Assembly: GCA_902511755.1 (NCBI GenBank) | Contig: CABXGL010000006.1 | Span: 1 to 64,000 of the forward strand | DNA length: 64,000 nucleotides | Source of the DNA: an uncultured Bacteroidota bacterium | GTDB lineage: Bacteria > Bacteroidota > Bacteroidia > Flavobacteriales > Flavobacteriaceae | Direction: 5' to 3' | Part shown: one piece after another, positions 1 through 64,000 of the stretch | How the letters are laid out: the number at the start of each line of letters is the position of its first letter | Position numbering within the stretch: position 1 is the first letter of the stretch | Program-made: the position numbers and the translations under genes | The notes under the pieces: generated by a model | What the model saw: the letters and a program-made list of their open reading frames with translations, nothing else | What the model was told of the DNA's origin: nothing | Database searches by the model: none

Positions 1-30
1 AGGCTTAAGCTTTAGTATTACTACTTCTTT

Positions 31-1221
31 TTAGTTAATTACACCCAATTTTTTTCCAACCATTTCAAAAGCATTTAAAGCTTGATTTACTTGATCAGTA
101 GAATGAGATGCAGATAATTGTACCCTAATTCTTGCTTCTCCTTTTGGAACTACAGGAAAAAAGAATCCTATTACATAAATCCCCCTGTCAAGAAGTTCAT
201 TAGACATTTTTTGAGCTAAGTGAGCATCATAAAGCATGATTGGAACAATGGGGTGGTTACCAGGCTTAATATCAAAACCTAATCTTTTCATTCCATCCCT
301 AAAAATTTTAGTGTTTTCTTTTAATCTATTTAAAAAAGTTTTATCAGATTCTAATATATCCAGAACTGCTAAAGAAGCTCCAACAATTGAAGGTGCCAAA
401 CTATTAGAAAACAAATAAGGTCTAGATTTCTGTCTAAGTAATTCTATTATTTCTTTGGGGCCACTTGTAAAACCACCAGATGCTCCACCAAGAGCCTTAC
501 CCAGTGTTCCTGTTATGATATCCACTTCACCCATAATACCCAAAGCTTCATGAACTCCCCTTCCATTGTCTCCAATAAATCCAGTAGAATGGCATTCGTC
601 TGACATGACAATTGCATCGTATTTTTTAGCTAAATCACAAATTTTATCCAATTGTGCAAGAGTTCCATCCATTGAAAAAACTCCATCTGTTACTATTATT
701 CTATTTCTACATTTTATAGCTTTTTTGAGTTGTCTCTCCAAATCAACCATATCATTATGCTTATATCTAAACCTTTCCGCTTTACATAGTCTAATTCCAT
801 CGATAAGTGAAGCATGGTTTAACTCATCACTAATTATTGCATCTTCTTTATTAAAAAGAGGTTCAAACAAACCTCCATTAGCATCAAAAGCAGCAGCATA
901 AAGTATAGTATCTTCTGTTCCTAAAAAATTAGAAATCTTTTTTTCTAAAGACTTATGTATGTCTTGTGTTCCACAAATAAACCTTACTGATCCTAAGCCG
1001 AAACCATGTGATTCCAATGTTTCTTTTGCTTTTTGAATTACTAATGGGTTTGAGGCAAGACCTAGATAATTATTTGTACAAAAATTTAAAACATTTTTAT
1101 CATGAGCAACGGTAATACTTGAATCTTGTTTAGAGTAAATAATTCTTTCATTTTTAAAACGACCTGATTTTTTAATATCCTCTAATTCAAGTTGTAGTCT
1201 TTTCTTTATAGATTCGTACAT
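31..1221 (-). CDS. kbl: glycine C-acetyltransferase (2-amino-3-ketobutyrate CoA ligase)
   Basis: A cytosolic PLP enzyme of the alpha-oxoamine synthase family that splits 2-amino-3-ketobutyrate with CoA into glycine and acetyl-CoA, the second step of threonine breakdown. The 396 aa length is normal for the family. Seen: the PLP lysine K242 in TLGKALGGASGG, the ring-stacking H136 in LNHAS, and the cofactor Asp D208 in SDECHSTG. It is divergent from the adjacent threonine dehydrogenase-like gene across 50 bp, so the two probably share a control region and form the threonine-to-glycine route. Related AONS-family enzymes (BioF, SPT) are less likely given this neighbour. Confidence 0.93.
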   Translation of the reverse strand: MYESIKKRLQLELEDIKKSGRFKNERIIYSKQDSSITVAHDKNVLNFCTNNYLGLASNPLVIQKAKETLESHGFGLGSVRFICGTQDIHKSLEKKISNFLGTEDTILYAAAFDANGGLFEPLFNKEDAIISDELNHASLIDGIRLCKAERFRYKHNDMVDLERQLKKAIKCRNRIIVTDGVFSMDGTLAQLDKICDLAKKYDAIVMSDECHSTGFIGDNGRGVHEALGIMGEVDIITGTLGKALGGASGGFTSGPKEIIELLRQKSRPYLFSNSLAPSIVGASLAVLDILESDKTFLNRLKENTKIFRDGMKRLGFDIKPGNHPIVPIMLYDAHLAQKMSNELLDRGIYVIGFFFPVVPKGEARIRVQLSASHSTDQVNQALNAFEMVGKKLGVIN

Positions 1222-1271
1222 TAGATAAAATTAATTTGAATAAAATTAAGCTATTATTTTAAATAAATAAT

Positions 1272-2186
1272 ATGGATAGAATTCTAATAACAGGAGCGCT
1301 GGGTCAGTTAGGAACTGAGTTTATAAAACATTTTAAAAAATTAAATGTTTTTGTTCTTGCTACAGATATAAAACTTCCTAAATATAAACTTCAATGTGAA
1401 TTTGAACAAGCAGATTCTTTAGATAAAACAAGAATAAATGAATTAGTAAAGAAACACGATATTAATATAATCTATCATCTTGTTGCAATCCTATCAGCTA
1501 GTGGAGAAAAGGATCCTTTTAAATCTTGGAAATTAAATATGAATAGCTTTCAAAATATTGCTGAAATTTCAGTAGAAAATAATATTAAAAAAGTTTTTTG
1601 GCCAAGTTCCATGGCTGTATTTGGTACAGAGTCTAAGCTTGATTTAGTAATTCAAAATCCACTGATGAATCCATCCACTATTTATGGTATAACAAAATTA
1701 GTTGGTGAAAAACTTATGGAATATTATTTTAATCGATTTAGATTAGACATCAGATCACTTAGATATCCAGGTATAGTTTCTGTAGAAACTGCACCCGGAG
1801 GCGGAACAACAGACTACATTATTGATATGATTAATGCTGCAAAAAAAGGAATTGATTATACCTGCTTTCTAGATGAAAATACCGAACTTCCTATGATGTA
1901 TATTGATGATGCAATAAATTCTGCTATCACTCTCATGGCAGCAAAAAAAAGTAATTTATCAATTCTAGGTTCATATAATATTACGGGCTTTAGTATTACT
2001 CCCAAAAAGTTGCTAAATGAAATAAAGTCAAATGGGTTTAATTTAAAAGTTAATTATGAACCTGATTTTAGACAAAAAATTGCTGATTCTTGGCCAAAAA
2101 AAATTGATGATAGTTCTTCAAAAAAGGATTGGGGATGGAATCCTGAATTTGGTTTAAAAGAAACTATAATAGAAGCTCTTAAATAA
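1272..2186 (+). CDS. tdh: NAD-dependent L-threonine 3-dehydrogenase of the epimerase (SDR) type
   Basis: An extended short-chain dehydrogenase of 304 aa. It has a Rossmann motif TGALGQLG near residues 7-14, Ser113 in WPSSMAVFG and the catalytic Y138-x3-K142 in STIYGITK. This UDP-galactose-4-epimerase-like subgroup includes bacterial and animal L-threonine 3-dehydrogenases, which oxidise threonine to 2-amino-3-ketobutyrate. The divergent Kbl gene takes exactly that product, so context favours threonine dehydrogenase over sugar epimerase. There are no membrane segments, so it is cytosolic. The sulfatase gene follows after 37 bp, but a shared function with it is not evident. Confidence 0.85.
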   Translation: MDRILITGALGQLGTEFIKHFKKLNVFVLATDIKLPKYKLQCEFEQADSLDKTRINELVKKHDINIIYHLVAILSASGEKDPFKSWKLNMNSFQNIAEISVENNIKKVFWPSSMAVFGTESKLDLVIQNPLMNPSTIYGITKLVGEKLMEYYFNRFRLDIRSLRYPGIVSVETAPGGGTTDYIIDMINAAKKGIDYTCFLDENTELPMMYIDDAINSAITLMAAKKSNLSILGSYNITGFSITPKKLLNEIKSNGFNLKVNYEPDFRQKIADSWPKKIDDSSSKKDWGWNPEFGLKETIIEALK

Positions 2187-2223
2187 TTATTTTTACATAT
2201 ATAATTTTTCACAATAATATTCT

Positions 2224-3945
2224 ATGAAAAAAATTTTTGTTTTAATTATTTTTTCTTGCATACTTTTTTCATGTAATAAAAAAGAGATAGACAGACCCAA
2301 TGTAATACTAATAATTACAGATGATCAAGGTTTTGGAGATCTTGGATATAATGGAAACACTAATATATCTACTCCTAATATAGATACTCTAGCAGATGAA
2401 AGCCTACGTTTTAATAATTTCTATGTTTCTCCAGTTTGTGCTCCCACTAGATCAAGCCTAATGACCGGAAGATATTCTTTAAGAACTGGTGTAAGAGACA
2501 CATATAACGGAGGAGCAATAATGTCAACTGATGAAATTACTATTGCTGAAGTTTTAAAAGAAGCTAATTATAAAACAGGAATTTTTGGAAAATGGCATTT
2601 AGGAGATAATTATCCCTCCAGGCCTTCTGATCAAGGTTTTAATGAATCTTTAATTCATTTATCGGGAGGTATTGGTCAAGTTGGTGATATAACAAATTAT
2701 TTTCAAGGAAATACAAGTTATTTTGATCCTATGTTATGGTTAAATAATGAAAAGAAAAAATATGATGGATATTGCTCAGATATCTTTACGAATGAAGCCA
2801 TAAATTTTATAGATAAAAACAAATCAGAAAATTTTTTTTGTTACTTATCATTTAATGCTCCACATACTCCCCTACAACTACCAAAAAAATATTATGAAAT
2901 GTATAAAGATTTAGATCTAGAAAAAGTTTCTAATCAAGGTGATATTATCATGAGTGAAAAAGACAAAGAAGATGCAAAAAAAGTTTACGGAATGGTCTCT
3001 AACATTGATGACAATGTAGGAAGGTTGCTAAAAAAATTAGATGAACTAGGTATATCTGAGAATACAATTGTGATATTTATGACTGACAATGGTCCTCAGC
3101 AACGAAGATATGTTTCTGGTCTCAGGGGATTAAAAAGTGATGTTTATAATGGTGGAATTAAAGTTCCTTTTTACTTAAGATATCCACGATTTTTTTCTGA
3201 GGGTCAGGACAAAAATATTTTTTCAGCACATATAGATGTTTTACCCACTATATCAAAATTATGCGGTATAAGTTTGTCTAAAAAAAGAATAATTGACGGG
3301 ATTGATTTATTATCCAACACAAAAAACAAAAATAGATCGTTTTTCTCATATTGGACAAGAAGATTGCCGGAGTTATATAATAATATTTCCATACAAAAAG
3401 GTGATTATAAATTAGTTGGAAATACAAACTACAATTCTCCAATTACAGATTTTGAATTATTTAACATAACAAAAGATCCTTATGAAAAAATTAATTTAAT
3501 TGAAACTAATCAAACAAAGGCTTCCATTTTAAAAGTTGAGATAGATAGTTTTTATAATCATTTAATTAAATCAAAAAATTTAGTAGAACAACCAAGAATA
3601 ATTATAGGTAGTGAATTTGAAAATCCAACTATATTAAATAGAAATGATGCTAGCGGAGAAAGAGGTATTTGGGCACAAAGTGAAGTTTATGGATTTTGGA
3701 GAACTAAAATGCTGGATGGTACTTATAATTTCAAATTTAAATTTAAAGACATAAATCAATCCTTAGGTAAAATGTTATTAGAAATTGGGAATAAGACATT
3801 CAATATAAATTCAACTGTTGATAATGAAGGTTACATCATAATGAATGATATTTATGTAAATACAGGAAATTATGATATCATTCCTACATTTAAAACAGAA
3901 AGAAAAAATATTTTGCCATTTTGGGTTGAAATAACTAAAATTTAA
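2224..3945 (+). CDS. lipoprotein sulfatase with C-terminal beta extension
   Basis: A 573 aa sulfatase of the arylsulfatase (S1) family, which hydrolyses sulfate esters. Lipobox LFSC puts the lipid-modified Cys at residue 17. The metal-binding TDDQG lies near 32-36. The active-site signature CAPTRSSLMTGR gives C72 as the residue to be converted to formylglycine. GKWHLG and TDNGPQ supply further metal and substrate ligands. After the catalytic domain (to about residue 460) there is an extra C-terminal segment of about 110 residues, rich in beta strands and of unknown role, possibly substrate binding. Maturation needs an FGE or anSME enzyme that is not in this window. Substrate is unknown. Confidence 0.9.
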   Translation: MKKIFVLIIFSCILFSCNKKEIDRPNVILIITDDQGFGDLGYNGNTNISTPNIDTLADESLRFNNFYVSPVCAPTRSSLMTGRYSLRTGVRDTYNGGAIMSTDEITIAEVLKEANYKTGIFGKWHLGDNYPSRPSDQGFNESLIHLSGGIGQVGDITNYFQGNTSYFDPMLWLNNEKKKYDGYCSDIFTNEAINFIDKNKSENFFCYLSFNAPHTPLQLPKKYYEMYKDLDLEKVSNQGDIIMSEKDKEDAKKVYGMVSNIDDNVGRLLKKLDELGISENTIVIFMTDNGPQQRRYVSGLRGLKSDVYNGGIKVPFYLRYPRFFSEGQDKNIFSAHIDVLPTISKLCGISLSKKRIIDGIDLLSNTKNKNRSFFSYWTRRLPELYNNISIQKGDYKLVGNTNYNSPITDFELFNITKDPYEKINLIETNQTKASILKVEIDSFYNHLIKSKNLVEQPRIIIGSEFENPTILNRNDASGERGIWAQSEVYGFWRTKMLDGTYNFKFKFKDINQSLGKMLLEIGNKTFNINSTVDNEGYIIMNDIYVNTGNYDIIPTFKTERKNILPFWVEITKI

Positions 3946-3978
3946 TAAAAGTTTAATAGTTTTACTTAAAATAATAAG

Positions 3979-5097
3979 ATGGATAAATTAGATTTTTTAA
4001 AAATTACTTTTTTAGAAAATGAAGTAAAAGATTATATATTTTTTTTACTAATTCTACTGTTTGGTTATTTGTTAATCTCTCCAGTTAGTTCATATCTAAG
4101 AAAAATTATATTTAGAATAGTTGGAAATAAAAATCATGAAAATGGTAAAGTTGAATTTGATTCACTATTAAAAAAACCTCTATATTATTTTTTACTGTTA
4201 CTAATTTTTTACTTTGCTTTTAACTCATTAAGTTTTCCAGAGTCTTGGGGTTTAGTAGATTCATCTGAACTTGGTGTTAAAATGATTTTATCAAAAGTCT
4301 TTTTATTACTTTTAATTATTACAATTTTTTGGACTATTCTTCAGTCCGTTGAATACATAGGTATTAGATTAATATTCAAAGCTGAACAAACAGATAGTAA
4401 AGTAGATGATCAATTAATTCCTTTTGCAATTGAAATTGGAAAAGTACTAGTTATAATTTTTGCTATTGTTGTTGTCCTCGCAAATGTATTCGATCAAAAT
4501 GTAACGGCTTTAGCTGCGGGACTTGGGGTTGGTGGTGTTGCTGTTGCATTGGCTTCAAAAGAAAGTTTAGAAAATCTTTTAGGATCCTTCACAATCTTTT
4601 TAGATAAACCTTTTCAAGTTGGAGATGTAATTACAATAGGTTCAATTACAGGTATGGTTGAAAAAGTTGGATTTAGAAGTACAAGGGTTAGAACTTTTGA
4701 TAAAAGTATTGTTACAGTTCCTAATAAAAATCTAGTTAATGCGGAACTAGATAATTTAGGAGTAAGACCTGTTAGACGTGTAAAAATAAATATTGGATTA
4801 ACATATTCTTCATCTGTTGATCAAATAAAAAATATTGTAGACGATATTCAAAAATTAATTGATGACCATAAACAAACCAATCAAGACGGAAAAGTAAGAT
4901 TTTTAAACTTTGGTGATAGCTCTTTAGATGTGATGGTTCTTTATTATGTAAATAGCCCTGATTGGAATGTATTGGTTGATACCCAGCAGGAAATCAATTT
5001 TAAAATAATTGAGATTGTTAAAAAAAATAAAAGTGATTTTGCATATCCTACCACTTCAGTTTTTATAGAAAATCAAAACAAGTGGAATAAACAGTAA
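3979..5097 (+). CDS. MscS-family mechanosensitive channel
   Basis: An inner-membrane small-conductance mechanosensitive channel, 372 aa. It has N-terminal membrane helices near residues 17-37, 65-85 and 105-125, another near 153-172, then the Gly/Ala-rich pore helix (LAAGLGVGGVAVALASKES). The beta domain follows (FQVGDVITIGSITGMVEKVGFRSTRVRT) with the typical TVPN motif. The C-terminal cytoplasmic domain is shorter than in some homologues. The last codons (NKWNKQ) are the complement of a secretion-leader sequence found elsewhere in this window, so the tail of this gene may have been replaced by a recombination event. It is convergent with the epimerase operon, 41 bp away. Confidence 0.92.
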   Translation: MDKLDFLKITFLENEVKDYIFFLLILLFGYLLISPVSSYLRKIIFRIVGNKNHENGKVEFDSLLKKPLYYFLLLLIFYFAFNSLSFPESWGLVDSSELGVKMILSKVFLLLLIITIFWTILQSVEYIGIRLIFKAEQTDSKVDDQLIPFAIEIGKVLVIIFAIVVVLANVFDQNVTALAAGLGVGGVAVALASKESLENLLGSFTIFLDKPFQVGDVITIGSITGMVEKVGFRSTRVRTFDKSIVTVPNKNLVNAELDNLGVRPVRRVKINIGLTYSSSVDQIKNIVDDIQKLIDDHKQTNQDGKVRFLNFGDSSLDVMVLYYVNSPDWNVLVDTQQEINFKIIEIVKKNKSDFAYPTTSVFIENQNKWNKQ

Positions 5098-5118
5098 TAG
5101 TAGAAGAAGTTTTTTCAT
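5080..5118 (-). repeat. orphan copy of the secretion-leader repeat (copy 3)
   Basis: On the minus strand this 39-bp segment reads ATGAAAAAACTT followed by TTCTACTATTACT and TTTATTCCACTT. It encodes MKKLLLLLLFIPL, then VLIFYKN and a stop, giving a 20-codon frame (5056-5118) with no mature protein. It differs at 2 of 39 positions from each of the leaders at 10152-10190 and 13803-13841, including identical choices among synonymous leucine codons, which indicates common descent. It overlaps the 3' end of the MscS gene on the other strand and lies 20 bp past the stop of the epimerase gene. Confidence 0.8.
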
Positions 5119-5138
5119 AAAAAAATTCTAATTAATTA

Positions 5139-6296
5139 TTAAATATTTAATCTTTTAGAAATTTGAGAAAGAATTAAGAGAGCTCTAGGGACATGAAAAC
5201 ATCCTTTCCACTTGCCTCCTTTTAAATTTAAAAGCTTATCCCCATTCCTTTGTAAATATCCATACCATTCGCCTCCATTTGAATCTCTAAAATTAGACCA
5301 TGTATAAGTATAAATTTTCTGAAACCATTCAAAACATTTATTTGATCCTGAAAGCTCGTAACCTCTCAAAAAACATATTAAAGCTTCAAGATGCACCCAC
5401 CATAATTTCTGATTCCATTCTAATTGTTGGGGAGAATGACCATCAGAATCTAGAAAGTAAAAAATGCCTTTCATCTCATTATCCCATCCGTGATCTACAA
5501 TATTCAAAGCAATTTGAATTGACTTTTGTATCCATTCGTCTCTTTTAAATTCTTCTCCTAAATTCATTATAAACCACATTGCCTCTAATCCATGACCAGG
5601 ATTAATTAATCTCCCATCGAATGAATCAGAAAATCTACCATCACTAAATACATTTTCTCTAATTATTTTCTTTTCAGAGTCATAAAAGTGATTAAATATT
5701 TGATCTACGCATTCCTCTGCTATTTTAATTCTTTCGTGTTGATCAACAAGATCTCCAAGTTCACTGTATAAATTGCATAAAATCATAGGGAGTGCAAAGT
5801 TTTTTAAATCTCTTGTTCCACTAATTGACTTATTCCATTTAGACTTAGGATTACTTGATCGTTCTTGAATTTTTTTTAAAGTCTCAATTGAAATTTTCTT
5901 ATAGCATTCATCGTTGGTTATTTTATAAAGTTTACCAAATGCCATACATGAAAATGTATAGGAAAATATATTGTAAGGACTAATTAATGGCTTCCCTTTT
6001 TTAGTAACTGAGAAATACCAATTATAAGATCCATCATGTCCAAATTTTTTAAGAAATTTGGCTCCATTCTGACTTATTTCTAGCCACTCTTTTTTATTAT
6101 CAACTTGTTCATATAATGTTGCAAATATCCAGACTTGTCGAGCTTGTAACCATATAAATTTATCTGTATCAAAAACTTTATTTTTATCATCAATACAAGT
6201 AAAAAATCCTCCATTAACTTTATCTAAACTGAAATTCTGCCAAAAGGGAATTACTTCATTTACTAATTCATCTAAAAAAATATTTTGATATTTCAT
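5139..6296 (-). CDS. N-acylglucosamine 2-epimerase (AGE) family sugar epimerase/isomerase
   Basis: A 385 aa (alpha/alpha)6-barrel protein of the AGE family. Members include N-acylglucosamine 2-epimerase, cellobiose/mannobiose 2-epimerase and aldose-ketose isomerases. Visible catalytic-site residues are R53 (LQARQVW), H235 (NPGHGLEAMW), H302 (WWVHLEAL) and H368 (GCFHVPRALL). There is no signal peptide, so it is cytosolic. It is the last gene of a four-gene minus-strand run, one base after the DUF4434 gene, and probably converts the sugar brought in by the symporter. The exact substrate cannot be read from sequence; mannose/glucosamine- or disaccharide-type epimerisation is equally possible. 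Confidence 0.85.
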   Translation of the reverse strand: MKYQNIFLDELVNEVIPFWQNFSLDKVNGGFFTCIDDKNKVFDTDKFIWLQARQVWIFATLYEQVDNKKEWLEISQNGAKFLKKFGHDGSYNWYFSVTKKGKPLISPYNIFSYTFSCMAFGKLYKITNDECYKKISIETLKKIQERSSNPKSKWNKSISGTRDLKNFALPMILCNLYSELGDLVDQHERIKIAEECVDQIFNHFYDSEKKIIRENVFSDGRFSDSFDGRLINPGHGLEAMWFIMNLGEEFKRDEWIQKSIQIALNIVDHGWDNEMKGIFYFLDSDGHSPQQLEWNQKLWWVHLEALICFLRGYELSGSNKCFEWFQKIYTYTWSNFRDSNGGEWYGYLQRNGDKLLNLKGGKWKGCFHVPRALLILSQISKRLNI

Positions 6297-6297
6297 T

Positions 6298-7239
6298 TTA
6301 TCTTTTGTCTAAATAATCCATGTATCGATTATACAAATGATTGGCTTGAATATATGACGATTGAGGACTCATAAAATGAGAAAATTCAAAAGTTATAGCC
6401 TCTTTAATTCCTGCTTTAGATGCAATATCTAATTTATATTTTAACTTATCCCATTTTATTGGCAGAAACTTGATAGGCATATCTCTGTCAAAGGTTTCAG
6501 TATTAATCCACGATTCAATATTATTTTTATCTGCTAATTCTTTGTTTACTTTAATAAAATCTAAGAGCTGATCGTAATTAACATGACCATCTTGAAAAGC
6601 AACAATATCTACTGCTCCTTTAATACCGCTAAAAATCTTTTCCCATTCTTTAAAATGACTATCAATAGTAATTGATTTTTCTCTTTTGACGTCACTAGTG
6701 TACTGTGAAATATTTTTAACTCCATCAATATATGGGGAAATTAATACTGGTAAATTATTTGAAATTTTTTTACAATGATTCCCTAAGTCACCATATATGT
6801 CAATAATTCCTGAAATATTTTTATTGCATTCTTGTGATAGATACCATCCTTTAAATGATGAACTATTTCCGTAATTTTCCCACACTTCTTCAATGACTTT
6901 TTTATTTAGATTTATCTCCTGAATGTATTTCCCTTCATTCCAATACTTACCTGAATCATACAAGCCAAAGAAAAAATCAAAATTGTATTTTTCACTTAGC
7001 TTTAAAAAAAGTGCAACTAAATCAACATCAGGATTTATAACATTTTGTTCTAGTTTCAAAACTTTTGATGGATAGGTGACCCAATTTCTGTATCCTGAAC
7101 GAATTAAAATAACCTTATTTATCCCTGCTCTTTTCATATAAAAAAAATCATTATCCCACTCTTTTTCACTCCAATTTTGATGTGGTATATCGTGACTTAT
7201 TTCATCTAAAAATGTCCCCTTAATCATAATTTGATTCAT
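6298..7239 (-). CDS. DUF4434-type TIM-barrel protein, putative glycoside hydrolase-like
   Basis: A 313 aa cytosolic-looking protein with no signal peptide. The opening (IKGTFLDEISHDIPHQNWSEKEWDNDF) and the alternation of strands and helices match DUF4434, a TIM-barrel family related to glycosidases. Conserved-looking acidic positions include SQECN near residue 130, and VAFQDGH and ETFD in the second half. It is packed between the symporter gene (next base) and the epimerase gene (one base away), so co-translation and a role in the same sugar pathway are likely. No member function is known to me, so the enzymatic role is inferred from fold and context only. Confidence 0.7.
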   Translation of the reverse strand: MNQIMIKGTFLDEISHDIPHQNWSEKEWDNDFFYMKRAGINKVILIRSGYRNWVTYPSKVLKLEQNVINPDVDLVALFLKLSEKYNFDFFFGLYDSGKYWNEGKYIQEINLNKKVIEEVWENYGNSSSFKGWYLSQECNKNISGIIDIYGDLGNHCKKISNNLPVLISPYIDGVKNISQYTSDVKREKSITIDSHFKEWEKIFSGIKGAVDIVAFQDGHVNYDQLLDFIKVNKELADKNNIESWINTETFDRDMPIKFLPIKWDKLKYKLDIASKAGIKEAITFEFSHFMSPQSSYIQANHLYNRYMDYLDKR

Positions 7240-9066
7240 TTAATAATTTTCTTCTTTCTTTAAATTATCATACCAAAATTTCTTTAATAATATAGTTGTA
7301 ATTATAACAACTAAAATTGATATTATAAATCCATCCCATTTTTTAATGAGCAAATACATTGGCCATACAACAAGTGACATTTGCCATATTATACCAACAA
7401 ATACATTAAACATATCTCTTCCAAAATTTTTGTTCTGTATAAAGTTTTTATCTGTCTTTTTTACTTCATCAAAAACTGGCTTCCAAAACCCCCAAGGTTT
7501 CACATTTTTATAAAAACTTTTAAGTTTTTCCATATCATCAGGTGATGTTAATAACGATCCTAATAAACATCCTAGAATGGAAAGAACAAAAATTATTGGG
7601 AAAAAATAAATATCAATCCAACTTGTAAAAAATAAAAGCTTTATAGTGGAAGCTATAAGACCTATAAGCATTCCCCAAAAATATCCATAACCATTAAATC
7701 TCCACCAAATCCACTTTAGTACATTTGCAGCAGTATAGCCGCCAAATAAAGAGGCTGTAATCCATAAAGTGATTGAATTTAATGATGAAGCAAAGAATCC
7801 AAAAAACACACCAATTATAACTAATAATAATGATGATAAATAGCCATATTTAACATAGGTTTTCTCACTTTTATTAGGTAATAAATTGTTTTTAAGAAGA
7901 TCATTAGCAATGTATGCTGGAGCTGCATTAATTACTGCTGCAAAAGTGCCCATAAATGCAGACAATAATCCAGTCAATAATAATCCTTTAAGTCCAACCG
8001 GCACAAATTTAGAAATGGAATAAGGCAATATTGTTTCAAAATCAATTTGTGACATATTTGAAAGTTCAGGTGTTAGAAAAACTAAAGCTAGGACCGCAAA
8101 TGCAGCAATCATTAAATATCTTGGTGAAAATAATACTAAGATTGTAAACCCACTCATTTTAGCAGCTTCGAATGGGTTCTTCGCTGACAATAATCTTTGC
8201 ATATCGTATCCAGGAACAGGTCCAGCTAAACTTGAAAAAAACCCTTTAAATAACATCATCATGAATAATGCTCCTATAATTTCGAAACCATCAGTTTTAA
8301 TTTTTTCATTCAATTGTGGTAAAGTTTGTGACCAATCTAAATCCATCGTCCATCCAAAAAATAAATTTTCCCAACCACCTGGAACTATATTGGAAATTTG
8401 ATCATAAGTAACTGCATTATATGCAATTATAGCAATAATTATACTTGATATTGTCATAATCACATACTGAAAAACTTCAGTTGCAACTACACTCATCATG
8501 CCTCCTCTTAAAGTGTACATTGTTGTTATTCCCACTATAATTAAAGCATACATGTTTTCAGAACTTATAGAAATTAAATCCGAATTAAATGCTAAATTCC
8601 ATGGTAGTATTGAGTCGCAGAACTTTCCAATACCTTCAAAAAAATATGCTACAAAACCTATAGCGCTAACAACAGCAAAAATAATAGTTATATTTTTTGA
8701 TAATTTACCTCCAGCTCCACTAAATCTTGTTAAAATCCAAGAGGCCCCTGTCATTACATTTGATCTTCTTATCCAAACTGCCAAAAAAACCATTACAAAA
8801 ACTTGATTCCATACAGGCCATAACCATGGAATCCATGCGCTTTTTAAACCATATATAAATAATATTGTAACTGTCCACATAACACCTGAAATATCAAACA
8901 TTCCAGATGCATTTGATAAGCCTAACAAATACCATTTGATTTTATTACCCCCCAGAAAATATTGATCTAAATTTTTTCTTGCTTTATTTGAGAGCATAAA
9001 TCCCACAATCAATACGAGAACGAAATAAGAAAGAATAATAATAAAATCTAATATTTCTAATCCCAT
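7240..9066 (-). CDS. sodium:solute symporter (SSS) family transporter
   Basis: An inner-membrane Na+-coupled importer of 608 aa with about 13-14 hydrophobic helices. The SSS core is visible from the first helix (IILSYFVLVLIVGFML, then YFLGG) through segments such as AFVLTP-type and TGLLSAFMGTFAAVINAAPAYIANDL. Long C-terminal helices extend it beyond the usual 500-550 aa. It lies 8 bp after the GHL10 lipoprotein and directly before the DUF4434 gene in the minus-strand operon, which points to uptake of a monosaccharide or sugar acid released outside. Sialic acid, glucose and myo-inositol carriers all belong to this family; the substrate is undetermined. Confidence 0.9.
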   Translation of the reverse strand: MGLEILDFIIILSYFVLVLIVGFMLSNKARKNLDQYFLGGNKIKWYLLGLSNASGMFDISGVMWTVTILFIYGLKSAWIPWLWPVWNQVFVMVFLAVWIRRSNVMTGASWILTRFSGAGGKLSKNITIIFAVVSAIGFVAYFFEGIGKFCDSILPWNLAFNSDLISISSENMYALIIVGITTMYTLRGGMMSVVATEVFQYVIMTISSIIIAIIAYNAVTYDQISNIVPGGWENLFFGWTMDLDWSQTLPQLNEKIKTDGFEIIGALFMMMLFKGFFSSLAGPVPGYDMQRLLSAKNPFEAAKMSGFTILVLFSPRYLMIAAFAVLALVFLTPELSNMSQIDFETILPYSISKFVPVGLKGLLLTGLLSAFMGTFAAVINAAPAYIANDLLKNNLLPNKSEKTYVKYGYLSSLLLVIIGVFFGFFASSLNSITLWITASLFGGYTAANVLKWIWWRFNGYGYFWGMLIGLIASTIKLLFFTSWIDIYFFPIIFVLSILGCLLGSLLTSPDDMEKLKSFYKNVKPWGFWKPVFDEVKKTDKNFIQNKNFGRDMFNVFVGIIWQMSLVVWPMYLLIKKWDGFIISILVVIITTILLKKFWYDNLKKEENY

Positions 9067-9074
9067 TATTAATT

Positions 9075-10190
9075 TTATCTATTAAAGGTTTCATAATAAA
9101 AAAACACTTCCCCATTAATACCCTTTGATCTGTGGTAATTAATCATTTCTATAAGTAAAGAATCCTCAACCCGATATCCATCTCCAAGTGATGATAATAC
9201 ACCTGCATATATTTTGTTTTTTTCATAAGGTGAGACTTGTTGATCTATTTGATCAATAATTTTTTTATAATCTTCAATATTTCGCCTATAAAATTGAGGG
9301 ATTATAAAATCTGCATAACCCTCATCAAGCCACTTAGGCCAATCTTGTAAATACTCTCTTAAAGCCCAAGGATAAATACTTGGAGCCCACGATACTAAAA
9401 CATCTGGGTCAATTTTTTTTACAGAATTGTACACAGTTTTTCCAAATTCACTTAATTTATCAGCCCTCCATTTTAACCAGTTTTCATCTTTATAATTTAA
9501 GGGTGGTTGTTTACCAAAATCATCAAAATATAATTTTTTTGTAAAATCATCGTACCCGCCCTCTGATGGCATAGCAGGCAATCTATCATCTCCTTGTATT
9601 CCATCAATTTTATAATTCATAACTACTTCACTTACAAGATCTAGAAGAAGTTTTTGTGGTTCAGGATTCATAGCATTCCACCATAAAAAATTATTTTTCT
9701 TGAGTAAATTTCCATCACTATCTCTTCCTGCCCAATCAGGAAATTTATTTAACCAAATACTATTAAGATCATTATAAGCATATGAAAAACCAAACTCAAA
9801 CCATGCATGGACTTTTATACCTTCTTTGTGAGACTCTTCAATTAAAAGCTCTAACGGATCAAATCCACTAAATTTTAAATCTTGTTTAATACCAATATAT
9901 TTTTCTAAAACTTCACTTGGATACTGGGTCACTCCTTTGTTCCAGACTACAACAAAAAGATTATTTATACCATATTTAACAGCATTTTTTACTGTAATTT
10001 TTATGTTTTCACGGGACACCAAAGCATCGCTCGCTACATTAGTAACCCAAGCTCCTCTAAAATTAGATTGTGGAAGACAATTTTCTAATTTTATATTATC
10101 TCCTTGACAATTCTGTAAAGATTCTTTTTTGGTTAAATCACAAGAAAAAAAAAGTGGAATAAATAGTAATAGTAGAATAAGTTTTTTCAT
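9075..10190 (-). CDS. GHL10-type glycoside hydrolase-like lipoprotein
   Basis: A 371 aa cell-surface or periplasmic lipoprotein, lipobox LFFSC with C17. The mature part starts with FRGAWVTNVASDALVSRENI, the hallmark opening of the GHL10/DUF187 TIM-barrel family. HAWFEFGFSYAYND and the acidic cluster DGIQGDDRLP lie near the expected catalytic face. It is the first gene of the sugar operon running to 5139 and presumably trims an oligosaccharide outside the inner membrane. Its leader DNA is one of three nearly identical copies in the window. Here the leader is followed by a lipobox, whereas the copy at 13803 leads to a soluble-type cleavage site. Confidence 0.85.
   Translation of the reverse strand: MKKLILLLLFIPLFFSCDLTKKESLQNCQGDNIKLENCLPQSNFRGAWVTNVASDALVSRENIKITVKNAVKYGINNLFVVVWNKGVTQYPSEVLEKYIGIKQDLKFSGFDPLELLIEESHKEGIKVHAWFEFGFSYAYNDLNSIWLNKFPDWAGRDSDGNLLKKNNFLWWNAMNPEPQKLLLDLVSEVVMNYKIDGIQGDDRLPAMPSEGGYDDFTKKLYFDDFGKQPPLNYKDENWLKWRADKLSEFGKTVYNSVKKIDPDVLVSWAPSIYPWALREYLQDWPKWLDEGYADFIIPQFYRRNIEDYKKIIDQIDQQVSPYEKNKIYAGVLSSLGDGYRVEDSLLIEMINYHRSKGINGEVFFYYETFNR
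10152..10190 (-). repeat. secretion-leader repeat (copy 2)
   Basis: The first 39 bases of the GHL10 lipoprotein gene. They differ at 2 of 39 positions from the leader at 13803-13841 and at 2 of 39 from the orphan leader at 5080-5118. Copies 2 and 3 point the same way and flank the four-gene sugar operon as direct repeats; copy 1 is inverted relative to both. Confidence 0.8.
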
Positions 10191-10230
10191 TTTCTTAAAT
10201 ATAAGAATTGCTAATTTAAAAAAAGAAGAT

Positions 10231-10386
10231 ATGCCTTTATTTATAGATAATCCTCCACAGGTTGTTGTATTTAAAAATGAAAAGGAAAAGAAGGAATGGG
10301 ATGAAGCAAGTGATGAAGAAAAACAAAGGTTAGTAAAACCTTATACATTTAAAGATGGACTTGATATTCTTTTTGATGAAAATTAA
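10231..10386 (+). CDS. small conserved-looking hypothetical protein (51 aa)
   Basis: Starts at an ATG preceded by an A/G-rich stretch (AAAAGAAGAT), 40 bp from the divergent GHL10 gene. The product is MPLFIDNPPQVVVFKNEKEK and continues with a strongly charged middle (EKKEWDEASDEEKQRLVK), ending in TFKDGLDILFDEN. There is no signal peptide or membrane segment. An upstream in-frame non-ATG start exists, but it would overlap the leader repeat of the opposite gene and is unlikely. Coding is supported by the length in AT-rich DNA and by protein-like composition. I do not recognise a family. Confidence 0.55.
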   Translation: MPLFIDNPPQVVVFKNEKEKKEWDEASDEEKQRLVKPYTFKDGLDILFDEN

Positions 10387-10435
10387 GTCCCTAAATAAGT
10401 ATATTTGCAAACAGAAATTTTAATGTTTTAGAAGT

Positions 10436-10459
10436 GCCGTTGTAAACGCCGTTGTAAAC
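10436..10459 (+). repeat. 12-bp perfect tandem repeat upstream of tRNA-Arg
   Basis: The unit GCCGTTGTAAAC occurs twice back to back, 46 bp before the tRNA gene. It is GC-richer than the surrounding intergenic DNA. It could be a protein-binding site or a slip-duplication; nothing in the sequence decides. Confidence 0.6.
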
Positions 10460-10505
10460 ATTTTTAATATTAAGATTTTATAAACACCCTCTGAACAGAG
10501 GAAAT

Positions 10506-10579
10506 GGCCTCGTAGCATAACTGAATAGTGCACTTGATTACGGCTCAAGAGGTTGCAGGTTTGAATCCTGCCGAGGTCA
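10506..10579 (+). tRNA. tRNA-Arg (anticodon ACG)
   Basis: Full cloverleaf. Acceptor GGCCTCG (10506-10512) pairs with CGAGGTC (10572-10578) with one G-U. D stem GCAT pairs with GTGC. Anticodon stem CTTGA pairs with TCAAG around loop TTACGGC, anticodon ACG at 10540-10542. T stem GCAGG pairs with CCTGC. The discriminator is A and CCA is not encoded. Wobble A34 would need deamination to inosine to read CGN codons. Unusually, the D loop has G18-A19 instead of G18-G19 and the T loop is TTTGAAT instead of TTCGAAT, so position 56 is U: the tertiary 19-56 pair has changed from G-C to A-U. Confidence 0.93.
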
Positions 10580-10583
10580 CTAT

Positions 10584-10617
10584 AGGGAAATTAACAAGTT
10601 TCATTTCCCTTTTTTTT
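10584..10617 (+). terminator. intrinsic terminator after tRNA-Arg
   Basis: Stem AGGGAAAT (10584-10591) pairs with ATTTCCCT (10103 bases into the 10.6 kb line, 10603-10610), 11-base loop, followed by a run of T residues. It lies 5 bp past the tRNA and separates it from the secreted protein gene at 10646. Confidence 0.75.
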
Positions 10618-10645
10618 ATTAAATTGAATAATCAAAAATACTATT

Positions 10646-12685
10646 ATGAAAAAAATAATTTTAACTACACTTTTTTCTTGTTTTATTTTAACATTGTATT
10701 CTCAAAACAAGACAATAATCTCTGATCTTGATGGACTTAAATTAAACATAGGTGAGTCATTTAGTCCAAACACATATGTTTCTAATTCTGATGGATTGAA
10801 ATCTAATTGCAGTAATATTATTTATTATAACAAAAAGGGTGTATTTTCTTCTGCCACTTCTATCTCAGTTGATAATGAAAATGGATCGATAAAAGCTAAT
10901 GAATCCGGATTTCATGAAGTAGTGGCTATATGTATTGGAGAAGGTGGAAAAAGACATACTAAAACATTTGAGGTTTTTGTTAATTATCCAAAAATTAAAG
11001 AAGTTAAGTTAAAACTTGAAAACAATTCAATTTATGTAGGAAATTACATTCCACTTGTATATGAGATAACAGATGAATTAGATATTACCCGAACTATTGA
11101 TTATTGGAGCACTGATATTGCCTCAAAATATTTTTCAAATATTAGCTTTTCTCTAAATGCACTTAATGAAAGAATAAACATTGATAGTTCAAACAATATT
11201 CTTGCTGTTAATGACGGTTTTTCATCAATTGAGGCTGATATTGATGGAATTAAAGGAAAAATAGATGTTAGAATTTTAAAAAACCCTACTTCAAAAATTG
11301 AATTAGTTTCTGATAATGATAACGTAATAACTGGAGATGTAATTCAATTTAAAGCTACAGCTTATGATAAAAAAGGTAAAGTTCTAAGTAATTTACCTGT
11401 TGATTTTTCTTTTACTGGAAAATCATTTGATAAAAGCAACACGGCATCAGGACTTATTTTAGAAGATGGAAGATTTGTTGGAGATGTTGCAGGAAAATAT
11501 ATTATATCTGCAAAAATTGGTAATGTAACAACATCCAAAGTTGTAAATATTTTTCAAAGAAATGTAAAAAGAGAAGTTAAAACTGTTGGAACTGGTTTAG
11601 TCAATGATAAACACACTTCAGATTTCTGGGTTTTTGAAGGAGTTGATGGAAATGATTATGCAGTGACTGGAACTTGGGGGGCTGATGGAACATCTTATTT
11701 TTGGGATGTAACTGAGCCAACAAACATAAAAAAAATAGACAGTGTTCAAGTTGATGCAAGAACAGTTAATGATGTTAAAGTGTCTGCAGATGGAAAAATA
11801 TGCGTTATCAGTCGAGAAGGTGCTTCAAATAGAAAAAATGGTATAATTATTATAGATGTTTCAAATCCTTATGATGTAAAAATAATTTCTGAGTATACTA
11901 AAAACTTAACTGGTGGAGTACATAATATTTTTATATATGAAAATCATGTTTATGCATTAAGTAATGGACAAAAATATTATATTATTAATATAGATGATCC
12001 CAAAAATCCTAAGGAGATTGGAATGTTTGAAATTGGAAAAGAAGGTCAATCTATTCATGATGTCTGGATTGAAGATGGAATTGCCTATTCTTCAAACTGG
12101 AGAGATGGAGTTTATTTGGTTGATGTAGGAAATGGAATTGTAGGAGGCTCCCCATCTAAACCTATTGCTTTTGGAAATTACACTTATGATAGTGGTGCAA
12201 ATCATGCTGCATTTCCATTTAAAAGTAAATCTACTGGAAAATTTTACACAATACTTGGAGATGAAATTTTTCCAAATGGTGTAAATGCAAATGGATTAAG
12301 TGAAACTGCTGGGTTTCTACATTTTGTTGATTTTGATGACTTAAATAACCCAAAAGAAGTTGCTAGATATGAACTTCCTGGCCATGGATCACATAATTAT
12401 TGGATTGAAGGTGATATTCTATATGTAGCTATGTATTCGGGAGGTGTCAGAGTTGTTGATATCAGTGGTGACTTATTGGGTGATCTATATAAACAAGGAA
12501 GAGAAATTGGTTATATTTTACCCAGTAGTCCCAATGGATATATTGCAAATGCAACTATGGTTTGGGGAGCTCAGTTATATAAAGGACATGTTTTCTATTC
12601 AGATTTTAACACTGGTCTTGGAGCAGCTAAAGTAGCTAAAGTAAAACCCGATAATTCAAAAACAAACCAACATTTAGTAGATTAA
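10646..12685 (+). CDS. secreted LVIVD-repeat beta-propeller protein with N-terminal Ig-like domains
   Basis: A 679 aa exported protein; the signal peptide ends near LYSQ (residue 20). Residues 25-300 look like two or three bacterial Ig-like (BIG-type) domains, for example the segments ending in FEVFVNYP and GKYIISAKIGNVTTSKVVN. Residues about 310-650 carry LVIVD-type blades: GIIIIDVSNPYDVKIISEY, YYIINIDDPKNPKEIGMFEI, LHFVDFDDLNNPKEVARYEL and GVRVVDISG. Such propellers mediate binding in the periplasm or at the surface; no catalytic motif is visible. Its stop overlaps the start of the next propeller gene by one base, so they are co-translated. Ligand unknown. Confidence 0.8.
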   Translation: MKKIILTTLFSCFILTLYSQNKTIISDLDGLKLNIGESFSPNTYVSNSDGLKSNCSNIIYYNKKGVFSSATSISVDNENGSIKANESGFHEVVAICIGEGGKRHTKTFEVFVNYPKIKEVKLKLENNSIYVGNYIPLVYEITDELDITRTIDYWSTDIASKYFSNISFSLNALNERINIDSSNNILAVNDGFSSIEADIDGIKGKIDVRILKNPTSKIELVSDNDNVITGDVIQFKATAYDKKGKVLSNLPVDFSFTGKSFDKSNTASGLILEDGRFVGDVAGKYIISAKIGNVTTSKVVNIFQRNVKREVKTVGTGLVNDKHTSDFWVFEGVDGNDYAVTGTWGADGTSYFWDVTEPTNIKKIDSVQVDARTVNDVKVSADGKICVISREGASNRKNGIIIIDVSNPYDVKIISEYTKNLTGGVHNIFIYENHVYALSNGQKYYIINIDDPKNPKEIGMFEIGKEGQSIHDVWIEDGIAYSSNWRDGVYLVDVGNGIVGGSPSKPIAFGNYTYDSGANHAAFPFKSKSTGKFYTILGDEIFPNGVNANGLSETAGFLHFVDFDDLNNPKEVARYELPGHGSHNYWIEGDILYVAMYSGGVRVVDISGDLLGDLYKQGREIGYILPSSPNGYIANATMVWGAQLYKGHVFYSDFNTGLGAAKVAKVKPDNSKTNQHLVD

Positions 12686-13788
12686 TGAGATTATTTATAA
12701 TAGTTTTTTTCTTTTTTGGACATGTTCAATCTCAAAGTTATTTTGTTTATGTCGCAGCTGAATCAGATGATACAGTTTCGTTAATAAAATTTAGCAACAA
12801 TAAAAGTGAAGAAATAGAAAGAATTGATGTTGGATTACTACCAACTGAGATTGAAGGTCCTCACGGAATAACCGTTGATCCTAATGGAGAATATTGGTAT
12901 TTATCTCTTGCCCATGGAAATCCTTTTGGGAAACTCATTAAATTTTCAACAAAAAATAACAAACCTATTGACCAAACCACTCTAGGTTTATTTCCAGCAT
13001 CAATGCAAATATCATCTGTAACTGGATTATTATACTGTGTAAACTTCAACCTTCATGGGGATATGAAACCTAGTAGTGTATCCGTGGTTGATCCAGAAAC
13101 TATGACTGAAATCAAACGTATCAAAACTGGTACAATGCCTCATGGATCTAGATTATCATTTGATGGTTTGAAACAATACTCTGTTTCAATGATGTCATCA
13201 GAACTCTATGAAATAGATGCTATTAGTTTAAAAGTTTCCAGAAAATTGAGTCTAGATAATAAAATGAGTATGGATAAATCTATGAATGAGAAAATGACGA
13301 TGAATGAATCTATGAAAAAGAAGATGAATATGAAAGAAATGAATCACTCTAAAGTTAAGCCTACATGGGTTATTCCACACCCATCAAAAAACATTGCTTA
13401 TATCGCAGGAAATGGTTCAAATGAAATAATTGAAGTTGATTTAAAAAATTGGAAAATTAGCAATCGAATTTCTACTGGTAAAGGACCTTATAATGTTGAA
13501 ATTTCACCTGATGGAAAATTTCTTATTGCTACTTTGAAAAGTGAAGGAACCACTGCAATTTTAGATTTAGAAAATGATTTTAAATCTAAAATAATTAAAA
13601 ATACTACCAGCGTTACACATGGAATTGCCATTTCAAGTGATAGTAAATATGCTTTTGTTTCAGTTGAGGGTATTGGTGGTGAACCAGGTGTTGTAGATGT
13701 AATAAGTCTTGAAAAACTGGAAAAAATTTCTTCAGTTAATATTGGTAAGCAAGCAGGAGGAATTGCTTTTTGGAAAATTAAAAATTAA
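12685..13788 (+). CDS. secreted YncE-like beta-propeller with a methionine-rich insertion
   Basis: A 367 aa exported protein (signal peptide ending near HVQSQS) with YVTN/YncE-like propeller repeats, for example PHGITVDPNGEYWYLSLAHG, PHGSRLSFDGLKQYSV, GPYNVEISPDGKFLIATLKS and VTHGIAISSDSKYAFVSVEG. Between blades, residues about 190-222 form a Met/Lys-rich segment with MSMDKSMNEK and MTMNESMKKK followed by MNMKEMNH, close to one Met in every three residues. Met clusters of this kind bind copper in periplasmic proteins such as PcoA and CueO. The start overlaps the preceding stop by one base, and a DUF4920 gene with a CPMKGCWM motif follows, so a periplasmic metal-related role is a reasonable inference. 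Confidence 0.8.
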   Translation: MRLFIIVFFFFGHVQSQSYFVYVAAESDDTVSLIKFSNNKSEEIERIDVGLLPTEIEGPHGITVDPNGEYWYLSLAHGNPFGKLIKFSTKNNKPIDQTTLGLFPASMQISSVTGLLYCVNFNLHGDMKPSSVSVVDPETMTEIKRIKTGTMPHGSRLSFDGLKQYSVSMMSSELYEIDAISLKVSRKLSLDNKMSMDKSMNEKMTMNESMKKKMNMKEMNHSKVKPTWVIPHPSKNIAYIAGNGSNEIIEVDLKNWKISNRISTGKGPYNVEISPDGKFLIATLKSEGTTAILDLENDFKSKIIKNTTSVTHGIAISSDSKYAFVSVEGIGGEPGVVDVISLEKLEKISSVNIGKQAGGIAFWKIKN

Positions 13789-13802
13789 CTACCTTTATAA
13801 AA

Positions 13803-13841
13803 ATGAAAAAACTAATTCTACTATTACTGTTTATTCCACTT
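13803..13841 (+). repeat. secretion-leader repeat (copy 1)
   Basis: The first 39 bases of the DUF4920 gene. 37 of 39 match each of the two minus-strand copies at 10152-10190 and 5080-5118; the match with the orphan copy goes on for four more bases (GTTT). This copy leads into a type I cleavage site (SFGQ). Confidence 0.8.
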
Positions 13842-14258
13842 GTTTCTTTTGGGCAAGATAAAAGTATTTTAAATTATTATGGTGAAAAAATTGATTTAAT
13901 TGGAATAGAAAACTATAAAGAAAACAAGTTTAGTTTATTAAATAATTCTGAAAAAAACATAAAAATTGAAGGTGAGATTCTTTCAACTTGTCCTATGAAA
14001 GGATGTTGGATGAAAATAGAGGTTGAAAAAGACACAGTCCTTGTTAGATTTAAAGATTATGGTTTCTTTGTTCCTAAAACAGGATCTGAAGGCAAATCAA
14101 CAATAGTTAATGGTAAAATATCTGTTGATACAATTAGTGTAAAACAATTAAAACATTACGCCGAAGATGCTGGAAAATCTAAACATGAAATTTCCTTAAT
14201 AAATAAACCAGAAATTACTCTTTCATTTCTAGCAGATGGCGTAATAATTAAAGATTAA
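13803..14258 (+). CDS. DUF4920 secreted protein
   Basis: A 151 aa exported protein; the signal peptide ends near SFGQ (residue 18). The mature protein is a small OB-fold-like DUF4920 domain with a conserved-looking TCPMKGCWM motif (C63, M65, C68, M70), which suggests metal or redox binding. It follows the Met-rich propeller gene after 14 bp on the same strand, the third gene of a probable operon starting at 10646. Its leader DNA is one of the three near-identical leader copies. DUF4920 function is not established to my knowledge; metal binding is inferred from the Cys/Met pattern. Confidence 0.8.
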   Translation: MKKLILLLLFIPLVSFGQDKSILNYYGEKIDLIGIENYKENKFSLLNNSEKNIKIEGEILSTCPMKGCWMKIEVEKDTVLVRFKDYGFFVPKTGSEGKSTIVNGKISVDTISVKQLKHYAEDAGKSKHEISLINKPEITLSFLADGVIIKD

Positions 14259-14261
14259 AAC

Positions 14262-14765
14262 TTATTCTATTAAACCAAGTTGTTTCATAAAAGAATAGTT
14301 ATCATAAAAATCTTCTTCTTGCAATACTTTTCCATCTTTCATTTTTACAAGGGTAGTCCCTGAAAGATCTAATGTTTTGTTAGTAGCTGGAATTCCAAAA
14401 AATTCTCCATCATGAGTTCCTTTAAAATTCCAATGTTTTACTAAATTATCACCTTGAGCAAAAGCATTAATTACAGAAAATTCTCCATCAGAAAATCCAT
14501 TTATATAATTAGCATAATATGCTTTAAAATCATCAAGACCAGTTACATTTCCAGAAGCAGTAACTACTGTAACATCTTCGTGGAAGTTTTCACTTGTCAC
14601 AAGTTCAATATTTTTTTCAGAAAAGGCACTTTCCCAAACAGAAACGTACATTTCTACATTATTCTCAACATATTTTTTATCAGCTTTAAGCTTATTTAAT
14701 TCTTCAGAGTTTTGAGCGCAACTAATAAAAAGTAATGCAATAGCGATTGTTAAAATTTTATTCAT
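14262..14765 (-). CDS. NTF2/SnoaL-like lipoprotein
   Basis: A 167 aa lipoprotein with lipobox LFISC (C16). The mature protein has the NTF2/SnoaL-like cone fold pattern: an N-terminal helix, then FHEDVTVVTASGNVTGLDDFKAYY, KHWNFKGTHDGEFFGIPATN and DLSGTTLVKMKDGKVLQEEDFYD. These domains bind small hydrophobic ligands or act as isomerases and cyclases; a key catalytic residue cannot be assigned. It is convergent with the DUF4920 gene (3 bp between stops) and divergent from the alkaline phosphatase, so it is probably transcribed alone. Confidence 0.75.
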   Translation of the reverse strand: MNKILTIAIALLFISCAQNSEELNKLKADKKYVENNVEMYVSVWESAFSEKNIELVTSENFHEDVTVVTASGNVTGLDDFKAYYANYINGFSDGEFSVINAFAQGDNLVKHWNFKGTHDGEFFGIPATNKTLDLSGTTLVKMKDGKVLQEEDFYDNYSFMKQLGLIE

Positions 14766-14831
14766 TTTATTTTTTTAAAGATTTAGTTTTAAATATAATA
14801 AATTAATTTCTTAATCAGTTAATATCGTATT

Positions 14832-14861
14832 TTGAAACAAAGTTCCAAATCAATACATTTG
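14832..14861 (+). promoter_or_regulatory. Bacteroidota-type promoter of the alkaline phosphatase gene
   Basis: TTG at 14832-14834 (within TTTTG), a 19-base spacer, then TACATTTG at 14854-14861, which fits TAnnTTTG. Expected transcription start is about 14868, 12 bases before the ATG at 14880. This also argues against a TTG start at 14832, which would be the -33 element. Confidence 0.7.
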
Positions 14862-14879
14862 CAAATCAATTTTGATAAA

Positions 14880-15947
14880 ATGAAAATCAAGATCTTTTAT
14901 ATAAAATTTAATCTATCATTAATCTTTTTTTTAAATATAATTTTTGGTTATTCACAAGACTCTCCAAATATTATTTTTCTAATTGGAGATGGTATGGGGC
15001 TTACTCAAATAAGTGCAGGAATGTATGCTAACGGAAATTCTATAGCATTGGAAGAGTTTGAATATATAGGGTTATCTAAAACTACTTCTTCTAACAGTTT
15101 TGTGACTGATTCTGCTGCTAGTGGAACTGCTATGTCTACAGGTGAAAAAACGCTAAATAAGGTGCTTGGAATTAATTCAAAAAATGTAACATTAAAATCT
15201 ATATTAGAAATTTGTCAAGATGAAGGATATAAAACTGCTTTAGTAGCAACTTCTAGTATTGTTCATGCTACACCAGCATCATTTTATGCTAAAGTTATTT
15301 CTAGATATGAATATGAAGATATTGCATTGCAATTCAGCAATCATTCTGTAGATTTTTTTGTTGGTGGTGGTAAAAATTATTTTGATAAAAGAACTGATGG
15401 AAAAAATTTAATTAAAGAAATGGATTCATATACTTTTGTTAAATCTATCGAAGAATTTAATGTTAGTAAAGCTTCAAAAATAGGATTTTTTACATATGAT
15501 TTAGAACCGCCATCAATTCTTGAATACAGAAAATACCCATTAGATCAATTGACCAAAATTACACTAAGTAAATTAAATTCTTCAAAAGCTCCATTTTTTA
15601 TTATGATTGAAGGTTCCCAAATTGATTGGGGAGGACATGATAATGATTTGAATTATGTTACAACTGAATTTATTGAATTTAATTCTGCTATTCAAGCTGC
15701 ATTAGATTTTGCAAAAAAAGATGGGAATACTTTAGTTGTAGTAACTGCAGATCATGAAACAGGAGGATTAGCTCTAACAGGAGGGAGAATTTCTCAAAAC
15801 AAAGTATCTGGCAGATTTGCTACCAAGGGGCATTCAGCCACTATGGTTCCAGTTTTTAGCTACGGCCCCAATTCAGAAGCTTTTAAAGGAATTTATGAAA
15901 ATACTGAGATTTTTAAAAAATTTCAAAATACTCTAGATATAAAATAA
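14880..15947 (+). CDS. phoA: alkaline phosphatase
   Basis: A 355 aa secreted alkaline phosphatase that releases phosphate from organic phosphates in the periplasm. I chose the ATG at 14880 because the upstream TTG sits inside the promoter and because the signal peptide (MKIKIFYIK to FGYSQ) starts there. Motifs: metal site IFLIGDGMG near the mature N-terminus, nucleophile S78 in TDSAASGTAMSTGEKT, IEGSQIDWGGHDND, ADHETGG and KGHSA. It is compact (about 100 aa shorter than E. coli PhoA) and lacks the crown region. The short leader with a strong promoter suggests regulated expression, probably by phosphate, although no Pho box is recognisable. Symbol is family-level. Confidence 0.92.
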   Translation: MKIKIFYIKFNLSLIFFLNIIFGYSQDSPNIIFLIGDGMGLTQISAGMYANGNSIALEEFEYIGLSKTTSSNSFVTDSAASGTAMSTGEKTLNKVLGINSKNVTLKSILEICQDEGYKTALVATSSIVHATPASFYAKVISRYEYEDIALQFSNHSVDFFVGGGKNYFDKRTDGKNLIKEMDSYTFVKSIEEFNVSKASKIGFFTYDLEPPSILEYRKYPLDQLTKITLSKLNSSKAPFFIMIEGSQIDWGGHDNDLNYVTTEFIEFNSAIQAALDFAKKDGNTLVVVTADHETGGLALTGGRISQNKVSGRFATKGHSATMVPVFSYGPNSEAFKGIYENTEIFKKFQNTLDIK

Positions 15948-15948
15948 A

Positions 15949-16968
15949 TTATTTAGTCCTAGCTTGCTTAAGAATTAATTTTTCAAATTTACTATCATCC
16001 TCAATTATGTTAAAAAACTCTGACATAAAAGAATACATGTTTTTAAACTCATTTTCATTGTCAAATTCAGGTTTAAAAGAATTAACTAATGAAATTATTT
16101 CATCTTTAGAATCATTAAATTGTTTTCTAACTTCATTCATTAACTCAGAATCTCTTTTAAAACCTCTATACCTACGATCAGTTAAAGATTTAATACCTAA
16201 TGTAGGATTTCCAAAACCATAACTAGGATCAACCCATCCTGTCATATCAAAATCATAAGGTAAAGGTATATAGGTTTTTGAATCATATAGCATTTTAGCA
16301 TTATGTTGGTATGCTGTAGAGAAATCTGTATTTCCTAATAAAAATTGAAAAAAGGCATGTTGAATAGCGGTTATTTTATCCATAACTAAAGGATGAACAA
16401 ATTGCTCAACAACTCTTCCAGCAAATCTTTTTTCTAACTTACTATCATCCTCAATAAGAAAGCCTTTTAGTGAAAATGTTTTAACTTTTTTTCCTTTTGG
16501 CTCAGTAAATTCAATATCCACTCTTCTAGTCTTAAAATGATAGGGTGAAATCAATTCGTAAATTTTGTATGCTAAAAATTCTTTAAGAATATTATCATTT
16601 TTTTCATCCTCAGTTTTACATGGAAGAACTAATTTAAGAGACTTATTACCATCAAAAATCGTATTCTTATATTGACTTTTTTTAATTTTCATTTTTATAG
16701 GAGGAAAATAGCATTTTGCTCTTCTAAAATTTCCTCTTGCTCTTAAAGAAACTGGTATAGTGTTCCATTTATCATTATAAAAATAATTCAAATCAGTTTT
16801 AATAAAAGTAGAATCTGTTGTATTTTTCTTCATGTTTTTATTCGAATAATTTAGCTTTAATTTAATAGGACTCTGATCAGCATAAAGAAAATCTGAATCT
16901 AAAGATTTCTGAGAATAACTAAATACATAAACAAATAAGGATATAATTAGAATAAATTGTTTTTTCAT
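15949..16968 (-). CDS. secreted protein, possibly CotH-like
   Basis: A 339 aa exported protein with signal peptide ending near FSYSQ. Features: IPVSLRARGNFRRAKCYFPP near residues 75-95, LKLVLPC, LKEFLAYKIYELISPYHFKTRRVDIEF, FLLGNTDFSTAYQHNAKMLY and a late PYDFDMTGW. The RGN-type motif, the central helix segment and the late DFD resemble the CotH atypical kinase layout, but I cannot confirm the fold. Convergent with the phosphatase (1 bp between stops). Transcribed alone. If not CotH-like, it is a flavobacterial exported protein of unknown function. Confidence 0.55.
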   Translation of the reverse strand: MKKQFILIISLFVYVFSYSQKSLDSDFLYADQSPIKLKLNYSNKNMKKNTTDSTFIKTDLNYFYNDKWNTIPVSLRARGNFRRAKCYFPPIKMKIKKSQYKNTIFDGNKSLKLVLPCKTEDEKNDNILKEFLAYKIYELISPYHFKTRRVDIEFTEPKGKKVKTFSLKGFLIEDDSKLEKRFAGRVVEQFVHPLVMDKITAIQHAFFQFLLGNTDFSTAYQHNAKMLYDSKTYIPLPYDFDMTGWVDPSYGFGNPTLGIKSLTDRRYRGFKRDSELMNEVRKQFNDSKDEIISLVNSFKPEFDNENEFKNMYSFMSEFFNIIEDDSKFEKLILKQARTK

Positions 16969-17009
16969 ATTTTTGGGAATTAGTTGTTTAATTTAATAAA
17001 TATTTTTAA

Positions 17010-17747
17010 ATGTCTAGATATTTAGTCATATTAAATTCTCGAACTTTATTTGCTATTATAATTTCTATAATAGTTCCAATTATAGCATACAAATATAATA
17101 TTAACTATAATGTTGATTTGACACTAATTAGCATTGCTATTATATTCCCTTTAGTATTTAATATAAGAGGAGCATTTAGAAGAAGAGAAAAAGCTTTGGA
17201 ACATTTAAGTCTTTACAGAGCTAGTTTAAAAACTGTAGAAAATATTATTTTAAGTTCAAAATTGGAAATTGAGGAGATTAATCAAGGAAGTAAATTAATA
17301 AAAAAATCTAATGAAGGTTTAATTGATTTTTTAGACAATATAGAAAATGACACTAGTATCCATGATAACAATATTAATCAGCTATTTGAATTTTTAAATT
17401 CTAAAAAAATTATTATTGGAAATGGAGTTTTACAAAAAGCACTTAGATTTTTAAAAGACTCTATTGATAGTGCAGATAACCTAGTTGCGATTCATAGACA
17501 TAGAACTCCAATAAGTTTAAAAGCATACTGCTTAATGTTTGTATATATCTTTCCATTAGTTTATACCCCAACTATTATCTTTAAAATTGGAGTTGAAAAT
17601 CCTCAATATTTAACTTACTTTATAGTTGTTTTAAGTGAGTTTATATTAATTTCATTATATAATATTCAGGATCAAATGGAATATCCTTTTGATAAAGAAG
17701 GCGCTGATGATATTGATTTAGAAATATTTAGAATGACAAGGAAATAA
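17010..17747 (+). CDS. bestrophin-like membrane protein
   Basis: A 245 aa inner-membrane protein. Hydrophobic segments lie near residues 10-25, 38-52, 172-190 and 200-216, with a long helical, charged middle (about 60-165). The segment FPLVFNIRGAFRRREKALEHL and the closing QDQMEYPFDKEGADDIDLEIF resemble bestrophin-family anion channels, in which a late EnPFG..D-type motif follows the last helix. It may be a small chloride channel or a DUF4239-like relative. It is divergent from the CotH-like gene and convergent with the DUF1080 gene, so context does not help. Confidence 0.5.
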   Translation: MSRYLVILNSRTLFAIIISIIVPIIAYKYNINYNVDLTLISIAIIFPLVFNIRGAFRRREKALEHLSLYRASLKTVENIILSSKLEIEEINQGSKLIKKSNEGLIDFLDNIENDTSIHDNNINQLFEFLNSKKIIIGNGVLQKALRFLKDSIDSADNLVAIHRHRTPISLKAYCLMFVYIFPLVYTPTIIFKIGVENPQYLTYFIVVLSEFILISLYNIQDQMEYPFDKEGADDIDLEIFRMTRK

Positions 17748-17769
17748 TTTTAAATTCTTTTTCCACCTT

Positions 17770-18579
17770 TTACAACTCTTTAATTTTTATATTTCTAAAT
17801 TCTACAGGATGTCCTTCAGATTGCAATGAAATATAACCTTCTTTAATAGACTCCCCTATTCTACTCAAATAATTACTAGGAACCTTATTTCCTCCAACTT
17901 TAATATTGGAATAAGTTAAAACTGTATCTGTTTCAACAATATGTTTAACAAGTTCATTAGAATAAACCATAACTTCAACCTTAACCCAATTGTCATCATG
18001 ATATGTCTTTGAATTAGATGAATTACAGTGTTTTTTGGCAAGTTTTGAATCAATATCTACATCCGTGCCAGGACTACAAATATTAGCAGTTGTTCTTTCA
18101 CCTTCTCCCAAACCTCCTAACAGCTGAACTTCAGCACTTACTGGAAAATCTTGATCAATTAACATAGTATTAGGGTCTTGACAATGAAGCATTATTCCAC
18201 TGTTTTTTATAGACCAACCAGGAGCACCCTTTAAATGATTACCACTAAATTTATATTCAAGACTTAAATGGTAATTGCTAAATTTTTTAATAGTATAAAA
18301 AATGTGACCAAATTTTTCATCGAAAGAATCATAATTTTCATAAGAAACTTTTAAATTTCCATTTTCAACCTTAAATGTATTATTATAATTATCTCCAAAT
18401 TCATAACCTTTAATTTTCATGTTCCATCCTTCTAAATTCTTTCCATTAAATATTATTTTCCATTCCTTTTTTTCATTATTATCATCTGAAATTTTTTCAA
18501 TATAATTTCCTATAATTAAACCAATAAAGACAAAAAACAGTATATAAAAAGCAAATCTTATGCGTTCTCTCATTTTCAA
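17770..18579 (-). CDS. membrane-anchored DUF1080 protein (3-keto-disaccharide hydrolase-like)
   Basis: A 269 aa protein with a single N-terminal membrane anchor (residues 8-26), then a concanavalin-like DUF1080 domain: WKIIFNGKNLEGWNMKIKG, HLSLEYKFSG, NSGIMLHCQDP, EVQLLGG and a closing GYISLQSEGHPVEFRNIKIKEL. Family members bind or hydrolyse glycans; some were described as 3-keto-disaccharide hydrolases. It lies 1 bp after the SCCPDH-type oxidoreductase and forms an operon with it. Periplasmic location is expected. Substrate unknown. Confidence 0.85.
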   Translation of the reverse strand: MKMRERIRFAFYILFFVFIGLIIGNYIEKISDDNNEKKEWKIIFNGKNLEGWNMKIKGYEFGDNYNNTFKVENGNLKVSYENYDSFDEKFGHIFYTIKKFSNYHLSLEYKFSGNHLKGAPGWSIKNSGIMLHCQDPNTMLIDQDFPVSAEVQLLGGLGEGERTTANICSPGTDVDIDSKLAKKHCNSSNSKTYHDDNWVKVEVMVYSNELVKHIVETDTVLTYSNIKVGGNKVPSNYLSRIGESIKEGYISLQSEGHPVEFRNIKIKEL

Positions 18580-18580
18580 A

Positions 18581-19804
18581 TTATTTATTATTAAAATTAA
18601 AACTTAAACCAGCGTTTTTCTCCAACCTACTTAAAAGAGCATCTCCCATTGCTATCGATGGAGTTAAGACGCCATTTGAATTTGGCAATTCATCTTTAGC
18701 TAAACAAATAGCAGATTCTGCAAGCATCTTTGACGTAGAACCATATCCAGGATCCATATCTCCAATTACTTTTGCAAAAGCTTTTGAACCATCTTCTAAA
18801 GTTATATAAAACCTTAAATTATAATATCCTGTTTCTCTATCCTTTTTACTTGGTCCTTCTCCAGGTTTTGGTAACATAAAGTCTATAAGCTTTTTTAAAA
18901 CAGATCCTGGTTTAGCACTCATCAAAATAAAAATCGGCACAGCTAATAAATATCCTTTAATTTTTCCCATAAAACCTTTTCCATTTAAGGTAGCTTCATT
19001 ATACATAAAATCCTTTCCATAGGAATAATTACTTAAAGCATTGCTACGTCTAACAATTTTAGTATTTATTGCTGCCATAATAAATGGTCCAATCCAACTA
19101 TTTGAAGATTTATCATAAATAATCTTTCGTAAATCTGATTTGTCTAAACCCTCTTGTTCTCCAATTGGATTTAAACCATAAGGATTAATTACTACTTTAA
19201 AGATTTCCTTATCCTTATTTGCTTCCTTATTAACATTACTCAAACTCTTATATGTTCCGCCACTTATTCCTCCTTTAGCTCCAGCTACACGCATTTCAAT
19301 TAATTTAGCTCTTTTATTATTTAAAGCCTTTGTTTGTTTTTGAATATAATACACTCCCATATCTGATGGTATGGAATCAAAACCACAAGAATTGACAATT
19401 TTAATATTGTTCGCGATAGCTTCATTGTGATATTTATCAATCATTTTACGAATCCACTGGACTTCTCCAGCTAGATCACAATAATGAGTTTTATTTTGAA
19501 CACATGAAGCTACAAGATTAGAGCCATATTTAGCATAAGGACCAACAGTAGTACAAATTACTTTGGTTTTTTTGACCATTTCATTTAAACTTTTTAAATC
19601 GTTACTATCCGCCACAACTATAGGAACTCTATCATCAAGAATTTCCTTTCTAACTGATTCAAGTTTTAAAATATTTCTTCCAGCTATAGCCCATTTTAAA
19701 TTGTTGTTGGAATCATAATTATTAAACAAATATTCTGCAACCAATCGGCCTGTAAATCCAGAAGCTCCCCAAATTATGATATCATATTCTCTTAATTGCT
19801 TCAT
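18581..19804 (-). CDS. saccharopine dehydrogenase-like / trans-acting enoyl reductase family oxidoreductase
   Basis: A 407 aa cytosolic protein with a Rossmann fold (IWGASGFTGRLVAEYL, residues 10-26) and the SCCPDH-type central and C-terminal parts: TTVGPYAKYG, CDLAGE, SCGFDSIPSDMG, GGISGGT, a hydrophobic patch LLAVPIFILMSAKPG and KPGEGPSKKDRETGYY. This subfamily (trans-acting enoyl reductases and SCCPDH) acts on lipids or polyketides rather than on saccharopine. It starts 7 bp after a start-less open frame and is followed by the DUF1080 gene. It is not the lysine-pathway enzyme, which is the separate gene at 20261. Confidence 0.85.
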   Translation of the reverse strand: MKQLREYDIIIWGASGFTGRLVAEYLFNNYDSNNNLKWAIAGRNILKLESVRKEILDDRVPIVVADSNDLKSLNEMVKKTKVICTTVGPYAKYGSNLVASCVQNKTHYCDLAGEVQWIRKMIDKYHNEAIANNIKIVNSCGFDSIPSDMGVYYIQKQTKALNNKRAKLIEMRVAGAKGGISGGTYKSLSNVNKEANKDKEIFKVVINPYGLNPIGEQEGLDKSDLRKIIYDKSSNSWIGPFIMAAINTKIVRRSNALSNYSYGKDFMYNEATLNGKGFMGKIKGYLLAVPIFILMSAKPGSVLKKLIDFMLPKPGEGPSKKDRETGYYNLRFYITLEDGSKAFAKVIGDMDPGYGSTSKMLAESAICLAKDELPNSNGVLTPSIAMGDALLSRLEKNAGLSFNFNNK

Positions 19805-19811
19805 CTTTTAT

Positions 19812-20072
19812 TTAATTAAGATAATAAAATAGAAATAAAAATAGATAAATTATTAAATAAATTCTATAATAATTTCTAATTATAATATATTCTTTATTAT
19901 CTGGATATATGTTAAAAAACAATGCTTTAATTTCCTTAAAAAAAACTGGTTTAATATTTATTTTCCAATCACTTGTTTGGTAAACAATTTTTCTAAATTT
20001 ACTCCTAAAATAGGTGCTTGGAATACCCCAAATAATTAATAAAAAAACAGTTGCTGTCAGAATTAAATGTTT
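19812..20072 (-). pseudogene. broken small membrane protein (downstream half, no start codon)
   Basis: An 86-codon open frame with no Met codon at all and no GTG or TTG before codon 51. It reads HLILTATVFLLIIWGIPS (membrane helix), then YFRSKFRKIVYQTSDWKIN and KPVFFKEIKALFFNIYPDN, then a second hydrophobic stretch ending FLFYYLN. It looks strongly protein-like and ends 7 bp before the SCCPDH-type gene. A TGA precedes its first codon, and the frame overlaps the stop of a 35-codon frame upstream in another phase. Either a 1-base indel broke the start or the frame uses a non-standard start (ATT or CTG at codons 4-5). Confidence 0.55.
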
Positions 20073-20170
20073 TCAATTATTGGAAAAATCAATATTCCAA
20101 AGAGAATTCCAATTATTATTATTAATGTAACAAAAATATATTGTCTAAGTTTAGATTTATCTATTTTCAT
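20063..20170 (-). CDS. 35 aa single-helix membrane peptide
   Basis: MKIDKSKLRQYIFVTLIIII is followed by GILFGILIFPIIENI and a stop. A basic N-terminus precedes one membrane helix, and the start is a normal ATG. The stop lies inside the first codons of the following start-less frame (-1 phase relative to it). It may be the first of two coupled small genes, or the N-terminal piece of one frameshifted gene. With the next frame it fills most of the 456-bp stretch between 19804 and 20261; the remaining about 90 bp holds the divergent starts. Confidence 0.45.
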   Translation of the reverse strand: MKIDKSKLRQYIFVTLIIIIGILFGILIFPIIENI

Positions 20171-20260
20171 TATTTATTGTTAAAAAGTTGCTTCCAAATG
20201 TTTAATATAACCTTCAATATTTTGATACATTTATAACAAATTAAGCATAAATTGTTATAT

Positions 20261-21322
20261 ATGAAAAATATTCTAGTTCTTGGTTTGGGTAAAGTAGGTT
20301 CATTAGTTGGTACGTTACTTTCTTCCAAATTCAATGTTAAAGGTTTAGATCAAAGCAAACCTCATTATAATTACAAACTTCCATTTAATGTAATTCAAGG
20401 GGATGTTAGCAATTTAAAAAATATGAAATCTATACTAAAAGATTTTGATGCTGTAGTTTCTGCATTACCATTTTTTCTAAATAAAAACATAGCAAAATTA
20501 GCACACGATTTAAACCTTCATTATTTTGATTTAACAGAAGATGTTGAAACAACAAAATATATAAAAAAACTAAGTAAAACAGCAAAAAAAATAATGGCTC
20601 CACAATGTGGATTAGCTCCTGGATTAATTGGAATTATTGGAAATGATTTGGCTATGCAATTTGATGAATTAAGAGATATTGAACTTAGGGTTGGCGCATT
20701 ACCTAGGTATCCCAATGGACTATTAGCTTATTCATTTACTTGGTCTCCTCATGGAGTTATTAATGAATATATTAATGATGCCGAAGTTATTCAAAATGGG
20801 ATAAAAAAGACAGTGCCATCACTTGATGGTTTTGAATATATCAATATAGAGGGTCAAGAATTCGAAGCTTTTACAACATCGGGAGGTTTAGGAACAATGT
20901 GCGATACCTATGAGGGAAAACTTGATACTTTAAATTATAAAACAATAAGATACCCTGGACATGGTAAACTTATGAGATTCTTAATGTATGAATTGATACT
21001 TAAAAATGATAAATCCCTTCTTGAAAAAATCCTAAGTAATGCAAAACCCCCTGTCGATGATGATGTAGTCTATGTATATGCAGTTGTTGAAGGATGGAAG
21101 AAAAAGAAAATTTCAAGAAGTGAATTTTTTAAAGCATTTTATCCAATTGAAATTCAAGGAAAAAAATGGAGAGCAATTTCATGGACTACTGCAGCAGCAT
21201 TAGTTGGTGTAATAGAAATGGTTGCAAATGGGAAACTTCCAAAAAAAGGTTTTATAAAACAAGAAGAAATTCCATATAATGAATTTTTAAAAACCAGCTC
21301 TGGCAAATTATTTTTAAATTAA
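20261..21322 (+). CDS. saccharopine dehydrogenase (glutamate-forming type)
   Basis: A 353 aa cytosolic oxidoreductase. I placed the start at the ATG at 20261 rather than a TTG nine bases upstream. Rossmann motif ILVLGLGKVGSLVGTLL, then GDVSNL, VSALPFFLNKNIAKLAHD, YFDLTED, MAPQCGLAPGLIGIIGN and TSGGLGTM match the LYS9/saccharopine dehydrogenase C-domain family. It splits saccharopine into glutamate and 2-aminoadipate 6-semialdehyde. The next two genes act on the semialdehyde and on 2-oxoadipate, which supports a catabolic direction. The lysine-ketoglutarate reductase that would make saccharopine is not in this window. Confidence 0.85.
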   Translation: MKNILVLGLGKVGSLVGTLLSSKFNVKGLDQSKPHYNYKLPFNVIQGDVSNLKNMKSILKDFDAVVSALPFFLNKNIAKLAHDLNLHYFDLTEDVETTKYIKKLSKTAKKIMAPQCGLAPGLIGIIGNDLAMQFDELRDIELRVGALPRYPNGLLAYSFTWSPHGVINEYINDAEVIQNGIKKTVPSLDGFEYINIEGQEFEAFTTSGGLGTMCDTYEGKLDTLNYKTIRYPGHGKLMRFLMYELILKNDKSLLEKILSNAKPPVDDDVVYVYAVVEGWKKKKISRSEFFKAFYPIEIQGKKWRAISWTTAAALVGVIEMVANGKLPKKGFIKQEEIPYNEFLKTSSGKLFLN

Positions 21323-21331
21323 CTTTATATA

Positions 21332-22240
21332 ATGCAGTTCAAAGAAAAAAAACCAATTCATATTATACTAGAGTCTTTGTTCAATACCTACGCCAAAAGA
21401 GTTCCTTATGTTAAAAAAATAACTCATGAATTAATTCAAAACAAAATTATTTCAAATCAAAATGATATAATAAATGATCATATAGCATTTAGAACAATGG
21501 GTGTAAAAAATTTAGGAATTAATTCTTTTGAGAAGATTTTTATGCATCATGGTTATAAAAAAAGAGATTTCTTTTCATTTAAATTAAAAAAACTTAATGC
21601 TTATTGGTATTCACATAGTGAAAAAAATATGCCTAGAATATTTATCAGTGAATTAAAAGTGGATGAACTTTCAGAAAAATCAAAAAAAATAATTTTTAAA
21701 TATACAGATCAGGTAAAGAAAGATCCTGTTGATGAATTAGATATTAATAATGTTAATGAAGTAATAAATTTTCTAAACAAGCCCTTATGGACCTTGCCAT
21801 CATTTGAAGATTATAAAATATTACTAGATGAAAGTGAATATGCATCTTGGGTAATTTATAACAGATACTACCTGAATCATTACACAATAAGTGTACATGA
21901 TTTAAATAAAAATTACAATACTTTACAAAAATTTAATGAATTTCTCGACAGCATAAATATCAAACTAAATGACTCTGGTGGTTTTATAAAAGAAAGCAAA
22001 GATGGTTTATTGTTACAAAGCAGTTCTGTTGCAAATAAAGTTAAAGCTAAATTTTCTGATAATATAACTTCACTAATTTCTGGTAGTTATGTAGAATTTG
22101 CTGAAAGAAAAATCCTTCCGGAATATAAAAACATTCCTATTGAACAAATAGAGTCAAAACATCGTAGAGATGGTTTTGAAGCATCAAATGCTGATAAAAT
22201 TTTTGAAAGTACATATACTAAACAAACTGAAAGGAAATAA
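21332..22240 (+). CDS. hglS: DUF1338 protein, 2-oxoadipate dioxygenase/decarboxylase (HglS-like)
   Basis: A 302 aa cytosolic protein of the DUF1338 family. HglS of Pseudomonas putida and its relatives convert 2-oxoadipate to D-2-hydroxyglutarate using Fe(II) and O2. Candidate metal ligands are the His in NDHIAFRTMG (near residue 50), the His in LNHYTISVHD (near 186) and the Glu in GSYVEFAERK (near 255). It lies 9 bp after saccharopine dehydrogenase and 2 bp before the ALDH7 gene. It is shorter than the roughly 450 aa Pseudomonas protein, as in the compact DUF1338 branch. Symbol is by family function, not proven orthology. Confidence 0.8.
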   Translation: MQFKEKKPIHIILESLFNTYAKRVPYVKKITHELIQNKIISNQNDIINDHIAFRTMGVKNLGINSFEKIFMHHGYKKRDFFSFKLKKLNAYWYSHSEKNMPRIFISELKVDELSEKSKKIIFKYTDQVKKDPVDELDINNVNEVINFLNKPLWTLPSFEDYKILLDESEYASWVIYNRYYLNHYTISVHDLNKNYNTLQKFNEFLDSINIKLNDSGGFIKESKDGLLLQSSSVANKVKAKFSDNITSLISGSYVEFAERKILPEYKNIPIEQIESKHRRDGFEASNADKIFESTYTKQTERK

Positions 22241-22242
22241 AA

Positions 22243-23793
22243 ATGAAAAAAAATAAAAAAGTAGAGGATATTTTAAAAAAATTAGGTGTTTCAAAAAATC
22301 AAAAAGGATGTTCCTATGGTGGAAAGTGGTTTGGTTCAGGACAAATCATTAAATCGTATAGTCCAGTAGATAATTCTCTTATTGGAACTATTCAAGCAGG
22401 TAATAAAAAAGATTATGAAAAAGTAATTAATGAAGCACAAAATGCTTTTTTAAATTTTAGAGATATTCCTGCTCCAGAAAGAGGAAATTTAGTTCGTCTT
22501 TTAGGAAATAAGATAAGAGAAAACAAGACAGAATTAGGGGAACTAGTTTCTTGGGAAATGGGAAAATCTTTACAAGAAGGATTAGGAGAAGTCCAAGAAA
22601 TGATTGATATATGTGATTTTGCAGTTGGTTTATCCAGACAACTTTATGGTTTAACTATGCACTCTGAAAGACCAAATCATAGAATGTATGAACAATACCA
22701 CCCTTTAGGAATTGTTGGAATTATATCTGCTTTTAATTTTCCTGTAGCTGTTTGGAGTTGGAATGTTTCCTTAGCTTGGATATGTGGAAATGTTTGTGTT
22801 TGGAAACCTTCTGAAAAAACTCCTTTATGTAGCATTGCTTGTCAAAATTTAATTTCACAAGTATTAAAAGAAAACAAAATTTCAAATGGAGTTTCATGTT
22901 TAATAAATGGTGATAAAAACATAGGAGAATTAATGTCTGACGACACAAGAATAAATCTTTTATCTGCAACTGGATCAACAAAAATGGGAAAAGATGTTGC
23001 AAAAAGAGTTGGATCTAGATTAGGAAAAACATTATTAGAATTAGGTGGAAATAATGCGGTTATTATTACAGAAAATGCAGATATAAAACATGCTATAAGT
23101 AATATTGTTTTTGGAGCTGTAGGGACCTGTGGACAACGTTGTACTTCTACTAGAAGAGTAATAATTCATGAATCTATTCTAGATAATGTAAAAAATGAAC
23201 TCAAAAAAGGTTATAAACAAATTAAAATAGGTAATCCTTTAGATGAAAGTAATCATATGGGACCATTGATTGATAAAGATGCGGTAAATCAATATCTAAA
23301 TGCTCTACAAGAAATAGTAAAACAGGGTGGTAAAATAATTGTTGAAGGAGGAACTTTAAAAGGTAATAATTACCAAAGTGATAATTATGTAAAACCTGTA
23401 ATTGCAGAAATAAAAAACAGTGCACAAATAGTTCAAAAAGAAACTTTTGCTCCAATTTTATATCTTATAAAATATAAAGGAGAAGTAGAAAATGCAATAA
23501 AATTGATGAACGATGTTAAACAGGGTTTATCTTCGGCAATATTAACGCAAAATTTAAAAGAATCAGAAAAGTTTTTGTCCCATAGAGGAAGTGATTGTGG
23601 TATTGCTAATGTAAATATAGGCACTTCAGGTGCTGAAATTGGTGGTGCTTTTGGTGGAGAAAAAGAAACAGGTGGAGGAAGAGAAAGTGGTTCTGATGCC
23701 TGGAAAGTTTATATGAGAAGACAAACAAATACCATTAATTATTCATCAGATATACCTTTAGCACAAGGAATAAATTTCAACTTGGACATATAA
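22243..23793 (+). CDS. 2-aminoadipate 6-semialdehyde dehydrogenase (ALDH7 family)
   Basis: A 516 aa NAD-dependent aldehyde dehydrogenase of the ALDH7/antiquitin group, which oxidises 2-aminoadipate semialdehyde to 2-aminoadipate. Seen: general base E266 in LLELGGNN, nucleophile C300 in GTCGQRCTSTRR, and the ALDH7-typical ISAFNFPVAVWSWN and a closing FGGEKETGGGRESGSDAWK. It follows HglS by 2 bp and completes the saccharopine route from lysine towards 2-oxoglutarate. The transaminase from aminoadipate to oxoadipate is not in the window. Confidence 0.88.
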   Translation: MKKNKKVEDILKKLGVSKNQKGCSYGGKWFGSGQIIKSYSPVDNSLIGTIQAGNKKDYEKVINEAQNAFLNFRDIPAPERGNLVRLLGNKIRENKTELGELVSWEMGKSLQEGLGEVQEMIDICDFAVGLSRQLYGLTMHSERPNHRMYEQYHPLGIVGIISAFNFPVAVWSWNVSLAWICGNVCVWKPSEKTPLCSIACQNLISQVLKENKISNGVSCLINGDKNIGELMSDDTRINLLSATGSTKMGKDVAKRVGSRLGKTLLELGGNNAVIITENADIKHAISNIVFGAVGTCGQRCTSTRRVIIHESILDNVKNELKKGYKQIKIGNPLDESNHMGPLIDKDAVNQYLNALQEIVKQGGKIIVEGGTLKGNNYQSDNYVKPVIAEIKNSAQIVQKETFAPILYLIKYKGEVENAIKLMNDVKQGLSSAILTQNLKESEKFLSHRGSDCGIANVNIGTSGAEIGGAFGGEKETGGGRESGSDAWKVYMRRQTNTINYSSDIPLAQGINFNLDI

Positions 23794-23814
23794 TATATTT
23801 ATAGAAATTTAGTA

Positions 23815-24939
23815 TTAATAATTATTAAGCTTTGCTAGCCTATCTAAATGATAATTAGAATCACCCAATATTCTATGAGCAACCCTAGTTCTTTTTAAGA
23901 AAAAACCAATATCAACATCATCAGTTACTCCAATTCCTCCATGCATTTGAACAGCTTCATTAGTAACAAGCTTAGAAACTAAACCTAATTTAGCCTTTGC
24001 TAAACTTGCAAATTTTGGTAAATCATTATCATTAGAATCTATAGCTTGAAGAGCTCTCAAAACAATTGATTTGCACAACTCAATTTCTCCAAACATTAAA
24101 GCTGATCGATGTTGTAAAGCTTGAAAAGAGGCAATTTTTACTCCAAATTGCTCTCTTTCTTTAATGTAATTCATTGTTATCTCAAAAGCTTCTTGAATAT
24201 TACCCAACATTTCAGCAGCAAGTCCAACTCTTGTAATATCCAATGTCTTATCTAAAATTATACTTCCATCATCATCTGTTGATAAAAAATTCATTTTATC
24301 TATTTTAACATTTTCAAATGATATATCAGAATATATCCTTGAATCCATATGAACCTTATTATCTAAATTAACCCCATCAGACTTGCTATCTACCAAAACC
24401 AAAGCTATATTTTTTTCATCTTTATGTTTTGCCGAAACAATTAAATAATCAGATATTGAACCGTCAATTACAAATTTCTTCTTTCCATTTAAAATAAAAT
24501 GATCATCATTTTTTGAAATTAAAGAATTATTTAATTCTGGATTATGATGTCTCCCCTCTTCATGAGCTATAGTACAAAGTTTTGATCCATTCATTATTTC
24601 TTGAAATAACTTATTTTTCAAAATTTCATTTTTTGAAAGAGATATTAATGAAGTAGACATTAGTACAGTTGAAATAATTGGTGATACAGTAAGTTTTCTT
24701 CCCATTTCTTCAAGAACTTGACCAAGCCCAACAAAACCAAAATTTAATCCATTATACTTTTCTGGTATAGTTAGAGCTGTCCAACCCATTTCTACCATTT
24801 CAATCCATAATTCCTCTTTAAATTGATTATAGTCATCATCTCTTAATTCTCTCATAAGAGTTAAAGGAGATTTTGATTCTAAAAATTCTTTTGTAGATGA
24901 TTTGAGCATTTGCTGCTCTTCATTTATTACTAGTGCCAT
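23815..24939 (-). CDS. acyl-CoA dehydrogenase, partner (beta-like) subunit
   Basis: A 374 aa FAD-dependent acyl-CoA dehydrogenase. Motifs: TIPEKYNGLNFGFVGLGQVLEEMGR, CTIAHEEGRH, DYLIVSAKH, REQFGVKIASFQALQHR and QMHGGIGVTDDVDIGFFLKR. It lacks the GGTxEIQ ending of the neighbouring ACAD. Paired adjacent ACADs with this asymmetry form alpha2-beta2 heterotetramers in steroid side-chain degradation (FadE26-27 and FadE28-29 of mycobacteria), so a similar heteromer with the 24945 product is inferred. It is the last gene of the minus-strand beta-oxidation operon. Low similarity between the halves rules out a recent duplication. Confidence 0.85.
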   Translation of the reverse strand: MALVINEEQQMLKSSTKEFLESKSPLTLMRELRDDDYNQFKEELWIEMVEMGWTALTIPEKYNGLNFGFVGLGQVLEEMGRKLTVSPIISTVLMSTSLISLSKNEILKNKLFQEIMNGSKLCTIAHEEGRHHNPELNNSLISKNDDHFILNGKKKFVIDGSISDYLIVSAKHKDEKNIALVLVDSKSDGVNLDNKVHMDSRIYSDISFENVKIDKMNFLSTDDDGSIILDKTLDITRVGLAAEMLGNIQEAFEITMNYIKEREQFGVKIASFQALQHRSALMFGEIELCKSIVLRALQAIDSNDNDLPKFASLAKAKLGLVSKLVTNEAVQMHGGIGVTDDVDIGFFLKRTRVAHRILGDSNYHLDRLAKLNNY

Positions 24940-24944
24940 ATTTT

Positions 24945-26138
24945 TTATTTTGATGGTAAACCTAAAACTCTTTTTGCTATAATATTTAATTGAATCTCAT
25001 GTGTCCCCCCCTCAATTGAATAACCTTTAGAACGACAAAAATGCCTTGCCTCTCTCCCATTATTAGATTCTTCACTAGTCCATTCTGTTGAATCAAACCC
25101 ATTAACTTCAAGTCTTAATTCTTCTTTTTGAATACCAAGTTCAGTTCCATAGTATTTAAAAAAAGATGAAATTGCTCCAGAATTATTTCCAGCTTTATGC
25201 TCATCCATAGCTCTTTGAATTGTTAATTCAAATATTTTTTCATTCATTTCTAATTCAGAAATCTTATTTCTAATACTTTCACATAATAATGATCCATTAT
25301 TTTGTTCCAAAACCTCTTTTGTTATTTCACTTAATGGTTTTTTCTTATCAGTTTCACCAATTCCTCCAATCATTTGACGCTCATGAGTCAGTAAATATTT
25401 AGCAATTGTCCAACCATCATTTAAAGTTCCTACTAAATTTTTCTTTGGGACCTTAACAGCATCAAAAAATGTTTCAGTAAATGGAGATTTTCCACTTATA
25501 AGTTTTATTGGTCTTGTAATAACACCCTTGGAAGCCATATCAATTAATAAAAAACTAACTCCAGTATGCTTTGAACTAGTATCTGTTCTAACTAGGCAAA
25601 ATATCCAATCTCCTTTATCGCCAAAAGATGTCCATACTTTGGAACCCGTAACTAAAAAGTGATCTCCTTTATCTTCGGCTTTAGTTTGCAAATTTGCTAA
25701 ATCACTACCAGCATTTGGTTCACTATATCCTTGTACCCATCTTATTTCACCTTTGCAAATTTTATTTAAATAATGAACTTTTTGTTCTTCAGAAGCAAAT
25801 TTTAAAAGTGCTGGACCTAACATAGAAATACCAAAGTTAATGTGTGGTTTTCTACATCCTAATCTAGCCATCTCTTGATTTAATATATTGTTATGTTTTG
25901 GAGTAAGTCCTCCTCCTCCATATTTTGTTTCCCAATATGGAACAATCCACTTTTTTTCTAGCATTCTTTCAAACCATATTTTTTGATCTTCTGAAGAAAA
26001 ATTACCATTTCTACCTCCCCAATACAACTGTTTTACATCTGTCAAAGGCTCTCTCATAGAATTTGGACAATTATCTTCTAACCATTTTCTGGTTTCCATT
26101 CTAAAACTAGTTAAATCTACTTTTGTTTTTGTTTCCAT
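24945..26138 (-). CDS. acyl-CoA dehydrogenase, catalytic (alpha-like) subunit
   Basis: A 397 aa acyl-CoA dehydrogenase. Seen: WVQGYSEPNAGSDLANLQTKAED (FAD and substrate loop), SKVWTSFGDKGDWIFCLVRTD, SPFTETFFDAVKVPKKNLVG and the C-terminal GYSIEGGTHEIQLNIIAKRVLGLPSK. The last is typical of the FadE28/FadE26-like branch that acts on bulky or branched acyl-CoAs. It is followed after 5 bp by a second ACAD that probably completes a heteromeric enzyme. The operon supplies the remaining steps: hydratase, dehydrogenase and thiolase. Confidence 0.9.
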   Translation of the reverse strand: METKTKVDLTSFRMETRKWLEDNCPNSMREPLTDVKQLYWGGRNGNFSSEDQKIWFERMLEKKWIVPYWETKYGGGGLTPKHNNILNQEMARLGCRKPHINFGISMLGPALLKFASEEQKVHYLNKICKGEIRWVQGYSEPNAGSDLANLQTKAEDKGDHFLVTGSKVWTSFGDKGDWIFCLVRTDTSSKHTGVSFLLIDMASKGVITRPIKLISGKSPFTETFFDAVKVPKKNLVGTLNDGWTIAKYLLTHERQMIGGIGETDKKKPLSEITKEVLEQNNGSLLCESIRNKISELEMNEKIFELTIQRAMDEHKAGNNSGAISSFFKYYGTELGIQKEELRLEVNGFDSTEWTSEESNNGREARHFCRSKGYSIEGGTHEIQLNIIAKRVLGLPSK

Positions 26139-26161
26139 TATCTTTTTAATCTTTTATTTAA

Positions 26162-26944
26162 TTATTTACCTAAAAATTTTGCTGGTCTTTTTTCTATAAA
26201 AGCAGTCACTCCCTCATTTAAATCATAGCTATTAAATGCTGAAACTTGCTTTTCTGCTTCAAAAGCTATTGTATCATTTAAATCATTATCCATTGAATAC
26301 ATCATATCAGCTTTTGCAATTCCAATTGCAAGAGTAGGTCTAACAGAAAGTTCATGTGCCCATTTTTTAGCATCATTTAAAACATCTTCCTTCTCTACAA
26401 TTCTATTTGTTAAACCTAATTTAAAGCAATCTTCTCCATATACTTTTTTACCACTAATAGCAATTTCAAAGGCTTTACTATAACCTACTTGTCTCGCTAA
26501 TAGCCAACTTGCTCCACCATCAGGTCCAAGTCCTATATTAACAAAAGCATAAAGCAAAGCACTTTCTTTACTCATAACTCTTAAATCACAAGCTAATGCA
26601 AAAGCAGCCCCAACTCCTGCAGCTGTTCCATTTATAGCTCCAATTATTGGTTTATTCATTGAAAAAAAACGTTTCATTAAAGGCTGATATTGTTCAATTA
26701 TATAATCTCTTCTTTGTTCAGCAGTAACTTCACCTCCAAATACTGACATATCTGCTCCAGCGCAAAACCCTTTACCATTTCCTGTCAATACAATTGCTCT
26801 TACATTTTCATCTTTTTCAACAATTGATAAACATTGATTTATACCATCAACCAAATCTTGATTTACAGCATTATATCTCTCAGGTCTATTTAAAGTTATT
26901 ATTGCAATATTTTTTTCTATTTCTATTAAAACTGATTTACCCAT
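26162..26944 (-). CDS. enoyl-CoA hydratase/isomerase family protein
   Basis: A 260 aa crotonase-fold protein. Oxyanion-hole segment GNGKGFCAGADMSVF, then NGTAAGVGAAFALACDLRV and VNIGLGPDGGASWLLARQVG. The NIGLGPDGG pattern resembles isomerase-type members such as PaaG, in which an Asp serves as base, more than the classical two-Glu hydratase, so a delta-isomerase role is possible beside the MaoC hydratase encoded next to it. Cytosolic. The preceding gene is MaoC (9 bp), the following the alpha-like ACAD (23 bp). Confidence 0.88.
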   Translation of the reverse strand: MGKSVLIEIEKNIAIITLNRPERYNAVNQDLVDGINQCLSIVEKDENVRAIVLTGNGKGFCAGADMSVFGGEVTAEQRRDYIIEQYQPLMKRFFSMNKPIIGAINGTAAGVGAAFALACDLRVMSKESALLYAFVNIGLGPDGGASWLLARQVGYSKAFEIAISGKKVYGEDCFKLGLTNRIVEKEDVLNDAKKWAHELSVRPTLAIGIAKADMMYSMDNDLNDTIAFEAEKQVSAFNSYDLNEGVTAFIEKRPAKFLGK

Positions 26945-26953
26945 AATATATAT

Positions 26954-27430
26954 TTATTCGTACCCTATTGCCAAAGTTTCAGCAACACATACTGGTTTTT
27001 CTTGTCCTTTAAGTTCAACTGTAATACCTAATTTATATTTTGCTCCTCCAGGTTTTATTTCAAATTCTAATAATGAAACTCTTCCTCTTACCAGGCCACC
27101 AGAAGGAGTGGCACTCATAAATCTTACTTTATCAACACCATAATTAACCCCCATTTTAACACTTCCAATAGTCACAGTATCATACGAAAATCTAGATGCT
27201 AATGATAATATCATAAATCCATGAGCAATAGTAGTCTTATAAGGAGATTCTTTAGCACACTTTTCTGCATCAAGATGAATCCATTGTTCATCTTCCGTAA
27301 TTTTAGCAAATACACTTATCTTATCCTGGGTTATCTCTATCCAATCACTTATTCCTAATTCCTTACCTACACTTTTGCCCATTTCATCTAAATTTTTAAA
27401 ATGAGTTTTATAAGCTTCTTTTTTTTCCAT
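26954..27430 (-). CDS. MaoC-like (R)-specific enoyl-CoA hydratase
   Basis: A 158 aa single hot-dog MaoC-domain protein. The hydratase signature ITEDEQWIHLDAEKCAKESPYKTTIAHGFMILSL (residues about 45-80) contains the Asp/His pair used in this family. It hydrates trans-2-enoyl-CoA. It sits between the SDR and crotonase genes, giving the operon two possible hydratase routes with opposite stereochemistry. Cytosolic. Length is normal for single-domain members. Confidence 0.85.
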   Translation of the reverse strand: MEKKEAYKTHFKNLDEMGKSVGKELGISDWIEITQDKISVFAKITEDEQWIHLDAEKCAKESPYKTTIAHGFMILSLASRFSYDTVTIGSVKMGVNYGVDKVRFMSATPSGGLVRGRVSLLEFEIKPGGAKYKLGITVELKGQEKPVCVAETLAIGYE

Positions 27431-27454
27431 TTTTTTAAATTAAATTAATTAAAA

Positions 27455-28195
27455 TTAAAGTGGCATAGCACCTCCATTAGCATGAAGAGTGATTCCACTA
27501 ATAAATCCAGCCTCTTTAGATGCTAAAAATAAATAGGCATGACCCATATCTTCTGGTTTACCTATTCTTCCAACTGGAATCATTTTAATAGCAGCTTGAA
27601 TAATTTCTTCTGGCATACTATCTGACATAACAGATTTAACAAAACCTGGAGCAACAGCATTTGCTGTAATTCCATGTTTTCCAACTTCTTTACAAAGCGC
27701 TCTTGTAAATCCAGAAATACCTGCTTTAGTAGCACAATAATTTGTTTGACCAAATGCACCAGCAGTTCCATTTATTGATGAAGCAGATACAATTCTTCCA
27801 TATCCGTTTTCTTTCATATGTGGTAAAACTGCTCTAGTAACTACATATAAAGACTTTAAATTAACATTAATAACAGAATCCCATTCTTCTTCAGACATTT
27901 TTAAAAAAGATCTATCTCTAATTATTCCTGCATTATTTATTAAAATTTCTATTTTTCCATGATCATTTATTATTTCAGCAACTGCACTGTCAACTGATTT
28001 TTGAGAAGTAACATCTACTTTCTGATAAAATATTTTGCCTCCATTTTTTGAAATTTGATCAACTGTTTCGCTACCATCCAAAACATCCCATAGTGCTACA
28101 GTTGCTCCTTCATTACAAAATACTTCACAAATTCCTTTGCCAATTCCTCTAGCGCCACCTGTTACTATTGCCACTTGACCTTCTAACTTTTTCAT
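27455..28195 (-). CDS. FabG-like 3-oxoacyl reductase / 3-hydroxyacyl-CoA dehydrogenase (SDR)
   Basis: A 246 aa classical short-chain dehydrogenase. NAD(P) site TGGARGIGKGI (residues 12-22), NNAGI, catalytic Ser in VSASSING and Y-x3-K in NYCATKAG. A C-terminal FISGITLHANGGA closes the fold. In this operon it most likely oxidises (R)-3-hydroxyacyl-CoA made by the MaoC hydratase, giving the 3-oxoacyl-CoA for the thiolase encoded 47 bp upstream in the transcript. It may run in the biosynthetic direction instead, since FabG-type enzymes are reversible. Confidence 0.88.
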   Translation of the reverse strand: MKKLEGQVAIVTGGARGIGKGICEVFCNEGATVALWDVLDGSETVDQISKNGGKIFYQKVDVTSQKSVDSAVAEIINDHGKIEILINNAGIIRDRSFLKMSEEEWDSVINVNLKSLYVVTRAVLPHMKENGYGRIVSASSINGTAGAFGQTNYCATKAGISGFTRALCKEVGKHGITANAVAPGFVKSVMSDSMPEEIIQAAIKMIPVGRIGKPEDMGHAYLFLASKEAGFISGITLHANGGAMPL

Positions 28196-28242
28196 GTTTA
28201 TTATTTTTTGTTAATATAATTTTTAAAATCAACTTATTAGTA

Positions 28243-29424
28243 TTAAATAACTTCAAATAAACCAGCTGCTCCCATTCCACCACCAACACACATGGTAGAA
28301 ACTACATATTTAGCTCCTCGTCTTTTACCTTCAATAAGTGCATGACCAACCATTCTAGATCCACTCATGCCATATGGATGACCCACAGAAATAGAACCAC
28401 CATTAACATTTAAAAGTTCGTCTGGAATATCTAAAATATCTCTACAATAGATCACTTGAACTGCAAAAGCTTCATTAAGTTCCCATAATCCTATGTCACT
28501 CATTTTAAGTCCATTCTTCTTTAATAGCTTCGGGACTGCATAAATTGGTCCAATACCCATCTCGTCTGGCTCACATCCAGCGACAGCAATTCCTCTGTAT
28601 ATTCCAAGAGGAGTTACATTATGTTTTGCTGCCACATTTGATTCCATTAAAACACAAGCAGATGCACCATCGGATAACTGACTGGCATTTCCCGCAGTAA
28701 TTGAACCTCCTTCAACAACAGGATTGAGTGATCTTAATCCTTCAATTGTTGTTGATGGTCTATTACATTCATCTTTTGAAATTGTCTTTTCAATAAATGA
28801 AATTTCTTTAGTTTCCTTATCCATAACTCCCATAGTTGTAGTAACCGAAATAATTTCATCATCAAATTTTCCTTCATCTTGACCTTTAGCAGTTCTAAGT
28901 TGACTTTGAAGCGCATATTGATCTTGAGATTCTCTAGAAATATTGTATCTGTTGGCAACAATCTCAGCAGTTTGAAGCATTGGCATATAAATATGTTTGT
29001 GTTTTGCGATTAAATTTTTGTCTACATACCTATCTAAATTCATTTTTTCAGTTTGAACTAAACTAATTGAATCTAGGCCACCACCAACAACAACATCCAT
29101 TCCGTCACTAATGATTTGTTTTGCTGCAGTTGCAATTGCCATCATTCCAGAGGAACATTGTCTATCTAAACTCATACCACTTACTGTAACTGGAAGACCG
29201 GCTGCTAAAGCTGCATTTCTGGCCACATTAGCATGTGTTGTACCTTGTTGAAGAGCAGCTCCCATTATTACATCATCTACTTTGTCAGGATCAACTCCTG
29301 ACCTTTTTACTGCTTCCTCTATTGCCCAACCAGCCATAGTTGGAGCAGTTGTATTATTGAATGTCCCTCTATAAGATTTCGTTAAGGGAGTTCTAGCTGT
29401 TGAAACTATTAATGCATCTCTCAA
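28243..29424 (-). CDS. thiolase (acetyl-CoA C-acyltransferase)
   Basis: A 393 aa degradative-type thiolase. Acyl-accepting C90 in LDRQCSSGM, the [14 protein letters not shown] loop with the catalytic His, and the second Cys in [13 protein letters not shown]. It cleaves 3-oxoacyl-CoA to acetyl-CoA and a shortened acyl-CoA. It lies 2 bp after the MDR oxidoreductase and 47 bp before the SDR in the same transcript. Cytosolic. Chain-length preference cannot be told from sequence. Confidence 0.92.
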
Positions 29425-29426
29425 AA

Positions 29427-30422
29427 TTATAGTTTTAAAATTAATTTACCTTTTTTATTCCCATTAAATAACTTTTTAAAAACTTCATAAAAGTTCTCTA
29501 TGCCTTCATAAACATCTTCTTTTGACTTTAAAGTACCGTCAAGAATCCATTCGGTCATTTCTTTAGTAGCCAGTGGATATTTTTTTACAAAATCTAAAAC
29601 AACCATCCCTTTCATGGTTGCTCTGTTAACAAGTAAAGACAAATAATTATTTGGCCCTTTAGCTGACATTTCATTGTATTGTGAAATAGCACCACATATT
29701 ACAATTCTTGCTCCCATTCTTAAAAAAACTAGAGCCGCATCTAAAATTTCACCACCAACATTATCAAAATACACATCTATTCCATCTTGACATTCTCTTT
29801 TTATTCCTCTTTTTACACTTTCATTTTTATAATCAATACACCCATCAAAACCTAATTCGTTGATTACATAATCACATTTCTCCTTTCCACCAGCAATTCC
29901 AACAACTTTACATCCTTTAATCTTTGCAATTTGACCAACAATACTTCCAACAGCACCAGCTGCTGCTGATACAAGCACAGTATCTCCTTCTTTTATATTA
30001 CCAACTTCAAGAATACCAAAATATGCGGTCATTCCAGGCATACCCAACGTTCCAATGTAAGTTGGTAAAGGTATCTTGCTACTAGGGACTTTAAAATATC
30101 CCTTACCATCTGAAATTGAGTATTGTTGAACTCCACCCCAACCGGAAAGAATGTCTCCTTTATTAAAATTTGTGTTTTTTGATTCTATAACTTCCCCAAT
30201 TGTTCCTGCCCTCATAACTTCTCCTATTTGAACTGGAGGAATATATGATCTTGTTTCATTTAACCATCCTCTCATAGCTGGATCAAGTGATACGTATAAA
30301 TTTTTTAGAAGAACTTCACCATCATTAATTTCTCTTATATCTTCCAAATCATAAGTCCAAGTATTTTCCGATGGAAAACCAGATGGACGAGCTGCTAATT
30401 TTACAATTTTATTTTTTAACAT
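29427..30422 (-). CDS. NADP-dependent medium-chain oxidoreductase (CurA/PTGR-like)
   Basis: A 331 aa zinc-free MDR-family enzyme. N-terminal [42 protein letters not shown] and the NADPH site [17 protein letters not shown], then [10 protein letters not shown]. Relatives (CurA, leukotriene B4 dehydrogenase/PTGR1) reduce alpha,beta-double bonds of enones and enals, so it may saturate a conjugated intermediate of the pathway. It is the first gene after a perfect 32-bp palindrome that separates it from the hydratase gene upstream, so it probably has its own promoter. Confidence 0.88.
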
Positions 30423-30471
30423 ATATTATGTGTTTTGAGTAAATTGTAGTTTATAAAGTAGGTAAAAATAT

Positions 30472-30503
30472 AAAAAAATATTATGCGCGCATAATATTTT
30501 TTT
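30472..30503. terminator. 32-bp perfect palindrome, probable terminator or operator
   Basis: Perfect inverted repeat centred between 30487 and 30488, core ATTATGCGCGCATAAT with A- and T-tracts on the two sides. On the minus strand it follows the hydratase stop by 12 bp and ends in a T run, as an intrinsic terminator would. It also sits about 50 bp before the next minus-strand start, where a repressor operator would be expected. Confidence 0.6.
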
Positions 30504-30515
30504 TTTAAAAATAAA

Positions 30516-31328
30516 TTATTTCCAATTTGGTTTTCTTTTTTCTTTGAATGCAGAAATACCTTCTTTGGCATCATCAGAATTTAGTACTAATTCTAACATG
30601 TCGGCCAGATACTTATGATTAGATTCACTAGAGCTAATCCTGTCAATCGCCTCTAAGCCATATTTTATTGCTTTTGGCGAATTATTTGTAACCTCATCTA
30701 ACCATTTTGAAACAACAGATCCAATTTCAACCTGATTAGTAATTTGAGAAACTAACCCCCAATGATAAGCAGTTTTAACATCTAAATTATAACCTCTAAT
30801 ACACCAATCAACTACATTTCTAACAGAGATTACTTTTGACAAAGATTCCATTACTTGCATTGGAAATATTCCTCTTTTTACCTCTGGAAGACCTAGTTTA
30901 AGTCCATCTATTGAAACAATATAATTACAACCGGCTATCAATAAAAAACCTCCCGCATAAACATCTCCCTCTAACTGACAAATTTTAGGCTTATAAAGTT
31001 TATTAAATAATTCTCCAATCAAAATTTTTGAATTGGCTTGTGGAACAGTTGATTTATTTTCTTCTACTTCCCCACTAATAGCTTTTAGATCTAATCCTGA
31101 ACAAAAAACATCTCCATTTGACTTTAACAATAAAGCCCTGACATTGTCACAGTAGGATGCATATTGGAAAGCAAATGCTATTTCATTTATCATTTGAGGA
31201 TGTAAAGCATTTTTCTTATTTGGACGATTTAATGTGATACTAAAGACGTGATCAGTTTCGTTTAACTCTATAAAATCAAATTTATATGATTTTATATTTT
31301 TTATATCGTTTTCATTAAAGTAGTTCAT
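30516..31328 (-). CDS. enoyl-CoA hydratase family protein (methylglutaconyl-CoA hydratase-like)
   Basis: A crotonase-fold protein of 270 aa from the ATG at 31328; a GTG at 31340 that overlaps the carboxyltransferase stop would add four residues, but all other confident starts here are ATG. Seen: LNRPNKKNALHPQMINEIA, NGDVFCSGLDLKAIS, EGDVYAGGFLLIAGCNYIVS and LGLPEVKRGIFPMQVMESL, which keeps a catalytic-position Glu. It is coupled to a biotin-dependent carboxyltransferase, the LiuC-LiuB or AtuE-AtuC arrangement of leucine and acyclic terpene degradation. The specific substrate is uncertain. Confidence 0.82.
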   Translation of the reverse strand: MNYFNENDIKNIKSYKFDFIELNETDHVFSITLNRPNKKNALHPQMINEIAFAFQYASYCDNVRALLLKSNGDVFCSGLDLKAISGEVEENKSTVPQANSKILIGELFNKLYKPKICQLEGDVYAGGFLLIAGCNYIVSIDGLKLGLPEVKRGIFPMQVMESLSKVISVRNVVDWCIRGYNLDVKTAYHWGLVSQITNQVEIGSVVSKWLDEVTNNSPKAIKYGLEAIDRISSSESNHKYLADMLELVLNSDDAKEGISAFKEKRKPNWK

Positions 31329-31336
31329 AGCATATA

Positions 31337-32935
31337 TCACATTCTAAATACTCCAAAAGAGTTAGATCCTTTTATTTCATTATTATAAACAGCTGCTAAT
31401 GCTAAGGATAAGTATTTTCTGGTATCTGTTGGATCAATAACTCCATCATCCCAAACCTCAGATGTAGTATGCCAAACACTAGCCTTTTCATCGGCCTCTT
31501 CAGCTAGCTTTTTCTTATCTATTTTAAGTTGTTCTTCATCAACAACTTTATTTAATGAAGAGGCTGAATTTCTTTTAATTATTTCCATTACACCAGACAA
31601 TTGATCTGCACCCATAACGCCAGATTTTACATTTGGATATGAAAACAGAAATCTAGGCTCAAAAGATCTACCACACATTGCATAATTTCCAGCACCGTAT
31701 GAATTACCAACCTGTAGACTAATGTGTGGAACTGTACTTCCAGAAACAGCATGAATTAATTGAGATCCACTATTAATCATTCCATTTTGTTCATATCTCT
31801 TTCCTACCATAAAGCCTGTAGTATTATGAATAAATAGCAAAGGAGTATTAGATTTATTAGCCAATTGTATAAAATGTGTAGCTTTTCTTGCTGACTCAAT
31901 AAAAATTACTCCATTATTTGCAATAATTCCAATAGGGTAACCATTAATTTTTGTCCAACAGCAAAACATTGTTCTGCCATAATTTTCTTTGAATTCAATA
32001 AATTCAGAACGATCAACAAATCTTTTGACAAGTTCTCTAATATCAAAAGGTTTTTTCAAGTTAGAAGGAACAATACCTAAAATTTCATCTTTAACAAATT
32101 TAGGGGGAGATGCATCGTTCTCATACTTTTTATCTGCTGGACACTTAATTTTTTTTATCAAATTTTTTGTTATTTCTATAGCATCTTTTTCATCTTTAGC
32201 TAAAAAATCTGAAACGCCAGAAATACTACTATGCATTTGAGCTCCTCCTAACTCTTCATCATTAGCATCTTCATTAGTTGCCATTTTTACTAATGGTGGT
32301 CCTGCTAAAAATACTTTAGCAGCGTCCTTCTGAAGAATTGAATAGTCAGACATACCTGGAACATAAGCACCACCTGCTGTGGCATTACCAAATACTACTG
32401 AAATTGTTGGAATACCTTCTTTAGATCTTCTAGACATCTCCTTAAAAAACTTTCCATAATTATTAAAAACCCTATCTTGATCTGGTAAATTAGCTCCACC
32501 ACTTTCAACAAGATTTATAGTCAATAATTTATTTTCTTTAGCAATTTGTGATAATCTTAAATTTTTTAAGCTTGTAGCATAATCAATTGCACCTGCTTTT
32601 CTTGTTGCAACATTTGCATTAATTAAGCAAAGTACATTAGAAACATAACCCAAAACAACTACTGTAGTTCCACCTGCGCCAAACCCATTTTGATGTTTTA
32701 GACCAGCAAGAGACATCAATTCTATATGAGGCTTATTTTTGTCAAGCAACAGTTCTATTTTTTCTCTTGCGAGTAATTTTTTTCTTCTTCTGGTTCTTTT
32801 AATTTTATCTATACTTCCTTCTAATTTTGATAATTTAAAATACGAATTAAGTTCTTTCAATAATTTCTTCATAGAAATCTCATTTTCAATAAAACTTGAA
32901 CTTAAAACATCAATATTTGATTTTCGAACTTTCAT
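31337..32935 (-). CDS. acyl-CoA carboxylase, carboxyltransferase (beta) subunit
   Basis: A 532 aa carboxyltransferase of the MCC-beta/GCC-beta/PCC-beta type with two crotonase-like halves. N-terminal: ARKKLLAREKIELLLD-like start, GLKHQNGFGAGGTTVVVLGYV, ESGGANLPDQDRVFNNYG, GNATAGGAYVPGMSDY. C-terminal: NNGVIFIESARKATHFIQLA, HNTTGFMVGKRYEQNG, SYGAGNYAMCGRSFEPRFLFSYPN. This matches the methylcrotonyl- or geranyl-CoA carboxylase branch. The biotin carboxylase/biotin carrier subunit is absent from the window. It begins the minus-strand run and is divergent from the MFS gene across 122 bp. Confidence 0.88.
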   Translation of the reverse strand: MKVRKSNIDVLSSSFIENEISMKKLLKELNSYFKLSKLEGSIDKIKRTRRRKKLLAREKIELLLDKNKPHIELMSLAGLKHQNGFGAGGTTVVVLGYVSNVLCLINANVATRKAGAIDYATSLKNLRLSQIAKENKLLTINLVESGGANLPDQDRVFNNYGKFFKEMSRRSKEGIPTISVVFGNATAGGAYVPGMSDYSILQKDAAKVFLAGPPLVKMATNEDANDEELGGAQMHSSISGVSDFLAKDEKDAIEITKNLIKKIKCPADKKYENDASPPKFVKDEILGIVPSNLKKPFDIRELVKRFVDRSEFIEFKENYGRTMFCCWTKINGYPIGIIANNGVIFIESARKATHFIQLANKSNTPLLFIHNTTGFMVGKRYEQNGMINSGSQLIHAVSGSTVPHISLQVGNSYGAGNYAMCGRSFEPRFLFSYPNVKSGVMGADQLSGVMEIIKRNSASSLNKVVDEEQLKIDKKKLAEEADEKASVWHTTSEVWDDGVIDPTDTRKYLSLALAAVYNNEIKGSNSFGVFRM

Positions 32936-33057
32936 TAAATAAACATTTTATTGTTATAGATTATTAAATTGAAATTATATACAAATTAATTAAAAATTAA
33001 TGACAAACATATAGTGTTTTATATGCGTTCTATATATATTAGAAAAAAATAATATAA

Positions 33058-34470
33058 ATGAGCGTAAATACGAAAACAAAATATTTTTATGGCCTTGGCT
33101 TCATTTCGGTTGGAATTAAAGATATTTTATACACACTATTTGTTTTTTTTTACTTTAACCAAATACTTGGATTAGACCCAGTTTATACAGGAGCAGCTAC
33201 TTTTATTGCTATTTTTTTTGATGCCTTTTCAGATCCATTAATTGGTATCATTTCTGATAGTTATAAATCCAAAATATGGGGAAGACGTCATCCATTTATG
33301 CTCGTTTCAGCTATTCCTCTAGGTTTATCAACATGGTTATTGTTTATACCCCCTTCATTTCTTTCCGAATTTGAACTATTTTGTTGGTTAACGTCTTTTT
33401 CTATTCTTATTAGATTTTTTCTGACAATATATTTAGTTCCTGCAATGTCATTAGGGGCAGAATTAACTCCTAATTATGAAGAAAGAACAGTAATAACAAG
33501 TTTTAGAATAACCTTTACTGTTTTAATGCAACCATTTATTTTTTTAGTAGGAGTTTATCTTTTCTTTATTCAAGAAGAAGGAATGACTACTGGATTAGAA
33601 AACGCTGATGCTTACGCTCCTTTTGCTTTTTTTTGTGGAACAGTTATGACTCTTAGTATTTTAATTAGCACTTATGGAACAAAAAATACTATTCCATATC
33701 TTCCAAAAGAATCTAAAAAAGAGAATCTAAATTCCATTTTTAAAAACATTAAAACTGCATTTAAAATGAAATCATTTAGAAGTGTTGTTTTTTTTACAGC
33801 AATGGTGTACACAGCTTTTGGAATAGGAAATACAATGTCAACTTACTTACTAACATATGTTTTTGAGTTTAATGAAATTGATATTTTATCTATTGTCTTT
33901 GCTGGTGCTTTAGGAGGTTTAATCTCCGCATATATAGCTCCAAAATTTGGAAAAATTTTTGACAAGAAAAACGCTACAATAATCTGTACAATTCTTTTTA
34001 GTTTAGGGATGGCATCTCCATACATTTTAAGACTATTAAATCTTATGCCATTAAATGATGATCCATTTGTTGTATTATCATTTTTTATTCTTTATTCATT
34101 TGGGTTTACTTTTTTATGGAGTGCAATGAGTTTATCAACTTCAATGATGGCTGATGTAGTCGATCAGTATGAAACCTTTACAAACAAAAGACATGAAGGA
34201 ATGTTTTTTTCTAGTTTATCATTTTCATACAAATGCACAATAGGTCTTGGATATCTTGGTGGTGGTATTCTTTTAAAATTAATTTCTTTTCCAACTCAAA
34301 CAAAACTTGAAGATATCGATCCACAAGTTATAACTGATTTAACAATTATTGGAGGACCTTTTATATTTTTAGTTTATATTTCATCAATGTTATTTTTATT
34401 AGGTTATCCAATTAATAAAAAAATGTATAATAAAATCAGAAATCAATTAGATTTAAATAAAAATAAATAG
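33058..34470 (+). CDS. MFS transporter, GPH (glycoside-pentoside-hexuronide:cation symporter-like) family
   Basis: A 470 aa inner-membrane protein with about 12 helices. The diagnostic MFS loop SDSYKSKIWGRRHPFMLVSAIP and the cation-site-like FDAFSDPLIG match the MelB/GPH branch. Although that branch is known for sugars, many uncharacterised members lie in lipid-catabolic clusters, as here, next to an acyl-CoA ligase. It is followed by a strong 16-bp stem-loop. Substrate unassigned. Confidence 0.85.
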   Translation: MSVNTKTKYFYGLGFISVGIKDILYTLFVFFYFNQILGLDPVYTGAATFIAIFFDAFSDPLIGIISDSYKSKIWGRRHPFMLVSAIPLGLSTWLLFIPPSFLSEFELFCWLTSFSILIRFFLTIYLVPAMSLGAELTPNYEERTVITSFRITFTVLMQPFIFLVGVYLFFIQEEGMTTGLENADAYAPFAFFCGTVMTLSILISTYGTKNTIPYLPKESKKENLNSIFKNIKTAFKMKSFRSVVFFTAMVYTAFGIGNTMSTYLLTYVFEFNEIDILSIVFAGALGGLISAYIAPKFGKIFDKKNATIICTILFSLGMASPYILRLLNLMPLNDDPFVVLSFFILYSFGFTFLWSAMSLSTSMMADVVDQYETFTNKRHEGMFFSSLSFSYKCTIGLGYLGGGILLKLISFPTQTKLEDIDPQVITDLTIIGGPFIFLVYISSMLFLLGYPINKKMYNKIRNQLDLNKNK

Positions 34471-34486
34471 TAAAATCCAATTAATT

Positions 34487-34521
34487 CAATATAAAATATT
34501 TTAAAAAAATATTTTATATTG
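34487..34521 (+). repeat. 16-bp perfect inverted repeat with 3-base loop after the MFS gene
   Basis: Left arm CAATATAAAATATTTT (34487-34502), loop AAA, right arm at 34506-34521. It is not followed by a T run on the plus strand (next is GTAGTGTGGGGG), so it is more likely an mRNA 3' stabiliser or processing element than a simple terminator. Confidence 0.6.
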
Positions 34522-34588
34522 TAGTGTGGGGGAAAATGAATAGGAATTCCTGAATTAAAAATTATAACAACTAATTAAAACTAAAATC

Positions 34589-36253
34589 ATGATAGATGAA
34601 TTATTTGACTTTCCTTTTTATAACTGGGAAAAAAAACTGAAAAACAAACCATTTTTAAAACAACCATTTGGCAATCTATGGGAAAATTATACTTGGGATC
34701 AAGTTGGTAATATGGCCAGAAAACTTTCAACAGGTTTAAAATCAATGGGTCTTCCAGAAAAAAGTCATATTGGATTGGTTTCTAAAAACTGTAGGGAATG
34801 GATTATTGCTGATTTGGCTATTTCTATGGCAGGACACATTTCTGTTCCATTTTTCCCGACTTTGAAGTCATATGAAATTGAAAAACTGCTAGATTTTGGT
34901 GATGTAAACGCTTTGTTTGTTGGAAAACTAGAAAATTGGGAGGAAATGAAAAGAGGGGTAAGAGATGATATGCCAATTATAGCATTTCCTCATTATAAAG
35001 ATCACTCAAAAGTTTCTGAAGGAAAACAATGGTATGATTTTATTGATCAATTTGATCCTCAAACTGAAGATTTTAAACCGAAATTAAAAGACATTTGGAC
35101 TATCATTTTTACTTCTGGTACAACAGGTGATCCAAAAGGTGTTGTTCTTACTTATGAAACTCTTTATAACACTAAGAGAATTACTGAAGATGGGAATCCT
35201 TTAAAAGTTGATTTTTCAGGAAATAATGATTTCATTTCATATATGCCATTGAACCATATATTTGAAAGAGTTGTAATTGAACATTCTGCTTTTAGATTTG
35301 GTGGAACAATCTCTTTTGTTGAATCTCTTGAAACTTTTGGTCAAAATTTGAATGATGTTAAACCAACAGCTTTTCAAGGAGTTCCTAGAATATATTCTAA
35401 GTTTCAAGAAAAAATTTTAATGAAAATGACTCAAAAAAGGCTTACTACATTATTAAAAATCCCTATCATATCATTCCTTATTAAAAAGAAGTTAAGAGGT
35501 GCATTAGGTATGTCTAGAGTTAGATCATTAGTAACTGGTGCTGCTGCTATGCCTTTAGAACTTTTGGATTGGTATAAAAGTATAGGTATATATATCACCA
35601 ACGGATATGGCATGACAGAAAACTGCGCTACCTGTACAAATCTAAATCCATATCAACCTTTAGGGAGAGGTTCAGTTGGTAAAGCAACATCTGGTGTTGA
35701 TTTAAAAATAAGTGAGCAGGGCGAAATATTAATGAAAGGGCCGTTTACCCTAACATGTTATTATAAAAATGAAGAAATTACCAAAGAAACCTTGAGAGAT
35801 GGGTGGCTTTATACTGGAGATAAAGGATATATTGATGATGATGGATTTTTATACATTACCGGAAGAGTAAAAGACATGTTTAAAACATCAAAAGGAAAAT
35901 ATATAGAACCAGGAGTTCTTGAAGCTTATTTTGGAAATATTAATGAATTTTCACAACTATGTGTAGTAGGACTAAATTGTGACCAACCTCTGCTTTTGGC
36001 AGTTCCTTCTGAATTAGCAATTAAAAATAAAGACTCTGTATCAGAAAAGTTAACTAAAGTTCTTGAAGAGGTAAATGGAAAATTAGATAACTATAAAAAA
36101 ATCTCAAACATCATATTAGTTAAAGAGGATTGGGTTCCTGAAAATGGAATGACAACGCCAACCTTAAAAATTAAAAGAGCAAAAATTGATGAGAAATTTT
36201 CTGACAAATATGCTGAATGGGAAAAAAGTGATAAAACAGTTATTTGGGAATAA
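34589..36253 (+). CDS. long-chain acyl-CoA synthetase (AMP-binding)
   Basis: A 554 aa ANL-superfamily ligase that activates fatty or other carboxylic acids to CoA thioesters. P-loop IIFTSGTTGDPKGVVLTYE near residues 170-188, SYMPLNHIFERVVI, NGYGMTENCATCT and LYTGDKGYIDDDGFLYITGRVKDMFKTSKGKYIEP. The pattern is that of long-chain (FACL/LACS) members. The C-terminal closing lysine region is in KIKRAKIDEKF. Genes for an alpha/beta hydrolase and a TonB receptor follow on the same strand, consistent with import, hydrolysis and activation of a lipid. Confidence 0.9.
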   Translation: MIDELFDFPFYNWEKKLKNKPFLKQPFGNLWENYTWDQVGNMARKLSTGLKSMGLPEKSHIGLVSKNCREWIIADLAISMAGHISVPFFPTLKSYEIEKLLDFGDVNALFVGKLENWEEMKRGVRDDMPIIAFPHYKDHSKVSEGKQWYDFIDQFDPQTEDFKPKLKDIWTIIFTSGTTGDPKGVVLTYETLYNTKRITEDGNPLKVDFSGNNDFISYMPLNHIFERVVIEHSAFRFGGTISFVESLETFGQNLNDVKPTAFQGVPRIYSKFQEKILMKMTQKRLTTLLKIPIISFLIKKKLRGALGMSRVRSLVTGAAAMPLELLDWYKSIGIYITNGYGMTENCATCTNLNPYQPLGRGSVGKATSGVDLKISEQGEILMKGPFTLTCYYKNEEITKETLRDGWLYTGDKGYIDDDGFLYITGRVKDMFKTSKGKYIEPGVLEAYFGNINEFSQLCVVGLNCDQPLLLAVPSELAIKNKDSVSEKLTKVLEEVNGKLDNYKKISNIILVKEDWVPENGMTTPTLKIKRAKIDEKFSDKYAEWEKSDKTVIWE

Positions 36254-36258
36254 CTTTA

Positions 36259-37281
36259 ATGCTATATATTCTTAGTTTCATTATCGGATTAATTTCTTTT
36301 AAAGTATTTCATTCTTTACTTAATGACAATATAATTGAAAATTACATTGAGAAATTAATTTCTAATGCAACATTTAAAGAAATTCCTGAACTTATTAAAG
36401 GGAAAACAGGTTATGCAAAAAATGTAGATGTAAAAATTTTCTATGAAGATTTATGTCTATGTGAAAATCCTATATCAACAGTAATTCTAATTAATGGATC
36501 CTCTGAATCATTAATACAATGGCCAGATAAAATGGTTAGAAATATTTTAAAAAATGATTTTAGAGTAATAAGGTTTGATAACAGAGGAGTAGGAATGTCC
36601 GACTGGATTCCAAATTGGAAAAATTCTAATTCATACAGTCTAAATGATATGGCTTTAGATACCTTAGCAGTTACCAATCATCTAAAATTAGACAAGTTTC
36701 ATTTAATTGGGTATTCTATGGGTGGAATGATTTCTCAAATTTTAGCCATTAATTATCCTGAAAAAATACTTTCTCTTACTACGTTAATGTCAAGTGGACA
36801 TCTATTTGATCCTGAAGCTGAAAAGCCAAATAGCAAACAATTTGGTCAATTAAGAAAAATGAGGTATGGATACAGAAATAAAAAAAGAGAACTTAAAAAA
36901 GCTCTTAAGTTTCATTTTAAATTATCTCATATTTGGGTTGGAAGTGGAAACTATGTTCATAATCAAGAAAAAGAGCTAGAAAAAGTACTTTATGAAATAA
37001 AAAAGAGAAATGGATACAACAATAAGGCTTTTTATCAACATGTAAAAGCAGTAAAAAATTCTGGTTCCAGATATAGTAAGTTAAAAAAAATCAAAACTCC
37101 TACCCTAATTATTCACGGATCTGATGACCCTTTAGTTAAAGCAAGTCATTCAAAGAAAATGGCGTCATTAATACATGGATGTAAAATTTATATTATTAAA
37201 GGAATGGGGCATGATTTCAATAAAAATTTTAAAAACCGAATAAATAGTATTATTTTGCCACATATATTAAGAAATTCTTAA
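36259..37281 (+). CDS. alpha/beta hydrolase with N-terminal hydrophobic segment
   Basis: A 340 aa hydrolase. I took the ATG at 36259, five bases after the acyl-CoA ligase stop, rather than a TTG inside that gene. A hydrophobic N-terminus (MLYILSFIIGLISFKVF) may be a membrane anchor. Oxyanion segment VILINGSSESLIQWP, nucleophile S153 in IGYSMGGM, acid in IHGSDDPLV and catalytic His in KGMGHDFN. It is probably an esterase acting on a lipid ester. The last codons overlap a promoter for the downstream TonB receptor. Confidence 0.82.
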   Translation: MLYILSFIIGLISFKVFHSLLNDNIIENYIEKLISNATFKEIPELIKGKTGYAKNVDVKIFYEDLCLCENPISTVILINGSSESLIQWPDKMVRNILKNDFRVIRFDNRGVGMSDWIPNWKNSNSYSLNDMALDTLAVTNHLKLDKFHLIGYSMGGMISQILAINYPEKILSLTTLMSSGHLFDPEAEKPNSKQFGQLRKMRYGYRNKKRELKKALKFHFKLSHIWVGSGNYVHNQEKELEKVLYEIKKRNGYNNKAFYQHVKAVKNSGSRYSKLKKIKTPTLIIHGSDDPLVKASHSKKMASLIHGCKIYIIKGMGHDFNKNFKNRINSIILPHILRNS

Positions 37282-37286
37282 ATTTG
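37255..37286 (+). promoter_or_regulatory. probable Bacteroidota-type promoter of the TonB receptor
   Basis: TTG at 37255-37257, a 21-base spacer, and TAAATTTG at 37279-37286 fitting TAnnTTTG, which includes the stop codon of the hydrolase gene. It gives a leader of about 60 bases before the ATG at 37354. The spacer is slightly long. Confidence 0.45.
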
Positions 37287-37353
37287 CAATTTAAAAACTA
37301 AAAATAATTTAATACAGAAGAAGAAATTATACAATTTAACCAAAACAATAATT

Positions 37354-40125
37354 ATGAAATTTAAATTTTATTTATCTAGTTTGATGTTCCTTTTAGCCAC
37401 TTTTTTTATGGTTAATGCTCAAACAAATACAGTGACTGGTAAGGTTACTGATGGAGTTGACGCACTTTCTAGCGTTAATGTTATTATTCAAGGTACAAAT
37501 ACTGGAGTATCAACTGATGATAATGGAGTTTTTACTTTATCTTCAGATAAAGATCTCCCTTGGACGTTAGAAATAAGCTCATTAGGTTTTCAAGGACAAA
37601 ATCTTGTAGTTAACTCTACATCTCAGGTGATTTCTATATCACTAGTTTCTGGTGAAGAACTTGATGAAGTTGTCATTTCTGGATCTAGAAAACCAGAAAA
37701 ATCTATCAATGCTGCTTCATCTATTACAGTTATTGGAACCAAAGAAATAGAAAATAAATCAGTTTTTAATTCTTTAAGTCTAGTTGATGATGTTGTAGGT
37801 CTTCAAGTTGATAGACAAGGAGCTAATAAACTAAATATTACATTAAGAGATGATGTAGATTTACTTACTACATCAACCCTAGTAATGCAAGATTATAGAG
37901 CATTGAATCTAACTGGTGTAGATGTTTTTGATAGTAACGCTTCTAGTCTCAGTAGTATTGACTTAGAAAGAGTTGAGGTTGTACTTGGACCTGCATCTGC
38001 ATTATATGGTCCTGGTGTTGGAGCGGGTGTTGTACATTTTCTAAGTAAAGACCCTTTCAAGTATCCTGGTACTACTTTGCAAATTCAAGGAGGTGCAATA
38101 TCTAATGGCAACTCTATGTTGTCTAAGGGTAATTTTAATATTTATACCATGAATTTCAGACACGCTACTAGCAATGAAGCTCAGACTGTTGGATATAAAT
38201 TAAATTTAAAATATACTGAAAACAAAAATTTTGATGTTCCTGAAAGTACTTCAGCACAATATCCTGATAATGTAGTTGATGCCACTTCAGGAGAAGTTGT
38301 TAGAACAATTGGTAAAAAACCTGTAGAAAGAGCCTCATCTAGAGGAGTCGATGCTTCTATATACTACAGACCTACAAACAATTTTTCTTTAACAACAGTA
38401 GCTGGTATAAATGAAGTTTCTGATAACATTTTTCTTCAAGCAACTGGAGAGAACCGTGCTACACAAAGACAAGCCTTTATACAAAGTCGTCTTCAATCAA
38501 ATAATTTGTTTGTACAGTGGAACTATATGAGCATACAACCACATAAAAGTAATCATAATAGATCTTTTATATATAGAACTGGTAAAACAGCCGGTGTTGC
38601 CAGTACACAATCTCAATTACAAGTTCAATATGAACTAGCTTTTGATAAGATAAACACAAATATGTCTGTAGGTGTTGAACATAAATTAGCAACTTTTGAA
38701 ACTAATGGTCAAGTTTATGGTAGATATGAAGACATAGATGATTATAGAGTTTATGGAGCTTATTTTTCTACTAAAACTGATCTAAGTGATAAGCTAAATT
38801 TACAATTAGCTGGTAGATATGATAAATTCCCAGTAATTGGTGAAAATTCATTTTCTCCTAGAGTTGCTTTGGTTTACAAGCCATCCCAAAGACATAGTTT
38901 GAGATTAACATTTAACAAAGCTTTTGTTCCAGATCCAGCACTTTACTTATTTGTTGATACACAAGTACAAAATTTACCGTCAGGATATGGAAATGTATGG
39001 ATTTTAGGTAATAAAGATGCTCAAACTTTTAATAATATTAGAACTAGATGGTTATTTGGGGGGGGCGCTGTTCCTTCTAATCCTGGAATTGGAATGTCTC
39101 ACGCTACATTATTTGGTGTGTTAGCCGGAGCTGTAGCTCCTCTTTTACCTGGAACTCCAATACAAGGCTTTATTCCATTTTTAACAAGTAGCACCACTCT
39201 TGCTGCGGTAGCTGGAACTGGTGGTTTTACAACTGGTACACTACTTGATCTTAATGGAAATTATTTTGGTCCTCTTGAAAATAGTGACAAATCTACTTTA
39301 GGAGCTGAAACTCATTATGAACTTGGATATAAAGGAATGCTTTCTGATAAATTTACTTTTAATTTTAATGTATACAACTCTATAAAAGAAAATTTTGTTG
39401 CACAAATGCAGGTAAGTCCACTTGTAGCATTGCCAACTTTAGCAACAGATTTTGCTGGAACTGTTGGACCAATGTTTTATAACTACGCTCTTAATACTAT
39501 TTTCCCAACAATGGGATTACCTGCTGCATATGGACCTATTATAGCAAATCAATTAGGAACTGCAATGACAAATACAATGGCAGGTGCTGCTGTTCAGGCT
39601 GGATTAACTGGGGCTGTTGGAGTAATAGAAAGTGATCAAGCACCTGGTGGAGAACCTAGTGTTATGTTTGGGTGGAAAAATTTTGGTAGAGTAAGTTACT
39701 GGGGCTTTGAAAGTGGAGTAAAGTGGAGAACAAACGACAACTTAACTTTATGGGGTAACTATTCAACTGTAAGTCAAACAACTTTTAAACAAGATGCTTT
39801 AGGATCATTACTTGAAACAGGAACTTATAGTTTAAACCATGCTAAAGAAAGAGTAAAAGCTGGATTTGTATATGATAATGGAAGAAAATGGAATTTAGGA
39901 ATGAGTTATAAATATGATGGAGGTTATGAGGCTAGTAAGGGCCAATTTTACTCTGGACTAGTTGACAAAAGAAATGTGATAGATGCTAATATAGGTTTTG
40001 ACATTAGCTCTAAAACTTTGGTAGGGTTAAATATTTATAACTTAACGGACACAAAGTATAGTATCTTCCCTAACATGCCACTATTAGGTAGACAAATGAT
40101 TCTAACCTTAAAACATGATTTTTAA
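37354..40125 (+). CDS. TonB-dependent receptor with hydrophobic surface loops
   Basis: A 923 aa outer-membrane receptor. Signal peptide ends near VNAQ (residue 23), then a CarboxypepD_reg-like domain (about 25-110), TonB-box-like ELDEVVISGSR, plug (about 120-235, with SLVDDVVGLQVDRQGANK) and a barrel closing with a C-terminal Phe. Two loops are unusually long and apolar: about residues 550-642 (VLAGAVAPLLPGTPIQGF, TTLAAVAGTGGF) and about 687-769 (VALPTLATDFAGTVGP, AMTNTMAGAAVQAGL). This would suit a hydrophobic ligand. An 8-G tract codes for GGG at 569-571. No SusD partner is nearby. Upstream genes point to lipid use. Confidence 0.9.
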   Translation: MKFKFYLSSLMFLLATFFMVNAQTNTVTGKVTDGVDALSSVNVIIQGTNTGVSTDDNGVFTLSSDKDLPWTLEISSLGFQGQNLVVNSTSQVISISLVSGEELDEVVISGSRKPEKSINAASSITVIGTKEIENKSVFNSLSLVDDVVGLQVDRQGANKLNITLRDDVDLLTTSTLVMQDYRALNLTGVDVFDSNASSLSSIDLERVEVVLGPASALYGPGVGAGVVHFLSKDPFKYPGTTLQIQGGAISNGNSMLSKGNFNIYTMNFRHATSNEAQTVGYKLNLKYTENKNFDVPESTSAQYPDNVVDATSGEVVRTIGKKPVERASSRGVDASIYYRPTNNFSLTTVAGINEVSDNIFLQATGENRATQRQAFIQSRLQSNNLFVQWNYMSIQPHKSNHNRSFIYRTGKTAGVASTQSQLQVQYELAFDKINTNMSVGVEHKLATFETNGQVYGRYEDIDDYRVYGAYFSTKTDLSDKLNLQLAGRYDKFPVIGENSFSPRVALVYKPSQRHSLRLTFNKAFVPDPALYLFVDTQVQNLPSGYGNVWILGNKDAQTFNNIRTRWLFGGGAVPSNPGIGMSHATLFGVLAGAVAPLLPGTPIQGFIPFLTSSTTLAAVAGTGGFTTGTLLDLNGNYFGPLENSDKSTLGAETHYELGYKGMLSDKFTFNFNVYNSIKENFVAQMQVSPLVALPTLATDFAGTVGPMFYNYALNTIFPTMGLPAAYGPIIANQLGTAMTNTMAGAAVQAGLTGAVGVIESDQAPGGEPSVMFGWKNFGRVSYWGFESGVKWRTNDNLTLWGNYSTVSQTTFKQDALGSLLETGTYSLNHAKERVKAGFVYDNGRKWNLGMSYKYDGGYEASKGQFYSGLVDKRNVIDANIGFDISSKTLVGLNIYNLTDTKYSIFPNMPLLGRQMILTLKHDF

Positions 40126-40147
40126 AATAAGATCATAATATTTTAAA

Positions 40148-40178
40148 AAAAGAGCAAGTAATATTGCTCTTTTTTTAT
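40148..40178 (+). terminator. intrinsic terminator after the TonB receptor
   Basis: AAGAGCAA (40150-40157) pairs with TTGCTCTT (40164-40171), 6-base loop, then a T run. It ends the transcript of the receptor. Confidence 0.85.
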
Positions 40179-40249
40179 TTAATAAATCAATGTTTAAATT
40201 TTATATTAAAAAAATAATTAGGATATTTATTCTACTATAATTTTTCAAA

Positions 40250-41227
40250 ATGAATAAGCCAAATTTTATAAATGAACTAAAGATACCTGCAGTAGCTGCT
40301 CCAATGTTTTTAATCTCCGGACCTGAGATTGTAATAGAATGTTGTAAAAATGGTATTGTTGGAACTTTTCCTGCATTAAACCAAAGAACAAGTGAAGGTT
40401 TTGAAGAATGGGTAATTGAAATAAAAACAGAATTAGACAACTATGAAAAGGAAACGGGAATAAAACCTGCTCCATTTGGCGTTAATCTAATTGTTCATCA
40501 AACAAATCCAAGGGTTAAAAAAGACCTTTCTATTTGTATAAAACATAAAGTACCTATAATAATAACTTCTTTAGGTGCTGTTAGTCAGCTTGTTAATGCC
40601 GTTCATTCATATGGAGGACTCGTGTTTCATGATGTAATAAAAAAAAGACATGCTGAAAAAGCTACAGAAGCTGGAGTAGATGGTTTGATTTTAGTTGCTG
40701 CTGGAGCTGGAGGGCATGGAGGAACATTAAATCCAATGCCATTTATTTCTGAAGTAAGAAGTTTTTTTGACAAGACTATTTTACTTTCAGGATGTATTAG
40801 TTCAGGAAGAGATATTGCTTCAGCAATTCAAATGGGCGCAGACTTAGCTTATCTAGGAACCCGGTTTATAAATACTTTGGAGAGTAAAGCGGATGAAAAA
40901 TATAAAGAAATGATAATAAACTCGAAAGCTGGTGACATTGTATATACAGCAGCTGTTTCAGGAGTTAATGCAAATTTTCTTCGTCAGAGTTTAGAATCCA
41001 TGGGAATTACGGAAGAGATGTGGGGCAATACTAAAAAAATTAATTTTGGTGATGAGTTAGATGCAGCTCAGGCGGAAGCAAAAGCTTGGAAAACAATTTG
41101 GTCTGCTGGCCAAGGTGTTTCATCTATAGAGGATTGTCCATCAACAAAAGATCTAATAGATAAACTTAAAAAAGAATTTATTGATTCAATTAAAAATCAA
41201 GGTAAGCTTTTGGAAAAATTTTCATAA
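40250..41227 (+). CDS. nitronate monooxygenase family flavoprotein
   Basis: A 325 aa FMN-dependent TIM-barrel protein of the nitronate monooxygenase/2-nitropropane dioxygenase family. Seen: VAAPMFLISGPEIVIECCKNGIVGTFPALN, PFGVNLIVH, ITSLGAV, DGLILVAAGAGGHGG (FMN phosphate region) and SGCISSGRDIASAIQMGADLAYLGTRF. The His of GGHGG is the usual catalytic position. Family members oxidise nitronates or may reduce enones in catabolic clusters. A second member (53235) lies in the downstream run. Its 3' end overlaps the convergent acetoacetyl-CoA synthetase gene by 31 bp. Confidence 0.85.
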   Translation: MNKPNFINELKIPAVAAPMFLISGPEIVIECCKNGIVGTFPALNQRTSEGFEEWVIEIKTELDNYEKETGIKPAPFGVNLIVHQTNPRVKKDLSICIKHKVPIIITSLGAVSQLVNAVHSYGGLVFHDVIKKRHAEKATEAGVDGLILVAAGAGGHGGTLNPMPFISEVRSFFDKTILLSGCISSGRDIASAIQMGADLAYLGTRFINTLESKADEKYKEMIINSKAGDIVYTAAVSGVNANFLRQSLESMGITEEMWGNTKKINFGDELDAAQAEAKAWKTIWSAGQGVSSIEDCPSTKDLIDKLKKEFIDSIKNQGKLLEKFS

Positions 41228-43071
41228 AATTCTACAAACCAATCTAAAGATTTAGGGTTTCTTAAAGAATCTTTACTGACAACATCATTTTGATTTTTAC
41301 CCATCAATATCTTCTTTATAGGTACTTCAACTTTTTTTCCACTTATAGTATAAGGTATATCAGGAGTTTGAAAAATTAAATCCGGAACATGCCTTGGAGA
41401 ACATTTTAATCTAATGACAGATTTTAGTTCATCATAATTAATTTTTGATGAAGATTTTACAAAAAGAATTAGCTTATTCTCATTACTATCATCTACATGA
41501 ATTATTAAACTGTCTTCAACATAGTATAAGTCTTTAATAGCGCTATATATCTCTGAGGTGCCTATCCTTACTCCGAATCTATTTAAAGTTGAATCTGAGC
41601 GTCCATGAACAATAATTCCACCATTTAATGTCTCAGTAACCCAATCTCCGTGGTTCCAAATTTTATTAAATTTTGAAAAATAACTTTTTTTATATTTTTC
41701 ATCATTAATATCATTCCAAAAAAATACAGGCATTGAAATTAATGGCTTAGTCAAAACAAGTTCACCCATTTTATTCTTAATTTCTTTTGCATTATCATTC
41801 CAAACTTCAACAGATGCACCTAACATTTTACATTGAATTTCTCCAGGAATAACATCTAAATCTAAATTTCCTCCAATAAATGCTGTACAAACATCAGTTC
41901 CTCCACTTAAAGAAACAATATGAGCATCAGGAAAAAGTTTATTTAATCCTATGTTGGTTTCTTTAAATAATGGTGAACCTGTAGAACCTATAGTTATTAT
42001 ATTAGACAAATCATAAGAAACTAACTCTTTTGGAAGATTAGATAATAGATTTTGAAAAAAGACTGCCCCATGTCCAAAATGGTTAATTTTTGCTTTTTTT
42101 GCAAATCTCCAAAGTACTCCATTATCAGGGTATATAGGTGATCCATTGTAAATACATAAAGTAGAACCTATTAAAAGGCTACTCAAAGAATAATTCCACA
42201 TCATCCATCCAGTAGTTGAATACCAAAAGTATGTATCCGAATTAGAAACATTTTGATGAATTGACAAGGCTTTATAATGTTCTAATATCATCCCTCCTGT
42301 TCTATGTGTAATTGCCTTAGGTTTTCCAGTAGTTCCTGAAGAAAACAAAATCCAAATTGGATGATCAAAATCAACTGATATAAAATTTAAATTTATCTTT
42401 TTTAAATTATTAGTAAATGTTGATTTAGTATTTAAGTCTAAAATACTAGAAATTGATTTTATTGAATTTTTAAGTTTTTTAACTTTTGAATCTAAAGAAA
42501 AAATTCTTCCATTATACATATATTCTGAGTGATAAAACAAGAATTTTGGTTGAATCAGGTTAAATCTATCATAAACAGAATCATAACCAAAATCGGGTGA
42601 ACAAGATGACCAAATTGCTCCAAGTGAATTCACTGCTAAAAAAGCTGCTACAACTTCAGGAGTATTGGAACAATATCCTACTACCCTATCACCTAATTTT
42701 ACATTGTTTTTAACTAAAATCTCTTGGAATTCTAAAGTCTTAATCTTCAATGATTCCCAAGAAATTTCAAGATATTTTCCATTTTCATCTTGATATTTAA
42801 TTGCTGGAGTTTTTAATTTGTGATTTTTAAAAATATTCTTAGAGTAACTAATCTTTGAATTCACAAACCAAAGAGTCTTGATAAAATCCTTATTGAATTT
42901 ATAAATTATTGTTGGCGGTTTATCAAATTCTATTTTAAAAAATTTGACGATTGACTCCCAAAAATCAGATATTTCATTAATACTCCAATTATGTAAATCA
43001 TTATAGGATTTAAAGTTTAATTTATTATTTGATTTTAGAAATTCTTTATAATTTGATAATATCGTTTTCAA
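41197..43071 (-). CDS. acetoacetyl-CoA synthetase
   Basis: A 624 aa ANL-family ligase that activates acetoacetate with ATP and CoA. N-terminal ACS/AACS-type domain, P-loop WILFSSGTTGKPKAITHRTGG, STTGWMMWNY, SLSGGTDVCTAFIGGN and GRSDSTLNRFGVRIGTSEIY, all typical of AACS rather than acetyl-CoA synthetase. It would return acetoacetate from leucine-like or 3-oxoacid breakdown to acetyl-CoA metabolism, consistent with the carboxyltransferase/hydratase pair at 30.5-32.9 kb. Transcribed opposite to its neighbours. Confidence 0.88.
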   Translation of the reverse strand: MKTILSNYKEFLKSNNKLNFKSYNDLHNWSINEISDFWESIVKFFKIEFDKPPTIIYKFNKDFIKTLWFVNSKISYSKNIFKNHKLKTPAIKYQDENGKYLEISWESLKIKTLEFQEILVKNNVKLGDRVVGYCSNTPEVVAAFLAVNSLGAIWSSCSPDFGYDSVYDRFNLIQPKFLFYHSEYMYNGRIFSLDSKVKKLKNSIKSISSILDLNTKSTFTNNLKKINLNFISVDFDHPIWILFSSGTTGKPKAITHRTGGMILEHYKALSIHQNVSNSDTYFWYSTTGWMMWNYSLSSLLIGSTLCIYNGSPIYPDNGVLWRFAKKAKINHFGHGAVFFQNLLSNLPKELVSYDLSNIITIGSTGSPLFKETNIGLNKLFPDAHIVSLSGGTDVCTAFIGGNLDLDVIPGEIQCKMLGASVEVWNDNAKEIKNKMGELVLTKPLISMPVFFWNDINDEKYKKSYFSKFNKIWNHGDWVTETLNGGIIVHGRSDSTLNRFGVRIGTSEIYSAIKDLYYVEDSLIIHVDDSNENKLILFVKSSSKINYDELKSVIRLKCSPRHVPDLIFQTPDIPYTISGKKVEVPIKKILMGKNQNDVVSKDSLRNPKSLDWFVEFYENFSKSLP

Positions 43072-43147
43072 ACCCTATTAATTATATTAAAAAAAGTTAC
43101 TTCAGGATAAAGCTAATATACTGAACCTTATTATTATAAAAGAAAAA

Positions 43148-43498
43148 TTAACTAAGTAAAAAATAAACAGAAATTACAAAAAACAAGCCGTGAAGCATAG
43201 CTATTTTTAAATCTCTAGTTTGCTTTAAATAAAATGAAATAATAATAGCAAAAGCAACTAAGAAATGAAAAACTGAATAAACAATTAAAAAAGGATCATG
43301 TAGTGTTTCAATTTGAAAATTTATAACAACATATATAGCAAATACACCGATAGAAAATGCAGAAGCTCCGTACATTCTAGCGGTAGTAATCAAACTGTTA
43401 GTAGCTTTTTTATATGCACCCATTAGTTTAGGATTAATTACAAGAATTGAACCTACTAGCAATTCCATAAGACCTGTAATAATTATAAATATTTTCAT
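43148..43498 (-). CDS. four-helix membrane protein, stand-alone copy of the sulfatase-fused module
   Basis: A 116 aa inner-membrane protein with four helices (about 3-20, 40-60, 68-90, 96-115). It matches the first 115 residues of the sulfatase fusion at 49250 in layout and motif: MELLVGSILV versus VEILAGLVLF, ARMYGASAFSIGVFAIYV versus AKMYGVAAFSLGLYALYS, HDPFLIVYSVFHFLVAFAI versus HIPFLIIFSIFNIGIAFAV, and a final HGLFFVISVYFL versus HLILGLIALYFL. I do not recognise the family by name. It is divergent from the sterol desaturase-family gene. Confidence 0.75.
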   Translation of the reverse strand: MKIFIIITGLMELLVGSILVINPKLMGAYKKATNSLITTARMYGASAFSIGVFAIYVVINFQIETLHDPFLIVYSVFHFLVAFAIIISFYLKQTRDLKIAMLHGLFFVISVYFLLS

Positions 43499-43568
43499 GA
43501 TTTTTCTTTAAGTAAGTTAGATCATTTTTTAAATATTATAGTATTATTTTACTATTTTTATAATAAGT

Positions 43569-44450
43569 ATGGAACCAGAAAGTATAAGTAAATTAATTCC
43601 TGTTATAGTATTATTAATTCTTGGAATTATAGAATCTCTTGGTGGACTATATTTTAATGATAACAGATCAAAAGATGATTTAACTATTGAATTAGTATGT
43701 TTAACTATCCTTCCAACATTAATTCAACCTACTATTTTAACTTTTGTTCTATTTATAATGGATTCATGGTTTTCTATTTATGAAGACTTTTTTATTAATT
43801 CATTTTTTCTATGGCATGTTATAGCTTTTTTAATTCTTGATGATCTTACTCAGTATTTATGGCATAGATTTTCACATGAAAATGCATTTATGTGGAAACT
43901 TCATAGACCTCATCATGTTGTAGAAGAAATGGGTGTTTTAGTTACCTATAGAAATGCTTTTTTATATTACGCTTTTATGCCAGGAATATGGTTTTCAGGT
44001 ATCCTAATATTCTTAGGAATGACAGAGGTTTTTCTCTATTATCTTCCTATCAAAGTTACGGTAATATTACTAGCTCATAGTGAAATAAAATGGGATAGAT
44101 TTTTATATAAATATAAAATTTTACATCCATTAGCTTGGATTGTAGAAAGAACTATTTCAACTCCTTGTACTCATTATGCGCATCATGGATTAACTTCCGA
44201 AGATGGTGTATCAAATCCAAATGGAAATTATGGAAATTTATTGTTTTTGTGGGATGTTTTATTTGGAACAGCCAAGATTACTAGAAAATACCCTACAAAA
44301 TTTGGAGCATGGAATAAAATGAAAGAGCCCTGGTATGTTCAATTATTTTTTCCTATAATTAAATCAAAAGATAGTAGAAGCGAGCTCCATTCAATAAAAA
44401 CCGACGTAGATTACGATCCGTCTAAAGACTACAAAGATTTTAGCGTATAA
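43569..44450 (+). CDS. sterol desaturase / fatty acid hydroxylase family di-iron enzyme
   Basis: A 293 aa integral membrane oxygenase. The histidine clusters of the family are present: HRFSH (near residue 98), KLHRPHH (near 110-116) and THYAHHG (near 200). Hydrophobic helices lie before and between them. Members hydroxylate or desaturate sterols, carotenoids and fatty acids using O2 and a di-iron centre. It starts the long plus-strand run of catabolic genes, so an oxygenating first step on a hydrophobic substrate is plausible. Substrate unknown. Confidence 0.88.
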   Translation: MEPESISKLIPVIVLLILGIIESLGGLYFNDNRSKDDLTIELVCLTILPTLIQPTILTFVLFIMDSWFSIYEDFFINSFFLWHVIAFLILDDLTQYLWHRFSHENAFMWKLHRPHHVVEEMGVLVTYRNAFLYYAFMPGIWFSGILIFLGMTEVFLYYLPIKVTVILLAHSEIKWDRFLYKYKILHPLAWIVERTISTPCTHYAHHGLTSEDGVSNPNGNYGNLLFLWDVLFGTAKITRKYPTKFGAWNKMKEPWYVQLFFPIIKSKDSRSELHSIKTDVDYDPSKDYKDFSV

Positions 44451-44474
44451 AAAATCACAATAAATGAAAATAAT

Positions 44475-45704
44475 ATGAATAAAAATTTCTTTACTTTAAT
44501 AACAATAGCTACCCTTTTATTAGTTAGTTGTGACACAGGAATCAACAAAACAAAAAAATGTAATATAACCCAAGTAAATGGAACGGACACTTATTGGGCA
44601 GAATATTTGGGACACGACCAAACCATGGATTTTTGGCCAGACAAATTTGTAAATTACTGGATGGTTGTTGTTAATAAAAATGACTTTCCGAATATTGGAT
44701 TTAAAATTCAAGGAGAATTTCCAAAAGCAAGATATTTTAGTTACAATGTTTATGGGAAAGATAGAAATTCCACTGCATCCATATTCGATACACAAATAAA
44801 AGCTGAAAATTGTTCTGCAAATTCATTCAAAAATCAAGAAAAAGAAACTTCAGTGGACAAAAATCTATATACACTTTTTGTAGTTCCAGAGTCAGTTTCT
44901 GAATTTGACAAGAACGATAATGTATTGAAATTTATAGACGGAGAAGAAGAAATTACCTTAGTTCTCCGATATTATGTTCCATATGAAGGAGACCGAGCTG
45001 GAGTAGATTTACCCAAGATTGAAGCATTTGATTTAGACTCAAAAGAGTCTGTAACGATTTCTAAAACAAACAGTTCGTTAATGGTGACTCCAAAAATACT
45101 AGATAGAATAAATGCTCAATATTCTCTTCAAATAGATAATAATGTTCGCTTTTATCGAGGTGATCCAACAGGACTTTATCCAAATAACGACAACCAATAT
45201 GTGCGTACTTTTTTAAATTACGATGACGATGATGTTTATATTATTAGGTGGAAAGTACCAACCTTTCCAAAAAACAGTTCAGAATTTGATAGTGTTGAGG
45301 TTCGTTATTCTTCAATGAATTTAGGAGATAACATTACCAATAATTTTGATGGAATTTACGACACCCAATATAAACTAGATAAAGATGGCTTTGTAACTCT
45401 TGTGATTGCGGATGAAATACCCGAAATAAGAGAAAAAACAGAAACTGCAGGATATAATTTTATGCCTTGGACTATTCCAGGTAACAGGGGATATTTAATA
45501 TATCGAAACCTTTTAACAAAAGAAGGAATCAATGCTGCTTATATATTAAATAGAGCTCCTATTCCTAGTTTTGAAACGAACCAATCCCATGTAATAACCC
45601 ACGATGCTAAAAATTATATTGGAGCTTATGCACCTACTGGTCTTAGGATGACTAAAGATGAATATTTAGCTGATTTTGGAGGTTTTAATAAACTCCAAGA
45701 GTAA
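44475..45704 (+). CDS. uncharacterised lipoprotein
   Basis: A 409 aa lipoprotein with lipobox LLVSC (C19). The mature part is beta-rich with many aromatic residues: GTDTYWAEYLGHDQTMDFWPDKF, ARYFSYNVYGKDRNS, LRYYVPYEGDRAGVDLPKIEAFD and a closing NYIGAYAPTGLRMTKDEYL. I do not recognise the family with confidence. Base use differs from its neighbours: 7 of 15 Arg codons checked are CGN, whereas the next gene uses almost only AGA/AGG, which suggests recent acquisition. It sits between the sterol desaturase-family and MBL-fold genes, with short gaps. Confidence 0.7.
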   Translation: MNKNFFTLITIATLLLVSCDTGINKTKKCNITQVNGTDTYWAEYLGHDQTMDFWPDKFVNYWMVVVNKNDFPNIGFKIQGEFPKARYFSYNVYGKDRNSTASIFDTQIKAENCSANSFKNQEKETSVDKNLYTLFVVPESVSEFDKNDNVLKFIDGEEEITLVLRYYVPYEGDRAGVDLPKIEAFDLDSKESVTISKTNSSLMVTPKILDRINAQYSLQIDNNVRFYRGDPTGLYPNNDNQYVRTFLNYDDDDVYIIRWKVPTFPKNSSEFDSVEVRYSSMNLGDNITNNFDGIYDTQYKLDKDGFVTLVIADEIPEIREKTETAGYNFMPWTIPGNRGYLIYRNLLTKEGINAAYILNRAPIPSFETNQSHVITHDAKNYIGAYAPTGLRMTKDEYLADFGGFNKLQE

Positions 45705-45719
45705 AAGTAAAATTCTACA

Positions 45720-46745
45720 ATGAATAAAAACATTAAATATCTTCTTTTTGGATTTTTAACGTTAATAGTATTATGTCTTGCAATATTTAATTTTTTTCAA
45801 AATAATATATATAATTACTTTATTAGTTATAACATAAAAAAAAACCTATATACGCAAGAGTTTAATAAAGAAGAAATTGTTGTCTTTACAATTGGCACGG
45901 GCTCTCCTATGACTGCTCAAAAAGTGAGCTCAGGAATCGGAATATTTGTAAATGAAAAATTTTTCATTTTTGATGTTGGAGATGGAGTTGTTAAAAAGGC
46001 TGAAAATATGAACTTGCCTTTAGCAGAATTAGATGGTATATTTTTAACTCACTATCATTCTGATCATTTTATTGACTTACCTTATCTTATTAATAGATCC
46101 TGGGTACTAGGAAGAGATCATGATCTAAATGTTTACGGACCTACTGGCCTTGATGAAATAATGAATAGCAATACTTCCTTTTTAAAACTTGAAAATCAAT
46201 ATAGGGTAGACCATCATGGATCAGAAATTATGGACATTAAATATGCTCATGGAAAAATAAATGAATTTGCAGAAAAGAACAATCAAATTGTATACAATAA
46301 AGATAAAATTAAAATAACAGCCTTTAAAGTCAACCACTCTCCAGTAAGTCCAGCTGTAGGATACATGATCGAATATGATGGAAAAAAGATTGTTATTAGC
46401 GGAGATACTAAAATAAATGAAAATGTTTTTAAAATGGCTGAAAATGCTGACTTATTAATTCACGAAGTAATTTTAAATTCTTTATTAAAAAGAACTGCAA
46501 CTATTTTAGATCAAAAACTTTTAACTAGAAATTCTCATATCATAACTGATATTCAAGATTATCACACACCTCCCAAAGAAATTGTCAAGCAAGCTAACAA
46601 AGCAAATGTAAAAGCACTTGTTTTAACCCATTTAGTTCCTTACCCTGATAACTTAATTATTAAAAGTTTATATAAAAAAGAAATTAAAGGATTTGATGGA
46701 AAAGTTTATTTGGCTAATGATGGAGATAAATTTATTATTAAATAA
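45720..46745 (+). CDS. membrane-anchored MBL-fold metallo-hydrolase (RNase Z-like arylsulfatase/hydrolase group)
   Basis: A 341 aa metallo-beta-lactamase-fold protein with an N-terminal membrane anchor (residues 5-27). Metal motif H111-Y-H113-S-D115-H116 in LTHYHSDHFID, then FKVNHSPVSPAVGYMIEYDGKKIVISGDTK and LVLTHLVP. This is the RNase Z-like branch, but the export anchor argues against tRNA processing. Secreted relatives hydrolyse esters or sulfate esters. It lies 15 bp after the lipoprotein gene and 26 bp before the dehalogenase-type gene. Confidence 0.82.
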   Translation: MNKNIKYLLFGFLTLIVLCLAIFNFFQNNIYNYFISYNIKKNLYTQEFNKEEIVVFTIGTGSPMTAQKVSSGIGIFVNEKFFIFDVGDGVVKKAENMNLPLAELDGIFLTHYHSDHFIDLPYLINRSWVLGRDHDLNVYGPTGLDEIMNSNTSFLKLENQYRVDHHGSEIMDIKYAHGKINEFAEKNNQIVYNKDKIKITAFKVNHSPVSPAVGYMIEYDGKKIVISGDTKINENVFKMAENADLLIHEVILNSLLKRTATILDQKLLTRNSHIITDIQDYHTPPKEIVKQANKANVKALVLTHLVPYPDNLIIKSLYKKEIKGFDGKVYLANDGDKFIIK

Positions 46746-46771
46746 ATGAGTTTCTAAATACTAAATATTCC

Positions 46772-47923
46772 ATGAAAAATATTAAGAAAAAAATTAGAAA
46801 ACTATTAGTAAAACTAATTGGATCTCCAATCAAAATTGATAAAAAAGCAAGAGGTAGAAAAATAAAACAAATTGCTCCCCTGCCAAAAGAAATATTTTGG
46901 GATGACTCTGTTAAAATTCACAAGACTATAAGTGGAATAGAATTTGTTCAAACACCTAGTGAGTGTTTTAGAAATTTGCCCAACTATAATTTTAATGAAA
47001 ATTATTATGATCTTAATGGATTAAAAATACATTATGTAGACGCTGGCCCAGCTCATGGAAAGATACTGTTACTTCTTCATGGTCAACCTGTTTGGTCTTA
47101 TCTATATAGAACAATGATTCATGATTTAGTATCCAAAGGGTACAGATGTATTGCGCCGGACTTAATGGGTATGGGTAAATCAGACAAGCCTATTTCAGAA
47201 AAATATCATACTTATGATAAGCATTGCGAAAATATTTTATCATTTATTAAGGGTATTAAACTAAATAACATAACCTTGTTTTGTCAAGATTGGGGAAGTC
47301 TTATTGGACTTAGAATTGCGGGTGAAAATCCAGGTTTATTTGTAGGAATAATTGCAGCAAATGCTGAACTTCCTAATTTTACCGAAGAAACCAATCCATT
47401 ATATATTCCAGAAACAATTAAAATAAACACTAAAATTAAAAGCTTTGCTGGCGCTATGGCTTATCATTCACTTGGAGGGTTTACTGCGGGTAGCTTTCAA
47501 GCATGGACGCTCTACTGTCTAACAGCTCCAATGGTTGATATTAAAAGTATTTTGAAATTATCTTTTTCAAGAAACTTCAAAAAAAGTAAACAAGTTCTTG
47601 ATGCTTACGTTTCCCCATTCCCTTCATTCATATATATGGCTGGACCACGTACGCTACCTTCAATGAATGCTGGTATTATAGGACAGACTTTAAAAGCAAT
47701 TGAGGGTTTAAAAAAATTTAAAAAACCTTTTTTATCTTTAATTGGATTACAGGACAAGCTTCTTGGAACTCCAAGGATTCAGAATAGATTTATAAAAATG
47801 GTTCCTGGAGCTAAAGGTCAAGATCATGAACAGTTCAAAGAGGCTAATCATTTTATTCAAGAAGATATTGGAGAAATAATGGCAGATAGAATGCACAAGT
47901 TTATAATTAAAAATAAAATATAA
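46772..47923 (+). CDS. haloalkane dehalogenase-type alpha/beta hydrolase
   Basis: A 383 aa protein. After a basic 60-residue N-terminal extension it matches the subfamily I dehalogenase start (QTPSECFRNLPNYNF to LNGLKIHYVDAGP). Oxyanion segment LLLHGQPVWSYLYR, nucleophile D173 in FCQDWGSLIG (Asp rather than Ser, as in dehalogenases) and catalytic H360 in EANHFIQED. The natural substrate may be an epoxide or ester rather than a haloalkane. Its stop shares a base with the next start (TAATG), first of three such junctions in a row. Confidence 0.82.
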   Translation: MKNIKKKIRKLLVKLIGSPIKIDKKARGRKIKQIAPLPKEIFWDDSVKIHKTISGIEFVQTPSECFRNLPNYNFNENYYDLNGLKIHYVDAGPAHGKILLLLHGQPVWSYLYRTMIHDLVSKGYRCIAPDLMGMGKSDKPISEKYHTYDKHCENILSFIKGIKLNNITLFCQDWGSLIGLRIAGENPGLFVGIIAANAELPNFTEETNPLYIPETIKINTKIKSFAGAMAYHSLGGFTAGSFQAWTLYCLTAPMVDIKSILKLSFSRNFKKSKQVLDAYVSPFPSFIYMAGPRTLPSMNAGIIGQTLKAIEGLKKFKKPFLSLIGLQDKLLGTPRIQNRFIKMVPGAKGQDHEQFKEANHFIQEDIGEIMADRMHKFIIKNKI

Positions 47924-48774
47924 TGAAGAAAAAAATTTATAGAATTATTGGATTAGTTTTAGTATTTGTCATTCTATTTTTTGTTTCATTGCCCACCTTA
48001 TTACATAAAGCTGGATTACATCCACAATACAAGGACAGTAAAGTTTATAATTTTATAAATAAAAAAGCTGTAATTATAACTACTAGTCATAATCTTTTAA
48101 ATAAACCAGGTGAAAAAGAGGGAAAATTAACTGGTGTTTTTGCTTCGGAATTAACCGTTCCTTACTATGAGTTTTTAGATTCGGGAGTCCAGGTTGATGT
48201 GGCTAGTGTAAAAGGTGGTGAAATTCCAATTGATCCTGAATCATTTTTTTATGCTGTAAAAACTATTGAAGATAAAAGATACTTAAAAGATAAGTTGTTC
48301 CAAGACAAAGTAAAAAACTCAATATTGATAGATAACTTAAAGATAGATGATTATGACTTTGTCTTTATTTCTGGTGGTTGGGGTGCAGCTTATGATTTAG
48401 GGTATTCAGAAATACTTGGAGAGAAAATAAGTCAAGCCTATTACAGTGAAAAAACTATAATAGGAGCTGTATGTCATGGCGTTTTGGGTTTTATTAAAGC
48501 CAAAGATTCCTTAGGAAAATTAATTATCAAAAACAGAAGAATGACTGGCGTTACTAATAAACAAATTAAGGAGCTTGGAATTGATTTCACCCCTCAACAT
48601 CCTGAAGATGAATTAATTAAAGCAGGAGCTATATTTGAAAGTAAAACTGCTTTTAGAGATGCCTTTGCTGATTTAACAATCACTGATGACAATGCAAAGT
48701 TTGTTACTGGGCAAAATCAAAATGCAGGACACGAAACTCCTCAAAAAATGATGGAAATTTTAAAAAATAAATAA
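47923..48774 (+). CDS. DJ-1/PfpI family protein with N-terminal membrane anchor
   Basis: A 283 aa protein with one membrane helix (residues 7-27) and a class I amidotransferase-like domain of the Hsp31/YajL group: KAVIITTSHN, FISGGWGAAYDLG, the nucleophile elbow GAVCHGVLG with C184 and H185, and KFVTGQNQNAGHETPQKM. Family members act as deglycases, hydratases or chaperones. An exported-facing copy is unusual. Translationally coupled on both sides (TAATG junctions with the dehalogenase-type gene and the next membrane gene). Confidence 0.82.
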   Translation: MKKKIYRIIGLVLVFVILFFVSLPTLLHKAGLHPQYKDSKVYNFINKKAVIITTSHNLLNKPGEKEGKLTGVFASELTVPYYEFLDSGVQVDVASVKGGEIPIDPESFFYAVKTIEDKRYLKDKLFQDKVKNSILIDNLKIDDYDFVFISGGWGAAYDLGYSEILGEKISQAYYSEKTIIGAVCHGVLGFIKAKDSLGKLIIKNRRMTGVTNKQIKELGIDFTPQHPEDELIKAGAIFESKTAFRDAFADLTITDDNAKFVTGQNQNAGHETPQKMMEILKNK

Positions 48775-49250
48775 TGAATTTTAATTTTAAGAACATGCTA
48801 CCGAAAAGTGCCGATAATAGCTATCAAGGCCATAAGATAGCATTGTGGGGATTTGTTTTATTCACGATACTAATGACCTGGCGTTCAATTATTCATATGT
48901 TTTTTGAGCAATATGGGTTTCATGAAATTGGCAGCTTTGTAGTTATCTCAGGCGATCCCGATCCTATGCCCCTAATTTTTAGGTTTTTTTCTTTGTGGGG
49001 CTTTGCACAACTAATTTTTTGTTTGGTTTGCTGGATTGTAATTTATCAATATAGAGCATTAATTCCATTAATGTATTTGATTTGGCTGTTTGAGTGGGGC
49101 TTCAGAACTTTTGGGTATCCTTTAATGAGGGATGATATTGCTGTTCAAGGCTTATACACTAACTACATCACACCTGGAGTTTCATTTGCGCCATACGTTA
49201 CCATACTTTTGATTATTTTATTTGGGCTCTCTATATTAGACAGAAAATAA
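48774..49250 (+). CDS. four-helix membrane protein of unknown function
   Basis: A 158 aa inner-membrane protein with four helices (about 22-42, 72-95, 98-115, 132-154). It has a distinctive loop SGDPDPMPLIFRFFSLWG and a WRSIIHMFFEQYGFHEIG stretch. I do not recognise it. It is locked between the PfpI and sulfatase-fusion genes by one-base overlaps, so its product is made with theirs and may be a partner in the same membrane complex. Confidence 0.75.
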   Translation: MNFNFKNMLPKSADNSYQGHKIALWGFVLFTILMTWRSIIHMFFEQYGFHEIGSFVVISGDPDPMPLIFRFFSLWGFAQLIFCLVCWIVIYQYRALIPLMYLIWLFEWGFRTFGYPLMRDDIAVQGLYTNYITPGVSFAPYVTILLIILFGLSILDRK

Positions 49251-51571
49251 TGAAAAAATTTTTTCTTTTAACGGCAATTGTAGAAATTCTAGCAGGTCTA
49301 GTATTATTTTTTGCTGCTGACAAAATACCTGAGTTCAATAATGCCAATCCCCTAACCATAGGTTTTGCTAAAATGTACGGAGTGGCTGCATTTTCTCTAG
49401 GACTTTATGCTTTATACTCTTGGAAATTTTTTGATTTCAAAAAACTACACATCCCTTTTTTAATTATATTTTCAATTTTCAATATTGGAATTGCTTTTGC
49501 TGTGATTCAATCAAGCTTAAATTTTGGTTTTGAAAATCCAGGACCTGGGTATTTTCATTTAATCTTAGGATTAATAGCATTGTATTTTCTTTTTAAAAAA
49601 AAAAGTTTAAATAATAATTTTAGCAAAAACTTCTTTTACTTTTTTCTTTTAATTTTTACTGCATTAATAACTACAAACTACACTCTGTTTACCCTACCAA
49701 TATTTTTTACTACTGAATCTTTAGTTAGAGTACTAATTTTATTTACAATTTTTGTTTTTTCTGGACTCTATTATTTAAATAAAATCGCTAATAAAAATTT
49801 TAATTCGAAACCAAAAAGAATTCTATTTATTACATTAACAGGTTCCATATTAGCTTGGATTATTCAACTCATTGAAATCCACTTATATCACTATGAAATT
49901 AATGTAGATTCCCCAATTGGTTTGTTTGAAGATGAATTTATTAGAACGTTTATATACGTTTTACCTACACTATTAATAACAGAATTAATTTGGGAATATT
50001 TAAAAAACAAACAAAGAGTTTTTTATGCAGGTATTACTGTAATATTTATATACTCTTTTGGTTCTTTTTATACTTCTTTTATTTTTTCAGATGCAAATCC
50101 GGCAAAATACTCAGATTTAATAAAGCAAAACACTGAACTACCTAATGTCATCTTAATTGTAGCTGACGATCTAGGATATAAAGATATTTCAGCCAATGGA
50201 AATAAATTAATTGAAACTTCTCATATAGACCAAATAGGTCAAAATGGAATTAATTTTTCTAGAGCTTATGCAACAGCATCGGTTTGCGCACCTTCACGAG
50301 CTGCATTTTTAACAGGTAATTATCATCATAGGTATGGTTTTGAATTTTTACCTGATTTATTTAATTATAGTCCAAGAGTTAGAAAAGCAGATTTTAAAAG
50401 ATTTGGACACCAAGATAATTTTAAAATGTGGTATGAAAAAGATGTTCCTATAAATCAACGTGGATTGGATCCTTATGTTAATACAATTGGTGATTATTTA
50501 AAAAAGATGGGGTACCAAACATCTGTTATTGGTAAATGGCATATGGGCTCACACTCAAAATTTAGTCCAGTAAATTATGGATTTGACTATCATTATGGAA
50601 TTACTGGTGCTGCATCTCTTTATGCTCCTATTGAAAAAGAAAACATTGTAGAATCAAAACAAACTTGGGATTTTGCAGATTTTATTACATGGCAAGCAAC
50701 AAAATATTACACATTGGAAAATGGAAAAAATTTGATACCTGAAAATTCAGAATACCTCACTGATGTATTTACTAAAAAAGCTGTCAATTATATTAAAGAA
50801 AATAAAGACAAACCTTTTTTCCTTCATTTATCTCACATGGCACCACATGGACCTTTTCAAGCTCAAAAAAAATATTATGAAATGTTTTCTCATATTGAGG
50901 ACCATAATAAAAGAGTTTATTATGCTATGATTAAAAATTTAGACGACAGTATTGGTGAAATTAAAAAAGCTCTTGAAAATGAAGGAATTTTAGACAATAC
51001 ACTAATTATTTTCACTAGTGATAATGGAGGTGCTACTTATACAAGAGCTACTAATAATTCTCCCTACCTAGGTGGAAAAATGTCCAATTTTGAAGGTGGA
51101 ACTGTTGTTCCGATGATGATACAATGGAACAATAAAATAAAACCTCAAGAAAATTACAATCATATGGTTAGTTTACTTGATATTGTTCCAACAATTTTAG
51201 ATGCAGTTGAATCCCCTTCTTTAGGTAATAAATATGATGGCGTGTCATTACTTAAATACTTAAACTCTGAAAATGAGAAACCTCATAATGAGTTATTTTG
51301 GAAAACTGGGTATGTTAAGTCAGTCGTTTCTGAAAATTTTAAATTACATATAAATGAAAAAGAAAATTTTAAATTTTTAATTAATTTAACAGATGACCCT
51401 GGCGAACAAAATAATTTGATTTCAGTTTATCCTGAAAAAGTAGAAGAACTAACTAAAAAATGGAATAATTGGAATAAAGATTTACAACAACCGAAATGGG
51501 ATTCAAATGCTGATGTGTCTATTCCTATTGATAATTCTGTAAATTCAAAAACATATTTTTTTCCCTGGTAA
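49250..51571 (+). CDS. sulfatase fused to an N-terminal polytopic membrane domain
   Basis: A 773 aa protein. Residues 1-115 form four helices homologous to the stand-alone protein at 43148. Residues 125-290 add about five more helices. A complete S1-type sulfatase domain follows: LPNVILIVADDLGYKDIS (metal), C346 in SVCAPSRAAFLTG (formylglycine site), VIGKWHMGSHS, LSHMAPHG and TSDNGGATY. The catalytic part should face the periplasm. Most sulfatases here are soluble or singly anchored, so the large membrane part is unusual and may channel a membrane-soluble sulfate ester. Length is about 220 aa above the usual. Confidence 0.88.
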   Translation: MKKFFLLTAIVEILAGLVLFFAADKIPEFNNANPLTIGFAKMYGVAAFSLGLYALYSWKFFDFKKLHIPFLIIFSIFNIGIAFAVIQSSLNFGFENPGPGYFHLILGLIALYFLFKKKSLNNNFSKNFFYFFLLIFTALITTNYTLFTLPIFFTTESLVRVLILFTIFVFSGLYYLNKIANKNFNSKPKRILFITLTGSILAWIIQLIEIHLYHYEINVDSPIGLFEDEFIRTFIYVLPTLLITELIWEYLKNKQRVFYAGITVIFIYSFGSFYTSFIFSDANPAKYSDLIKQNTELPNVILIVADDLGYKDISANGNKLIETSHIDQIGQNGINFSRAYATASVCAPSRAAFLTGNYHHRYGFEFLPDLFNYSPRVRKADFKRFGHQDNFKMWYEKDVPINQRGLDPYVNTIGDYLKKMGYQTSVIGKWHMGSHSKFSPVNYGFDYHYGITGAASLYAPIEKENIVESKQTWDFADFITWQATKYYTLENGKNLIPENSEYLTDVFTKKAVNYIKENKDKPFFLHLSHMAPHGPFQAQKKYYEMFSHIEDHNKRVYYAMIKNLDDSIGEIKKALENEGILDNTLIIFTSDNGGATYTRATNNSPYLGGKMSNFEGGTVVPMMIQWNNKIKPQENYNHMVSLLDIVPTILDAVESPSLGNKYDGVSLLKYLNSENEKPHNELFWKTGYVKSVVSENFKLHINEKENFKFLINLTDDPGEQNNLISVYPEKVEELTKKWNNWNKDLQQPKWDSNADVSIPIDNSVNSKTYFFPW

Positions 51572-51576
51572 AAATT

Positions 51577-52374
51577 ATGAAAAATGACAATTTAATTATC
51601 GAATCGGTATCCAATGGCCCCTTATTTGGACAGACTTTTAATGTTGAAATGATTAATAGCTTACCTGCTTTAAAAAGAAAATATATTCTGTCTAGAATTC
51701 CCTTTATACCCTACTCTATCAAATCTAAATTATTTTCATTAACAAAAAAAGAAGTAAATAGTAATGGCTTAATTCTTCATGGTGGAGGACCAATTTATAG
51801 CCAGGGAACAATAAATGAAAATGAATGTTGTAATCCGTTAGAATTAAATCCTAAAGATCCTAAGTTTATTGAAAAGACATCGGGAGGTTTAAAAGGAGAA
51901 GACCCTTTAAAACAAACTGCAAAATATCCAGAAAGAGTTATTGGAAACTTCATAGCTATGAATAGGTTCATCACAGATATTTCAAGTGAATTTATTGCTA
52001 GTTCAATAAACAGAAAGTTAATCCCAACTAGCTCGAAAGAACAATTGATTGATGCTTATTTAAAAAGTGCTAAAGAATGTAAAAAACTTGAAAACAGGAT
52101 AATTTTAGAACAAACAGCAACATTTTCATTTAGATCAAAAAACAGAGAGGATGTTAATGAACCTACAAATGACACAATTAGAGGAATAATGTTATTTGTT
52201 TGGGGAATAAAAGGAGAAATATTTAATGGGACTATATTAGGAGGAACAGGAAAATATAAAGGAATAAGTGGTGAATTTACAAGAGAACGACTATTAGCTC
52301 CTAATTTTTCAGGTGCCGAAACATTCAGAATTACGTTCCCTAATACTGAAAAACCTAATTATTATCCACAGTAA
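51577..52374 (+). CDS. uncharacterised protein with a possible allene-oxide-cyclase-like barrel
   Basis: A 265 aa protein with no signal peptide. The C-terminal part (FVWGIKGEIFNGTILGGTGKYKGISGEFTRE) has the GGTGKYKGxxGE pattern found in dirigent and allene oxide cyclase-like beta barrels. The N-terminal half has KRKYILSRIPFIPYSIKSKLFSL and LILHGGGPIYSQG, with no motif I know. It lies 5 bp after the sulfatase fusion and 19 bp before another unknown gene. If the barrel call is right, it would bind or cyclise a small hydrophobic molecule. Confidence 0.6.
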   Translation: MKNDNLIIESVSNGPLFGQTFNVEMINSLPALKRKYILSRIPFIPYSIKSKLFSLTKKEVNSNGLILHGGGPIYSQGTINENECCNPLELNPKDPKFIEKTSGGLKGEDPLKQTAKYPERVIGNFIAMNRFITDISSEFIASSINRKLIPTSSKEQLIDAYLKSAKECKKLENRIILEQTATFSFRSKNREDVNEPTNDTIRGIMLFVWGIKGEIFNGTILGGTGKYKGISGEFTRERLLAPNFSGAETFRITFPNTEKPNYYPQ

Positions 52375-52393
52375 TCTAAATATTATTTGTTAA

Positions 52394-53227
52394 ATGTATA
52401 ATATTATACCTGATCCTGAGAAATTAATTTATTCTAAAAAAACAAATAAAATAACATTGTTTTATTTTTTTAAATTTTCAGATTCAAAAATAAATTCAAA
52501 AAAAATCAAACAAATTTTTAAAGAGCATGACATAAAATGTCTTCATTGGTTTAATTGTCAATATACATTAATTGGAGGAGACGATTTTTGGACTAGCGCA
52601 TCAATTGTGGAGTTTAAATCAAAAGAACATATAAAAAGAATTTTTGATAAAAAAATAAGTAATAATAAAATCAAGGCATTACAAGTATTTAATTTAAATC
52701 CAAAGCTTCCACCTAAAATCATTTTGTTTATTATTAAATTATTTAGGCCTTTAGGAATTTTATTTGATATTCTTCTTAAAAATTCCATTAATTCATCCAA
52801 ATTAAATAAATTAAGCAGTAAAATATTACCTACAAAAAAACAACATCAAAGATTTTTCAATGATCAAAGAAAAGATAAAGCCTATATGATCAATCTATTA
52901 CAATCATTCAAAACAGCCAAGTATAAAAATAATAAAACTACTATTTCGGGCAGAGAAGCTTATTATGAAAAATATGGTAAAGTTGCTTTTAGAAGTGTTA
53001 TATTAACAGGAGGGAATTTTACCTATGCTGGAAGAATTATTGGTACTACACTAATAGAATACAATACACCAAGTGATACAAGTGGGAATTGGGAAGCTAT
53101 AGGAATTATGGAATATAGTAGGCCAAAAAAATTATACTCTTTAGAAAAAATGCCAGGCTATAAAAACGCATTAATAGATAGGAATGCTGGATTAAAACGA
53201 ACAGTCAATATATTTTCTACAAAGTAG
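52394..53227 (+). CDS. uncharacterised protein, two ferredoxin-like (DUF1330/EthD-like) halves
   Basis: A 277 aa cytosolic protein. The first third (KITLFYFFKF, HWFNCQYTLIGGDDFWTSASIVEFKSKEHIKRIF) and the last third (GREAYYEKYGKVAFRSVILTGG, WEAIGIMEYSRPKKLYSLEKMPGYKNALIDRNAG) each look like dimeric alpha/beta-barrel modules of the DUF1330 or EthD kind, with the R(N)AG-type end of DUF1330. A basic, helical linker joins them. Relatives often accompany oxygenases. It is 7 bp before an NMO-family gene, so a partner role is possible. Confidence 0.6.
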   Translation: MYNIIPDPEKLIYSKKTNKITLFYFFKFSDSKINSKKIKQIFKEHDIKCLHWFNCQYTLIGGDDFWTSASIVEFKSKEHIKRIFDKKISNNKIKALQVFNLNPKLPPKIILFIIKLFRPLGILFDILLKNSINSSKLNKLSSKILPTKKQHQRFFNDQRKDKAYMINLLQSFKTAKYKNNKTTISGREAYYEKYGKVAFRSVILTGGNFTYAGRIIGTTLIEYNTPSDTSGNWEAIGIMEYSRPKKLYSLEKMPGYKNALIDRNAGLKRTVNIFSTK

Positions 53228-53234
53228 ATTTGTT

Positions 53235-54200
53235 ATGACAAACAAAACAAAAAAATTTTTAAATGATACTGGGGCAACAATTCCTGTTGTTTGCGGGCCA
53301 ATGTATCCAGGATCAAACCCTGAATTAATTGCTGCAGTTTCTGAAGCTGGTGGTTTTGGAGTTGTTCAGCCAGTAGCACTAACCTCACTTTATGGACATG
53401 ACTTTAAAGAAGGACTAAAACTTATTAAAAAACTAACTAATAAACCCTTTGGAGTAAATTTTACAATTTTTGGAGGCGCAAATCAAAAATATCATGATCA
53501 AATGAAAAAATGGATGGATATTTCTATTGAAGAAGGAATTAAATTCTTTTTAACTTCACTTGGAAAACCAACAGAAATAGTAAAAGTTGCTAAACAAAAT
53601 AATATTAAAGTATATCACGATATTCCCAATAAAAAAGTAGCTTTAAAAATGGTTGACTGTGGAGTTGATGGATTAAATTGTATTAATTGGAGAGCCGGTG
53701 GACAAACAGGAATTCAATCTGCCGAAAAGTTTATTGAAGATTTAAAAAATATTAAAATTCCTCTTATTTGTGCTGGAGGAATTGGAAATGAAAATGATTA
53801 CCAAAAGGTTATAGAAATGGGCTATGCAGGTGTTCAACTTGGAACTAGGTTTTTAGCTTCAAAAGAATGTATAGTGACTGATAGTTATAAAAATGCTATA
53901 GTTAATTCTGAAGAAAAAGACATTGTTTGGACCAATAAAATTGCTGGAAACAACTCTTCTGTAATAAAGACAGAAGACATTATGCGTGGAGGCCTTAAAA
54001 CTGGCCCTTTAATTAACTTTATGCTTAAAAGACCTAAGCTTAAAAAATATGCAAGAATGTTTTTAATGAGTAGAGGAATAAAAAAATATAGTCAGACAGC
54101 TTTTGATGATAATGTGAAATTTTGGCAAGCAGGAAAAGGGGTTGGAGGAATTAAATCAATCGAAAGTTGTGCTGATATACTAAAAAGTTATAAAATTTAA
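53235..54200 (+). CDS. nitronate monooxygenase family flavoprotein (second copy)
   Basis: A 321 aa FMN TIM-barrel protein. VVCGPMYPGSNPELIAAVSEAGGFGVVQPVALT, KPFGVNFTIFGG, FFLTSLGKPTE, DGLNCINWRAGGQTG, PLICAGGIGNENDYQKVIEMGYAGVQLGTRF. It replaces the GGHGG segment of the 40250 protein by RAGGQTG, so the usual catalytic His is missing and the reaction may differ. It lies 7 bp after the two-module gene and 3 bp before a sulfatase gene in the same transcript. Confidence 0.85.
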   Translation: MTNKTKKFLNDTGATIPVVCGPMYPGSNPELIAAVSEAGGFGVVQPVALTSLYGHDFKEGLKLIKKLTNKPFGVNFTIFGGANQKYHDQMKKWMDISIEEGIKFFLTSLGKPTEIVKVAKQNNIKVYHDIPNKKVALKMVDCGVDGLNCINWRAGGQTGIQSAEKFIEDLKNIKIPLICAGGIGNENDYQKVIEMGYAGVQLGTRFLASKECIVTDSYKNAIVNSEEKDIVWTNKIAGNNSSVIKTEDIMRGGLKTGPLINFMLKRPKLKKYARMFLMSRGIKKYSQTAFDDNVKFWQAGKGVGGIKSIESCADILKSYKI

Positions 54201-54203
54201 ATA

Positions 54204-55850
54204 ATGAATAAAAAAATTAAGAATATTGTACTTGGGCTTTTGTTTTTTTTAGTATTATTTATATTTTGGTTTTCAGAAAACTGGTATAAAATGCCAAAAT
54301 ATATTGGTAATTGGAAAAATCCAATAGGTAAAAACATTCCAGTAAATTGGGAAAAGGGACCTGAAAAAAGAATCAATTCTAAGCCAAATGTAATTGTAAT
54401 TTTAGTCGATGATTTAGGTTTTAATCAAATTAGCTCTTATGGTGGAGGAATGGCTGATGGAAACTTTAAAACTCCAAATATAGATCAATTAGCAAAAGAT
54501 GGTGTTCTATGTACTAATGGATATTCATCTAGTGCAATATGCTCTCCTTCAAGGGCTTCATTATTAACTGGGAGGTTTCCAACAAGATTTGGATATGAAT
54601 ATACTCCAACTACATCAACCTTTATGAAAGGTATTAGTGTTTTTGCAAAAAAAAATGATATAGTTTCTGGATATTATCACAAGGATAGAGAAAAAGATAT
54701 AATTGAAATTGAAAAAATGGGTCTTCCAAATTCAGAATTGACAATTGCCGAAATATTAAATCCTCAAGGTTACCATAATATCCACATAGGTAAATGGCAC
54801 CTAGGACACTCTAAGGAATTTTTACCAAGACAGCATGGTTTTGATGAAAGTTTGAGAATAGATCAGGGTTCTTTTTTCTTGCCTGAAAATGATCCAAATG
54901 TTATAAACGCGAAATTAGATTTTGATCCAATTGATAAACTTCTTTGGGGAAATCTTCCTTATGCTGTAAATTTTAATGAAGGTCCAAGAATGAAACCAAA
55001 GGGTCATCTTACAGATTATTTGACAAATGAGGCAGTAAAAGTAATTGAGTTAAATAAAAACAGGCCTTTTTTTATGTATATGGCTTACTGGGCCGTTCAC
55101 AGTCCACTTCAAGCTAAAAAAGACGATTATGACAAACTATCTTATATTAAAAATCATGAAGAAAGAGTTTTAGCTTCTATGGTAATGTCTGTTGATAGAG
55201 GAGTTGGAAAAATAAGAAAAGCGTTGAAAGAAAATGGAATTGATAGAAATACTATTATTGTATTTACAAGTGATAATGGTGCCCCAGGATATATTGGCTT
55301 ACCTGATTTAAATAAGCCATATAGGGGTTGGAAATTAACACATTTTGAAGGAGGAGTTCATGTTCCGTTTATAGTTAACTATCCTAATAAAATTCCTGCT
55401 GGTAAAGTTTATGATGGAAGAGTTTCAAATATGGATATTTTTTCTACTTTTTCAAAAATTGCTAACGCAGAATTATCAGATAAGATTAAATTAGATGGAG
55501 TAAATATTTTACCTTATTTAACGGGTGAGGAAAAAGGAGAACCGAGAAGGGTTCTTTTTTCTAAATCAGGTAAATATGCTTATTTAATTAAAGAAGGATG
55601 GAAATTACAAATTGATTTTATACAAAATAAAAAGTGGCTTTTTAATTTAATTGATGATCCTACTGAACAAATTAATTTAAGCAATAAAAATATTGAGAAA
55701 TTAATGGAACTTGAAAAAGTTCTAGAGATTAAATTATCTGAGCAATCAGAACCAATTTGGCCAAGTTTATTAGATTGGCCAATTTTTATTGATAAAACAC
55801 TAAACATGCCAAATGAAGATTCAGATGAATATATATTTTGGGCTAATTAA
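54204..55850 (+). CDS. membrane-anchored sulfatase
   Basis: A 548 aa S1-type sulfatase with one N-terminal membrane anchor (residues 7-26). Metal site VIVILVDDLGFNQIS, C113 in SAICSPSRASLLTGRFP as the formylglycine residue, IHIGKWHLGHSK, VHSPLQAKKDD and TSDNGAPGY. It is periplasmic facing. It is the third sulfatase of the window and the second in this run, 3 bp after the NMO-type gene and 11 bp before an SDR. No sulfatase-activating enzyme is encoded in the window. Confidence 0.9.
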   Translation: MNKKIKNIVLGLLFFLVLFIFWFSENWYKMPKYIGNWKNPIGKNIPVNWEKGPEKRINSKPNVIVILVDDLGFNQISSYGGGMADGNFKTPNIDQLAKDGVLCTNGYSSSAICSPSRASLLTGRFPTRFGYEYTPTTSTFMKGISVFAKKNDIVSGYYHKDREKDIIEIEKMGLPNSELTIAEILNPQGYHNIHIGKWHLGHSKEFLPRQHGFDESLRIDQGSFFLPENDPNVINAKLDFDPIDKLLWGNLPYAVNFNEGPRMKPKGHLTDYLTNEAVKVIELNKNRPFFMYMAYWAVHSPLQAKKDDYDKLSYIKNHEERVLASMVMSVDRGVGKIRKALKENGIDRNTIIVFTSDNGAPGYIGLPDLNKPYRGWKLTHFEGGVHVPFIVNYPNKIPAGKVYDGRVSNMDIFSTFSKIANAELSDKIKLDGVNILPYLTGEEKGEPRRVLFSKSGKYAYLIKEGWKLQIDFIQNKKWLFNLIDDPTEQINLSNKNIEKLMELEKVLEIKLSEQSEPIWPSLLDWPIFIDKTLNMPNEDSDEYIFWAN

Positions 55851-55861
55851 AATTAATTACT

Positions 55862-56647
55862 ATGATAAAAGAAAAATTTGATTTAAAAAATAAAGTTGCA
55901 ATTATTACTGGAGCTTCAAAAGGAATTGGAAAAGCCATGGCAAGAGGTTTGGCTGAATTTGGTGCAACAGTGATTGTTAGTAGTAGAAAGCAAGAAGCAG
56001 TTGACCAAGTAGCAGAAGAGTTTAAAAAACTTGGTTTATCTGCTGATTCAATTCAATGTCACGTTGCCAAAAAAGAAGATAGAATCAATCTGGTTGAAAA
56101 AGTAATAAAAGAACATGGTAAAATAGATGTTCTAATTAATAATGCAGGAACAAACCCTTACTTTGGACCAATAAGTAAAATGCCAGCAAATTTGTATCAA
56201 AAAACTATGGATATAAATATTAATTCAGCTATTGAATTAAGTAATTTAGTCTATCCTTATATGAAAAATCAAAAAGGAGGAAGTATTATTCATATTAGTT
56301 CAATTGAAGGATTACATCCATCTACTTTTATGGCAGCATATAACATTAGTAAAACAGCACTTATAATGGCAGGAAAAAATCAATCTATTGAATGGGGAAG
56401 ACACAACATAAGAGTCAATTCAATTTGTCCAGGTTATGTTAAAACTAAACTTAGTGCAGCATTATTTGAAAATGAGGATTTAAAAAAAGGGTTTTTAAAA
56501 AATGTATCTTTGGGAAGAGGATCAACACCAGATGAAATGGCTGGATTAGCAGTGTTTTTAGCATCAGATGCAAGTTCATATATGACAGGTACATCTATAG
56601 TTAATGACGGTGGATTAATGAATGCTCCTTTAATTCCAATTCAATAA
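55862..56647 (+). CDS. short-chain dehydrogenase/reductase
   Basis: A 261 aa classical SDR. TGASKGIGKAMARGL (NAD(P) site), NNAGTNPYFGP, catalytic Ser in HISSIEG, Y-x3-K in AAYNISKTAL and a closing GTSIVNDGG. A lone Asp is not visible at the end of beta2 (VIVSSRKQEAVD), which suggests NADP use. It directly precedes the ACAD10/11-like gene, an order seen in bacterial clusters for hydroxy-acid breakdown. Cytosolic alcohol dehydrogenase or ketoreductase; substrate unassigned. Confidence 0.88.
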   Translation: MIKEKFDLKNKVAIITGASKGIGKAMARGLAEFGATVIVSSRKQEAVDQVAEEFKKLGLSADSIQCHVAKKEDRINLVEKVIKEHGKIDVLINNAGTNPYFGPISKMPANLYQKTMDININSAIELSNLVYPYMKNQKGGSIIHISSIEGLHPSTFMAAYNISKTALIMAGKNQSIEWGRHNIRVNSICPGYVKTKLSAALFENEDLKKGFLKNVSLGRGSTPDEMAGLAVFLASDASSYMTGTSIVNDGGLMNAPLIPIQ

Positions 56648-56657
56648 ATTTAAAACT

Positions 56658-57872
56658 ATGAATTTCGAACATCCACAAAAAACACTAGATCTTATTGAAA
56701 AAGTAGATCAATTTATGAATAAACATCTTTTTCCTCATGAGCAAAAAGTTTATGAATTTCATCAAAATAATCGCTGGAAAAATTATCCAGAAATGGAAAA
56801 TTGGAAAAAACTAGCTAAAGCAGAAGGGTTATGGAATTTATTTTTACCAAAAGGATATGGTGATCTTAGTCCAGGGCTAACTAATCTAGAATATGCACCA
56901 CTTGCTGAAAAAATGGGAAGGTTAGCATTTGCATCAGAAGTTTTTAATTGTTCAGCACCGGATACTGGAAATATGGAAACTTTAGCTAAATATGGAACAG
57001 ATGTACAAAAAGAAAAATGGTTAAAACCTCTTATGAATGGTGAAATAAGATCTGCATTTTTAATGACAGAACCTGCTGTTGCTTCTTCGGATGCAACAAA
57101 TATCGAAACTTCAATCGTAAAAGACGGGGATCATTATGTTATAAATGGAAGAAAATGGTGGTCTTCTGGAGCTATGAATCCTCATTGTGAAATATATATT
57201 CTTATGGGGAAAACTGATTTTACGCTCCAAAAGCACCAACAACAAAGTATGATTTTAGTTCCTGCTAATACACCTGGAGTTAAAATATTAAGAGCTATGC
57301 AAGTTTTTGGAAGTGTGGATTCACCTGAAGGACATGCAGAAATAGAACTTAAGAATGTTAGAGTTCCAGTTGAAAATATACTTCTTGGCGAAGGAAGGGG
57401 TTTTGAGATAGCTCAGGGGCGATTAGGGCCTGGAAGAATTCATCACTGTATGAGGTTAATTGGCACAGCTCAGAGAGCTCTTGATTTAATGTGTAAAAGA
57501 GCTAACCAAAGAACTGCTTTTGGAAGAAATTTAATTAAATTTAGTAGTATACGTCAAGAAATAGCTAAATCAGAATGTGAAATTCAACAAGCTAGACTTC
57601 TCACCTTTTCTGCAGCAGATAAAATAGATCAATTTGGTGCAAAAGAAGCAACAAATTTGATTGCAATGATAAAAATTATAGCCCCAAAAATGGCATGCGA
57701 TGTTATTGATAGAGCTATACAAATTCATGGTGGAATGGGTGTAAGTCAAGATACTCCCCTAGCCGCATTCTATGTATATGCGAGGTGTATTAGATTAGCA
57801 GATGGGCCTGATGAAGTTCATATGTTTCAACTTGGTAGAAATTTAGCAAAAAAGCATGAGATACAAGAATAA
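56658..57872 (+). CDS. acyl-CoA dehydrogenase of the ACAD10/ACAD11 (LvaC-like) type
   Basis: A 404 aa ACAD. FLMTEPAVASSDATNIETSI (FAD loop), GRKWWSSGAMNPHCEIYILMG, EGRGFEIAQGRLGPGRIHHCMRLIG and the C-terminal IHGGMGVSQDTPL with CIRLADGPDEVHMFQLGR. The VSQD and ADGPDEVH signatures are those of ACAD10/11. In mammals and in the Pseudomonas levulinate pathway such ACADs act with a kinase to remove a phosphorylated 4-hydroxyl from 4-hydroxyacyl-CoA. An APH-type kinase gene is two genes downstream. The stop overlaps the next SDR start by 17 bp. Confidence 0.9.
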   Translation: MNFEHPQKTLDLIEKVDQFMNKHLFPHEQKVYEFHQNNRWKNYPEMENWKKLAKAEGLWNLFLPKGYGDLSPGLTNLEYAPLAEKMGRLAFASEVFNCSAPDTGNMETLAKYGTDVQKEKWLKPLMNGEIRSAFLMTEPAVASSDATNIETSIVKDGDHYVINGRKWWSSGAMNPHCEIYILMGKTDFTLQKHQQQSMILVPANTPGVKILRAMQVFGSVDSPEGHAEIELKNVRVPVENILLGEGRGFEIAQGRLGPGRIHHCMRLIGTAQRALDLMCKRANQRTAFGRNLIKFSSIRQEIAKSECEIQQARLLTFSAADKIDQFGAKEATNLIAMIKIIAPKMACDVIDRAIQIHGGMGVSQDTPLAAFYVYARCIRLADGPDEVHMFQLGRNLAKKHEIQE

Positions 57873-58614
57873 AATTGTTTTAATAACAGGAAGTGGGTCT
57901 GGAATTGGTAAAGCTGCTGCATTGGCTTTTTCCAAGGAAGGTGGAAAAATTATTGTTTCTGATATAAATGAAGATAATGGATTAAAAACCGTTTCAGAAA
58001 TCATTAAAAACAAAGGAGAAGCTTACTTCTTCAAAGCTGATGTATCAAATTTTGGTATGGTTAAAAATCTAATGGATTTTATTATTAAGAAATATGGAAA
58101 ATTAGATGTAGCTATTAATAATGCAGGAGTTGGTGGTGATTTCGCTAAAATAACTGATCTTTCAATAGAATCATGGGATAATACCATGTCTATAAATTCA
58201 TCTGGAGTCTTTTATTGTATAAAAACCCAAATCCCAATAATGTTAAAACAAGGTAAAGGCGTTATATTAAATACATCATCAGTAGCTGGTATTAGAGGCT
58301 TACCTAATGCAACTGCTTATTCAGCAAGTAAACATGCAGTTATAGGAATTACAAAAACTGCTGCTATGGAATATGCTAAAAACAATATTAGAATCAATGC
58401 AATTTGTCCTGTATTTACTATTTCTCCAATGTTTGATCCTGAGGCTATGGATAAATTAAAAGAAGGTATATCTGAAAAACTTAAGGCTAATGTTCCTATG
58501 AAACGTTTTGCAAATGTAATGGAGCAGGTTAATACCATGTTATGGTTATGTTCAGATGAAGCAAGTTTTATAACAGGTCAAGCTATTTCTGTTGACGGAG
58601 GTTTAACTGCTTAA
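57856..58614 (+). CDS. short-chain dehydrogenase/reductase (second of the run)
   Basis: A 252 aa classical SDR that starts inside the last codons of the ACAD gene (17-bp overlap). TGSGSGIGKAAALAF, acidic end of beta2 in VSDINEDNG (NAD-preferring), NNAGVGGDF, Ser in NTSSVAGI, Y-x3-K in TAYSASKHAV and FITGQAISVDGG. Placed between the ACAD and the APH-type kinase, it matches the position of LvaD-like 3-hydroxyacid dehydrogenases in levulinate-type operons. Cytosolic. Confidence 0.88.
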   Translation: MRYKNKIVLITGSGSGIGKAAALAFSKEGGKIIVSDINEDNGLKTVSEIIKNKGEAYFFKADVSNFGMVKNLMDFIIKKYGKLDVAINNAGVGGDFAKITDLSIESWDNTMSINSSGVFYCIKTQIPIMLKQGKGVILNTSSVAGIRGLPNATAYSASKHAVIGITKTAAMEYAKNNIRINAICPVFTISPMFDPEAMDKLKEGISEKLKANVPMKRFANVMEQVNTMLWLCSDEASFITGQAISVDGGLTA

Positions 58615-58623
58615 ATTTCATAG

Positions 58624-59685
58624 ATGATTCAAAAGGTTAGAAAAGGTGAAGAATTAAATGAAATTAATCTCAAAAAATTTTTAAAAGAAATTAATCTAAT
58701 TTCTAATATAAAAAGTGATTTAAGTGTTTTACAGTTTTCAAATGGCTTTTCAAACTTAACTTATCAATTAAATATAGAGGATAAGGAATATGTTATTAGA
58801 AAACCGCCTAAAGGTGCTGTTTACGGCCATGACATGGGTAGGGAATATAAAGTTCTAAGAGGTCTCAATAACGGTTTTAATAAAGCACCTATTGCTTATG
58901 CTTATTCTAATGACAACACCATCATTGGATCTCAATTTTATATTATGGAGAAAGTCAATGGAACAATCATCACTCCAAGAGAATTAAAAGAAAGAACTAT
59001 ACCAGCAAAAGATTATAAAATAATTTCAGAGACTTGGTTAAATACGATGGTAGAGCTACATTATTTAGATTATAATAAATTAGGTCTATCAGATCTTGGA
59101 AAACCAGAGGGTTATGTCGAAAGACAAGTTAGAAATTGGGGAAAACAATATTTAAAAGCCGCAACTGATGATATAAAGGAAGCTGAGTTAATAATGAACT
59201 GGCTCAATGATAATCAACCCAAACAATACAAACATAGTTTAATCCACAACGACTACAAATATGATAATGTTGTTTTTAGTACAGAATCATGGACAAAAAT
59301 TAATTCTATACTTGATTGGGAAATGTGTACCATTGGAGATCCATTAATGGATTTAGGAACATCTATAGCTTATTGGTCTATGCCATCAGACCCCAAAGGG
59401 CTTAAAACTGCCTTTGATTATCCTACTTCATTAGAAGGCAATCCAACAAGACTAGAAGTTGTTAAAATGTATGAAAAAGAGACCGGAGAATCTATAAATA
59501 ATTTGGTTTTCTATTATGTGTTTGGACTTTTTAAAATAGCTGTAATCGTTCAACAAATATATTACAGATACAATAAAGGTTTAACAACAAATGAAAAATT
59601 CAAAGATTTAAATAAGATTGCTAAAATATTGTGTAAAATCGGATGGCAATCCATTCAAAAAAATAGAATTGAAAACCTTTTCTAA
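58624..59685 (+). CDS. APH-family kinase, probable 4-hydroxyacyl-CoA phosphotransferase (LvaA/ACAD10-11 kinase-like)
   Basis: A 353 aa aminoglycoside-phosphotransferase-fold protein. Nucleotide loop LQFSNGFSNLTYQLN, catalytic loop LIHNDYKYDNVVF with D210, metal D231 in ILDWEMCTIGDPLMDLGTSIAYW. The HNDYKxDN and DWE patterns are those of the kinase domain of ACAD10/11 and of LvaA, which phosphorylate a 4-hydroxyacyl-CoA before elimination. With the ACAD at 56658 it reconstitutes, as two proteins, the human kinase-dehydrogenase fusion. The next gene starts 4 bp later. Confidence 0.85.
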   Translation: MIQKVRKGEELNEINLKKFLKEINLISNIKSDLSVLQFSNGFSNLTYQLNIEDKEYVIRKPPKGAVYGHDMGREYKVLRGLNNGFNKAPIAYAYSNDNTIIGSQFYIMEKVNGTIITPRELKERTIPAKDYKIISETWLNTMVELHYLDYNKLGLSDLGKPEGYVERQVRNWGKQYLKAATDDIKEAELIMNWLNDNQPKQYKHSLIHNDYKYDNVVFSTESWTKINSILDWEMCTIGDPLMDLGTSIAYWSMPSDPKGLKTAFDYPTSLEGNPTRLEVVKMYEKETGESINNLVFYYVFGLFKIAVIVQQIYYRYNKGLTTNEKFKDLNKIAKILCKIGWQSIQKNRIENLF

Positions 59686-59689
59686 ACCA

Positions 59690-60403
59690 ATGAGTAAGAT
59701 ATACTTTTTCAGACATGCACAAGCTTCATTAGGAAGCGACAACTATGATGTTCTATCTAAAAAAGGAGAATTACAAGCTTTAGAGCTAGGAAAGTATCTG
59801 GTAGCTAATAAATATAAATTTGATAAAATATATGTTGGGGAATTAACAAGGCAACAACATACCTGTAAAATTGTTTCAGAAGTTTATACAGAAAACAATT
59901 TGACTTTTCCTAAGCCTATAATTCTTAAAGGATTAAACGAACATCAGGCTACAGAAGCTATGAAAATAGAAATTCCTAAAATGATAAATTCAGATCCGTT
60001 TATAAAAAGCTTATGGAAAGAAATTGAATTAGATCCTAAAAAGAAAAATGGAAATTTAATGTTAGGATTTGAATATTTCTTGAATTTGTGGGTTACAGAT
60101 AAGATTAAAGTAGATGGGATAATACCCTGGAAAGATTTTAGAGAAAATGTAAGAAATGGCTTAAAGATAATTTTAGATAACACCAAAAAGAGTCAATATA
60201 TTGGTGTGTTTACTTCAGGAGGAACAATAAGTTCTATTTCAGCTGAATCTTTAAAAATAAGTGATGAGAAAAAAATTGCGGGATTAAACTTTTCTATTAG
60301 AAATACATCATTTACTTCTTTTTTATTTTCAAAGAATCAATTTAACCTTTTATCATTTAATGAGCTACCACATCTTGAAAAAGAAATGATAACATTTGTT
60401 TAG
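59690..60403 (+). CDS. histidine phosphatase superfamily protein lacking the second catalytic His
   Basis: A 237 aa PGM-fold protein from the ATG at 59690, 4 bp after the kinase stop (a longer reading would overlap the kinase gene by 68 bp and add a non-conserved N-terminus). N-terminal FFRHAQASLGSDNYDVLSKKGELQALELG has phospho-acceptor H9. The usual second motif HGG appears as FTSGGTISS, with Ser in place of His. This variant recurs in my recollection of members beside APH-ACAD pairs. It may reverse or proofread the phosphorylation. Ends at a bidirectional terminator. Confidence 0.82.
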   Translation: MSKIYFFRHAQASLGSDNYDVLSKKGELQALELGKYLVANKYKFDKIYVGELTRQQHTCKIVSEVYTENNLTFPKPIILKGLNEHQATEAMKIEIPKMINSDPFIKSLWKEIELDPKKKNGNLMLGFEYFLNLWVTDKIKVDGIIPWKDFRENVRNGLKIILDNTKKSQYIGVFTSGGTISSISAESLKISDEKKIAGLNFSIRNTSFTSFLFSKNQFNLLSFNELPHLEKEMITFV

Positions 60404-60413
60404 CTTTAAAGCA

Positions 60414-60446
60414 TAAAAAAAACCTGCTAATAGCAGGTTTTTTTAT
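60414..60446. terminator. bidirectional intrinsic terminator
   Basis: AACCTGCT (60421-60428) pairs with AGCAGGTT (60432-60439) with a 3-base loop, flanked by an A run before and a T run after. It serves the plus-strand run ending at 60403 and the minus-strand gene ending at 60465. Confidence 0.88.
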
Positions 60447-60464
60447 AATAATCTTTATTAAAAA

Positions 60465-61385
60465 TTATTTTAATAATGAACCATTGTAATATGTAGAGGC
60501 GTTTATGATCTTTCCATCATTATTAAACCCATGAATATAATGAATAGGCATAGTAATTTTCTTACCATCTGACTTTCTAGTAATTTTAAATTGCCACCAT
60601 GACATAACATCTTTACTTTCATTTAAATCATATTCTAAATAATCAGGATAACCCACTTCTTCAATAGCATCTAAAGTAAAATTCATTAAAAACTGTTCAT
60701 TACTTTTTCTGCCATCTTCTAAACTAATAGGTTCTGATGAATTAATATCATTAATAACTGCATTTTCATCCCAGTAGCTATATGATTTTTCATAATCTCC
60801 ATTCAGAAATGAATATAAGGTCTTTCTTACAGTATTAATATTTTTATGATTAATATAAATTTTTCCATTCTCTCTATCAACATTATTTCGAGAATTCCCA
60901 ATTCTTCTAAATTCTAATTTGTTGCTGTACTCAACAATAGTTGTAATTTTTGTAGAATCATCATTAAGCTTATAAATTCTAAGTACAGGATGGTCCAATT
61001 CTACGCCAGTAGGCTTATGAACTCCATATACATGAAACCAGGATTGAACCCAATTACCATCATTTTTATATTCTAACATATCTGGATAAGTTCCTTCAGT
61101 GTTTTTAAATGAAACATAATCAAAATAATTTTTAAACCATTTGATATTGTTCAATACATTGTTTTTTTTACCAAATTCTTTATTTTTTGTATTTCCATCA
61201 AGCCATGAGACATCATCATGTAAAATTGAAGCTGCCTTATCTAAATCACCAGAGGATATTGCCTCATGAAATGAATCAATTAAATCAATTCCAGGGTGTT
61301 TTTCATAAATAGTTCCATTTTTCTTTTTCTGTGCACTAACAGAAAATGTAATAAGTGTAATTAAAATAAAAGTTATTTTTTTCAT
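60465..61385 (-). CDS. secreted protein with two NTF2/SnoaL-like domains
   Basis: A 306 aa exported protein. I used the ATG at 61385, where a normal signal peptide starts (MKKITFILITLITFSVSAQ); the upstream in-frame ATG would add eight residues. The two halves each follow the NTF2-like pattern: LIDSFHEAISSGDLDKAASILHDDVSWLDGN near residues 35-65, and TVRKTLYSFLNGDYEKSYSYWDENAVIND near 175-205. Both have a later WW/W-type strand. It may bind a small molecule in the periplasm. Single gene, convergent with the catabolic run. Confidence 0.72.
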   Translation of the reverse strand: MKKITFILITLITFSVSAQKKKNGTIYEKHPGIDLIDSFHEAISSGDLDKAASILHDDVSWLDGNTKNKEFGKKNNVLNNIKWFKNYFDYVSFKNTEGTYPDMLEYKNDGNWVQSWFHVYGVHKPTGVELDHPVLRIYKLNDDSTKITTIVEYSNKLEFRRIGNSRNNVDRENGKIYINHKNINTVRKTLYSFLNGDYEKSYSYWDENAVINDINSSEPISLEDGRKSNEQFLMNFTLDAIEEVGYPDYLEYDLNESKDVMSWWQFKITRKSDGKKITMPIHYIHGFNNDGKIINASTYYNGSLLK

Positions 61386-61460
61386 AATTTTTTTTTGAAT
61401 GAGATACAATATATGAAAATATTTCTTATAACATACTAATAAGAATGTTAATTGCTATTG

Positions 61461-62078
61461 TTATTTTACAACAATAAATGTAGCTGTTCCACCCGTGGCA
61501 AGATTCCACTGATTTGAAGAAATCATTTGATTTTTATCGTCAAAAACTCTTAATTCCGCTGTATTAGGTCCTGTACTTCCTTGATTTAAAGCGGTAAAGT
61601 CAATCTTATTAAAACCTGAAATTAAAGGAAGCTTAAAACCTGAAAAAGTGGAGTCTAACATTAGGTTGTCTATAACTATTGAATCATTAACTAAAATACG
61701 AACCCTATCTCCATCTACATATTCAAAATCTCTGCAAATAATATTTACATATTTTGAATTTGTTCTAACATCTCCCAAATAAGAACCTTTACTGTAATTA
61801 TTTGGTTGTCTTTGTTTTTCTTTTTGGATGTTTTTTAGATATATATCACCAGGGTCTAGAAAGGTCTCTGATTCAAAAACAGATTTATTATTCTCTTTCT
61901 TAGATTCAGATTTTTTTGAAATTGAAAAATAGTCTGGATTATTTGGATTAATCTTTAGATTCTTTAAAGTTGATGAAAGTGGTGGTAAAAGTTCAATTTT
62001 TCTTTTAGAATTTTCTATCTGAGAGAATAATTGAAAAGAAGTAATGAAAATAAAAAGAAAACAAATAATTTTTTTCAT
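61461..62078 (-). CDS. secreted hypothetical protein
   Basis: A 205 aa exported protein from the ATG at 62078, where the signal peptide begins (MKKIICFLFIFITSFQLFSQ); an upstream ATG at 62117 overlaps the stop of a start-less frame. The mature protein has a variable, charged first half and a conserved-looking beta domain (YLGDVRTNSKYVNIICRDFEY, DGDRVRILVND, GFNKIDFTALNQGSTGPNTAELRVFDD, ATGGTATFIVVK), like bacterial adhesion or Ig-type folds common in Flavobacteriia. I do not recognise a named family. Confidence 0.65.
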   Translation of the reverse strand: MKKIICFLFIFITSFQLFSQIENSKRKIELLPPLSSTLKNLKINPNNPDYFSISKKSESKKENNKSVFESETFLDPGDIYLKNIQKEKQRQPNNYSKGSYLGDVRTNSKYVNIICRDFEYVDGDRVRILVNDSIVIDNLMLDSTFSGFKLPLISGFNKIDFTALNQGSTGPNTAELRVFDDKNQMISSNQWNLATGGTATFIVVK

Positions 62079-62113
62079 ATTTCCATAAAATAGTATATCT
62101 AAAGTTCTTTTAT

Positions 62114-62272
62114 TCATTTTTTTAAATTAGCACCAATTATTAGGCAAATTCCATCATTAACTAATATTAATGAAATAGTTTCAAACAAAAACCATGCCTC
62201 TCCTCTATTCTTAAGTGTTAATGCTTCACCAAAAATACATAATCCCGAACTAAAAATAAGGCGCCCATTCAG
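62114..62272 (-). pseudogene. remnant of a small membrane protein gene (no start codon)
   Basis: A 52-codon open frame bounded upstream by TAA and ending with a TGA that overlaps the ATG of the upstream option for the next gene. It reads LNGRLIFSSGLCIFGEALTL, KNRGEAWFLFETISLILVND, GICLIIGANLKK. Two hydrophobic helices with a GEA motif make it look like a genuine small flavobacterial membrane protein. There is no ATG, GTG or TTG before codon 29. Upstream of the TAA the same frame reads ARNSKKVL without a Met. It is probably decayed by a point nonsense or start loss. It occupies most of the stretch between 62078 and 62326. Confidence 0.45.
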
Positions 62273-62325
62273 TTATAATACTTTTTTTGAATTTCTTGCG
62301 ACGCTTCTTGTATTAATAAAATTCA

Positions 62326-64000
62326 CTATTTAAAATATTTATTATACTTGAAAAAAGAAAAGAAACCTAAAAGAAAAACAAATGCTGCTGAATAGTAAAC
62401 AAAATCAGGGGTTATGCCCTTATCTCCACTGGCATATGAATGTAACCCACTTAAATAAAAATTAACTCCAAAATAAGTCATCATAATTGAAGCAAAAGCT
62501 ATAATAGACATTAAATTAAACATCCATTTTCCCTTTAATCCTGGAATTAATCTCATATGCAATACAAAAGCATAAATCATGATACTAATTAAAGCCCATG
62601 TTTCTTTTGGATCCCATCCCCAATATCTTCCCCAGCTTTCATTAGCCCATTGTCCACCAAGAAAATTTCCTATTGTTAACATGATTAAACCTACAGTTAA
62701 AGAAAGTTCATTAATTATTGATAACTCTTCTAAGTTTAATTTAATCTTCTCTTTATTTTTTTCATTAGTTATAAGCATAAGGATTAACGATACAATTCCT
62801 AAAATCATTCCTAAAGTGAAGGGACCGTAACTTCCTACAATGACAGAAACATGAATCATTAACCAATAACTATCAAGAACAGGAACTAAATTTGCTATTT
62901 CTGGATCCATCCAGTTCCAATGAGCTATCATTAAAATCATTGAAGATACAAATGAGGTTGCCGCAATTGTAAGATTAGATTTTCTAGAAAAAGCAAGTCC
63001 CATACCAACTGTAGCCCAAGCAACATAAATCATAGATTCATATGCATCACTCCAAGGAGCATGGCCTGAAACATAAGCTCTAGCTAAAAGTCCTAGTGTA
63101 TGCAAAATAAATAATCCAACAATAGTATATTTTGATGCTTTTATAAGAAATTTTATGTATTTATTATCATTAAAAATTTGAAAAATAAGGAATGTGAACA
63201 TTAGAGTTCCTACATACATATACCAACTAAAAAGTTTTTTAAAAACATCATACTTGTTATAAATTATTTCTGCTTTTATTTTATCTTCTGAAGGTATAAC
63301 ATCAGATCCATATTTAGTTTGGAAACCTTTAATACTCTCCAAAAGTTTTGTTGAATTATCATAATTTCCTGTTTCTATGTCATTTTCTAAAGCACCAAAA
63401 TAAAGCGGCAAAATATTTTTTACATATAAAGAATCAACACCACTAAAATCATTTGGTTCAATATCAGAAAAAGAAACCCATTTATTATTAGAATGATTTG
63501 GGATAGGAAAAATTCGTAATATTTTTCCTTCAAAAGCAGAAAAAAGTAAATTAACCCTTCTATCTAATTCTATGAAGTCTTTTTGAAATTGATTAGGTAA
63601 AGAAGCTTTATAAGATTCCTCTAGTTGAGAAGAAATTTTATAATTACCATCATCATCAAAAAAATCAACAAAAGAAGCATATTTCTCTTTTTTATTTCTA
63701 CCTGCTATCTTCCTTATGCTATCATTCCCTCTTTTCAAATAAATAAAAGGAACATTATACCAAAGAATAGGATTTTTCGTAATTGAAATCAGAACTTGAT
63801 CAGCATTCAATTCTTTATAAGTATCTGACTTGCTTACTTTTCTTAAAACTTCTGAAGCAAAAGTATTTAAAGGTTTCATACGTCCTCCTGAATCCTGAAT
63901 AACAATACTACCAAAATCAGCAGCATGTTCTACACTCACAGGTCTATTTACAATTAAGGAATCGTTTTGATTTAATACAGTTTCGGTATGCTGATGGTCA
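62326..64000 (-). CDS. ccsA: cytochrome c biogenesis protein CcsBA, C-terminal (CcsA) part, partial
   Basis: Cut by the right edge: the frame is open from 63939 to 64000 (residues DHQHTETVLNQNDSLIVNRP in the last stretch), so a GTG at 63939 is not the true start. The visible part has a periplasmic domain (IVIQDSGGRMKPLNTFASEVLRKV) and then the CcsA-type membrane part with about eight helices, PWSDAYESMIYVAW and the heme-handling WWD motif WANESWGRYWGWDPKETWALIS. It exports heme and attaches it to apocytochrome c. In Bacteroidota CcsB and CcsA are fused, so about half the protein lies beyond the window. Confidence 0.92.
   Translation of the reverse strand, partial: DHQHTETVLNQNDSLIVNRPVSVEHAADFGSIVIQDSGGRMKPLNTFASEVLRKVSKSDTYKELNADQVLISITKNPILWYNVPFIYLKRGNDSIRKIAGRNKKEKYASFVDFFDDDGNYKISSQLEESYKASLPNQFQKDFIELDRRVNLLFSAFEGKILRIFPIPNHSNNKWVSFSDIEPNDFSGVDSLYVKNILPLYFGALENDIETGNYDNSTKLLESIKGFQTKYGSDVIPSEDKIKAEIIYNKYDVFKKLFSWYMYVGTLMFTFLIFQIFNDNKYIKFLIKASKYTIVGLFILHTLGLLARAYVSGHAPWSDAYESMIYVAWATVGMGLAFSRKSNLTIAATSFVSSMILMIAHWNWMDPEIANLVPVLDSYWLMIHVSVIVGSYGPFTLGMILGIVSLILMLITNEKNKEKIKLNLEELSIINELSLTVGLIMLTIGNFLGGQWANESWGRYWGWDPKETWALISIMIYAFVLHMRLIPGLKGKWMFNLMSIIAFASIMMTYFGVNFYLSGLHSYASGDKGITPDFVYYSAAFVFLLGFFSFFKYNKYFK

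Follow-up and report, generated by a model that had tools for sequence, protein, structure and literature searches.

A signal-peptide DNA module probably spread by recombination among unrelated genes in a genus of marine Flavobacteriaceae

We consider it likely that a single DNA module of 39–53 bp, encoding a Sec signal peptide, has reached dozens of unrelated genes in one genus of marine Flavobacteriaceae through short-homology recombination, within gene-cassette islands that often lie near tRNA genes. The module, hereafter the leader, encodes MKKL(I/L)LLLLFIPLV, followed by a signal peptidase I site (SFG↓Q) or the Cys of a lipobox. If the leader is reshuffled between genes and species in this way, the export tag acts much like an interchangeable start cassette.

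Results

The window, a stretch of 64,000 nucleotides from an uncultured member of the Flavobacteriaceae, contains leader copies at 5080..5118 (minus strand), 10152..10190 (minus) and 13803..13841 (plus). The first-pass annotation had described three 39-bp copies sharing 37 of 39 bases pairwise, and this was confirmed: the copies differ solely at leader bases 12, 13 and 27, with exactly two differences in every pair. A pattern search of the whole window allowing up to 3 mismatches returned these three copies, and 100 dinucleotide-preserving shuffles of the window gave no match at that threshold. The annotation was also right that unrelated mature proteins follow, one a lipoprotein and one of signal peptidase I type. 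The GHL10 gene (glycosyl-hydrolase-like 10; 9075..10190, minus; Pfam PF02638, E 6e-54) and the DUF4920 gene (13803..14258, plus; PF16267, E 3e-27) both begin at the ATG of the leader, which forms the first 13 codons of each and leads into the lipobox FFSC in the former and into VSFG↓Q in the latter. The same leader is present in the DUF4920 orthologues of the related genomes G007 (L117:6145) and G002 (L111:6528).

The remaining copy (5080..5118) is an orphan that opens MKKLLLLLLFIPLVLIFYKN-stop, a frame of 20 aa. In antisense orientation, its 3' end runs into the final codons of an MscS-type channel gene with Pfam MS_channel domains (3979..5097, plus); these codons (KWNKQ) derive from the leader antisense, with the junction at 5078/5079. 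Homology of the MscS gene to its counterparts in G002 and G005 ends at or before window position 5078, and the G002 homologue ends in NQNVKK, the next gene there resembling, by eye, an aromatic amino acid hydroxylase. Judged from the sequence, the orphan represents an antisense fusion of a leader with the end of the MscS gene. Between the two same-strand copies, 5,072 bp apart, sit GHL10 and three further minus-strand genes (5139..9066), namely a GlcNAc 2-epimerase family gene at 5139-6296 and genes at 6298-7239 and 7240-9066; beyond the leader, the 5139..9066 region has just weak (64%) epimerase matches, in two of 21 related genomes. A degraded copy of an intergenic repeat (REP) occupies 10191..10244 (minus), as judged from an alignment of 88 REPs and a pattern match at 10208-10235 (minus) with 3 mismatches. 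The variable island of the window adjoins a tRNA-Arg(acg) gene (10506..10580, plus), which also flanks leader copies in G002, G004, G006 and G007. At this locus, one conserved gene is followed by a leadered DUF4920 gene in G000 and G007 and by a leadered M20 peptidase gene in G006.

Across the collected set, 100 analysed copies head 73 distinct, unrelated downstream families. Their similarity begins with the first base (A) of the start codon and has faded out by base 53, with an information content per column of 0.10 bit at -30..-1, 1.54 at +1..39, 0.81 at +40..57 and 0.12 beyond; around these 100 copies, information content disclosed no common flanks. As the copies were gathered by similarity to the leader, this bracketing of its edges is partly conditional. 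Among the leadered proteins, at least 13 Pfam families are represented, including TPR, M28, M20, M15, sulfatase, GH18 and serine hydrolase as well as TonB_C, MORN, SGL, DUF6370, GHL10 and DUF4920. The leader meets the Bacteroidetes Sec pattern of an MKK n-region, a Leu-rich h-region and cleavage before Q or a lipobox Cys, and a Sec signal peptide is predicted for 84 of the 102 copies (53 Q-type with an SPI site and 31 Cys-type with a lipobox). The 53 Q-type copies, which run on to a small residue and Q, agree with the Q-rule, under which this combination is the usual signal peptidase I site in Bacteroidetes (PMC5837995); that rule, however, concerns protein sequence and leaves the identical codons unexplained. 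Orphans or stubs shorter than 60 aa account for 17/102 copies and are as conserved as the remaining ones.

Genome-wide copy statements rest on searches, and most of the genomes used are incomplete MAGs or single-cell genomes. The source genome holds 12 leader copies at up to 3 mismatches, against none for a reversed control pattern, so that the finding which would have refuted the first-pass annotation, a genome with only the three copies, was not obtained. The leader is carried by 18 of 22 genomes of the genus, with up to 15 copies in one related genome, and is present in just 4 of the 237 genera of the family. A search of about 85,000 species genomes found 47 stretches with the leader, all in marine Bacteroidetes.

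The identity of the copies at the codon level supports the annotation's inference of descent rather than convergence on a signal-peptide sequence. Under the codon usage of the window, in which CTA and CTG make up 12% and 1.8% of Leu codons, the codon string of the leader has a probability of 3e-7 given its peptide, and full codon agreement of two independent genes encoding that peptide has a probability of 9e-5. Regardless of the gene downstream, the leader keeps its codons, the rare Leu codons included. A peptide-degenerate pattern matched in only 2 of the 237 genera, and all 22 matches used essentially the same codons; none of the 397 family genomes searched encoded the peptide with a different set of codons. 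Codon bias, the other ground on which the annotation could have been refuted, is therefore rejected as the cause of leader identity.

All recombination discussed here is inferred from such comparisons, and no event was observed in real time. When versions of a given leadered gene with at least 80% identity were paired, the adjacent upstream neighbour was shared in 2 of 25 pairs, compared with 31 of 55 control pairs (Fisher p=3e-5). In same-gene pairs, leader bases 1-27 agree at chance level, bases 28-39 are weakly linked to the gene (p=0.012) and bases 40-57 strongly so (p<0.001); the contrast between the unlinked first part and the linked last part indicates exchange inside the leader. Some elements upstream of the leader (REP) are shared in their turn, so exchange takes place there, too. 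Orthologues of the lipoprotein family CFSYK retain native signal peptides at three loci and carry leader grafts of about 29 nt at two loci and about 42 nt at one, which shows, as far as sequences can, that native signal peptides were overwritten from the left with variable right-hand junctions. Junctions fall at nt 22-24, 27-31 and 39-53 of the leader. Near-identical copies likewise reveal movement of leadered genes, both inside a species and from one species to another: G016 contains an intragenomic copy, 99% identical, that begins at the ATG, and further copies link two species (G002/G004, 99.6% identical) and two genera (G006/G156, 96%). With upstream and downstream histories uncoupled inside the leader, native signal peptides replaced and genes moved, the proposal that an export leader has been joined to new coding sequences is supported. 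Of the annotation's phrase 'mobile or recombining', the second term stands, while self-mobility in the manner of a transposon was not shown.

Discussion

Under the recombination model that we favour, a pair of leader copies, whether within a single genome or on DNA entering the cell, would supply the homology for general or annealing-type recombination, and the downstream gene would thereby be exchanged. New genes could be captured in a similar way: in genomes of this kind, the majority of exported genes open with ATGAAAAAA and have a Leu-rich stretch that terminates in SFGQ or SC. Short homology would thus be available at both sides, which would account for a left edge that is sharp, at the ATG, and a right edge that is fuzzy. 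The gene-cassette islands, often beside tRNA genes, would be made up of leadered genes together with intergenic REPs, and the product of an exchange would be an instantly exported protein without the need for a dedicated enzyme. How leadered DNA passes from cell to cell remains unexplained. ComEC (PF03772) was absent from all 22 genomes, with the control positive in 10 of 14, and natural transformation via ComEC is rejected. Carriage by phages or plasmids is rejected as well, since the viral and phage collections searched contained no leader and the plasmid search gave no convincing match, only one weak partial match in Runella.

A more speculative reading, to which we give only limited credence, is that the leader is a selfish or domesticated 'start cassette' of less than 60 bp, actively installed at start codons by a dedicated but unidentified recombination or copying activity. 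Its copies would then lie in frame as signal peptides or serve as ATGA-coupled prefixes before non-exported genes. Our search found no dedicated recombinase for the leader. If true, this would be the first mobile signal peptide described in bacteria.

It is unlikely, too, that the leader or the leader-REP junction is the recombinase site of a dedicated site-specific system, with leader-gene-REP units as true cassettes in the manner of integrons or Xer/dif. Such a system would suit the gene-sized units and the tandem same-strand arrays of mostly small genes with a leader at the front, and likewise the REPs, which precede many leaders and follow many leadered genes, lying just behind the stop codon of 27 of 82. 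Leader copies are also frequently near tRNA genes, and a 52-bp repeated tRNA 3' end flanks one island; as general island borders, however, tRNA 3'-end duplications were rejected, having been seen for just one of 28 tested genes. Against a site-specific system, nothing matched IntI (TIGR02249) above the cut-off in the 22 genomes, which yielded only XerC/XerD-type matches, and the XerC/XerD-type gene near leaders has a housekeeping context between bS21-like and tRNA-Thr/Tyr/Gly/Thr genes. Folding of six REPs did not surpass that of shuffles (z between -0.3 and 1.9), and the variable junctions define no single crossover point. The integron hypothesis, which arrays and repeats had favoured, was rejected on the integrase and folding results. 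An Rfam search of the arrays returned tRNAs only. As a separate observation, REPs can be read as fragments of a small tRNA-linked gene whose reverse-strand tail reads ...AELKEEDMPMV-stop; a possible full-length relative of this gene had no family match.

Selection on RNA or DNA, for example for translation start or mRNA targeting, might instead have kept an inherited or converged leader constant, with shuffling incidental. The sharp edge at the ATG is compatible with this idea, as are the overlap of ATGA with the upstream gene in 15/102 leaders (compared with 2.1% of ATGA sites) and the 22-24 nt leader prefixes that persist, with ATGA overlaps, ahead of native start codons, including prefixes that do not code for a signal peptide. 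We nevertheless regard it as improbable: nearly all other genera lack the leader, orphan and antisense-fused copies are conserved as well as functional ones, leadered orthologues (the window compared with L117 and L111) show roughly equal divergence in leader and gene, and orthologues still carry native alternatives.

An assembly artefact, in which a short repeat leads assemblers to join wrong neighbours, is suggested by the many copies near contig ends in short-read MAGs; it is already largely excluded and very improbable. Copies are present in single-cell genomes (AG- assemblies), insertions occur with both flanks intact, and copies are also found in G017, which has contigs of up to 857,809 bp. 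The largest Illumina contig in the table of the FRAM18 study is 0.668 Mb (PMC8254474), so the longer contigs of G017 should stem from the PacBio HiFi assemblies of that study. Ordinary duplication, with leadered genes as paralogues whose mature parts diverged past recognition, fits the existence of tandem arrays but is scarcely tenable, being already contradicted by the Pfam results, as mature parts belong to unrelated families behind a nearly identical leader and the same families occur with other signal peptides.

The closest known process is the terminal reassortment of type III effectors, reportedly described by Stavrinides, Ma and Guttman in 2006. A later source presents it as a process of N-terminus shuffling (PMC2668190). 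In both cases, a shared 5' end with an export signal on unrelated coding sequences gives rise to new exported proteins. The leader, however, is a Sec signal peptide with a Q site or lipobox (84/102) rather than a type III signal, its DNA begins at the ATG and excludes the upstream promoter region (about 0.1 bit there), and it occurs in up to 15 copies per genome on unrelated enzymes and lipoproteins in a free-living marine group. Integron cassettes share the mostly same-orientation arrays, the varied or unknown functions, the intervening repeat and a content that differs between relatives, but the leader system has no IntI, no folded attC and no fixed crossover point, and what is shared is a 5'-terminal coding leader, which some genes lack. 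The Xer-dependent dif modules (pdif) of Acinetobacter plasmids are gene-sized units with short bounding sites, acted on by host recombinases in trans; the leader system also has gene-sized units, but its junctions fall inside the leader and no dif-like site has been demonstrated. In polymorphic toxins and CDI/Rhs systems, proteins acquire unrelated C-terminal parts by recombination within a conserved N-terminal region. Such tip exchange is treated in the literature (PMC3482391); in the leader system, by contrast, the conserved part is a 13-codon signal peptide and whole ordinary exported proteins follow. The leader peptide was not found printed in the literature searched, and keyword searches gave no description of such a module.

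The leader thus offers a countable, DNA-level case of the origin of exported proteins, with one signal peptide on dozens of unrelated genes in a single genus, in which native, half-grafted and fully grafted orthologues are still visible and the split between upstream and downstream histories can be read within a window of 57 bp. With it, one can test whether the evolution of signal peptides proceeds chiefly in place or through recombination, and it points to a route of exchange in streamlined marine Flavobacteriaceae that lack ComEC.

Results

Two bases differ in every pair of the 39-bp segments at 5080-5118 (minus), 10152-10190 (minus) and 13803-13841 (plus), as the first-pass annotation had reported, and the differences occur only at positions 12, 13 and 27 of the leader. 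No comparable leader match arose in shuffled sequence. The annotation's attribution of this likeness to descent and not to convergence was borne out: identity goes beyond codon usage (CTA and CTG are 12% and 1.8% of Leu codons), and the probability that two genes independently coding the leader peptide would agree in all codons is 9e-5. When the family (397 Flavobacteriaceae genomes) was searched with a codon-free peptide pattern, matches occurred in two genera only, all with the same codons bar a few changes.

Consistent with the earlier suggestion of a recombining leader, the window genome (1.41 Mb, 68% complete) contains 12 copies at ≤3 mismatches, and a reversed control pattern gave 0. The leader is present in 18 of 22 genomes of the genus, with up to 15 copies per genome and frequently in tandem (at locus L059, six copies lie within ~3 kb on a single strand), and in 4 of 237 genera across the 397 family genomes. 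A scan of ~85,000 species genomes returned 47 leader stretches, every one from marine Bacteroidetes, single-cell genomes among them; those leader-carrying relatives that have a name are classed as uncultured marine Flavobacteriaceae or as 'Cryomorphaceae BACL29'. Loci were selected by leader presence, and the majority of genomes are incomplete. Five copies in genome G017 lie on contigs of 233, 619 and 858 kb; because Illumina contigs of the FRAM18 study reach only 0.668 Mb (PMC8254474), the 858-kb contig should derive from its PacBio HiFi assemblies. The single-cell genomes also agree with the copies being no assembly artefact.

For 100 leader copies, which precede 73 distinct sequences, the information content averages 0.04-0.10 bit per column upstream and rises abruptly at the A of the ATG; the mean is then 1.54 bit up to base 39 and 0.81 up to base 57, and it falls back to 0.12 beyond. 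Of 102 copies, 53 run on to a small residue and then Gln, which is the Bacteroidetes signal peptidase I site (Q-rule; PMC5837995), and 31 reach a lipobox Cys; 17 copies are orphans or stubs. At least 13 Pfam families are represented among the mature parts of leadered proteins. Orphans match the consensus as closely as other copies do, which suggests recency, not long selection.

In the CFSYK lipoprotein family, L082, L071/L198 and L100/L204 retain differing native signal peptides ending in ILFQSC or FLFQSC, L058 and L062 have ~29 nt of leader-like DNA and then the native SFLFQSC, and L060 has leader to about nt 42 and then FQGC. The DUF2911 junction lies near nt 30, and DUF6370 exists in versions with and without leader. 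In a second junction type, leader bases 1-22/24 stand immediately 5' of a native ATG, and the leader frame usually ends in an overlapping ATGA. Such 22-24 nt prefixes with ATGA overlaps were seen at L059 468, L062 7250, L072 1926, L073 8549, L099 6272 and others, as if the leader start also worked as a translation-coupling module.

Among homologous leadered genes at different places (≥80% identity), adjacent upstream sequence is common to 2 of 25 pairs, compared with 31 of 55 pairs of non-leadered genes from the same loci (Fisher p=3e-5). In same-gene pairs, agreement at leader bases 1-27 is no higher than in label-shuffled leaders, at bases 28-39 slightly above (p=0.012) and at bases 40-57 far above (p<0.001); the left part of the leader therefore has a history apart from that of the gene, which places exchange within the leader. 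One upstream gene, 96% identical over 349 bp in the two genomes, precedes leader plus a MORN protein in the window genome and leader plus a TPR protein in the related genome G002.

Leadered genes also move. Genome G016 has two copies of a TonB_C/CarbopepD gene, 99% identical, whose similarity begins at the ATG; G002 and G004 share one leadered gene at 99.6% identity, and the identity of an M28 peptidase between two genera is 96%. Compared with the window genome and G002, G007 carries a ~2.1 kb insert, containing a leadered DUF6370 gene, 5' of a leadered beta-lactamase-family gene, with both flanks intact. In another genus (G351), a leadered gene is bracketed by an exact 52-bp repeat (L108 5638-5689 and 6642-6706) that comprises the 3' end of a tRNA-Arg(tct) plus terminator and resembles an integration-site duplication; no integrase was seen there.

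In the window, tRNA-Arg(acg) (10506-10580) adjoins the leader locus, and it flanks leader copies also in G002, G004, G006 and G007. A conserved gene (12685-13788) is followed by leader plus DUF4920 in the window genome and G007, and by REP, an intergenic repeat, plus leader and an M20 peptidase in G006; in G002, leader plus DUF4920 comes directly after the tRNA. At 5080-5118, the orphan is fused in antisense orientation to the tail of an MscS gene, whose homology with its G002 and G005 counterparts ends at or before 5078. The window protein ends NQNKWNKQ-stop, inside the leader, and that of G002 ends NQNVKK-stop, followed by another gene. In the window (3941-5078) the MscS gene adjoins a sulfatase-like gene; in G002 its neighbour resembles a gene for an aromatic amino acid hydroxylase. 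We interpret this difference in neighbours as the relocation of a gene-sized segment whose borders nearly coincide with those of the gene. The orphan and GHL10 leaders, on the same strand, are 5,072 bp apart; outside the leader, the four-gene block between them has only weak epimerase matches in the other 21 genomes.

REP (TAAACCATAGGCATATCTTCTTCTTTTAATTCAG...) lies directly 3' of many leadered genes, with relatives 5' of many leaders; 88 instances occur among the leader loci, and the window has a copy at 10191-10244 (minus). Also given as TAAACCATAGGCATATC..., it frequently begins at a gene's stop codon, occurs in all but three of the genus's 22 genomes (19 of 22) and is a mosaic of sub-blocks that folds no better than shuffles. 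The reverse strand of many copies ends ...AELKEEDMPMV-stop. Beside tRNA genes in two genomes lies a small protein (..NPPQVVVFKNEKEKKEW..; window 10208-10386, plus; L099 4035-4385, minus), which could be connected with how REP arose; the L099 protein has no Pfam or PHROGs match.

Discussion

A dedicated site-specific recombination system could have spread the leader. As no IntI was found above cut-off, no attC-like hairpin was found and junctions fall at several different leader positions, such a system remains possible but is not supported. The DNA-uptake candidate ComEC (PF03772) is missing from 22 of 22 genomes of the genus, an identical search being positive in 10 of 14 control genomes. Among known processes, terminal reassortment of type III effectors comes closest; in the open-licence papers searched, we found no Sec signal peptide module that matches this one in copy number, sharpness of its start and identity at the codon level.

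We favour general or annealing recombination, for which the leader would supply the homology for exchange; no event has been observed directly. By inference, the ATGAAAAAA start that is frequent in exported genes of such genomes, together with an SFGQ or SC end, would account both for grafting onto new genes and for the leader's sharp left and fuzzy right edges.
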